Source: Candidatus Iainarchaeum sp.
GTDB lineage: Archaea; Iainarchaeota; Iainarchaeia; Iainarchaeales; JAFCCW01
DNA length: 34,413 bases
NCBI GenBank assembly: GCA_017609985.1
Contig: JAFCCW010000007.1
Location: 1 to 34,413 of the forward strand
Reading direction: 5' to 3'
Shown piece by piece: positions 1 to 34,413 of this stretch. Both the position numbers and the translations under genes were made by a program. Position 1 is the stretch's first letter; each line of letters begins with the position of its first letter. A model generated the notes under the pieces. That model was not told the origin of the DNA. It did not search any database and saw only the letters and a program-made list of their open reading frames with translations.

Positions 1-1
1 T

Positions 2-1000
2 GTTGTCGTGTTTTCTTTGGTTGTTGGTGCTCTTGCCGGAAGCAACTTGTTTCCGAACACAACAGGATTTGTTTCGCTTACTGATGCAGGAAGCGGGTCG
101 TGCGATGTTGGTGTTGGCACAATAACACAAGATCAAGCTGGGAATAAAACAATTTCTTACTTGAACGATAATTTTTTTGCAGCGCAAGGTGCTGTTGCAG
201 AACTTGCATCTATCGAAGAGGAAGCAGGCATGTACAAAGTAACATTTAATATATTGCAGGATGGAAATTTAGTCCAGGAAGGGCAGGTGTATACTGCGAA
301 GGATGGTAGTGTTGCAGTTGCAGGAACTGTTTTTGACCTTGACACTCCTATTGAACAGCCTGAACCAAAGCAGCCTCAGGAACTTCAGCAGTCTGAAGTG
401 CCTGAAGTTTTAATGTTTGTCATGAGTTTTTGTCCTTATGGGCAGCAGGCTATGGCTGGGCTTGGTCCCGCAGAAAAGCAGTTGAGTGCATCAATTGATT
501 TTGAGCCTCACTATATTTTCTACTCCGACTATGCAACTGGTGCTGGTGCTTCGTGGGAACAGTACTGCTTTGACGAAGAGCAAAAATACTGTTCAATGCA
601 CGGAGCAGGCGAACTAAAAGAGGATGTAAGGCAGCTTCTTGTCTGGAAGTATTTCCCTGAAAAATACTGGGATTATATAAATGCTATAAGCAGTAGCTGT
701 ACTTACTCTGATGTTGACACTTGCTGGAAAGATGTAGCTGAAGCAAATAATATCGATTCAGTGGCAATTGAAGAAGCATTTGTCAATGAAGCAGAAGCAG
801 TCCTTGCAGCAGAGGTTGCTTTATCAGACCTGTATGGTGTTTCAGGTTCTCCAACAGTGTTAATCAACGGCACAGCATATTCTGGAGCAAGAACTCCTGA
901 AGCATACAAGTCAGGAATCTGTTCAGCATTCACTGAAATGCCGCCAGAGTGCTCTGCAGAGCTTAGCTCTGAGGGCGCAGCAGCAGAAGGACAGTGTTAG
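2..1000 (+). CDS. Exported thioredoxin-fold (DsbA-like) protein, 5' end cut by window edge
   Basis: The frame is open to the left edge, and the first residues form a hydrophobic stretch without a charged N-terminus, so the true start probably lies outside the window; the GTG at 8 is only an internal candidate. After an exported, acidic, Gln/Pro-rich linker (about residues 110-130) comes a thioredoxin-fold domain: strand, then FCPYGQQA, a helical insert with several Cys, and the cis-Pro region SGSPTVLING. The usual CxxC is CPYG, so the second active-site Cys is missing. Cys pairs in the helical insert and at the C-terminus suggest structural disulfides. It is probably an envelope thiol oxidoreductase or a relative that has lost redox activity. 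The fold is fairly sure, the substrate unknown. Confidence 0.7.
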   Translation, partial: VVVFSLVVGALAGSNLFPNTTGFVSLTDAGSGSCDVGVGTITQDQAGNKTISYLNDNFFAAQGAVAELASIEEEAGMYKVTFNILQDGNLVQEGQVYTAKDGSVAVAGTVFDLDTPIEQPEPKQPQELQQSEVPEVLMFVMSFCPYGQQAMAGLGPAEKQLSASIDFEPHYIFYSDYATGAGASWEQYCFDEEQKYCSMHGAGELKEDVRQLLVWKYFPEKYWDYINAISSSCTYSDVDTCWKDVAEANNIDSVAIEEAFVNEAEAVLAAEVALSDLYGVSGSPTVLINGTAYSGARTPEAYKSGICSAFTEMPPECSAELSSEGAAAEGQC

Positions 1001-1031
1001 TAACACTCTCCTTTTTTTCTTTTTATTTTTC
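1001..1031 (+). terminator. T-rich transcription terminator
   Basis: Right after the stop codon of the thioredoxin-fold gene the plus strand becomes a pyrimidine tract with several T runs (tttttttct, tttttattt, cttttttt). Archaeal termination at T-rich tracts without a hairpin is established; assignment here is from sequence alone. Confidence 0.5.
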
Positions 1032-1058
1032 TTTTTTTTAACCTTCCTTACACAACAA

Positions 1059-1067
1059 CCTTAAAAA
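1059..1067 (+). promoter_or_regulatory. TATA-like box of the redox cassette
   Basis: ccttaaaaa is centred about 27 bases before the ATG at 1091, the spacing expected if transcription starts at or next to the start codon. No Shine-Dalgarno sequence precedes that ATG, which fits a leaderless mRNA. Confidence 0.45.
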
Positions 1068-1090
1068 CACTTGCACACTCATACAATTGT

Positions 1091-1366
1091 ATGTCGGTGC
1101 AATTGAATTCACTTGTTTCTGCATTGGATTCTGAAACCCGTTTGAAGATGCTTGAATGCCTTTTGAGAGGCAAATATGGTTGTTCTGCTTTGGCTGAGTG
1201 TGTTGAAAAAGACCCTTCTACGATAAGCAGGCACTTGGACAAGCTTGAGAAAGCAGGCCTGATTGAATTAAAGAGGCATGGAAAGCAGGTTCACTGCACA
1301 ATTAAGAATAAAAAAAAGCTTAGGCAATTGTTTAAGTTGCTTAAAGAATTTGAAAAAAGGAGTTGA
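1091..1366 (+). CDS. ArsR-type winged-helix transcriptional regulator
   Basis: This 91-residue protein has the ArsR/winged-helix pattern: a helix with LDSETRLKMLECL, a recognition helix in DPSTISRHLDKLEKAGLI, and a beta-wing with HGKQVHCTI. Three Cys lie in the first half (ECLLRGKYGCSALAEC), a possible metal or redox sensor site, though no exact known sensor motif is recognisable. It is first in a tight run with a glutaredoxin (6 bases to its ATG) and an FTR-like protein, so it is likely the local regulator of these redox genes. The start at ATG 1091 fits a leaderless message from the TATA-like box at 1059-1067. Confidence 0.8.
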   Translation: MSVQLNSLVSALDSETRLKMLECLLRGKYGCSALAECVEKDPSTISRHLDKLEKAGLIELKRHGKQVHCTIKNKKKLRQLFKLLKEFEKRS

Positions 1367-1372
1367 TTGAAT

Positions 1373-1606
1373 ATGGCTAAAGTAATTGTGTATAGCACAA
1401 CAACCTGTCCTTTTTGTGACATGGTTAAACAGTTTTTGGACGAAAAAGGAGTTGAATATCAGCACTTTGATGTTGGGGAAGACCATGACAAGGCTATTGA
1501 AATGGTTTCAAAGAGCGGTCAGAATGGCGTGCCTGTTGTTGACATTGACGGCAAGATAATCATTGGCTTTAACAAGCCAGCAATTGAGGAGGCTCTTTCC
1601 GAATGA
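1373..1606 (+). CDS. Glutaredoxin-like protein (CPFC)
   Basis: This 77-residue single-domain glutaredoxin/NrdH-type redoxin has the N-terminal strand VIVYSTTTCPFC with the CxxC active site, the cis-Pro segment NGVPVVDIDG and the C-terminal GF...I.EAL helix. These proteins reduce disulfides in the cytoplasm using glutathione, thioredoxin reductase or FTR. GGAG at 1359-1362 lies 10 bases before ATG 1373, which is preferred over the in-frame TTG at 1367. The stop overlaps the next start (ATGA, 1603-1606), so it is translationally coupled to the FTR-like gene, its probable electron donor. Confidence 0.88.
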   Translation: MAKVIVYSTTTCPFCDMVKQFLDEKGVEYQHFDVGEDHDKAIEMVSKSGQNGVPVVDIDGKIIIGFNKPAIEEALSE

Positions 1607-1872
1607 GGTCGAAAGAGGAAATGATTGCTGGTCTTAAAAAATATGCTGAGGCAAAAAATCTTGCTTTTAATCCGGACAAGGAACAGCTGGAAGCAGTGTT
1701 TGACAAGATTTACAAGAATCTTACAGAACACGACTATCAGTACTGTCCTTGCAGGGCAAGAACAGGCAATCTTCAAGAGGATGCAAAAAGCATTTGCCCC
1801 TGCATCTATCACCTTGACGAAGTTGAACAGCAAGGCAACTGTTTGTGCAGGCTTTACTTTAAAAAAGAGTAG
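1603..1872 (+). CDS. Ferredoxin:thioredoxin reductase catalytic-subunit family protein
   Basis: This 89-residue protein has the FTR catalytic-chain signature: YCPCR, then a second CPC 14 residues on, then HLDEVEQQGNCLCRLYFK. In characterised FTR these six Cys hold a 4Fe-4S cluster next to a redox-active disulfide and pass electrons from ferredoxin to a thioredoxin. The spacing (CPC-x14-CPC-x12-CLC) differs from the plant form. Its start overlaps the glutaredoxin stop, so the likely pair is a ferredoxin-driven reductase and its dithiol acceptor; a ferredoxin gene follows at 2678. A plus-1-frame ORF over the same bases is a shadow. Confidence 0.85.
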   Translation: MRSKEEMIAGLKKYAEAKNLAFNPDKEQLEAVFDKIYKNLTEHDYQYCPCRARTGNLQEDAKSICPCIYHLDEVEQQGNCLCRLYFKKE

Positions 1873-1948
1873 AGCCGGGCATAGCTTTTTTAACTTGTTA
1901 GAGCTTTTTTATATCATCTAGCTGTTTTACAGTCAGGGAGGTTTTTGA

Positions 1949-2632
1949 ATGAATTTTTCAGCAAAGAAAGTTTTTTTCTTATTAGCTTTTTCTGCACTAG
2001 TGCTTTTGGGGAGTCAGATAAATTTTTCCTCGTTGCTTGGTGTTGAAAATCAGTCTTTCACCCTGTTTCAGATGGTGGGGCCAATAGCAGGAGTTTTTCT
2101 TGGCCCAATTTTTGGAGCAGGCGCAGTTCTTCTCGCAGAAGCAGTTAACTTTGTTTATGCGGGCAAGGCAATAGATTTGATTAACATTTTCAGGCTTACG
2201 CCAATGCTTTTCGCAGCATATTACTTTGGAAGGCATGGCAAAGCAAAGTTAAAGGATTTGAGTACTGCAGTCCCAATAATTTGCATGGCTTTGTTTATGC
2301 TTCATCCAGTTGGGGCACAGGCGTGGTTTTACTCTCTTTACTGGGTAATTCCTGTCGCAGCAAAGTTTTTGCCTAACAGACTTTTTCCAAAGAGTCTTGG
2401 GGCAACATTTACTGCTCATGCAATCGGAAGCACTTTGTTCCTTTACACAATTCCAACAGCTCCAGAGCTATGGGTTGCTTTGATTCCGGTTGTTGCAATT
2501 GAGAGAACAATGTTTGCTCTTGGAATCTCGGCAAGTTACATTGTTGTTAACACAGCATTGGACAGGCTTGCTTCAAGGATTCCAGCAGGCATTCTCGACG
2601 TTGACAAGAGATATGTCTTTGGGAAGGTTTAA
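1949..2632 (+). CDS. Multi-pass membrane protein, possibly an ECF-transporter S-component relative
   Basis: This 227-residue protein has about six hydrophobic segments and short basic loops. The Gly/Ala-rich pattern VGPIAGVFLGPIFGAGAVLLAEA resembles substrate-binding (S) subunits of energy-coupling-factor vitamin transporters, and the late segment GATFTAHAIGST is consistent with this, but no family-defining residues are certain. GGAGG at 1937-1941 sits 7 bases before the ATG, and a TATA-like tttttatatc lies at 1906-1915. No ECF ATPase or T-component is in the window. Confidence is high that it is a membrane protein, low for the family. Confidence 0.75.
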   Translation: MNFSAKKVFFLLAFSALVLLGSQINFSSLLGVENQSFTLFQMVGPIAGVFLGPIFGAGAVLLAEAVNFVYAGKAIDLINIFRLTPMLFAAYYFGRHGKAKLKDLSTAVPIICMALFMLHPVGAQAWFYSLYWVIPVAAKFLPNRLFPKSLGATFTAHAIGSTLFLYTIPTAPELWVALIPVVAIERTMFALGISASYIVVNTALDRLASRIPAGILDVDKRYVFGKV

Positions 2633-2677
2633 TCCCTTCCCCCAATTCATTTATTTTAAAAAAAAGGAGTTGATACA

Positions 2678-2863
2678 ATGGCAGAAAAACCATATGTTGA
2701 CAAAGAAAAATGTGTTGGATGCGGAACCTGTGTAAGCGTTTGCCCGGTCGGAGTTTTTGAAATAAAGGACGGCAAGTCAGTTGTTGTTAATCCTGATGCG
2801 TGCATTCAGTGCAGAGCTTGTGAAGCATCTTGTCCACAAAAAGCAATTGAAGTGAAGGAATAG
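2678..2863 (+). CDS. Ferredoxin, 2x[4Fe-4S]
   Basis: This 61-residue bacterial/archaeal dicluster ferredoxin has two ligand sets, CVGCGTCVSVCP (residues about 12-22) and CIQCRACEASCP (about 42-52). It is a small soluble low-potential electron carrier. The start is set by GGAG at 2666-2669, 8 bases before ATG 2678. It lies 45 bases after the membrane protein and directly before the CxxC redox protein, and is a plausible electron source for the FTR-like protein encoded upstream (inference from proximity). Confidence 0.93.
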   Translation: MAEKPYVDKEKCVGCGTCVSVCPVGVFEIKDGKSVVVNPDACIQCRACEASCPQKAIEVKE

Positions 2864-2872
2864 GTGTTTTTA

Positions 2873-3082
2873 TTGAAAATATCTAAAGATATGAAGATTA
2901 CAGATGTTGTTCAGGGCCATCCTGAAACAATTCCTGTTTTTCTTGAACACGGTCTTCACTGTGTTGGCTGTGCTGCAGCGCGCTTTGAAAGTATTGAAGA
3001 AGGTGCTGAAGTGCATGGAATTGATGCTGGTGCATTAATCGCTGATTTGAATAGTGCAATTGAAAAAGAAAAAAAGGATTGA
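2873..3082 (+). CDS. Small redox-disulfide protein (DUF1858 / HCP-associated domain)
   Basis: The core DMKITDVVQGHPETIPVFLEHGLHCVGCAAA is the DUF1858 domain, also described as the hybrid-cluster-protein-associated redox disulfide domain, with a CxxC in HCVGC. Three in-frame starts exist (GTG 2864, TTG 2873, ATG 2891). TTG 2873 gives the length usual for the family and has AGGTG about 6 bases upstream. The protein is small, soluble and likely a dithiol electron carrier or metal-cluster helper. No hybrid cluster protein gene is in the window; the neighbour is a ferredoxin. Confidence 0.8.
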   Translation: MKISKDMKITDVVQGHPETIPVFLEHGLHCVGCAAARFESIEEGAEVHGIDAGALIADLNSAIEKEKKD

Positions 3083-3120
3083 CTGGCTTTTCAGCCAGCC
3101 TTTTTATTTATTTTTTTTAT
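3083..3120 (+). terminator. Hairpin plus T-run terminator
   Basis: Immediately after the stop codon, CTGGCT (3083-3088) and AGCCAG (3093-3098) form a 6-bp stem with a TTTC loop, followed by a run of T-rich sequence. It lies between convergent genes. Confidence 0.65.
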
Positions 3121-3141
3121 TTTCTATTTTTATTCGTTCAC

Positions 3142-3717
3142 TTATTTTTTCTCAACTGTTTGAACAGGCCAAGTTGGAAGAATTGTTTTTCCAAGTGACT
3201 CGTTCAATACCTGTGCCATTGCAAGATATATTGCTGAGAGGCCGCAGATTATTCCTTCGTAGCCAGCTATCTGTTTTATCAGTGCTGAACCTGTAAAGTC
3301 TCCTATTGCCAGAAGCCAGAACAGTATTACGAGTGAACCGAATACAAATTGCAGTGCTCTGTTTGCTTTCAATGTTCCAAAGAACATGAATGCAGTGAAC
3401 AAACCCCACACGAAAAGATATGCTGCCATTGCTGTGCTGCCAGCTGCAGTTCCCATTCCTTTTAGTGGCATTACGATAAGTCCAACAAGGCTTAACCAGA
3501 ACAAGCCGTATGATGTAAAGGCTGTTGTTCCAAAAGTGTTTCCTTTTTTGAACTCCATTATTCCTGCAATTACTTGTGCTATTCCTCCGTAGAAGATTCC
3601 CATTGCGAGAATCATTGTTCCTAGTGCAAAGAATCCTGCGTTGTGCAGATTCAATAACACTGTTGTCATTCCAAAGCCCATTAATCCAAGAGGGGCTGGG
3701 TTTGCTAGATTGTCCAT
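3142..3717 (-). CDS. GPR1/FUN34/YaaH (SatP-type) acetate transporter family protein
   Basis: This 191-residue protein has six membrane segments and the family signature [14 protein letters not shown] at its N-terminus, plus the typical [21 protein letters not shown] segment. Known members move acetate/succinate with protons, or ammonium in some systems. An AAAGGAGGT sequence (complement of about 3723-3731) lies 6-7 bases before ATG 3717, which sets the start and rejects a 16-residue upstream extension. TATA-like sites lie at 3744-3753 and about 3767-3775. It stands alone, convergent with the redox genes and divergent from aCPSF2. Confidence 0.9.
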
Positions 3718-3835
3718 AATTCTACCTCCTTTGGTAGTTTTTCTTTTATAAAATCTGGAAAACAATCCTTTTATGGCTTTTCATGCTTTTTGTTTAAAAG
3801 CTTTATTGGAGTTAATTTGAGTATAAAGTGATTTG

Positions 3836-5110
3836 ATGGCAAAATATAGTTTGAATGTACTGGGCGGAGGCCAGGAAGTTGGCCGTTCTTCTTTCCTGCT
3901 TGATGTTGGAGAAAAGATTCTTTTAGAGCGTGGAGTAAAATTGAATGCTGACGAAATACAGTATCCTGCTCCAGTCACAACAAATCTTGATGCTGCAATT
4001 ATTTCTCATGCTCATCTTGATCACTCTGGTTATCTTCCAAAACTTTTCGTGGACAGCCATTCAATGTGTTATATGACTCCTCCCACTCTTGAAATTTCCA
4101 AAATGCTCTGGTTTGATTCTTTGAAAATTGCAGGTTATGAGGGTGTGGCTCCCCAGTTTTCTGAGGATGAAATAGTTGAAACAGAAAAATATACTTTTCC
4201 AATTTCTTACAGGCGACCTGTAAATATTTCAAAAAACTGTTCTCTTGAACTCTTTGATGCTGGTCATATTTCTGGCTCTTCAATGCCGTTGATTTCTTTC
4301 AAGAACAAGCGTTTCCTTTTCACTGGAGACTTTAATCCTGCTGAAACAAGGCTTTATTCTGGTGCTGATTTGAGGGCTGGGAAGGTTGACTATGTTATGA
4401 TGGAGAGCACTTATGGTGACAGGAATCATCCAAGCAGAGCTGAAACAGAAAAAAGGCTTTGTGAAAGTGTTCAGGAAACAGTTGACAACGGAGGGCATGC
4501 TCTTATTGCTGCTTTTGCTGTTGCTCGTTCTCAGGAAATAATAGATGTACTTCACGAGTACAACATTGATGTGCCTGTTTATCTTGACGGAATGTCTCAA
4601 AAGGCTTCAAGAATTTTCCTTGACTATCCTGAGTATTTGAAGGACCCAAAGTTTCTCAAAAAAGCTCTTGACAAAACAATCTGGGTAAGGCGGGACAAGC
4701 ACAGAAAAGAGGCATTAAAGCAACCTTCTGTAATCGTGACCACCAGCGGAATGCTTTCAGGCGGTCCAATACAGCACTATGTTAAAACAGTTCACAAGGA
4801 AGAGAACAGCAAGATAATTTTAACAGGTTATCAGGTGGAGGGAACACCGGGAAGAAAGCTTATGGATGAAGGAATTCTTGAAACAGAGGCTGATACTTTC
4901 AAGCCGGTTTGTGGTGTTGAAAAATATGACTTTTCTGCTCATGCTTCTCAGTCTGAACTGCTTCGAGCTCTTAACAAATGGTCTCCTGAAAAAGTTATTC
5001 TTGTTCACGGTGACTTGGAAGTTACTGAAGTATTGAAAGCAAAGATTGAGAAAGACCTAGGCATTGATACTGTTAATCCTGCAAACGGGGACACAGTTAA
5101 ACTTGATTAA
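3836..5110 (+). CDS. Beta-CASP ribonuclease, archaeal CPSF2 type
   Basis: This 424-residue metallo-beta-lactamase/beta-CASP enzyme starts with LNVLGGGQEVGRSSF and has motif 2 HAHLDHSGYLP (H58, H60, D62, H63), the later metal ligands GHISGS and GDFN, the beta-CASP segment ESTYGDRNHPSR, FAVARSQEI, TTSGMLSGGP and the C-terminal VHGD. It lacks N-terminal KH domains, matching aCPSF2 rather than aCPSF1. These zinc enzymes act in RNA 5'/3' processing in the cytoplasm. ATG 3836 follows a TATA-like gtttaaaag (3792-3800), and GTGAT just upstream could pair with 16S rRNA. The NMD3 gene follows 20 bases later. Confidence 0.9.
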   Translation: MAKYSLNVLGGGQEVGRSSFLLDVGEKILLERGVKLNADEIQYPAPVTTNLDAAIISHAHLDHSGYLPKLFVDSHSMCYMTPPTLEISKMLWFDSLKIAGYEGVAPQFSEDEIVETEKYTFPISYRRPVNISKNCSLELFDAGHISGSSMPLISFKNKRFLFTGDFNPAETRLYSGADLRAGKVDYVMMESTYGDRNHPSRAETEKRLCESVQETVDNGGHALIAAFAVARSQEIIDVLHEYNIDVPVYLDGMSQKASRIFLDYPEYLKDPKFLKKALDKTIWVRRDKHRKEALKQPSVIVTTSGMLSGGPIQHYVKTVHKEENSKIILTGYQVEGTPGRKLMDEGILETEADTFKPVCGVEKYDFSAHASQSELLRALNKWSPEKVILVHGDLEVTEVLKAKIEKDLGIDTVNPANGDTVKLD

Positions 5111-5130
5111 ATTGGCTAAACTTGATTAAA
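5098..5130 (+). repeat. Tandem 19-base duplication across the aCPSF2 stop / NMD3 start
   Basis: TAAACTTGATTAAA occurs at 5098-5111 and again at 5117-5130, a 19-base period. The first copy contains the stop codon of the nuclease gene and the second ends at the base before the NMD3 ATG. Confidence 0.75.
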
Positions 5131-5826
5131 ATGTCTAAGCTTGAAAGATTTTGCCCTTCTTGTGGTTCGACTAAAGGACCTTTTGTGAAAGGTTTTTGTA
5201 TCAACTGCTTTGAGCGCAAAAAAGAACTAGTGTCTATTCCAGCTGAACTTAAAATAGACTTTTGCAGAAACTGTGCAATGATTCGACTTCATGGAAAATG
5301 GGTTAATCAGGATGAGTCATTGCTCAAAAAATCTGTGGAGTCTTTTGTTAAAATAAGCCCTTGTTTTGAAAAGTCAGTCATTACTGTGGAACTTGAGCCG
5401 GAGGACCAAGACCAGACTATAGCTCATGTTACTGTAAACGGTCTTGTTGACGGTCAAATGATTGTCGAGAAAAGAGATGTCCTTCTAAAGCCAAACTATT
5501 CTAGCTGTGAACGTTGTTCTAAAATTTCAGGACACTATCATGAAGCAATTATTCAGGGAAGGGGAAACCCGCCTTCTTCTGCAATTGAAGAGTTCAGAAA
5601 CTTTTTTGAACGCTATCTTGAAAAAGATTCTTTTTCAGTGATTGTTGGAATTGAAGAAAAAAAACAAGGCTTTGATTTGCTTGTTGGTTCAAAGCGGGCG
5701 GCAAAGCATGCAGTAGAATTTGTTTCTTCAAGATATGGTGCTGAAGTTAAGACTTCGAGCAAGCTTATTGGTGAAGACAAGTCAGGCAAAAAAAAATACA
5801 GGTTTACTTTTTCTGTCAGATTTTAG
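5131..5826 (+). CDS. NMD3 family protein (archaeal)
   Basis: The 231-residue protein begins with a zinc-ribbon region, ERFCPSCGSTKGPFVKGFC with CINCF, followed by CRNC, and has a further CERC at about residue 130. Eukaryotic NMD3 is the 60S export adaptor; archaeal forms carry only the zinc ribbon and core and probably act in large-subunit maturation. It is short relative to many archaeal homologues (often over 300 residues; from memory). ATG 5131 is preferred over TTG 5122. It is probably co-transcribed with the aCPSF2 nuclease, an RNA-processing pair, and its stop overlaps by 4 bases with the convergent regulator gene. Confidence 0.87.
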   Translation: MSKLERFCPSCGSTKGPFVKGFCINCFERKKELVSIPAELKIDFCRNCAMIRLHGKWVNQDESLLKKSVESFVKISPCFEKSVITVELEPEDQDQTIAHVTVNGLVDGQMIVEKRDVLLKPNYSSCERCSKISGHYHEAIIQGRGNPPSSAIEEFRNFFERYLEKDSFSVIVGIEEKKQGFDLLVGSKRAAKHAVEFVSSRYGAEVKTSSKLIGEDKSGKKKYRFTFSVRF

Positions 5827-6533
5827 CCTTCAAATTCGCTAAATTCTTTGAGAATTTCTTCGACTGGTTTTTTTGTTACAATAAGTGGAATCTTTTCGCT
5901 TTCAGCAATTTTTATCGCAATTTTGTCAACATTCTCTGGTTTGAGGTCTCCGTGCAAAACAACTATTGCTGGTTTCATGTCTGTACTGAATCTTCCTATC
6001 TTAACTGCAATCATTGGTGATCTGCCGTTTTCAACTTGTCTAAAAACAAGTGCTCGTTCAGGTGTTTTTCCATACAATTGCATGTACTCGTGAATTGGAA
6101 CTTCAAGAATTACTTTTAATGAATCAATTACTGTGTAGCCATAAACCTTGCTTTCCTTTAGTCTTGCCTGGTTTGCAACACATTCTCCGCCAACTTTTTT
6201 TACAAAGTTTTTTCCGCTTATTGCAGTAAAAAATTCATGAGTATCAAATGTGTCTTCATCTGGTTTGAAATCTTTTTCAAGTTGTTTAACAACTTTTCCG
6301 CCCCTGCCTTTGTCAATTTCAATAAGTGCTTCAACAAGTCTTGCAACTATTCCAATGCCCGGACTCTTTCTTCTTCCACCCTCGTAGTCTGAGATAGTGG
6401 AACTGCTTACTTGAAGAAATTCTGCAAGCTCGCTTTGATTAACTCCGAAGATTTCTCTCCATTTTTTCATTGACCCGCCGGGATCCTTGCTGAGGGTAAT
6501 CTCTCCTGCGACAGTCACTGGAAGTTTTTCCAT
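5823..6533 (-). CDS. Archaeal XRE-family transcriptional regulator (COG1709-like)
   Basis: This 236-residue protein has a helix-turn-helix near residues 24-60 (WREIFGVNQSELAEFLQVSS with STISDYEGGRR), then a large archaeal-specific domain with conserved stretches FFTAISGKNF, GYTVIDSLKVILEVPI, and a C-terminal VVLHGDLKPENVDKIA. This layout is that of a universally archaeal, poorly characterised regulator family. A TATA-like gatttaaatag (6554-6563) is centred about 25 bases before the ATG, so the message is probably leaderless. The target genes are unknown. The 3' end overlaps NMD3 by 4 bases. Confidence 0.85.
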   Translation of the reverse strand: MEKLPVTVAGEITLSKDPGGSMKKWREIFGVNQSELAEFLQVSSSTISDYEGGRRKSPGIGIVARLVEALIEIDKGRGGKVVKQLEKDFKPDEDTFDTHEFFTAISGKNFVKKVGGECVANQARLKESKVYGYTVIDSLKVILEVPIHEYMQLYGKTPERALVFRQVENGRSPMIAVKIGRFSTDMKPAIVVLHGDLKPENVDKIAIKIAESEKIPLIVTKKPVEEILKEFSEFEG

Positions 6534-6566
6534 TGATTATCTATGTTTAAACTGATTTAAATAGTT

Positions 6567-6613
6567 TTCGTTGATTGTCATTTAAATTCAGCAAAACTTA
6601 ACCTTTCAACGAA
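6567..6613. repeat. 8-bp inverted repeat in an intergenic T-rich region
   Basis: TTCGTTGA (6567-6574) and TCAACGAA (6606-6613) are perfect inverted copies separated by 31 bases that include a TATA-like catttaaatt. On the plus strand they are followed by a T-rich tract of about 75 bases. They lie upstream of the XRE-family regulator promoter, so they could be its operator or a small-RNA stem. The rest of the 147-base gap holds nothing else I recognise. Confidence 0.4.
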
Positions 6614-6680
6614 TTCGGTGTTTTTCTTTTTTTGATTTTTCTTTCTTCATTTTTTTATTATTTTTATTTTTCATTTTCTT

Positions 6681-7364
6681 TTACTTTTTTCCTTTTATTT
6701 CTTCTTCCATTCTTTGAATAAACTGTTTGTAAAACTCACTTCTTTCTTTTGCTAATTCCTTTGTTTTTTGAAAATGCATTTTTGATGAAAGCTTGCCAAG
6801 CTTTGTTTCAAACTCTATCTGCATTGAATGCTTTTTCTTGTCCTGAATTCTGCTGTTTGTTTTTCCGCACAGGTTTTCTTTAGCATATTCTTCTGTGCTT
6901 CTTTCTTCAATCTTTATTGGATTTGCATTGTTCTCCGCATACCACATTATTCCTCTTGCAACACCAACTGCACCTATTGCATCTAGTTTGTCTGCATCAA
7001 AAAGAATTTTTGCTTCAGTGCTCTCTGCTTTCCTGTCTGCTCTGAATCTGTGTGTCTTGATGCATTCTTGAACATGATTTATTTTTTCTTCGGGAAATCC
7101 TGCGTTTCTTAGAATCTTCTCTGCTCTTTCTGCTCCAATCAAGGCATGGTCTGTTTCACTGCTTGAATCTTCGTCTTCTTCTTGTCTTGCTACGTCATGA
7201 AGCCATGCTGCTGCTTTCAGCACATCAAGGTCTATTTCTTCTTCAAGCTCTTCTGCGACGTGAATGCAGGTATTGTAGACACGTTCCACGTGTTCGAAGT
7301 TGTGGCTTTCTCGCAAAATACTTCTCTCTGCTTCTTTTCTGATTTCTTCAAATACTTTTTCCAT
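6681..7364 (-). CDS. HD-domain metal-dependent phosphohydrolase
   Basis: This 227-residue protein has HD-superfamily ligands in order: NFEHVERV (first His, about residue 24), the doublet AAAWLHDVAR (H-D at about 55-56), DHALIGAERA, CIKTHRF and the last Asp in ILFDADKLDAIGAVGVARG. This matches the YedJ-like family of small HD proteins acting on nucleotides or phosphate esters; the substrate is unknown. Residues 165-227 form a charged helical tail. ATG 7364 lies about 27 bases from the shared TTTAAA box at 7389-7394, so the mRNA is probably leaderless and divergent from the gene at 7416. Confidence 0.87.
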   Translation of the reverse strand: MEKVFEEIRKEAERSILRESHNFEHVERVYNTCIHVAEELEEEIDLDVLKAAAWLHDVARQEEDEDSSSETDHALIGAERAEKILRNAGFPEEKINHVQECIKTHRFRADRKAESTEAKILFDADKLDAIGAVGVARGIMWYAENNANPIKIEERSTEEYAKENLCGKTNSRIQDKKKHSMQIEFETKLGKLSSKMHFQKTKELAKERSEFYKQFIQRMEEEIKGKK

Positions 7365-7387
7365 GAAAATCTATGAATTGAATCTTC

Positions 7388-7396
7388 CTTTAAACA
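7388..7396. promoter_or_regulatory. Palindromic TATA box serving two divergent leaderless genes
   Basis: The core TTTAAA (7389-7394) is its own reverse complement. Its centre is about 27 bases from the ATG at 7364 on the minus strand and about 25 from the ATG at 7416 on the plus strand, the archaeal TATA-to-start distance on both sides. No other TATA-like element lies in the 51-base gap. Confidence 0.55.
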
Positions 7397-7415
7397 TTTT
7401 CTTTCAAATTCTTTT

Positions 7416-7790
7416 ATGGTTCCTGAAGAAGAATTTCATAAGTCTAGAAGAATGTTTGTGTTTCACACAGGCCGTGTCTTTGTAGCTGAAAAAAAGTCTC
7501 CTCTTTCTCACAAAGAATGGTTTGAATCTCTTGAATGGGATTCTGAAAAAGTTATTGAAAACAATGTTCGCGGTTTTGTTTCCTGGAAGGGAGATGTCTA
7601 TTTCTACAAGGGAACTGATTTTCATGTTGACAAGGAATCTGAGTGGGAGTTCTTTGAATTTCTTCCAGTGCTTGCAGAAAAAATAAATATTTCCAAGAAA
7701 GCAAGAATTTACGGCGGGTTAGAGAAAGCAAACATTGGCTGGCAGTGGAATCCGCTAAAAAAATATGGCTTGTTCGGGGACTTTGTCTAA
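7416..7790 (+). CDS. Conserved-looking small soluble protein of unknown function
   Basis: I do not recognise this 124-residue protein. It is soluble, rich in aromatic residues (ten Trp or more per 124 would be unusual; here several lie in EWFESLEW, SWKGDVYFYKG, SEWEFFEF and IGWQWNP), and alternates short strands and helices, suggesting a compact alpha/beta fold. There is no signal peptide or membrane segment. It starts leaderless from the shared palindromic TATA box, and codon use resembles its neighbours, which supports a real gene. It is divergent from the HD hydrolase and followed by tRNA-Arg on the other strand. Confidence 0.7.
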   Translation: MVPEEEFHKSRRMFVFHTGRVFVAEKKSPLSHKEWFESLEWDSEKVIENNVRGFVSWKGDVYFYKGTDFHVDKESEWEFFEFLPVLAEKINISKKARIYGGLEKANIGWQWNPLKKYGLFGDFV

Positions 7791-7802
7791 GAAAAGAAAT
7801 AA

Positions 7803-7998
7803 CGGGTCCGGGGAGATTCGAACTCCCGACCTACTGCTTGCCCCGACTAACCGGTTTTTGCCGGCTCGCTATCCCGCAAGCGGGATGCGCCCGTTCGAGT
7901 TTGCTCGAACTGGGTTTTGGAAGCGAGTCCTCCGCAGAGGGTGAGTGCTCCGAAAAAGCCGTAGGAGGCAGTTGCCCTATCCTCTAGGCTACGGACCC
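7803..7998 (-). tRNA. tRNA-Arg(CCU) with a 123-base intron
   Basis: Read on the minus strand from 7998: acceptor GGGTCCG, TA, D-stem GCCT/GGGC, anticodon stem ACTGC (with GCAGT), loop CTCCTA plus A from the second exon, variable AGGTC, T-arm GGGAG TTCGAAT CTCCC, acceptor CGGACCC, discriminator G. Exon 1 is 7962-7998 (37 nt) and exon 2 is 7803-7838 (36 nt); the intron lies between positions 37 and 38. The joined anticodon is CCU, reading AGG (Arg). CCA is not encoded. A TATA-like gctttttattga (complement of 8022-8033) is at promoter distance and overlaps the stop of the neighbouring gene. Confidence 0.93.
7839..7961 (-). other. tRNA intron with bulge-helix-bulge borders and multi-hairpin fold
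   Basis: The borders form a textbook splice motif: ACTGC/GCAGT outer helix; 3-nt bulge CAA; 4-bp helix CTCC/GGGG; 3-nt bulge TAC; inner helix GGCT/AGTC. Inside are a CCGG hairpin (7851-7864), a stem 7865-7870 with 7922-7927 enclosing two hairpins (7871-7886, and 7890-7914 with a one-base bulge and 7-bp upper stem), and a CCTC/GAGG hairpin (7929-7940). No box C/D or ACA motif was found and no ORF fits. Confidence 0.85.
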
Positions 7999-8032
7999 AT
8001 TGAAATAAAATTCCTCGACAATCAATAAAAAG

Positions 8033-8758
8033 CTATTTGCGTCTTGTTTTTCTTTTGTTTTTTCTCTCTTTGCCTCTTCTATTCATTCTTTCCATTTCTC
8101 GTTTTGCAAGATCTCTCAACTGGCTTCTTTCATCGAATACTAAGTCTCCTAACCTGAACACATCTCGGTCATCTCCAAGTTTTCCAATTGTAGTCAATGC
8201 CTGCAGTCTTACATTAAATTTTTGGTGTTTTTCAGTAAGGTGCATGATTGATGGAATGTCTGCTCTTGTTCCGATTTTTCTCAGCGCAATAAGGCAGTTA
8301 ATTATAATTTCATTTCTTTCTTGCATTTTTTTTCCTGGAAAAAGCTGCCTTAGAACAAGGTTTTTGTATCTCGTGTGCCCCATGTCTCCAATCACGCTGA
8401 TTATGTGCAGTTTGTATCTTTCGTTTGGGTTTTCTAATGCTTTTTCAAGTTCTCTTCCAACAATGCTTGGGTGAACGTGAGCAAGAAATGTGAGTACGGC
8501 AAGCACATGCTCTCTAGTGAGTGTGTGGGTGTGAAGCAGGTCTCCGGCAATCATTGCACTGTTTCCTGTGACTGATTTTCTTTCTCTTTCCCCGATTTTA
8601 AGATATCTTTCCGGAATAAATTCTTCTGTTACCTCTGGCTTTGCATCACTTGCTCTCATTTTTTTCAACACTCTCTGAAAATGTGTTTCCAGTGCTCTGT
8701 AAGTTTCAGGAGGGCATACTTCTTCCAAAGATTTTTTTGCAGGTTTTATTTTTCTCAT
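8033..8758 (-). CDS. HEAT-repeat-like protein
   Basis: This 241-residue, soluble, basic, all-helical protein has repeated helical pairs in the second half: EHVLAVLTFLAHVHPSIV, RYKLHIISVIGDMGH, NEIIINCLIALRKIGTRADI, NVRLQALTTIGKLGDDRDV and SQLRDLAKREMERM. These are HEAT/PBS-lyase-type repeats (about 30 residues each), used for protein binding. The tail is Arg/Lys-rich (RRGKERKNKRKTRRK), hinting at nucleic-acid contact. It follows the lipid-kinase-like gene by 12 bases at the end of the fibrillarin run, and its stop overlaps the tRNA-Arg promoter. Specific role unknown. Confidence 0.78.
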   Translation of the reverse strand: MRKIKPAKKSLEEVCPPETYRALETHFQRVLKKMRASDAKPEVTEEFIPERYLKIGERERKSVTGNSAMIAGDLLHTHTLTREHVLAVLTFLAHVHPSIVGRELEKALENPNERYKLHIISVIGDMGHTRYKNLVLRQLFPGKKMQERNEIIINCLIALRKIGTRADIPSIMHLTEKHQKFNVRLQALTTIGKLGDDRDVFRLGDLVFDERSQLRDLAKREMERMNRRGKERKNKRKTRRK

Positions 8759-8770
8759 TCTATCTTCTTC

Positions 8771-9328
8771 TTAAATCAGAAAAGTTAAAACTGCTCCGCA
8801 CGCGACTGGGATAGTGAGATTGTCTTCGAACGGAATTAATTCAACAATTGTTCCGGACAGTGCAACAACCAATGATGTTGCTGGAGAAAAACCTGCAAGC
8901 AACAAAGCAAACTCTGCTGAAAAAAAGAATGCTGCTGAACCCTCCAAGCTTTTGTTTTCAATAATCTTTTTCTTTCCAAACTTTTTCCCAATCAATGTAG
9001 AGAATGCATCCCCTACGACTGTGACAAGCATTGCTCCAAGAACAATCTGCTCTGAATTAAACAAAACCATTGTGAGCAGCATTCCTGCAAAGAAAGACAG
9101 TGCGCCTTTTCCTGGAAATTCCTCTGTGTCTCTTCCAACTATTTCAACTATCTGCGAGAATGGAAACAGTCTGTGTCCTTTTGAAAGAATAAATGCTGTT
9201 AGTCCTCCAAGAACAAGTCCTGTTCCAAGAACAAGCTTTGTGTTTTCAAGTCCAGAAAAAACAAGCAATGCAATAAATGCAAGGCCAAAAAACAGGTGCA
9301 CTAACTGCCTCTTAATTTCTGTTTTCAT
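8771..9328 (-). CDS. Dolichol/phytol kinase-like CTP-dependent lipid kinase (SEC59 family)
   Basis: This 185-residue membrane protein has about six segments. The family pattern is visible: RQLVHLFFG at the N-terminus, VGDAFSTLIGKKFGKKKI followed by KSLEGSAAFF, and the late TIVELIPFEDNLTIPVACG. These match the SEC59/dolichol kinase, phytol kinase and CDP-diglyceride-synthase-like family, which uses CTP to phosphorylate polyprenols or related lipids. In archaea such proteins feed isoprenoid-lipid or dolichol-phosphate metabolism; the exact substrate cannot be read. The start overlaps the fibrillarin stop by 4 bases (ATGA, 9325-9328), so the pair is co-transcribed. Confidence 0.84.
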   Translation of the reverse strand: MKTEIKRQLVHLFFGLAFIALLVFSGLENTKLVLGTGLVLGGLTAFILSKGHRLFPFSQIVEIVGRDTEEFPGKGALSFFAGMLLTMVLFNSEQIVLGAMLVTVVGDAFSTLIGKKFGKKKIIENKSLEGSAAFFFSAEFALLLAGFSPATSLVVALSGTIVELIPFEDNLTIPVACGAVLTFLI

Positions 9329-9987
9329 TTTTTCACTCCTAGCACAAGCAAGTGTTCTTTTTCAAATGGCTCTAGCTTTATTTTTTCCAAAATCGTAAAC
9401 TCTTTTTCAAGTTCTTTTACCTCTGTTGCAAAAACACGGCCTAGGTTTTTTTTCTGGGAAATGCTTCTTCCCTTCAAGGCAATTATTCCAAACTTTCCTT
9501 TTTTCAAAAATTGTTTTGCGTTCTTGTTGAAAATGCTTGCCTGGTCTCTTTGTGAAACATCTTGGTATAGCAAATCGATTTCCTGTTCTTCTAAATATTC
9601 TGCGTATTCTTCTGGCTTTCCAGCGTCTGCCACAACCGGCACAATGTTCTCTCTGTCGTCACATATCTGAAGCAGTTTTCTCATTGTTCTTTCGCTTATG
9701 TCAACTCCGAACACAACTCCTTTTTCTCCAACAATGTCTGAGATGTGCGAAGCAGTTGTTCCCTCTGCCACTCCAAGATAAAGCACTTTGTTTCCTTCGG
9801 CGAGGGGGACCTGTTTTAGTCCATTCTTTATTCCTGCTGCAAGTTTGCTTCTGAAAGGATTCCATTCCCTGAATTCTTTTCCCTGTATGTTCAAGAGCTT
9901 TTCGCCATAGACTCGCTTGCCGGGGGCAAGGTTGGGAGTAACCAAAGCAGAATTATGTATAAGTATTCTTGTGTGTTTTTCTTTCAT
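9325..9987 (-). CDS. flpA: Fibrillarin, rRNA/tRNA 2'-O-methyltransferase
   Basis: This 220-residue archaeal fibrillarin carries the typical N-terminal segment (TPNLAPGKRVYGEKLL, EFREWNPFRSKLAAGI), the SAM-binding motif VLYLGVAEGTTASHISDIVG, the acidic GVDISERTMRKLL, and the motif VVADAGKPEEYA, then DLLYQDVSQRDQA and IALKGRSI. It is the methyltransferase of box C/D guide RNPs with Nop5 and L7Ae, modifying rRNA and tRNA. It lies 75 bases after Nop5 on the same strand but has its own TATA-like ctatttatact (complement of about 10009-10018) at leaderless distance from ATG 9987. Confidence 0.95.
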   Translation of the reverse strand: MKEKHTRILIHNSALVTPNLAPGKRVYGEKLLNIQGKEFREWNPFRSKLAAGIKNGLKQVPLAEGNKVLYLGVAEGTTASHISDIVGEKGVVFGVDISERTMRKLLQICDDRENIVPVVADAGKPEEYAEYLEEQEIDLLYQDVSQRDQASIFNKNAKQFLKKGKFGIIALKGRSISQKKNLGRVFATEVKELEKEFTILEKIKLEPFEKEHLLVLGVKK

Positions 9988-10062
9988 GGATTATTATTGC
10001 TTGAAAGAGTATAAATAGTTTTTCTGATTTTTTCTTTTCTTCTAAAAATTAGGATTTGGTAA

Positions 10063-11169
10063 TTATTGTGGTTTTGTTGGTCTCTTCAAGGGTTTTCTTT
10101 TTCCAAAGCCTGCTTTTGGAGTCCTGTTTTTGTGCCTGTGTTTTTGTCTTGGTTTGTGTTTTGCTTTGCTTGAAGTATGTGGTTGATGTTTTGTTTTCCC
10201 TGAAGTGTGTGTTTGGTGTCTGGGTTTTGTTTTCCTTGAAGTATGCGGTTTGTGTTTTGTTTTTTCTGCAGTGTGTGTTTGGTGTTTTGTTTCTGGTTTA
10301 TCTATCCCTGGATTTGAAATTTGGGCTCTGTGTCTTTTTTTTGGATTGTTTATTATTGGTCTGTCTGGCCCTGCAAGATCTTCTGCTCTTTTCTCAAGCC
10401 ATGCAACAAGCTCTTTGGAATTATTGCTTTTTCCAAAAAAGTCTTCTCTTGCAGCTATTGCTAGCTTTCCCGCAAGAGCTCTTGATATTTTTCCCCTGTT
10501 TCTTCTTGGAACTTTTTTAAGTAGCGGGTGCTGGAATATTACTCCGTGCTTTGGACACTTTGTTCCCTTTTTGAGATGCGAGAACAATGCCTTTTCCGCA
10601 CCCAACACTTGTATGGTTGAAGAAGGCATTTTTGCAAGCCTTTCCTTGCTTCCTGCTTCTGCTAAAAGCTTTGCTCCAATGTTTGCTCCTGCAAGAGCAG
10701 TAAAGTTTGGCATTTCTTTACTCATTTCTTTTTCAATGTAATCAGCAATTTCTTTTTTCTCGTCTCTTAATGCGAGAGATTTTTTTGCTGCTTCTTTTAT
10801 TCTCTTGAATGTTTCTTCATCAAACTCTGCGCCCATGCTCTTGCTTGCTGCCTGAGAAATCTTTTCAGCGCTTTCACTGCTTTGCCCTGTTTCCTCAATT
10901 TTTTCAACAGCGAAATTTTCTCTGCTTCCCAACTCTGCAACAAGCCTGATGTATGTTTCTGAATTGTTCGCTGTTCTCTGAAGCTCTGGAAAGTGGCCAC
11001 CATACCATTCAATGACCTGTTCTGCCAGAAGATTAAATGCGTCATCAAGGTCCTGACTTAATCCAACGGCTCGCACAATGCTCTGTTCTTTGCCAGAGTA
11101 TTTTTCTTCAACTTTCTTGCGCGCTTTTCCGAGAAGCTTTTTTCTCAAAGCACCCATGTCTTTTGCCAT
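10063..11169 (-). CDS. Nop5 (Nop56/58-like) C/D RNP scaffold, N-terminal domain absent
   Basis: The 368-residue protein has the Nop5 coiled coil (residues about 1-150, with EWYGGHFPEL) and the Nop signature: FTALAGANIGAKLLAEAGS, RLAKMPSSTIQVLGAEKALF, PKHGVIFQHPLL and RGKISRALAGKLAIAAR. Known archaeal Nop5 has an extra N-terminal domain of about 110-120 residues that binds fibrillarin; here the protein begins directly at the coiled coil. ATG 11169 is chosen because a TATA-like ctttaaaac (complement of 11192-11200) sits about 26 bases upstream; an in-frame extension to TTG 11217 would not restore the domain. Residues about 275-368 are a His/Lys/Thr-rich repetitive basic tail. Confidence 0.9.
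   Translation of the reverse strand: MAKDMGALRKKLLGKARKKVEEKYSGKEQSIVRAVGLSQDLDDAFNLLAEQVIEWYGGHFPELQRTANNSETYIRLVAELGSRENFAVEKIEETGQSSESAEKISQAASKSMGAEFDEETFKRIKEAAKKSLALRDEKKEIADYIEKEMSKEMPNFTALAGANIGAKLLAEAGSKERLAKMPSSTIQVLGAEKALFSHLKKGTKCPKHGVIFQHPLLKKVPRRNRGKISRALAGKLAIAAREDFFGKSNNSKELVAWLEKRAEDLAGPDRPIINNPKKRHRAQISNPGIDKPETKHQTHTAEKTKHKPHTSRKTKPRHQTHTSGKTKHQPHTSSKAKHKPRQKHRHKNRTPKAGFGKRKPLKRPTKPQ
10132..10290 (-). repeat. Imperfect 30-39-base tandem repeats coding the Nop5 tail
   Basis: On the coding strand the units translate to variants of KHQTHTAEKT, KHKPHTSRKT, RHQTHTSGKT, KHQPHTSSKA. The DNA repeats the pattern cctgaagtgtgtgtttggtg with changes (plus-strand sense). About four units are visible. 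It encodes the basic Nop5 tail and is prone to slippage. Confidence 0.7.
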
Positions 11170-11191
11170 GTTATAACCTTGTTTGCAAAGT

Positions 11192-11200
11192 GTTTTAAAG
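11192..11200 (-). promoter_or_regulatory. TATA-like box of Nop5
   Basis: Read on the minus strand this is CTTTAAAAC, centred about 26 bases before the ATG at 11169. It supports transcription starting at the ATG, so the short N-terminus is probably genuine and not a frameshift. Confidence 0.5.
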
Positions 11201-11216
11201 CTTCTAACCTGAGTCA

Positions 11217-11320
11217 AATCCGCCTCTATTGCTGGGTCTCGAATGATTCTCTGTTTCAGTATTGCTTTTATTTGGTTAAGCCTTGAAGCCCTCTTTTTTT
11301 TGGAATGAATTTTTCTTGCC
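11217..11320 (-). other. Intergenic remnant resembling the tail of the upstream repeat protein
   Basis: The Nop5 frame stays open upstream to about 11320 and translates to KARKIHSKKKRASRLNQIKA and onward. Its segment RASRLNQIKAIL resembles RHRLNRIKIKL at the end of the 311-residue neighbour, and 21 of 27 bases match over the AGGCTTAA... block. It has no start codon of its own. A 23-codon ORF (ATG at 11340) also overlaps it. It may be a decayed duplicate. Confidence 0.35.
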
Positions 11321-11338
11321 TTTCAAATATTCTTGGCA

Positions 11339-12274
11339 TTATTCAAGCACTCCTGTTTTTCCTTCCGCCAGTTTTATTTTAATTCGATTAAGCCTGTGTT
11401 TAACTTGTCTTGAGCGAGCTTTTTTCAATGCTTCTTCAACTCTTTCAATTGCTTTTTTTATATCTCTTGGATTAAACACAATGTTTCCTTCTGTTTCAAA
11501 AATTGTGAATGCAATAAACCTTTCTGGGTTTGATTGGACTATCTGATTTACAAGTCTGGGGGTTAATCCTGTTTCCTGTGCAATTTTTCTTGTTCCTTTT
11601 CCCGGAGAGTTTGCTATTGGTCTGAAAACTCTTTTTGCAAGGCTGTCTCTAAATTCTCCCGCGAGATATTTTAACCAGCCACCATATCCTGCGAATGTTT
11701 TTCCATTAACTTTTGTTATCGAAAGTCTTCCATATAGTCTATTGAGTTCTTCTGAAAAGTTTCCTTTATCAATTGGAGCTCCCGATTCAATTGCTCTTTG
11801 AATTATGTTAGTGTCTCTTTCAGGATATGTTCCTGGCGGGGCTGTCAGCATACTTATGTTGTGTCTTTCTTTCAAATATTCTGCCCAACTCCCATGCCCT
11901 GCAAATCTTTTGCCTCTTATTGTTTGGTTTCTCACTCTTGAGTAAAGATTTCTTAGTCGCGAATGTTCATCCCAGTAACCAGCATCCATTTGTGTCCCTT
12001 TCTGGATTTCTTTTTCGACAAGATTGTGGGTTTGTTCATGATATGTTCCTTCCATCGCAGTAAGAGAGTTTATCCCGTGCTCTTGCTCCAGATACTTGTA
12101 CCATGTACCGTGTCCTCTGAATGATTTTCCCTTTTTTCTCTCTCGTCTGACACGGTGAAGAAGCGTTTTCAACGAACTTTTGCTTTCCCAGTGCCCATAG
12201 TCCATTGGCAAGCCTGCTTGAATTCTTTTTTGTATTTGGGAGTGCGTTCTCGCGTGGCTTGGTCTTGCAGGCAT
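11339..12274 (-). CDS. Unrecognised protein with three 70-residue repeats and a C-terminal HTH-like segment
   Basis: This 311-residue soluble basic protein is not recognised. Residues about 10-81, 82-153 and 154-215 are three copies of one unit, each with a helix I..R.I..G.P.D.G, an R-rich middle (L..L..RVR), the core GKSFRGHGTWYKYL / GKRFAGHGSWAEYL / GKTFAGYGGWLKYL and, in the first two, an ending near LTA..GTY. The Trp-containing cores are spaced 72 and 70 residues apart. Residues 228-247 (RKIAQETGLTPRLVNQIVQS) look like a helix-turn-helix, followed by a basic helical tail. The repeats faintly recall DNA-binding repeats of HNH endonuclease-associated proteins, but no nuclease motif is present. 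Leaderless start at ATG 12274. Confidence 0.75.
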   Translation of the reverse strand: MPARPSHARTHSQIQKRIQAGLPMDYGHWESKSSLKTLLHRVRRERKKGKSFRGHGTWYKYLEQEHGINSLTAMEGTYHEQTHNLVEKEIQKGTQMDAGYWDEHSRLRNLYSRVRNQTIRGKRFAGHGSWAEYLKERHNISMLTAPPGTYPERDTNIIQRAIESGAPIDKGNFSEELNRLYGRLSITKVNGKTFAGYGGWLKYLAGEFRDSLAKRVFRPIANSPGKGTRKIAQETGLTPRLVNQIVQSNPERFIAFTIFETEGNIVFNPRDIKKAIERVEEALKKARSRQVKHRLNRIKIKLAEGKTGVLE

Positions 12275-12358
12275 CTAATCAATAATGTTTTTCTAAAATT
12301 AAAGCCTTTTCCTTTCCCCCGATTCTGTTTAAAACCTTTTTCCATGCAAATTTATTCT

Positions 12359-13855
12359 ATGCCAAAAGAAGAAACAGTCAATCTTGCCCTGCGACGCGGT
12401 CTGTTTTATCCTGCTGCTGATGTTTATGCTAATGCTCCAGGGGGCTTCTGGGATTTTGGTCCAGAGGGAAGCAAGATTCGAAGAAACATTATTCAGCTCT
12501 GGCGTTCTGAGCTAGTTGAAAAAGAAGGCTTTGTTGAAATTCACGGGGCACAAATTCTGCCAGAAGATGTTTTCAAAGCCTCAGGTCATCTTGAAAACTT
12601 TAATGACCCGATTGTTCAGTGCAGGAAATGCAATTCTTTAAACCGCGCTGACAAACTTATTGCTGACAAGATTGATGACATTGTTCCAGAGAGCCTTGCT
12701 ACTCCTGAATTAGACAAAATGATTGAAGAACACAAAATAGAGTGCCCAAAATGCAAAGCTCGCGATTTCAATGAGGTTAAAAAATTTAACATGATGATGA
12801 GGGTTGACATTGGTGCAACCGGCGACCAGCCATGTTATCTTCGCCCGGAGACTTGCCAGTCAATTTTCCTTGACTTCAAGCGTCTTTACCAGCTTCACCG
12901 AGGAGATCTTCCATTAGGAATTTCTCAGGCAGGAGCTTCTTTCAGAAACGAGATTTCTCCGAGAAACACTCTTCTCAGGGCACGTGAGTTTGGACAAATG
13001 GAAACAGAAATTTTCTTTAATCCTGACAAGATAGATGAAGTGCCTCAGTGGGGTGAAGTGAAAGACTACAAAATCAACTTAATGCTTCTCGGCAAGAAGG
13101 CGAAGGGAATTTCTTGTGAAGAAGTTGCAAAGAAAAAAATTGTTTCAGGAAAACTTGTTGCTTACTATATTGCTCGCGTCCAGCAATTGTACGAGAAATA
13201 CAATATTCCTGTTGAAAAGATGCGTTTCAGGGAACTTGACAAGGACGAGAAGGCTTTTTATGCAAAGGAAACATGGGACTTTGAAGTTGAAACAGACCTT
13301 GGCTGGATAGAGCTCATGGCCTGCAATTACAGAACAGACTATGATCTTGCAGGACATTCAAAGATTTCAAAGAAAGACTTGATGGTTAATGAGGGCGGCA
13401 AGAAATTTACTCCCCATGTCTTTGAACTCTCAGCAGGAATTGCCAGAACATTTTATGTTGCTTTAGACCTTGCTTTCAGAAAAGAAAAGAGGGGAGGCGA
13501 AGAAAGAATTTTCCTTGACTTTCCTGCCCGAGTCTCTCCCTATCTTGTTGCTGTTTTTCCTCTTGTCAAGAAAGACGGCTTGTTTGAGAAAGCCCGTGAG
13601 CTGTTTGAAGAACTGAACGAGTCTTCTTTTTCTGTTTTCTTTGACGAAAAGGGAAGCATTGGAAAGCGTTATGCGCGCGTTGACGAAATTGGAGTGCCGT
13701 ATGCTGTGACTTTTGACTATGATTCAATGAATGACAAAACAGTTACTCTTAGAGACCGCAACTCAATGAATCAAAAGCGTGTTAAAGTGAAAGAGCTTTC
13801 TGAAATTCTCTGGAAGCTTTCAACGCAAAAGCTTTCCTTCAAGGACATAAAATAG
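12359..13855 (+). CDS. glyS: Glycyl-tRNA synthetase (archaeal/eukaryotic alpha2 type)
   Basis: This 498-residue class II synthetase starts MPKEETVNLALRRGLFYPAA and has motif 1 around GGFWDFGPEGSKIRRNI, a zinc-like pair CRKC and CPKC in the insert, motif 2 FRNEISPRNTLLRAREFGQ with the preceding YLRPETCQSIF, motif 3 SAGIARTFYVAL and the C-terminal anticodon-binding domain (ARVSPYLVAVFPLV). It charges tRNA-Gly in the cytoplasm. TATA-like ctgtttaaaac (12325-12335) makes ATG 12359 the leaderless start; an in-frame ATG at 12344 would lie upstream of the expected transcription start. Its stop abuts the toxin stop with no gap. Confidence 0.95.
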   Translation: MPKEETVNLALRRGLFYPAADVYANAPGGFWDFGPEGSKIRRNIIQLWRSELVEKEGFVEIHGAQILPEDVFKASGHLENFNDPIVQCRKCNSLNRADKLIADKIDDIVPESLATPELDKMIEEHKIECPKCKARDFNEVKKFNMMMRVDIGATGDQPCYLRPETCQSIFLDFKRLYQLHRGDLPLGISQAGASFRNEISPRNTLLRAREFGQMETEIFFNPDKIDEVPQWGEVKDYKINLMLLGKKAKGISCEEVAKKKIVSGKLVAYYIARVQQLYEKYNIPVEKMRFRELDKDEKAFYAKETWDFEVETDLGWIELMACNYRTDYDLAGHSKISKKDLMVNEGGKKFTPHVFELSAGIARTFYVALDLAFRKEKRGGEERIFLDFPARVSPYLVAVFPLVKKDGLFEKARELFEELNESSFSVFFDEKGSIGKRYARVDEIGVPYAVTFDYDSMNDKTVTLRDRNSMNQKRVKVKELSEILWKLSTQKLSFKDIK

Positions 13856-14113
13856 TTATTTGTATATTTTGTCGTGATGGTCATAATCTTCAAGTATTAC
13901 TGTTTTTTCTTTGACAGAGTATATCATCACAAAGGGTCCGAACACATGAACTCTTCTGAATCCCTGCATTGGTTTTCTTAATGGCTTGAATCTATACGGG
14001 TTTTTTAGAATTTGTTTTATTTTTCTTTTCAGTGCTCTTTCCTGCACAGGGTCTTTTTTTGATATTTTTTTAAAAGTTTTTTCAAGATGATTTCTTATCT
14101 TCAGGCTATACAC
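13856..14113 (-). CDS. RelE-family mRNA interferase toxin
   Basis: This 85-residue protein fits the RelE/ParE fold: MYSLKIRNHLEKTFKKISKKD, an internal basic helix, then NPYRFKPLRKPMQGFRRVHVF, GPFVMIYSV and the C-terminal DYDHHDKIYK. Arg and His residues of the last strands are those used for ribosome-dependent mRNA cleavage in RelE toxins. GTG 14113 lies 4 bases after the antitoxin stop; an ATG at 14149 would give 12 extra residues overlapping the antitoxin and is less likely. It is the second gene of the pair, as usual for relBE-type modules. Confidence 0.85.
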   Translation of the reverse strand: MYSLKIRNHLEKTFKKISKKDPVQERALKRKIKQILKNPYRFKPLRKPMQGFRRVHVFGPFVMIYSVKEKTVILEDYDHHDKIYK

Positions 14114-14117
14114 TGAA

Positions 14118-14318
14118 TTATCCCTTCTTGAGCTTTTCAAAGTATTCATCTATGTCTTTTACTTTGAATGCTTTTTGCTTTTTGAGCTTTTCCAGTTTTT
14201 TGATATATTCTGGCCTAAGCTCTGGCTCAAGAAGTTCCTGCTCATATTCTTCTGCCATCTTGTTGATGGCTGCGCTTTTGTCGCGCAGTGCGTATTTTGC
14301 CTTTACAAGGTTAATCAC
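14118..14318 (-). CDS. DUF2683/RelB-like antitoxin
   Basis: From GTG 14318 the product is 66 residues, with LVKAKYALRDKSAAINKMAEEY and the typical LLEPELRPEYIKKLEKLKK, matching DUF2683 antitoxins of archaea that pair with RelE toxins. The N-terminal strand of the ribbon-helix-helix (TAIVKLNDEANHVIN) is encoded upstream in the same frame, so the true start is probably an ATT codon at 14358-14360; the frame is closed by TAA at 14373-14375. It binds the toxin and probably its own promoter, where an 11-bp direct repeat is present. Confidence 0.8.
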   Translation of the reverse strand: MINLVKAKYALRDKSAAINKMAEEYEQELLEPELRPEYIKKLEKLKKQKAFKVKDIDEYFEKLKKG

Positions 14319-14369
14319 ATGGTTTGCTTCATCATTAAGTTTTACTATTGCAGTTGGAATATTATCACC

Positions 14370-14391
14370 GTATTAATATGGTATTAATATT
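14370..14391 (-). promoter_or_regulatory. Tandem 11-bp repeat: TATA box and probable toxin-antitoxin operator
   Basis: GTATTAATATG (14370-14380) is followed directly by GTATTAATATT (14381-14391). Either copy can act as a TATA box. The outer copy is about 26 bases from the ATT at 14360. Direct or inverted repeats over the promoter are typical of autoregulated antitoxin operators. Confidence 0.55.
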
Positions 14392-14424
14392 GTCTTAAAA
14401 GTCTTTCTCCTTCTGAATAAAATA

Positions 14425-14437
14425 GCATTTTAAAACT
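14425..14437 (+). promoter_or_regulatory. TATA-like promoter of tRNA-Thr
   Basis: gcattttaaaac is centred about 31 bases before the first tRNA base at 14462, a normal distance for a tRNA with a short 5' leader. Confidence 0.5.
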
Positions 14438-14461
14438 TGTTCTTGTAGTATTTTCTCTATT

Positions 14462-14534
14462 GCCCTTGTAGCTCAGAGGCCAGAGCACCACTCTCGTAAA
14501 GTGGGGGCCGGGGGTTCGACTCCCCCCAAGGGCT
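14462..14534 (+). tRNA. tRNA-Thr(CGU)
   Basis: The cloverleaf is complete: acceptor GCCCTTG/CAAGGGC, D-stem GCTC/GAGC, anticodon stem CCACT/AGTGG with loop CTCGTAA (anticodon CGU, reading ACG), variable GGGCC, T-arm GGGGG TTCGACT CCCCC, discriminator T, as usual for archaeal tRNA-Thr. There is no intron and no encoded CCA. A T-rich tail (ttttttatt) follows. Confidence 0.95.
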
Positions 14535-14559
14535 TTTTATTCAAAAAAAATTTTTCTTT

Positions 14560-16059
14560 CTAACTGCTAGTGCTTAACACAAGCCTTTTTTCTGTTGTTC
14601 CCTGTTTTCTTGGGCCGCCTAATGGGTCGTCGTAAAAATAGCTTATTTCACATTCTATTGTTGTTCCGACCATGGTTCCGCTTGGAGCGCTAACATTTAG
14701 GAAAATTGTTTTGTCGTCTCCTGATGAAAGCGAGCTAATGTTTGGAGTTGTCTGGAATTCTATCCAGTCTTCACAATTTGGGGATACAACAACATTTATG
14801 TTGTTGATTGAAACGCTTCCGTCATTTTCAACTTCAAGATACTGGTCGCGGTCAATCTCGTATTCTCCTGTTACGCTGTCAAGTTCTATTTCAAAATCGT
14901 AAAGACTGCTTTTTGGTTTAACTGTTAGCTGAACATCTGCGCTCTTTTTTATTTCAAGCTGGAAAGAAGTCTTTTTTGGAACAGCAAGATAGTCTGCGGT
15001 GAGAACAAAGTTTCCCACAATTATGTCTTGTTGTGCTGTAATTGGTGGCTTTATGTAAAAGTTTAGTTCAAGGTCTTCTCTTTCTTCAATCACTGGAATG
15101 TTTACTTTCCATTTTTCACTGTTTTCGTTTGGCACAAACTGGAACCATTCTCTTATTTTTTCTTCTCCAAAGAACTTGTTGTTTTCTGTGTCAGTAATCT
15201 CTATTTCAAGAACAAGGTCGGTTATGTCAAACTTGCTGTTGTTTTCAATCTTTATTTTTTCAGTGTCGTCAAATTCTCCTGCATTTGCACTAAAGTCTTC
15301 TGGCTTGTCTCCCGCAAGCTCTATGTCGGGAGCTGGTTTGACTTCAATATCTGCATCAGCGTCTTCTTTGAGATATTTTATTCTTGCTTTAATTTTTGCT
15401 TCTTTTCCACTCTTTCCTGCGTCAAATCCGTCTGGTACAGAAATAACTACTGTTGCCTGGGCTGTCCCGTTTCCTGGCACAATGATTTCCTGCGGAGCAC
15501 TCTCCAAATTTAATCCATCTTCTTCAAACACGAGGAATATTGTTTCTGTTTTTGAAGACTTGTTTTCAAAAGAAATTGGAACCTGAATTGTCTGTCCTTT
15601 TATTATCTGGGCTGGTGGATTGAATCCAGTTATTTTTATTGATATGTCTTTTTCGAGAACTACTTTCATTGGGCTGTTTTCTTCTCTTGAAACTGTCAGG
15701 CTTTCTGTTTCGTCATCGTATCCTGGTGCTTCCACTTTCACAGAGTATTCTCCTGCGCGTATCTGGAAACTGAAGGAGTCTTTTCCACTGCCTTTGTGAA
15801 TAGGGTCTTCTCCGCCTGTTGCATAAATCTTCACGCTTGCTTTTACATCGTCTCCCTCTGCATCCACGACGCTTATGTTTACTTCTTTCACGCTTGCAAT
15901 AAAATAGTCGTATGCAAAGTAGGCTACTGCCAAAATCGCAATCACTGCGATTATTTTTGGCAAGTTATCTTTTATCAGGTCAAGCGGACTGTCTGAAGCG
16001 TATTCCACATCATCCGAACCGAACATTTCCGGGTCATCAAAATCTGATAGTCCTGCCAT
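14560..16059 (-). CDS. Membrane-anchored surface protein with PEGA-like and Ig-like domains
   Basis: This 499-residue protein has a cytoplasmic acidic N-terminus of about 34 residues, one membrane segment (IIAVIAILAVAYFAYDYFIA, residues about 36-55), and a long extracellular part: a PEGA-like unit (residues 60-135, with IRAGEYSVKVEAPGYDDETESL), then several beta-sandwich domains of about 100 residues with the NEW-type or CARDB-like alternating pattern (IPISFENKSS, KIKIENNSKFDITDLVLEIE, LEVENDGSVSINNINV). No enzymatic motif is visible. It is probably a type II surface protein in cell-envelope structure or adhesion. It is transcribed divergently from a small anchored protein, with a shared TATA-like region near 16097. 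Confidence 0.75.
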   Translation of the reverse strand: MAGLSDFDDPEMFGSDDVEYASDSPLDLIKDNLPKIIAVIAILAVAYFAYDYFIASVKEVNISVVDAEGDDVKASVKIYATGGEDPIHKGSGKDSFSFQIRAGEYSVKVEAPGYDDETESLTVSREENSPMKVVLEKDISIKITGFNPPAQIIKGQTIQVPISFENKSSKTETIFLVFEEDGLNLESAPQEIIVPGNGTAQATVVISVPDGFDAGKSGKEAKIKARIKYLKEDADADIEVKPAPDIELAGDKPEDFSANAGEFDDTEKIKIENNSKFDITDLVLEIEITDTENNKFFGEEKIREWFQFVPNENSEKWKVNIPVIEEREDLELNFYIKPPITAQQDIIVGNFVLTADYLAVPKKTSFQLEIKKSADVQLTVKPKSSLYDFEIELDSVTGEYEIDRDQYLEVENDGSVSINNINVVVSPNCEDWIEFQTTPNISSLSSGDDKTIFLNVSAPSGTMVGTTIECEISYFYDDPLGGPRKQGTTEKRLVLSTSS

Positions 16060-16128
16060 AAAAACACCATTCTTTTAATATCTAAAGAAAGTATTATATA
16101 AAACTCAAACCCATTAATTAACGTTTTG

Positions 16129-16533
16129 GTGATTTTTTTGAAGGAAAATGAACAAAATCTTTTTTTGATTGCTTTAATCACACTTTTGCTTGTTTCTGTT
16201 TCGCTTATTTTTCTTGTTGCAGGATTAAAGGGAGGGGAGAATTTCACAGAACTTTACTTTGAGGGCGGTTCTGTTCTTGGAACAGTTTCCAGTGGAAGCG
16301 AGCATTCTCTTGTTTTTGAAATCTCAAATCAGGAGGGCAGGCCTGTTTTATATTCTTTTACTGTGTTGCTTGACAATTCAGTTGTGTCCAGGGGCAGTGC
16401 AAAAATTTCATCTGGTTCAACGGAACAGTTTTCTGAACCAGTTATTTTTTCTTCCGCTGGAACAAAACTTCTGAAGGTTAGAATTGATTCTCCAAAACTG
16501 ATTGAGATTTCTCAGTGGGTTTCAGTTGAGTAG
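16129..16533 (+). CDS. Small membrane-anchored protein with a C-terminal beta domain (DUF1616-like)
   Basis: From GTG 16129 the product is 134 residues; TTG 16126 and TTG 16138 (GGTGAT 4 bases upstream) are alternatives. An N-terminal membrane helix (LFLIALITLLLVSVSLIFLV) is followed by an all-beta exported domain: ELYFEGG, then EHSLVFEISNQEG, a second half with YSFTVLLDNSV, and a final strand LLKVRIDSP. The pattern recalls the C-terminal part of DUF1616 proteins found at the archaeal surface, but I am only moderately sure. It is divergent from the 499-residue surface protein; the next gene starts 9 bases after its stop. Confidence 0.7.
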   Translation: MIFLKENEQNLFLIALITLLLVSVSLIFLVAGLKGGENFTELYFEGGSVLGTVSSGSEHSLVFEISNQEGRPVLYSFTVLLDNSVVSRGSAKISSGSTEQFSEPVIFSSAGTKLLKVRIDSPKLIEISQWVSVE

Positions 16534-16542
16534 CTGATTTTT

Positions 16543-16941
16543 ATGAAAATAGTTCTTGTAGCAAGCATGGAAAATGAGGTTGAGTTTTTTTCAGAGCTTG
16601 AAGAGCTTGTTTCAAAGCAGGCGCTTGGAATAGATTTTGAGCAGGTGATTGTTCCATCTCACGACAATCTTCCTGCTGCAGTTGCAAAGAATTCTGCTGG
16701 AGCCGACCTTGTTCTTGCAGTTGCCTTGTTTGAAGATGAAGAACAGGAAAAAGAATTTTCTGTAATTCGGGAAAAGCTTGTTGATGCGGAGATTTCTTCT
16801 GGTGTTTTGGTTCTCAAATGCATTCGCGTCTCCGAACTTGAACGCAAAGACCAGAAACAAGAATACATTGCAGAGCTTGCAAATGAATGGTCTGAAAAAA
16901 TTATTCAGGCTCTTTTCAAACCAAACCAATCTTTTCCATAA
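16543..16941 (+). CDS. Lumazine-synthase-fold protein, archaeal riboflavin-synthase-like
   Basis: This 132-residue soluble alpha/beta protein resembles the archaeal RibC family (lumazine-synthase superfamily, not the bacterial RibE type): VIVPSHDNLPAAVAKN followed by ADLVLAVALFEDE and a C-terminal AELANEWSEKIIQALFKPNQ, aligning by eye with the archaeal riboflavin synthase ending LFKPE. It is much diverged: residues after the second strand differ and it is shorter than the usual 155 or so. If active it would dismutate two lumazine molecules to riboflavin. Its last 26 bases overlap the convergent dapA. The assignment is tentative. Confidence 0.55.
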   Translation: MKIVLVASMENEVEFFSELEELVSKQALGIDFEQVIVPSHDNLPAAVAKNSAGADLVLAVALFEDEEQEKEFSVIREKLVDAEISSGVLVLKCIRVSELERKDQKQEYIAELANEWSEKIIQALFKPNQSFP

Positions 16942-17818
16942 CTGCATCAATCTTTTTAGCAGTTTCTTGTGTAACATCCACAAGCGGAAGTCTTGGAACT
17001 CCCACAGCAATTCCCAGCTTTCTTAGCATGTAGTGTGCTGGCATTGGGTTGGTTTCAATGAACAGTGCATCGTACAGCTCTCTTATTTCATCATCAACTT
17101 TTTTTGCTTCTTCAAACTTTCCTTCAAGTGCTAGCTTTATTGCTAGCGAGGTTCTCTTTGGGTCTACGTTTCCAGCAACTGTGATGCATCCTGTTCCGCC
17201 TGACTTAATTATCTCGTGCGTTAACCCATCGTCTCCGGAAATAACATCAAAGTCAAGGTCTTTGCTCATTTCGATTATTTTTCTTATTTGTTCAATGTCT
17301 CCGCTTGCTTCCTTGACTCCAATGATGTTGTCAAATTCTTTGCCAAGCCTTATGTCTGTTTCAGGCTCGATATTTTTCCCTGTTCTGCCTGGCACGTTGT
17401 AGACAATAATGTCTGAGTCTGTTGATTCAGCTATTGCCTTGTAATGCTGGTAGAGTCCTTCCTGGGTTGGCTTGTTCTGGTAGGGTCCGATTGAGAGATG
17501 CGTTTCAATTCCTATGTCATCCATTTTTTTTGTGAACTCGATTGCTTCTCTTGTGCAATTGCTTCCGTCTCCGACAATTAATCTTGTTCTCTTTCCTGCG
17601 TGCTCTAGCGCAAGCTCTGCAAGTCTTACCTGTTCATCTATGGTGAGAGTGCAGGCGTGTCCAGTGCATCCTGCTACAACTATTCCATCTACTCCGCCTT
17701 CAATAACATAATCAATCAGTTGTTTGTATGCTTCTCCGTTCACTTCATGCATTAACCTGTTTCCATCTTCTTTCATTGATGTCACCAATGCTGGATAGCA
17801 TCCTTTTATTCCCGTCAT
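16916..17818 (-). CDS. dapA: 4-hydroxy-tetrahydrodipicolinate synthase
   Basis: This 300-residue TIM-barrel of the DapA family condenses pyruvate with aspartate semialdehyde, the first committed lysine step. The Schiff-base Lys is K169 (IIGVKEASGD); Y140 and R145 (YNVPGRTG) are kept, and the SQEGLYQH-like segment is TQEGLYQHY. Two of the three catalytic-triad positions differ from the E. coli enzyme: the GTTGE motif is GCTGH (C51 for Thr44), and the Tyr107 position is Gln114 (PYQN for PYYN). The dapB stop region overlaps its start by 4 bases (17815-17818), so the two are co-transcribed, dapB first. Context argues for true DapA. Confidence 0.9.
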   Translation of the reverse strand: MTGIKGCYPALVTSMKEDGNRLMHEVNGEAYKQLIDYVIEGGVDGIVVAGCTGHACTLTIDEQVRLAELALEHAGKRTRLIVGDGSNCTREAIEFTKKMDDIGIETHLSIGPYQNKPTQEGLYQHYKAIAESTDSDIIVYNVPGRTGKNIEPETDIRLGKEFDNIIGVKEASGDIEQIRKIIEMSKDLDFDVISGDDGLTHEIIKSGGTGCITVAGNVDPKRTSLAIKLALEGKFEEAKKVDDEIRELYDALFIETNPMPAHYMLRKLGIAVGVPRLPLVDVTQETAKKIDAVMEKIGLV

Positions 17819-18576
17819 ATTTTAGCCCCCTTGTCCAGAATCTCCTTCATCATATCGTCTATTGAAAAAAATCCTTTCTTTCCTTTAATCCATTCTGCTG
17901 CTTTGACTGCTCCTGTCGCAAATCCTTTTCTGTTTCTTGCTGTGTGTTTTAATTCAATTGTGTCTGCTTCAGAGTCAAAAAAAACCGAGTGAGTTCCCGG
18001 CACGTGCCCGCCTCTTACTGATGCAAGGTGAAGTTCCCTCTCATCAATTTGTCTGTCAAGTCTTCCTGTTTCAATCTTGTCCTTGCTGTCAAGTTCTTTT
18101 AGGAGAATGTCTCCAATGGATTTTGCTGTTCCGCTTGGTGAATCTTTTTTTCTTTTATGGTGTTGCTCAACTGCAAAGCAATCATATTCTGGAAAGCAAT
18201 TCAGTAACCTTGCTCCTTCCTTAACCATTCTGAAGAACAGGTTTACTCCTATTGAAAAATTGCTTGCATAAATGCATCCTGTTCCTGCTTTTTCAACAAT
18301 CTTTCTTGCTTTTTTTTCCTGTTCGTACCACCCGGTTGTGCCAATTACTGTGTTTTTTCCAAGCTCTGAAATTTTTTCAAGATTTGGGATTGCTGTTTCT
18401 GGTTGAGTAAAATCAATGCACACGTCTGCGTCTCCAATTGACTCTTTGCTTATTTCTTTGAAGTCTGCTTCTTCTGCAACAGGGTCAATTCTTGAAGCTA
18501 TTTCAATCTCTGTTTCTCTTGCAATATTTTCCACTTCTCTGCCCATTTTTCCGTATCCAATTATTGCTATTTTCAT
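17815..18576 (-). CDS. dapB: 4-hydroxy-tetrahydrodipicolinate reductase
   Basis: This 253-residue NAD(P)H-dependent reductase has the Rossmann motif IIGYGKMGREV at the N-terminus, DVCIDFTQPE, IGTTGWYEQE, NFSIGVNLFF, the catalytic signature QHHKRKKDSPSGTA and the C-terminal KHTARNRKGFATGAVKAAEW. It makes tetrahydrodipicolinate for the lysine route. ATG 18576 has no Shine-Dalgarno; a TATA-like sequence (complement of 18598-18609, CTATTTTAATAA) lies about 27 bases upstream, so the mRNA is probably leaderless. A GTACGAAAG site lies between that box and the start, in position for repression. Confidence 0.94.
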   Translation of the reverse strand: MKIAIIGYGKMGREVENIARETEIEIASRIDPVAEEADFKEISKESIGDADVCIDFTQPETAIPNLEKISELGKNTVIGTTGWYEQEKKARKIVEKAGTGCIYASNFSIGVNLFFRMVKEGARLLNCFPEYDCFAVEQHHKRKKDSPSGTAKSIGDILLKELDSKDKIETGRLDRQIDERELHLASVRGGHVPGTHSVFFDSEADTIELKHTARNRKGFATGAVKAAEWIKGKKGFFSIDDMMKEILDKGAKI

Positions 18577-18717
18577 GAAACACCAGTTGTACGAAAGTTA
18601 TTAAAATAGTTTCCAAATATTGCGAAAGTCGTACTATTTTATATAAATAAACAAAAAACAGTACGTTTTTCGTATTAATGCGTTAGTTTTATAAAAAATT
18701 CGTAGAGGGGGTTTTTT
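18577..18717. promoter_or_regulatory. Divergent dapB/dapL promoter with repeated TACGA-type operator sites
   Basis: Three sites share a TACGA/TCGTA half-site: A, TGTACGAAAGT (18588-18598), between the dapB TATA and start; B, TTGCGAAAGTCGTAC (18620-18634), an imperfect palindrome upstream of the dapL TATA (tatataaata, about 18640-18648); and C, AGTACGTTTTTCGTATT (18660-18676), TACG/CGTA around the expected dapL transcription start. A last CGTAG is at 18701-18705. The spread suits a regulator blocking both promoters. The ligand is presumably lysine, by inference. Confidence 0.65.
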
Positions 18718-19908
18718 ATGGTGTTTGAAACTTGCCTAAACATGAGTGTGGAGAAAATCATTAACGCTCCTTATCCTTTTGATGTTGTTGATGCAAACAA
18801 GTCAAAGGCAAGAAAGAAATTCGGAGACAAGCTTATAGACTTTGGTGTTGGCGATCCTACTGACCCAACTCCTGAGCTTGTTCGTGAGAAAGCAAAGCAG
18901 GCTGTTGATTCTCGCGCCTCGTCCGGTTATCCTTCAACTTGCGGAATTTCTGAATTGAAGGAATCTATTTCCGGTTGGATGAAAAGACGTTTTTCTTCTT
19001 CTTTTTCTTCTGACGATGTTCTTCCTCTTTACGGTGCAAAGTATGCTGTTTTTCATATGCCGTTTCATTTTGTTAATCCTTGCAGTGAAGACTTTGTTTT
19101 GATTCCGAATCCAGGCTATCCTCCTTACACTGACGGCTCGGTTATTGCTGGCGCAAGCGTTCACTATCTTAACATGCTGGAAGAAAATGATTTTCTTCCT
19201 GACTTGTCCTCGGTTCCGGCTTACACTGCAAAGAATTCAAAAATTCTTTTTATTAACTCTCCTCATTCGCCAACAGGCAAAGCTTATTCAAAGGAGTTCC
19301 TGAAGCAGGCTGTTGACTTTTGCAATGACAACAACATTGTTCTTGTGAGTGATGAATGTTATAGTGAAATTTATTTTGGAAAAAAACCAGTAAGTGTTTC
19401 TTCTGTTAATGGAAGCAAGGACTGCGCAATCATAGTCAATTCTCTTTCTAAGCGAAGCAGAATGACGGGTTATGCTGTTGGATTTGCTGCTTCAAAGAAT
19501 CCTGAGCTTTTGAAGCCGCTTGCTTCTGTTCAGTCAAAAAGCATTCAGGGAATTCCTGATTTTCTTCAGGATGCTGCTGTTGCTGCTTTCAATGACGACA
19601 GCCATGTCTTGGAAATGAACAAGCTTTACAATGAAAGGCTTGAAGTATTGCTTCCTGCTCTTAAGTCTGCTGGGTGCAATGTGCGAAAACCTGATGGAAC
19701 ATTTTATTTGTGGGCTGGTGTGCCAAAGAATGAAACAGCTCTTTCATTCTCTGAAAAGCTTTTGCTTGAAAAGGGAATAAACTGTGTGCCCGGCTCCTTG
19801 ATAAGCACTGAATTTGAAGGAATTAATCCTGGTGAAGGATTTGTCAGGTTTGCTCTTGTCCCAAGCCTTGAAAAAACAAAGGATGCTGCAAAGAGGTTGG
19901 GGGAATGA
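18718..19908 (+). CDS. dapL: Class I/II aminotransferase, probable LL-diaminopimelate aminotransferase
   Basis: This 396-residue PLP enzyme of fold type I has the PLP Lys in NSLSKRSRMTGYAVGF, NSPHSPTGKAY, the Asp/Tyr motif SDECYSEIYFG, GYPSTCGISELKESIS near residue 75, and IPNPGYPPY. It has the right partner genes (dapF and lysA downstream, dapA/dapB opposite), no dapD/dapE/dapC-type genes are in the window, and a single transaminase step would give LL-DAP directly. Another DAP or acetylated-DAP aminotransferase cannot be excluded from the sequence. GAGGGGG at 18705-18711, 6 bases before ATG 18718, sets the start. The stop overlaps dapF (ATGA, 19905-19908). Confidence 0.85.
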   Translation: MVFETCLNMSVEKIINAPYPFDVVDANKSKARKKFGDKLIDFGVGDPTDPTPELVREKAKQAVDSRASSGYPSTCGISELKESISGWMKRRFSSSFSSDDVLPLYGAKYAVFHMPFHFVNPCSEDFVLIPNPGYPPYTDGSVIAGASVHYLNMLEENDFLPDLSSVPAYTAKNSKILFINSPHSPTGKAYSKEFLKQAVDFCNDNNIVLVSDECYSEIYFGKKPVSVSSVNGSKDCAIIVNSLSKRSRMTGYAVGFAASKNPELLKPLASVQSKSIQGIPDFLQDAAVAAFNDDSHVLEMNKLYNERLEVLLPALKSAGCNVRKPDGTFYLWAGVPKNETALSFSEKLLLEKGINCVPGSLISTEFEGINPGEGFVRFALVPSLEKTKDAAKRLGE

Positions 19909-20723
19909 TTTCTTTTTCAAAAATTCATGGCTTGGGCAACGACTTCATTGTTGTGAACGAGCTTTTGGAAGAGCTTGTTCCTGAGTCTCTGAAAAAAGAG
20001 TTTGCTGTAAAGCACTGTGCTCGTCACACAGAGGTGGGTGCAGACGGAGTTCTTTTTTTGCAAGAGTCTGCTGAAGCTGATTTCAAAATGCGCATATTTA
20101 ATTCTGATGGGAGTGAAGCAGAAACTTGTGTCAATGGATTAAGATGCGCTGCTTTTCAAAAAGCAATGCTTGACAAAAAATCTGAAGCAAATTATTCAAT
20201 TGAATCAGTTCAGGGAATTGTGAATGCTTCTGTTTCAGTTTCAAGTTCAAGTTCTGGAAAGCTGGCTGAAGTGGAAATAGAATTTCTTGGAACCACAAAA
20301 TATGTTGAGAGAAATTCTGTTGAAATTGGTGGCTGTGAATATGAGTATCATTTTGTTGATGTTGGCAATCCGCACGCGGTTGTCTTTATTGAAAGTTCTG
20401 TTTCCGAGTTTCCAGTTGAGGATGTAGGCCACAAGTTTGAATTTCACGAACGCTTTTCTCCTGCACGAACAAACACTGAATTTGTTAATCTGGTTTCTCA
20501 GGACCAGGTTAAAATGCGGGTTCATGAGCGGGGCGCATGCGAAACAATGGCTTGCGGAAGCGGAAGCATTGCCATAGTCATTGCAGGTGCAGAAAACAAT
20601 CTGCTGAAAAAGGAAACATGGGTCAAGGTAGAGCAGCCAGGCGGAGTTCTTGAAATCAATTATGGAAAAAAACTTCTGTTAAGGGGTGCTGCTGAAAAAG
20701 TTTTTGAAGGAGTGATTGAATAA
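19905..20723 (+). CDS. dapF: Diaminopimelate epimerase
   Basis: This 272-residue cofactor-free racemase has both catalytic Cys regions: ETCVNGLRCAAF in the N-terminal half (family NGxRC) and TMACGSGSIAI in the C-terminal half. The start FSKIHGLGNDFIVV and the middle GNPHAVVF are typical. It interconverts LL-DAP and meso-DAP, the substrate of LysA. It overlaps dapL by 4 bases and lysA by one (TAATG, 20723), so dapL-dapF-lysA is one operon with coupled translation. Confidence 0.95.
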   Translation: MISFSKIHGLGNDFIVVNELLEELVPESLKKEFAVKHCARHTEVGADGVLFLQESAEADFKMRIFNSDGSEAETCVNGLRCAAFQKAMLDKKSEANYSIESVQGIVNASVSVSSSSSGKLAEVEIEFLGTTKYVERNSVEIGGCEYEYHFVDVGNPHAVVFIESSVSEFPVEDVGHKFEFHERFSPARTNTEFVNLVSQDQVKMRVHERGACETMACGSGSIAIVIAGAENNLLKKETWVKVEQPGGVLEINYGKKLLLRGAAEKVFEGVIE

Positions 20724-22006
20724 TGTGGTGGGAAAAACCAGGCAATCTTGAGGTTAGAAACAACAGGCTTTTTTTTGCAGGCAAGGACACTGCAGAACTA
20801 GCCAGTGAATTCGGAACTCCGTTGTATGTTTACAATGCTGAGAGAATCAAGCATAATTATTCTGCAATTGAAGACTCTTTCAAAAACTCTGGTTGCACAA
20901 ATTTTTCTGTTCAGTATGCGATGAAGGCAAACAGTTCTCTCGCAATCCTTTCACTTCTCAAGAATCTTGGTTCCGGAATTGATGCTACTTCTGTTGGAGA
21001 GGTAGAGCTTGCTTTGAATCTTGGTTTTCCAAAGGAAAAAATAATGTTTACTGGAACATCTGTTTCTAATCAAGACCTTGAACAGCTTGCAGAGCTTAAC
21101 ATTCTCATAAACATTGATTCTTTTTCTCAAATGCGCAGACTGGCAAAAATAGGTTTTGAAGGCCCTGTTTCAATTAGGTGGAATCCTGGTCTGGACGGAG
21201 AACTTCACACTCACGCAAATATTATCACTGCCGGCAAGTATGTAAAGTTTGGTATTCCTCAGAACAGGATTTTTGAAGCATTTGAGGAAGCAAAATCTTT
21301 GAAACTGGATGTTCAGGGTTTGCACCAGCATATTGGAAGCGGCTGGCTTGGAGAAGATGTAAGGTCTTTTATTGAAACTGTGTCCCACACTCTTGATGTT
21401 GCAAAAAAGGCTGAGGAAATCATGGGGCAAAAATTCAAGTTTATTGACTTTGGGGGCGGGCCTGGAATTCCATACAAGCGCGAGCAAAATCCTTTTCCAC
21501 TAGAAAAATGGGCTTTTGAAATAGTTGACACAGTCAAAGCCTCTGGTTTGTCTTCAGAAATAAGAGTTGAGCCTGGCAGATATCTTGTTGGTGATGCTGG
21601 CGTGCTATTGCTTGAAATAAATACTGTTGAAGAAAAAAATATTCCTGTTCTTGGAGTAAACGGCGGCTTCACTACTCTTGCTCGCCCTGCAATGTATGGT
21701 GCTTTTCACGAGCTAGTGGTCTGTGAAAATGTCAATGGAAGAAGCAGAAAAGAGTTTATGGTTGCAGGAAATCTTTGCGAGTCAGGGGATGTGTTCACTG
21801 AAGACAAGAAAACTCTTCGCGAGCTTCCTGTTCCAGAGGAAGGAAACAATCTTGCAATCCTCAATGCAGGAGCTTATGGCTTTGCAATGGCTAGTTCCTA
21901 CAATTCACAGCCCCTGCCAGCAGAAGTTTTAATTGAAAATGGAAAGCCAAGGCTTGTGCGGGAAAGAGGAACAATAAACAATATGTTTGGAAACCAAAAA
22001 AAATAA
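20723..22006 (+). CDS. lysA: Diaminopimelate decarboxylase
   Basis: This 427-residue fold-III PLP decarboxylase has the PLP Lys in VQYAMKANSS, the phosphate-binding region DATSVGEVELAL and IHIGS-like HQHIGSGWL, GGGPGIPY, the substrate Arg in EPGRYLVG, the active-site Cys in CESGDVF, and the C-terminal GAYGFAMASSYN. It performs the last lysine step, meso-DAP to lysine plus CO2. It is the last gene of the dapL-dapF-lysA run and is followed 14 bases later by the convergent antiporter gene. Confidence 0.95.
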   Translation: MWWEKPGNLEVRNNRLFFAGKDTAELASEFGTPLYVYNAERIKHNYSAIEDSFKNSGCTNFSVQYAMKANSSLAILSLLKNLGSGIDATSVGEVELALNLGFPKEKIMFTGTSVSNQDLEQLAELNILINIDSFSQMRRLAKIGFEGPVSIRWNPGLDGELHTHANIITAGKYVKFGIPQNRIFEAFEEAKSLKLDVQGLHQHIGSGWLGEDVRSFIETVSHTLDVAKKAEEIMGQKFKFIDFGGGPGIPYKREQNPFPLEKWAFEIVDTVKASGLSSEIRVEPGRYLVGDAGVLLLEINTVEEKNIPVLGVNGGFTTLARPAMYGAFHELVVCENVNGRSRKEFMVAGNLCESGDVFTEDKKTLRELPVPEEGNNLAILNAGAYGFAMASSYNSQPLPAEVLIENGKPRLVRERGTINNMFGNQKK

Positions 22007-22019
22007 TTTTTCCTGTTTA

Positions 22020-23192
22020 TCAGTCCATTATTTTAGGATATTTTTTCAGATAGTATTGCAGTGCAATTGGAAATCCAAAAGTTGTTATTAGTGACATGGT
22101 AACGATTGCAGTGTATAGTTCAATTGGAAAATTTGGAATGTTTTGTCTTGCTAATTCTGCTATGGCTAATTCTATTACTCCTCTTGAATTCATTCCCCAG
22201 CCGACAAGCACTAACTGTTTTGTTGTAAGTGTTGTGAATGGCTTTGCTGCCAGAGTCCCAATCATCTTTCCTATAAATCCGAGTGCTACGACTGTTAGAA
22301 TTAGTATTGGGTAAAGAATTATTGCCTGTATGTCAAAATTTAATCCTATTTGCAGATAAAAGAATGGGACAATTAATCCAAAAGTAACTATTTTCAGATT
22401 TTTTTCAACTGCATGTTCAACTTTTTGTGATTTGAATGCTTTTTGGAGAAGGAAGCCTGCAATAAGTGCGCCTATGATTGGGCCAAGGGAAAGGCTACTT
22501 GACAGGAGGGCAATTCCAAGTCCAATGATTATGGTTAGTGTAAAATATCTTTCTTGGCTGCTGCTTTTGAGCATTCCAAAAAATCTGGGAATAAGTTTCA
22601 GAGCAATAAAAACTGTCGCAAAAAATACAATTATTTCAAGCGGCAATAGAATAAGAGCTTGCATGCCTCCAGTCCCAATTAAGACAAGCAAAAGAGCTAG
22701 AAACAAGAGTTCAAAAACATTATCTGCTGTTCCTGCCACAATCATTATTTCGCCAAGTTTTGTTTTCAGAACTTTTTTTTGCATTAGTGCAATTGATTTT
22801 GTTGCTTCTGATGTAAGTGAAAGGCATGCTCCAAGAACAAATGCCACAATCAAAGACCAACCCATTAAAAGTGCAAAGACAAATCCCAGACAAAAAGAAA
22901 ACAAGACTGATGAGAATGCGATTGCTATTACATCTTTTGAACTTTTCTTTATTTTTGTTAAGTCAATTTCTAAACCTGTTAGTATCAATAGAAATATTAT
23001 TCCGAGCTCAGAAAGCAAAAGAAGGCTTGGTTTAATTCCGGCCGAAAAAAGCCATGCGAATAAAGGTAATCCCAGAAACAATCCGGAAATGATTTGTCCA
23101 ATTATTTTTGGAAATTTTAGTTTTGTTGAAATTTCTCCAAAAACAAAAGTAGTCAGGATTATGACAAAGAACAAAAGTAAGAAGTCAATCAT
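22020..23192 (-). CDS. Monovalent cation/proton antiporter, CPA2 family
   Basis: This 390-residue protein has about 12-13 membrane segments and the CPA2 (KefB/NhaS-like) pattern: FPKIIGQIISGLFLGLP, then LLLSELGIIFLLILTGLEID (with E before I), SLTSEATKSIALM and a second site GTADNVFELLFLAL, where the Asp in ADN would be the ion-binding acid, then GPIIGALIAGFLL and GWGMNSRGVIELAIAE. No TrkA-N cytoplasmic domain follows, so this is a minimal transporter core. It moves Na+ or K+ against protons; specificity cannot be read. It overlaps the upstream small membrane gene by 8 bases, so the two are coupled. Confidence 0.9.
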   Translation of the reverse strand: MIDFLLLFFVIILTTFVFGEISTKLKFPKIIGQIISGLFLGLPLFAWLFSAGIKPSLLLLSELGIIFLLILTGLEIDLTKIKKSSKDVIAIAFSSVLFSFCLGFVFALLMGWSLIVAFVLGACLSLTSEATKSIALMQKKVLKTKLGEIMIVAGTADNVFELLFLALLLVLIGTGGMQALILLPLEIIVFFATVFIALKLIPRFFGMLKSSSQERYFTLTIIIGLGIALLSSSLSLGPIIGALIAGFLLQKAFKSQKVEHAVEKNLKIVTFGLIVPFFYLQIGLNFDIQAIILYPILILTVVALGFIGKMIGTLAAKPFTTLTTKQLVLVGWGMNSRGVIELAIAELARQNIPNFPIELYTAIVTMSLITTFGFPIALQYYLKKYPKIMD

Positions 23193-23628
23193 GGTATCCC
23201 TTTGTTAAAATTTGTTTTGAATAAAGATAAATGAAAATCAGATTTGATAAAAGCATTCCAATCGCAATGATTTGTTCTTCTGTAATAACTGCTGAATTAA
23301 TGTTGAACAAGGAAAGGTCTTTGAAAACAGCTAAGGTGAATGCGGTTATAATCAAGAAGAATGAAAGAAACCCAAAAATTTTTGAAGGCAAATTCATTTC
23401 CTGCCATTCGATAAGTATTTTAGATTTGCCGGCAATTTTTTTATTTATACTAAGTAATCCTAAAGTCAAAAGTAATATTCCTATTACTGGAAAAAAGATT
23501 TCTTCTTCAAATGTGAAACCAAAGATAGCAGTAGCTTTTATATCGATAAATAAAATCAAACCACTAAGCAAAATAAAAAAAGCAATAAATGCTTTTGTTG
23601 ACTGGTTGTGCCAAAATTTAAAAATCAT
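23185..23628 (-). CDS. Small membrane protein upstream of the antiporter
   Basis: This 147-residue protein has four hydrophobic segments (about residues 12-28, 43-60, 84-102 and 120-137) and small charged loops; I recognise no family. It precedes the CPA2 antiporter on the same strand and overlaps its start by 8 bases, which suggests a partner or regulatory subunit, though this is only positional. A TATA-like element lies near 23630-23655, next to the start at 23628. Confidence 0.75.
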   Translation of the reverse strand: MIFKFWHNQSTKAFIAFFILLSGLILFIDIKATAIFGFTFEEEIFFPVIGILLLTLGLLSINKKIAGKSKILIEWQEMNLPSKIFGFLSFFLIITAFTLAVFKDLSLFNINSAVITEEQIIAIGMLLSNLIFIYLYSKQILTKGYHD

Positions 23629-23656
23629 AATTTTAATATGTTTTGATATTACTTAA

Positions 23657-23736
23657 GCATTTCGGTGAACCAGGGGGTGTTGGGAATGCATAATCTAGTT
23701 CTCAAACCAAAAAGCAGATGCACTGATTTTTCTTAT
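23657..23736. ncRNA. Candidate small RNA or other element in a GC-richer intergenic block
   Basis: The 80-base gap between the small membrane gene and the coiled-coil gene contains cggtgaaccagggggtgttg followed by gggaatgc, much richer in G than the local AT-rich spacers, ending in a T tract on the plus strand (about 23728-23748). A TATA-like taattttaatatg is near 23630-23640. No box C/D or tRNA-like fold was established, and a 24-codon ORF also fits on the minus strand. Confidence 0.3.
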
Positions 23737-24912
23737 CTATTTTTTTATTTGGGTTTGCTGTTTATTTCTTTTTTTCCTTTTTTTTGATTTCTTTTTCTTT
23801 TCTGTTTTGTCTGTTTTTTTGTTTTCTTTTTTGAATTTATTTTTTACTGCCTCGTGCTTTTTCTTTGTGTGAAGCATTGCTCTTGTTTCTGCAAGTTTTT
23901 CTTTTGTTTCTTCAAGCTTTTTTGCTTTTGATTCAGCCACGATTCTAAAATGATGTAGCAGGTCATCTGACTTTTTTATTTCTTTTCTCAAAAGAATCAT
24001 GCGTCTTTCATATTTTTCTTCTGCTTCGTCTCTTGCCTTGTTTTTTTCTGATTGCATGTTTATTATTTCCCGCGAATAAGCATTTCTAAGTTGCAGAGTT
24101 TCATGCTCTACATCCAAAACAATCTTTTTTGCATAATCTCTTTCTTTTTTCAAAACAGTTATTAATTCAAAACTTTTTGCTCCAAAATTATCAAATGCTT
24201 CTCTTTGCTCTGCAATTTTTTTATCGATTGCTGTGAGGGACTGTTGAAGTAGTTCAATTGATTTCTTGTGGTCTTTCATTTCTGCTGAAAGTTCTGTTGA
24301 AGTTTTTTCCATGTTTTGATTTGTTGTAATAAGGCTTTGTTCTAAATCAGAGCTTGTTTCTTCTTCCAGTGTTCCAAGATAGCTTTTCTTTCTCATGTTT
24401 TCGTATTTTTTCTTGAGCTGTTGCAATTCACTTTCTTTCTTTTCAAGAAGTTGCAGGATATCTCTTGCAGCACTTTTTCCTTCAATTGGCGTGCTTGAGT
24501 TTTTTCTCACAAAGATGACTAGTCTTTCTGCAAAGTATCTGCATCTGAGAAGCAGGGTAAGAATTTTTTGTTCAATCGAGGAATAAAGTTCTGGCATTTC
24601 CGCAACGTCTTTGAGATTAACTTTTTCCGAAGGGCTTCTTTTTTGTTCTAGTTCAAGATTTCTTTCAAGAAACGGCATTAACTTGTCAAATTCTCTGACG
24701 AGTTCATTTAATTCAATTGGGTTTTGAGCATGCAATAGTTCTTGTCTGATTTTGTCTGATTGGTCTCTTAGTTTTTCAAGCTTTGTTACTGATTTGCCAA
24801 GAGTCTCAACAAAAATATCTCTTGTCATTTCTCTCCAGTTTTGCGCAGAAACAATTTCGTGAAGATTGTTTATTTGCAGAACAAATTCTTCTGTAAGCTG
24901 TTCCAATCCCAT
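23737..24912 (-). CDS. Long coiled-coil protein with a Lys-rich tail
   Basis: From ATG 24912 (MGLEQLTEEF) the protein has 391 residues; a TTG at 24936 would add 8. It is almost entirely helical with heptads, for example KKYENMRKKSYLGTLEEETS, QSLTAIDKKIAEQREAF, and repeated E/K/Q stretches from residue 150 to 350, and ends in a very basic tail (KKSKKRKKRNKQQTQIKK). There is no ATPase, membrane segment or signal peptide. Function is unknown; such proteins often act as scaffolds or bind nucleic acid. A TATA-like ttatttaaatta (24940-24951) is about 33 bases upstream. Confidence 0.75.
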   Translation of the reverse strand: MGLEQLTEEFVLQINNLHEIVSAQNWREMTRDIFVETLGKSVTKLEKLRDQSDKIRQELLHAQNPIELNELVREFDKLMPFLERNLELEQKRSPSEKVNLKDVAEMPELYSSIEQKILTLLLRCRYFAERLVIFVRKNSSTPIEGKSAARDILQLLEKKESELQQLKKKYENMRKKSYLGTLEEETSSDLEQSLITTNQNMEKTSTELSAEMKDHKKSIELLQQSLTAIDKKIAEQREAFDNFGAKSFELITVLKKERDYAKKIVLDVEHETLQLRNAYSREIINMQSEKNKARDEAEEKYERRMILLRKEIKKSDDLLHHFRIVAESKAKKLEETKEKLAETRAMLHTKKKHEAVKNKFKKENKKTDKTEKKKKSKKRKKRNKQQTQIKK

Positions 24913-24950
24913 AAAATCAGTTAAATGATAGTGCAAGCTTATTTAAATTA

Positions 24951-25589
24951 CTAATGCTGTGCAGTCTGATAAATCCAAAAAGAATAAGCTAGAAGGAACA
25001 ATGTTGTGCCAAGCAGAGCTGCTATTCCAATAAATATTTGGTTGAACGCAATTGAGGCTGGAAAAACTATTGCAAGTACTTTGAACAGTTTGCCTCCCAG
25101 CTCGTGTGTCTTGTTCCATACATCGTCACTGCTTAGAGTCCACGGTGTCTTGATTCCAACAAACCAGTTTCTTTTTGCCTTGCCAATTACGATTCCGAGA
25201 TAGTAAAATAGGGCAGCCATTGCAATTGCCATTGCATAGTTTATTGGAAATTTGTATCCGAGAGACCATGCAAGTGTTAGTGCATAAATATAAATCATAA
25301 ATCCAACAAGCAAAACCATCATGTTCTCGTAATGCTCTTTGAATAATTCAATGTTTTTTTTGAGCGGATCAATTTTTGGAATCACAATGAAGAGACCAAT
25401 CATTGCAAGTGCAATTCCAGGCAGCATAAATAAGCCAAGTTTTTTGCTTATCTGTCCGTCAACTTCTCCAGCTGCATTCCAGTGGCTTGGCACTTTGTCA
25501 GGCATTGATGGATAGAGAAGCGCTCCACACACGAAAGCAAGCAAAACCAATGCAATTGCAATCCCTATTTTTTTCCTGTTAAGTTTCAT
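24951..25589 (-). CDS. SdpI-family / DUF1648 membrane protein
   Basis: This 212-residue protein has about six membrane segments. The first half holds the DUF1648 signature LYPSMPDKVPSHWNAAGEVDGQ, and the second half holds the SdpI-like pattern KRNWFVGIKTPWTLSSDDVWNKTHELGGKLF. Characterised relatives include the SdpI immunity protein of Bacillus and general integral-membrane regulators. No toxin gene like sdpC is next to it, so its role is open. A TATA-like gaataaatac (complement of about 25610-25619) is about 25 bases before ATG 25589, so the mRNA is probably leaderless. Confidence 0.86.
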   Translation of the reverse strand: MKLNRKKIGIAIALVLLAFVCGALLYPSMPDKVPSHWNAAGEVDGQISKKLGLFMLPGIALAMIGLFIVIPKIDPLKKNIELFKEHYENMMVLLVGFMIYIYALTLAWSLGYKFPINYAMAIAMAALFYYLGIVIGKAKRNWFVGIKTPWTLSSDDVWNKTHELGGKLFKVLAIVFPASIAFNQIFIGIAALLGTTLFLLAYSFWIYQTAQH

Positions 25590-25660
25590 AATAATCTTAT
25601 TCCTTAATCAGTATTTATTCATGTCTTTTTTGTTTTTTTTTGTTTTTGTTTTGTTTTTGG

Positions 25661-26188
25661 TTAGGGTTTTCTTGTTGGTTGTCTTTTGTGTGGTTTGGTT
25701 CCTTTTAATCTCCGTGTGTTAATTTCTTCAACAATTCTTTGGGCCAATCCCTCTCTTTGAGCAATAGCTCTTGGGGAAAGTCCTGATTCTAAAGCTTTTT
25801 TAATAACCCAATTTCTTTTTTCTTCAAACAAGTCAAGTTTTCCTGTTTCAATAGCAAAGTCTCGTTCCTTTGCTCTGGCGTATGTGTGTGGTTGCTTTAC
25901 GTGTGGATTTCTCATTCCTGCTGCTTCAACAAATTCATGAAATGCTGTCAAGTCTCCCCAGCCCCTGTCAGCAATATATTTTGGAATAATTATTCTAAAG
26001 CTTTTGTCTTCTGCAGTGAAAAGTATTTCTCGGTTTATTTCACTGGAAACAGCATAATCAAATTTTGGGTAATTTGGGTAGTTGAATTCTATTTTTTCTG
26101 AACGTTCCCATATTTCCAAAAATTCTCTTCTTTTTTCTCTTTGTCTTATGTTGATGCAGGGTTTGTGTTTTCCAAGATTAAAGGGCAT
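25661..26188 (-). CDS. Unknown soluble protein with HEFVE segment and HTH-like tail
   Basis: I do not recognise this 175-residue protein. The middle carries DLTAFHEFVEAAG, and 15 residues on HTYARAKERDFAI, giving an H-E-x-x-E and H...E pattern like that of some small zinc-dependent archaeal families, but metal binding is not shown. Residues about 136-160 (LSPRAIAQREGLAQRIVEEI) look like a helix-turn-helix and resemble the segment in the 311-residue protein at 11339. The tail is basic and Thr/Arg-rich. The start ATG 26188 is the first in-frame one. Confidence 0.65.
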   Translation of the reverse strand: MPFNLGKHKPCINIRQREKRREFLEIWERSEKIEFNYPNYPKFDYAVSSEINREILFTAEDKSFRIIIPKYIADRGWGDLTAFHEFVEAAGMRNPHVKQPHTYARAKERDFAIETGKLDLFEEKRNWVIKKALESGLSPRAIAQREGLAQRIVEEINTRRLKGTKPHKRQPTRKP

Positions 26189-26235
26189 GAAAGAATTTGT
26201 TTTTTATCTTATAAATTTCTTACCATTCTCACGCA

Positions 26236-26248
26236 AGAAATTTAAACC
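26236..26248 (+). promoter_or_regulatory. TATA-like promoter of the second beta-CASP gene
   Basis: gaaatttaaacct is centred about 41 bases before ATG 26283, implying transcription start near 26269 and a short leader containing GAGGTT (about 26271-26276) as a ribosome site. Confidence 0.4.
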
Positions 26249-26282
26249 TATAATCTATACTATTAAAGCCGAGGTTGTTTGA

Positions 26283-27269
26283 ATGAAGGTTAGCTATGAG
26301 AATGGACTAAGAGTCGGGAATCTCACAATTGATCCTGAGCGACAGACCAGGGCAGAGCACGTGCTGATAACCCATGCGCACTCTGACCATGTCAAGCTGA
26401 ACAAGGAAAGCAATTTTTTGATGTCAAAGGAAACCCACAAACTTGTGAAGTCTCGCTTCAAAAAAGATTTTCAGGGAAAGTCTCTTTCTTTTGGAAAAAA
26501 ACACAAAGTGGATGGTGTTTCGCTTACTCTTTCAGAGAGTGGTCACATTCTTGGCTCGTCCCAGTCGCTGGTTGAGGGTGATGGAAAGAGCCTGGCTGTG
26601 AGCAGTGACTTCAAGTTGCAGGATTCTCTTGTCACAAAGTCAGCAAAACCTATTTCTGCAGATATTCTTGTTATTGAAACAACTTTTGGTCTGCCGTCTT
26701 ACAGCTTTCCTGAGCGAACCCAAGTATATGAAGACATGGGCAATTGGCTGAAGCAGAATGAAAAAGATGGTTGTTTTTCTCTCCTTGCAGGTTATTCTCT
26801 TGGCAAGGCGCAGGAGCTAACTGCTATTTCAAATCAATATGCTGGGGTTTCTCCGATTGTTCATGAAAGCGTTTTTGAAAATAACGAGGTTTACAAAAAC
26901 TTTGGTGTTAATCTCGGCAAATACTTGAAGCTTAATCACAATCTTGGCGAAAGCTCTGTCTTGATAATGCCTCCTTCCCTTGTTGACGCACACCTGCTTC
27001 AGGCTTTGGAGATTTCAACAGGCAAGAAGATTAGATCTGCTATGGCAACTGGCTGGCCTTATCGAAGATGTTATGACCGTATCTTTCCGTTAAGTGATCA
27101 TGCAGATTTTGCCCAGCTTGAAAGTTATGTCCAGCAGTCAAATCCAAAGCTTGTTCTCACAACCCATGGGTTTTCAAAACAGTTTGCAAGGCATGTCCAA
27201 AGAAGGCTTAAGATTCCTGCACGGCCGCTTGAAGAAGCATGGCAGAAGAGTATGGCAGAGTTTTTTTAG
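26283..27269 (+). CDS. Beta-CASP metallohydrolase, mRNA 3'-end-processing-factor-like exonuclease
   Basis: This 328-residue MBL/beta-CASP protein has motif 2 HAHSDHVKL (H-x-H-x-D-H), the third ligand in LSESGHILGSSQSLVE, the Asp ligand in VSSDFKLQDSL, ETTFGLPSYSFP, AGYSLGKAQELTAI and the C-terminal PLSDHADFAQL with TTHGF. It belongs with the COG1236-type 'exonuclease' proteins involved in RNA or DNA processing in archaea. It is a short form, lacking KH domains and with a reduced beta-CASP insertion. It stands alone, close to the pseudogene that follows. Confidence 0.88.
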   Translation: MKVSYENGLRVGNLTIDPERQTRAEHVLITHAHSDHVKLNKESNFLMSKETHKLVKSRFKKDFQGKSLSFGKKHKVDGVSLTLSESGHILGSSQSLVEGDGKSLAVSSDFKLQDSLVTKSAKPISADILVIETTFGLPSYSFPERTQVYEDMGNWLKQNEKDGCFSLLAGYSLGKAQELTAISNQYAGVSPIVHESVFENNEVYKNFGVNLGKYLKLNHNLGESSVLIMPPSLVDAHLLQALEISTGKKIRSAMATGWPYRRCYDRIFPLSDHADFAQLESYVQQSNPKLVLTTHGFSKQFARHVQRRLKIPARPLEEAWQKSMAEFF

Positions 27270-27378
27270 TTTCAAAAGATTTCAAACATCATTTGTAATA
27301 CAATTGATTGTTTTGTTGTTGTGTTTGTTTTTTTTTCCAAAAAATTTGCTTTTTTTTTGAGTTAGTTATTTATATTTA

Positions 27379-28522
27379 ATGAATGTAATACATTGGGGTT
27401 TTTTATTGGGGTTGGGAAATCATAATTTTAAGACAGTTGCCTTTTTTTGTTTTGCAATACTTTTCCTTTTAGGCAGTGCTTTTGCCTGGTGGGATAACAG
27501 TTGGGGATATCGGCAGAAGATAACAATCAACAGTTCCCAGGTTCCCTCAGACCAGGTTGATTTTCCAGTTCTAGTTGACATTAATGTTTCTTCAAACAAG
27601 GTTTTTCTCCGCGCACTTTCTGACGGGAACGACGTTGCTTTTATTGCAAGCGATGACTTGACTCAGCTTTCTCACGAGCTTGAGCATTTTGATTCTGATG
27701 GAAACCTGACAGCATGGGTTAAAATTCCTTCGCTTTCAAGTTCTTCCGATACACTAATTTACATGTATTATGGGAACTCTTCTGCTTCTTCCCAAGAGGA
27801 TGCATTCAATGCCTGGGACTCAAATTACGTGTCTATTTTGCACATGAATGAGACAGGCTCTGGAAAAACAGTTTTTTGTCTTAATGCGCTTTACAATGCC
27901 TGCAAGCAGGGTTATCGTGCATTGTACATGTCTTTTGAAGAGCCCGAGGACAGGCTTGTTTCGCATATGCAAAATTTCGGGTTTGATGTTCAACCATTTA
28001 TTGACAAGGGCACTCTTATAATAAAACGATTTTCTGCTCTTGATATTGCAAGAAGTGTTGAGGCTCTTCTTTCAGATGCAAAGAATGAATTGCTTGTTGA
28101 TGTTCAGCCGATTCTGATTCCTGAAGAATTTAAGGCAGATATTGTTGTAATGGATTCTCTTTCTTCAATAGCTTCTGCTTTTTCAGGGGAAGAGTATAGG
28201 TTCAGAATTTTACATGGAGCAGCTTTTTCGCTATCTTGAATCTCATAAGATTACTTCTCTTCTCATTCGTGAAACATCCCGTCCAACCCATATTGGGATT
28301 TCTTTTTCCGAAAAGGGTGAGGCAATTTCATTCCTTTCAGATGGGATAATTGCAATATACAATGTTTTTTATAAAGAAGGGCACAGGGGCAGGGGAATTG
28401 AAGTTCTTAAACTTCGTGGTTCAAAGATTGACAGGCGAATTGTGGAAATGGATATTCTTGAAAAGAAAGGAATTGTTGTTTTCCCAAAAAAGCAGTTAAA
28501 GGGAAGCTATACTTTGACCTAG
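27379..28522 (+). pseudogene. Chimeric, frameshifted gene: exported DUF2341 N-terminus joined to a KaiC-like ATPase
   Basis: The first part (about residues 1-158) has a signal peptide (AFFCFAILFLLGSAFA), then a DUF2341 domain: WWDNSWGYRQKITI, VDFPVLVDINV and the ending AWDSNYVSILHMNE. At base 27853 it changes abruptly to TGSGKTVFCLNALYNACKQG, the Walker A and core of a RecA/KaiC-like ATPase, without that family's first 30 or so residues. A +1 frameshift in a T4 run (28208-28211) then breaks the ATPase: the other frame from 28214 continues as MEQLFRYLESHKITSLLIRE, with the normal C-terminus RGSKIDRRIVEMDILE. An exported, frameshifted ATPase would not work, so this is a decayed fusion. Confidence 0.85.
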
Positions 28523-28575
28523 TTGGATTGCTCTTTTTTTATATTCTTTTCCCTCTACTTTTCTTATTGATTTGA

Positions 28576-30342
28576 ATGCTTAGAACACACACTTGCGGAG
28601 AACTTAACAGCAAATCCATTGGAAAGCAGGTTGAACTTTCTGGTTGGGTTTCCACGAGACGAGACCATGGAAAGCTGACTTTTATTGATTTAAGGGACAG
28701 ATATGGAATTACTCAATGTGTTTTCAATCCTGAAAAGCATAATAAAACTCATTCTCTTGCAAAGGATTTGAGAAGCGAATTTGTTGTTAAAGTCAATGGC
28801 AAAGTGCAGAAGAGACCAAGCGGAACCGAGAACAAGGATATTCCAACTGGTGATGTAGAGGTTGAAGTTGAAGAACTTGAAATTTTTTCCCCTGCTGAAC
28901 CACTGCCTTTTGAACTTGATGGGCGGATTGAGGTAAACGAGGATTTGAGAATGAAACATCGTTATCTTGATCTTCGCACTGAGAGAATGAAGAAAAATAT
29001 TGAAGCAAGGCACAGAATTGTTAAAGTTTTCAGAGATTATTTTGACAAGCTTAATTTTTTAGAAATTGAAACTCCAATGCTTGCAAAGAGTACTCCTGAG
29101 GGAGCAAGAGATTATCTTGTTCCAAGCAGAGTGCATGCAGGCAAGTTTTATGCACTGCCTCAGTCACCGCAGATTTACAAACAGCTTTTAATGCTGAGCG
29201 GACTCGACAGATATGTCCAGATAGTTAAGTGCTTCAGGGACGAGGATTTGAGGGCAGACCGGCAGCCAGAATTTACTCAGGTTGATGTGGAAATGTCCTT
29301 TATTGAACAGGACGACATAATCCGCGTGATTGAGGGGGCAGTAGAACTTGTAATGAAAGAATATAAGGGATTGAGTGTGAAGACTCCTTTTCCAAGAATG
29401 ACTTATGAAGAGGCAATGGACAGGTTTGGTTCAGACAAGCCTGACACAAGATTTGGCTTAGAGCTAATTGACTTGAGCAAAGAGCTTTCTGATACTGAAT
29501 TTAATATTTTCAATACTGTTTTAAAATCTGGAGGCGTGCTTAAAGCAATTGTTGCTCCTGGAATGGGAGGTCACTCACGAAAAGAGCATGATAAATTGCA
29601 CGATGTAGTAAAGGTTTATGGTGCAAAAGGTCTCTCAACCCTTCGCGTTGAAAAAACAGGTTTTGATTCACAAATTTCAAAATTTTTAAAGGAAAAGCAT
29701 TTCAAGGAAGTTGTGAAAAAAACTAATGCAAAGGAAGGAGACCTTATTCTGATTGTTGCAGACAAGCCAGGCATAGTTAATACTTCGCTTGGGGAACTAA
29801 GAAACTATCTTGGAAGAAAACTAGAGCTTATTGACAAAAGCAAATTTAATTTTCTCTGGGTTGTTGATTTTCCCTTGTTTGAATGGGATGACGATGATGA
29901 GCGATGGAAGTCAATGCATCACCCGTTCACTTCTCCAATTAACGAGGATGTGAAGTATCTTGAAAAAGAGCCCGGCAGGGTAAGAAGCAATGCTTATGAT
30001 CTTGTCCTGAATGGCTCGGAAATTGGCGGTGGCTCGATTAGAATTCATAACAGGGAGATGCAACAGCGCATGTTCAAGGCTCTTGGCATCTCTGAAAGCG
30101 AGGCTCAGGAAAAATTCGGATTTATGATGGACTCTTTTAAGTACGGTGCTCCCCCGCACGGCGGAATTGCGCTTGGTCTTGACAGATTTGTTGCTTTGCT
30201 TGCAGAAGAAGATTCTATCCGGGAAGTTGTTGCTTTTCCAAAAAACAAGGCTGCTGAGGGTGTAATGGAGGGTTCTCCCTCAGAAGTTGACGATAAGCAG
30301 TTGAAGGAACTCTCGTTGAAGAAAGACCTGAAAAAGAAATAG
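28576..30342 (+). CDS. aspS: Aspartyl-tRNA synthetase, bacterial type
   Basis: This 588-residue class IIb synthetase has the OB-fold anticodon domain (GKQVELSGWVSTRRDHGKL), catalytic motif 1 around LDLRTERM and FLEIETPMLAKSTPEGARDYL, motif 2 CFRDEDLRADRQPEFTQ, the bacterial GAD insertion (residues about 290-410) and motif 3 GLDRFVALLAEE. Archaeal AspRS are about 430 residues and lack GAD, so this is a bacterial-type gene, probably acquired by transfer. Residue 31 is His, as in bacterial enzymes known to be non-discriminating, and gatC, gatA and gatB follow, so it probably also makes Asp-tRNA-Asn. Confidence 0.94.
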   Translation: MLRTHTCGELNSKSIGKQVELSGWVSTRRDHGKLTFIDLRDRYGITQCVFNPEKHNKTHSLAKDLRSEFVVKVNGKVQKRPSGTENKDIPTGDVEVEVEELEIFSPAEPLPFELDGRIEVNEDLRMKHRYLDLRTERMKKNIEARHRIVKVFRDYFDKLNFLEIETPMLAKSTPEGARDYLVPSRVHAGKFYALPQSPQIYKQLLMLSGLDRYVQIVKCFRDEDLRADRQPEFTQVDVEMSFIEQDDIIRVIEGAVELVMKEYKGLSVKTPFPRMTYEEAMDRFGSDKPDTRFGLELIDLSKELSDTEFNIFNTVLKSGGVLKAIVAPGMGGHSRKEHDKLHDVVKVYGAKGLSTLRVEKTGFDSQISKFLKEKHFKEVVKKTNAKEGDLILIVADKPGIVNTSLGELRNYLGRKLELIDKSKFNFLWVVDFPLFEWDDDDERWKSMHHPFTSPINEDVKYLEKEPGRVRSNAYDLVLNGSEIGGGSIRIHNREMQQRMFKALGISESEAQEKFGFMMDSFKYGAPPHGGIALGLDRFVALLAEEDSIREVVAFPKNKAAEGVMEGSPSEVDDKQLKELSLKKDLKKK

Positions 30343-30392
30343 CAAAAGCGTTTACTTTTAAAGCATTAAATAACTCAATTTATCTGGTTTTC

Positions 30393-30695
30393 ATGGCAGA
30401 AAAAAAGCCTAAAGTGAACAAGGAATTGCTTGAGCAGGTTGCAAAGAACGCGCGCTTAAAGCTTTCAAAAAAAGAAGCTGAAAAATTTCTTCCCCAGTTA
30501 AAGGACATCATTGACACTTTTTCCACTTTGGAGGATGTTGATGTTTCTGATGTCGAGCCAAGTTTTCAGCCTATTTCTCAGCCAAACATCTTCAGGGAAG
30601 ACAAGGTTGGAGACTGTTTGTCGCAGGAAGAGGTGCTGGCAAACACAAGGCACAAGAAAAAAGGATATTTCAAGGGCCCGAAGGTGGTTGAATGA
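30393..30695 (+). CDS. gatC: GatC, Asp/Glu-tRNA amidotransferase subunit C
   Basis: This 100-residue helical GatC has a typical start, VNKELLEQVAKNARLKLSKKE, then FLPQLKDIIDTFSTLEDVDVSDVEPSFQP and the extended tail REDKVGDCLSQEEVLANT. It wraps the GatA-GatB interface of the complex that turns Asp-tRNA-Asn or Glu-tRNA-Gln into the amide form. It lies 50 bases after aspS and overlaps gatA by 4 bases (ATGA, 30692-30695). Confidence 0.94.
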   Translation: MAEKKPKVNKELLEQVAKNARLKLSKKEAEKFLPQLKDIIDTFSTLEDVDVSDVEPSFQPISQPNIFREDKVGDCLSQEEVLANTRHKKKGYFKGPKVVE

Positions 30696-32113
30696 TTCGA
30701 GACTTTGTTCAGTCCGTCAAGTCTGGTGAAACCTCTGCAGAAGAGCATACTTTTTCAATAATCAAGGAAGCAAAGAAGGCAAACAAGACACTTCATCACT
30801 TCAATGCAATTGATGAGCTGGGAGCAATAGAACAGGCTAGGAAAATTGACAAGAGAGTAAAGTTGGGCAAGGCAGATGGAAAACTTCTCGGAGTCCCCAT
30901 AAGCGTAAAGGATGCAATCTGTGTTAAGGGAATTGAAAGTACTGCTGGAAGTGCAATCCTAAAAGGATACAAGCCAGTGTTTGATGCAACAGTTGTCAGA
31001 AAAGCAAAGGAAGCAGGAGCAATAATTATTGGAAAAACAGCACAGGATGCTTTTGGTTTTGGAACATTTTCAGTGAATGTTGGAAATGGTTTTTCAATTC
31101 CAAGAAATCCTCTTGACCTTGACAGGTCATGCGGTGGTTCTTCAGGCGGAAGCGGTGGATTTACTGCTTTCACAGAACACGAGCATCTTTCAATAGGTGA
31201 GAGCACTGGGGGGAGCATTGCTGCTCCTGCAAGTTTCTGTGGTGTTGTTGGGTTATGTCCTACTTACGGGCGGGTTTCCAGATACGGTTTGATGGACTAT
31301 GCTTCTTCGCTTGACAAAATCGGACCGATGGGAAAAACTGTTGATGATGCTGTTTTTTTCCTTGAAGTTCTTGCTGGAATGGATGAGCGTGATTCAACTT
31401 CGCTTGATTCCACTGTTCCTGATTACAGTTCTTCCAAAAAGAAGAAAATGAAAATCGGAGTAGTTAAAGAATTTTTTGGGAAGGGAATTGACAAAGAAGT
31501 AAGTGATGCTGTTTGGAAAAAAATCAAAGCGCTTGAAAGCGAGGGATTTTCTTATGAAGAAATTTCTCTTCCACTAAATGCAAAGTATGGGATGGCTTGT
31601 TATTATTTGATGGCAGTAGCAGAGGCTTCAACAAATCTTGCAAAATACTGTGGGATGAGGTGCGGTGCAGAAGAAAAACTTGAAGACGGGTTTGATAAAT
31701 ACTTCACAAAGGTTCGGTCTTCTTATCTTGGAGAAGAAGCAAAGCGAAGAATTATTCTTGGAACATTTGCAAGAATGTCTGGCTTTCGAGACGCTTATTA
31801 TCTAAGGGCTGTGAAGGTTAGGACTGTTCTCATAAACGAGTTCAAGAAAGCGTTCAAAAAAGTTGATGTTTTGGTTAATCCCACGATGCCTGTTGTTGCT
31901 CCGAAGTTTTCAGAAATTGAAAAACTTACTCCATTGCAAAACTATGCTATGGACTTGTGCACCTGTCCTGCTAATCTTGCTGGCATGCCACATCTTTCAG
32001 TTAAAGCAGGAGAGCACAAAAAAATGCCAATAGGCATCATGTTTACTGCAAACCATCTTGAAGAAGAAAAGCTCGCAAGCATTGGAAAAGCTGTTGAAGA
32101 GGTGAGCCCATGA
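30692..32113 (+). CDS. gatA: GatA, amidotransferase subunit A
   Basis: This 473-residue amidase-signature enzyme has the catalytic Lys in LGVPISVKDAICVKG, the Gly/Ser stretch CGGSSGGSGG with the cis-Ser, and the nucleophile Ser in GESTGGSIAAPASFCG. It releases ammonia from glutamine for the amidation done on GatB. It overlaps gatC and, by 4 bases (32110-32113), the MBL-fold gene that separates it from gatB. Confidence 0.95.
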   Translation: MIRDFVQSVKSGETSAEEHTFSIIKEAKKANKTLHHFNAIDELGAIEQARKIDKRVKLGKADGKLLGVPISVKDAICVKGIESTAGSAILKGYKPVFDATVVRKAKEAGAIIIGKTAQDAFGFGTFSVNVGNGFSIPRNPLDLDRSCGGSSGGSGGFTAFTEHEHLSIGESTGGSIAAPASFCGVVGLCPTYGRVSRYGLMDYASSLDKIGPMGKTVDDAVFFLEVLAGMDERDSTSLDSTVPDYSSSKKKKMKIGVVKEFFGKGIDKEVSDAVWKKIKALESEGFSYEEISLPLNAKYGMACYYLMAVAEASTNLAKYCGMRCGAEEKLEDGFDKYFTKVRSSYLGEEAKRRIILGTFARMSGFRDAYYLRAVKVRTVLINEFKKAFKKVDVLVNPTMPVVAPKFSEIEKLTPLQNYAMDLCTCPANLAGMPHLSVKAGEHKKMPIGIMFTANHLEEEKLASIGKAVEEVSP

Positions 32114-32865
32114 ATCTAACCGTGCTTGGCTGTGGGACAGGACTCAGCGGGGGTGAGAAAGCAGGTTCTGGATTTCTTATAGACAATGGTTTGCAGAAAA
32201 TAGTTTTTGATTTAGGTTTTGGCACAAACAAAAACTTGCAGAAAGTTATTGATTTCACAAAAGTCAATAATATCTTCTTTTCTCATTATGGGCACATGGA
32301 TCATATTGCGGATTTGTTTTCTTTTATTTCTCAAAGAAGTGCTTTTGTAAAGTTAGGTGCCTCGAAAGAAAAGACTCAAATTAACTTGTTTGGGCCAAAG
32401 GGATTCAGCGAGTTTGTATTCTCGGTATTCAAGTCTCTTAGCCTTGATAATTTCCCTTTTCCTGTAAACTGCACTGATATTGAATATTTTGACAAGAAAA
32501 TTTTTGGATACCGTGTTCAAACAAAACCTGTTAGACATTTGGTTGATACGCTTGGATATCGTGTTGAGTCGTCCGGGAAAATTTTTGCTTACTCTGGTGA
32601 CACAGAATATTGTGATTCAGTAGTTGAATTAGGAAAAGAAGCAGACTTGTTTGTTCTTGAATGTGCTTTTCTTGAAGATGAAAAAAAATCAGGGCATTTG
32701 ACTGCAAACGATTGCGCAAGGATAGCAAAAGAATCTGGCGCAAAAAAGATTTTGCTTTCTCATTTATTTCCTTCAACTGATGAATCAGAAGCAAAAAATA
32801 TTGTGCAAAATGGTTTTGACGGCGAAGTTTTAATCGCAAAAGACTTGATGGAGTTAGAGGTGTGA
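32110..32865 (+). CDS. MBL-fold hydrolase, RNase Z-like, inside the gat operon
   Basis: This 251-residue metallo-beta-lactamase-fold protein starts MNLTVLGCGTGLSGGEKAGS and has DLGFGTNKNL, SHYGHMDHIADLFSF, GYRVQTKPVRHLVDTLGYRV, YSGDTEYCD with the Asp ligand, and a C-terminal His in LLSHLFPST. The motif HxHxDH is HYGHMDH, one residue longer than canonical: H59, Y60, H62, D64, H65. It may be an RNase Z or related tRNA-processing enzyme with an altered metal site. It overlaps gatA by 4 bases and gatB's start region, so it is translated with the amidotransferase subunits. Confidence 0.85.
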   Translation: MNLTVLGCGTGLSGGEKAGSGFLIDNGLQKIVFDLGFGTNKNLQKVIDFTKVNNIFFSHYGHMDHIADLFSFISQRSAFVKLGASKEKTQINLFGPKGFSEFVFSVFKSLSLDNFPFPVNCTDIEYFDKKIFGYRVQTKPVRHLVDTLGYRVESSGKIFAYSGDTEYCDSVVELGKEADLFVLECAFLEDEKKSGHLTANDCARIAKESGAKKILLSHLFPSTDESEAKNIVQNGFDGEVLIAKDLMELEV

Positions 32866-32867
32866 AC

Positions 32868-34241
32868 ATGGCAAAGGAACGAAAAACAATCATTGGTCTT
32901 GAAGTTCATGTTCAGCTCAATACCAAGAGTAAGCTGTTTTGTTCCTGTCCAACAAAGGCAGAGGAGCCGAACACTGCCTGCTGTGAAATATGCCTTGGAA
33001 TGCCGGGCAGCAAGCCATCCATTAACAAGAAAGCAATTGATTATGCTTTGATGATTGCTCTTGCAATGAACTGCAAGATAAACAAAGAATTTTTCTTTTC
33101 AAGAAAAACATATTTTTATCCAGACCTTGCAAAAAACTTTCAGATAACTCAGTATGAGGTTCCTGTCGGAGAAAAAGGTTTTATTGAAGTTAATGGAAAA
33201 AAGATTGGAATCACGCGAGTTCATCTTGAAGAAGATCCTGCTTCCCTTGTTCACGAAGAAGGAATGAGGTCAAGCAGTTATTCTTTGGTTGATTATAACA
33301 GGAGCGGAATTCCGCTTGCAGAAATTGTTACAGATCCTGATATGCGCTCGCCGGAACAAGCAAGAGCTTTTCTTGGAGAGCTTGTGAAAATTCTTCAGTA
33401 TCTGGAAGTTTTCATTCCTGGCGAAAACGTGCTAAAAGCTGATGCGAATCTTTCGCTGGAAGGTGGAGAGCGCGTTGAAATAAAGAACATTACTGGAAGA
33501 AAAGCAATAGAGGATGCCTTGTTTTCAGAAGAGGAAAGACAGCGTTCTTCAAAAGAAAAAATAAAGCTTGAGACAAGAGCCTGGGATGCGGAATCCTGCT
33601 CTACTTATTCGCTTCGTTCAAAGGAAACAGAGGCAGACTATGGTTATATTTTTGAACCAGATCTTACAAAGTTTGTTGTGGATAATGCCTGGCTTGAAGA
33701 CATCAAAAATAAAATGCCTGAGCTTCATTCCCAGAAGTCAAACAAGTTTGTGGAAGAATATGGCTTGGACAAGTACACTGCTGATGTGCTTTCAAAGGAA
33801 AAAGCTCTCGGAGAATTATTTGAAGAGGTTGCAAAAGATGTTGATGTTGGACTTTCTGCTTCTTTTTTGACAAGAGAGCTTCTCGCGATTGCTAACCACG
33901 AAGGAAAGCAGGTTAAGGAATTAAAGCTTGAGGCAAAAGAGCTTTCGTCTCTTATCACACTCCTTGCTGAAAAGAAGATTACTGACAAGGTTGCAAAAAA
34001 ATCTGCCATAGAATACATTACAAAAGGAGTGAGACCAACAGACTTCATCGAAAAAGAGGGCTTGCTGAAGGATCTTGATTCTTCCTCTCTTGAAATCGCA
34101 GTCAAAAAAGTTCTTGAATCAAACAAGCAGGCTGTTGAGGACTTAAAAAAGGGAGAGCAAAAGTCAATGAACTTCCTTATCGGCCAGGTCATGAAGGAAA
34201 CAAGGGGAAAAGCAGGAGATCCCTCTGGATATCTTTCCTGA
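32868..34241 (+). CDS. gatB: GatB, amidotransferase subunit B
   Basis: This 457-residue protein is the bacterial-type GatB rather than archaeal GatE. It begins TIIGLEVHVQLNTKSKLFCS with CPTK and CCEICLGMPGSKP (the zinc-binding Cys pairs), has VHLEEDPASLVHEE, NRSGIPLAEIVTDPD, the helical linker, and a C-terminal YqeY-like tail domain ending NFLIGQVMKETRGKAGDPS. The last 10-15 residues expected (a final helix after GKA) are missing; the gene stops at 34241. GAGGTG at 32857-32862 is 5 bases before ATG 32868, so this start is preferred over GTG 32862. Confidence 0.93.
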   Translation: MAKERKTIIGLEVHVQLNTKSKLFCSCPTKAEEPNTACCEICLGMPGSKPSINKKAIDYALMIALAMNCKINKEFFFSRKTYFYPDLAKNFQITQYEVPVGEKGFIEVNGKKIGITRVHLEEDPASLVHEEGMRSSSYSLVDYNRSGIPLAEIVTDPDMRSPEQARAFLGELVKILQYLEVFIPGENVLKADANLSLEGGERVEIKNITGRKAIEDALFSEEERQRSSKEKIKLETRAWDAESCSTYSLRSKETEADYGYIFEPDLTKFVVDNAWLEDIKNKMPELHSQKSNKFVEEYGLDKYTADVLSKEKALGELFEEVAKDVDVGLSASFLTRELLAIANHEGKQVKELKLEAKELSSLITLLAEKKITDKVAKKSAIEYITKGVRPTDFIEKEGLLKDLDSSSLEIAVKKVLESNKQAVEDLKKGEQKSMNFLIGQVMKETRGKAGDPSGYLS

Positions 34242-34396
34242 TGTTTTTCATTTCTTACCATGTCCAAAAAGAACAAGCCTATTTCTCTTGCAACAAATCC
34301 TGCTTTCCTATGCAGTCCTTTTCTTTTTCTAGTGTCTGCTGGATGAGCATAGTGCACATGTGGCTTGCCACCACTATATCTGACTCTTACCGGCAT
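34242..34396 (-). CDS. Possible minus-strand gene at the right edge
   Basis: An ORF starts at ATG 34396 on the minus strand with MPVRVRYSGGKPHVHYAHPA followed by DTRKRKGLHRKAGF, a composition (basic, balanced) unlike an antisense shadow. It stays open into the gatB 3' region, where the translation becomes Ser/Phe-rich and looks like shadow, so I report only the part outside gatB, and its true stop is uncertain. Its promoter would lie beyond the window edge. Function unknown. Confidence 0.3.
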
Positions 34397-34413
34397 AATA
34401 TTCTTTTATTGCT

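Follow-up and report, generated by a model that had tools for sequence, protein, structure and literature searches.

Results

A fused reading frame between two intact genes

The window analysed here, a stretch of 34,413 nucleotides, is an entire contig (G000:C13) of a 1.16 Mb assembly that comprises 37 contigs and is 87% complete. On its forward strand an open reading frame of 286 aa (27379-28239) starts with a hydrophobic N terminus that, judged by eye, resembles a signal peptide (putatively of the Sec type), continues as a DUF2341 domain and then passes unbroken into a KaiC-family ATPase from the Walker A motif onwards. In Pfam searches the N-terminal half hits DUF2341 (E 3.6e-11, profile positions 1-61 of 84), the C-terminal half matches PF06745 KaiC (E 7e-16, profile start at 27), and a second reading frame (28214-28522) matches the remainder of the KaiC profile (144-230 of 231, E 7.8e-12), all three with E values well past chance. 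Both domains are truncated precisely at the junction: DUF2341 is incomplete and the LamG-type part following it is missing, as is the pre-Walker A motif of the ATPase (TGIxGFDxLF..GIPxGSxVLVEGGP). A sequence-only reading of this DNA had proposed a putative signal peptide and DUF2341 running to HMNE, followed at once by the Walker A motif TGSGKT. Pfam supports the DUF2341 and ATPase parts of that claim and Walker A does sit at the junction, but its position had to be corrected: TGSGKT occupies 27853-27870, not 27850-27864, and HMNE ends at 27852.

The remnant of the surface-protein gene (27379-27855, forward strand) shares 54-55% identity with the N terminus of a relative's surface protein of 747-751 aa. 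The first part of the ATPase (27856-28207, forward strand) reaches from Walker A to just past Walker B; five intact orthologues from the same order are 58-68% identical to the window's ATPase, and 63-68% over this piece. A run of four T (28208-28211) then shifts the frame by one, so that the ATPase pieces share no single continuous frame, and the second part (28214-28522, forward strand) is complete in the other frame to the conserved C terminus, ...LKGSYTLT, by Pfam match and alignment. The frameshift had been placed at this very run, and orthologues aligned there indeed run in one frame through RFRIYMEQ. Frameshift aside, alignment with the five intact orthologues indicates that the two pieces combined lack only the part before Walker A. 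That this N terminus is gone was called correctly. The length given was 30 or so residues; the short forms of relatives have 36-50 residues before Walker A and others have more.

Both neighbours lie on the same strand and are intact. The left one (26283-27269) looks metallo-beta-lactamase-like by eye, with no Pfam match at 1e-5, and the right one (28576-30342) encodes an aspartyl-tRNA synthetase (Pfam tRNA-synt_2, E 6e-125). All scanned genes of the window with a Pfam match are unbroken, including aspS, gatA, gatB, gatC, those for fibrillarin and Nop5, and lysine-pathway genes, which makes general indel errors unlikely. The lysine-pathway genes form a run (16919-22006: DapA, DapB, an aminotransferase, DapF, LysA) in this DPANN-type genome.

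Orthologues of the ATPase and the search for natural fusions

Searched separately in relatives, the two halves turn out to belong to two kinds of gene that are operon neighbours on one strand. A fused, in-frame homologue, which the sequence-only reading had named as evidence against a decayed chimera, did not appear among 75 genomes of the order, where each half matches separately. Neither did one appear in a wider scan of 80 loci, most of them from DPANN and almost all from archaea, and a natural fusion was rejected on these counts; the fusion is known only from the window's assembly. A copy is counted among the ATPases of the module described below (hereafter K) at 60% or more identity to module ATPases from Walker A to the C terminus; the window copy is above this, with up to 73% identity to orthologues of the wider scan. 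About 75 intact orthologues elsewhere carry neither a signal peptide nor DUF2341, and the C-terminal part is full-length in 75 of the 78 callable loci of that scan. Two contigs assigned to Gracilibacteria and Babeliales (L121 and L136) also carry an archaeal K and are probably mis-binned.

N-terminal extensions occur at 30-odd K loci and are Lys-rich, winged-helix or hemerythrin-like (by eye), with no hydrophobic segment and no DUF2341; the extended proteins all retain the 30-odd conserved residues before Walker A. The hemerythrin-like or winged-helix-like parts (L170, L174; L152, L157, L171, L175) hint at sensing or regulation.

The state of the surviving ATPase

All 28 of the 28 invariant columns are kept in the surviving part of the ATPase, Walker A and Walker B included. 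Decay through many substitutions was considered and set aside, as the window copy departs at 4 of about 64 highly conserved columns (not counting the one at the junction) versus a mean of 1.5 in the others, which is not clearly high. Since the invariant columns are kept and departures elsewhere are few, inactivation would seem to be recent, or only apparent. In a model of the L123 orthologue, the elements corresponding to those lost before the P-loop are E8-10, E13-15, H19-24 and E34-39, including the strand beside the P-loop. Without these elements, directed to export and cut by a frameshift, the product would not be expected to work.

The same observations bear on whether the fusion might be real and expressed, as an exported ATPase or as an ATPase reached through programmed frameshifting. 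In favour of this, the two parts meet in frame, no invariant ATPase residue in the surviving part has changed, and many K proteins have natural N-terminal extensions. However, the extensions of those 30-odd loci come without signal peptide or DUF2341 and always leave the pre-Walker A residues in place, whereas the window copy has lost the strand beside the P-loop, and its aligned relatives are in frame at the shift site. I regard an expressed fusion as extremely improbable.

GC and GC3 mark neither half as foreign. In a tree, the window's ATPase falls weakly with a mixed set from Pacearchaeota and Nanoarchaeota and not with Diapherotrites, a placement too weak for a claim of horizontal transfer. 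A second broken KaiC-like ATPase was seen on an Aenigmatarchaeota contig (L158:1700-3000); it lacks a stretch beyond its Walker B region and changes frame.

A conserved gene set around intact K

Together with two further genes, G and S, K is part of a conserved gene set. G, S or both lie near K at 54 of 77 loci from DPANN and other archaea, and at 20 of the 25 loci that have at least 9 kb on both sides. In Diapherotrites, the order to which the window belongs, an intact K comes last in a co-directional trio, G-S-K (L119, L123, L129), and S-K occurs in L130 and L150. Gene order varies and may be G-S-K, K-G-S or convergent, or G and S may be fused. The module is present in a complete genome (L115) and on long contigs.

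G is a very large exported surface protein, ranging from 941 aa (where a contig end cuts it) to about 3,300 aa (in a copy fused to S). It contains LamG, beta-helix, Ig-like and NEW3 domains and ends in a predicted membrane segment followed by a helical tail that is presumably cytosolic. S is a small all-helical membrane protein of ~300-365 aa, modelled (mean pLDDT 93) with a helical outer part, one long membrane-crossing helix and a helical hairpin inside. It has no match in Pfam, and a fold search against solved structures returned nothing convincing (best E 0.2). The G-tail and S profiles weakly recognise each other's proteins, and thus the tails of G and S look related. Furthermore, G and S are fused as one protein in L118, L141 and L133, which supports their joint action.

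The junction and a proposed deletion across the operon

In some surface proteins of relatives HxNE is followed by ET or something similar, and in K the sequence is EGGPGSGKT. At 27853-27858 the window DNA, GAG-ACA-GGC-TCT-GGA around the join, fits surface sequence (HxNET) through ACA and ATPase sequence (GSGKT) from GGC, as judged from the P-loop DNA of 16 orthologues and eight DUF2341-type sequences. Because of these matches the junction is best placed at 27855/27856, give or take one codon. The overlap needed there would be at most ~2-3 nt, and a search for recombination repeats at the join returned only short chance matches, with no long repeat around it. A deletion joining two genes had been suggested earlier and is well supported, these kinds of gene being same-strand operon neighbours in relatives, but the TSG microhomology offered as its mechanism fits poorly: an in-register crossover would give ETSGKT, and the window has ETGSGKT. 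Nor would the missing DNA be merely intergenic: judged by relatives, it would cover the remainder of the giant surface gene together with the whole gene for the small membrane protein.

With good confidence, then, I read the fused frame as a deletion scar, a young pseudogene produced by one multi-kb internal deletion across a G-S-K operon and then a one-base indel. The ancestor would have carried the three-gene operon, as other Diapherotrites do. A single deletion of several kb would have taken out the surface gene's 3' part, the complete S gene and 36-50 codons from the start of K, with the ends happening to meet in frame; by the layout of L123 and L129 its size would be about 8-9 kb, and may differ in the window's species. 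Later, a one-base indel would have put K out of frame. The resulting product would carry an exported DUF2341 fragment in front of an ATPase that lacks its first core strand, and neither activity would be expected of it. One such deletion, from an N-terminal DUF2341 to the Walker A of K, yields the arrangement in the window and also explains the missing S and G tail. Counter to it, the clade with which the window's K weakly groups includes several loci ordered K-G-S, an order from which a simple deletion would not produce this join.

The surface half may come from G itself or from another surface gene just upstream. In L148 one protein adjoining K combines a putative signal peptide and DUF2341 at its N terminus with the G tail; in L137 a giant with N-terminal DUF2341 and the G tail lies beside K; and in L118 DUF2341 sits further in, again with the G tail. 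The sequences nearest to the DUF2341 half are surface proteins of G035 (55% identity) and G048 (49%), with no G tail detected in either; a search of the G048 genome turned up neither S nor a G tail. The donor could therefore be an ordinary surface gene lying ahead of the module, with the whole of G deleted as well, a special case of the deletion just described. DUF2341 proteins are present in 14 of 53 related genomes, which would suit such a donor, but the giants of L148 and L137 unite both features next to K, and G is the usual upstream gene in Diapherotrites, so that one gene suffices. An unrelated donor is a candidate worth keeping in mind, but on balance an unlikely one.

What the assembly lacks and the possibility of an artefact

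S and the G tail are absent from G000 in profile searches and from the six frames of the window; the searches were run with positive controls, and for S and the G tail five control genomes gave E values of 1e-52 to 1e-124. In a genome that is 87% complete, the missing S and G fall short of proving loss. A separate ATPase N terminus was likewise not found in the rest of G000, where the KaiC matches are distinct paralogues. Other LamG or DUF2341 matches, considered as displaced pieces, are separate genes at contig ends (C32 and C23). Contig C23 also carries, apart, a homologue (L104:1136-4234) of a HerA-like ATPase (by eye) that in G064 lies just downstream of a KaiC-like gene (L100:2022-6239); the G064 protein has an apparent intein after GSGK (CLTGDTLITLENG...), and the G000 homologue has none at that point.

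These searches bear on the possibility that the join is an assembly or amplification artefact, in which two true stretches, from one genome or from two strains, were misjoined at 27855/27856 and the operon is intact in the cell. Giant repetitive surface genes assemble badly, which counts in its favour, as do the draft state of the assembly, with its many contigs and incomplete genome, and the otherwise conserved residues of the ATPase; a misjoin could also coincide with a one-base error. Yet there is no long repeat near the join for an assembler to follow, and the pieces that a misjoin should leave over (the 3' part of the surface gene, S and the ATPase N terminus) were found nowhere else in the assembly. 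Moreover, no other scanned gene of the window is broken. An artefact is distinctly unlikely, though it deserves more weight than a token mention.

Discussion

The proposed deletion scar points to a module, and its relation to known systems can be judged from each of its parts. The window's ATPase matches PF06745, the KaiC superfamily (which includes the single-domain archaeal PH0284/2dr3 and PH0186/2zts and also ArlH/FlaH), on both sides of the frameshift; unlike members of this superfamily, it has no N terminus. KaiC structures match an intact orthologue with E values as low as 5e-37, and FlaH matches it at about 6e-5. Two intact orthologues score well under every NCBIfam cut-off for KaiC and ArlH, and for this reason they look like a subfamily of their own.

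Makarova et al. (2016; PMC4858521) linked large archaeal members of the DUF2341 surface proteins (PF10102) to type IV pili and put forward KaiC-like ATPases as regulators of such pili in archaea. The window copy shares with the DUF2341 proteins a putative signal peptide and an N-terminal DUF2341, but breaks off within that domain, and the window showed no pilus genes. Like those KaiC-like ATPases, K is encoded beside genes for surface structures. In place of pilins or secretion ATPases, however, its partners are a small tail protein and an adhesin-like giant.

A further comparison is with the giant surface proteins of Nanohaloarchaea, proposed mediators of host contact (PMC10266531). Like G, these are giants of DPANN archaea that reach the cell surface through Sec and have an ATPase gene nearby. 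The nanohaloarchaeal giants are 8,900-9,400 aa long and accompanied by VirB4/TraG-like ATPases (PMC10266531), whereas G has about 940-3,300 aa (some copies being cut by contig ends) and a KaiC-like neighbour. The LamG, beta-helix and Ig-like or NEW3 domains also set G apart.

In the intact module, K would bind S and G at their cytosolic helical tails and use ATP to control how both are assembled or displayed. With the predicted topology, G-S-K is probably an adhesin whose extracellular domains would be controlled from inside by K acting on these tails. Tentatively, at somewhat short of even confidence, I propose that it amounts to an undescribed and widespread archaeal surface apparatus in which a dedicated K runs or gates G and S, with their related cytosolic helical tails, from inside the cell; it would occur in many DPANN phyla and now and then outside them, and would have been deleted in the window's lineage. 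No description of G-S-K was found in the literature searched; a review of KaiC-like ATPases by Makarova et al. from 2017, in mBio, lay outside that search and is said to present these ATPases as archaeal signalling hubs.

The scar itself is most probably an ordinary deletion pseudogene, and its interest lies in the module that it indicates, besides the warning it gives against annotating an exported ATPase. How DPANN archaea attach to other cells is poorly understood, and the conserved set connects a KaiC-like ATPase with giant surface proteins in these organisms. As the module is present in a complete genome and on long contigs, its partners are now testable.
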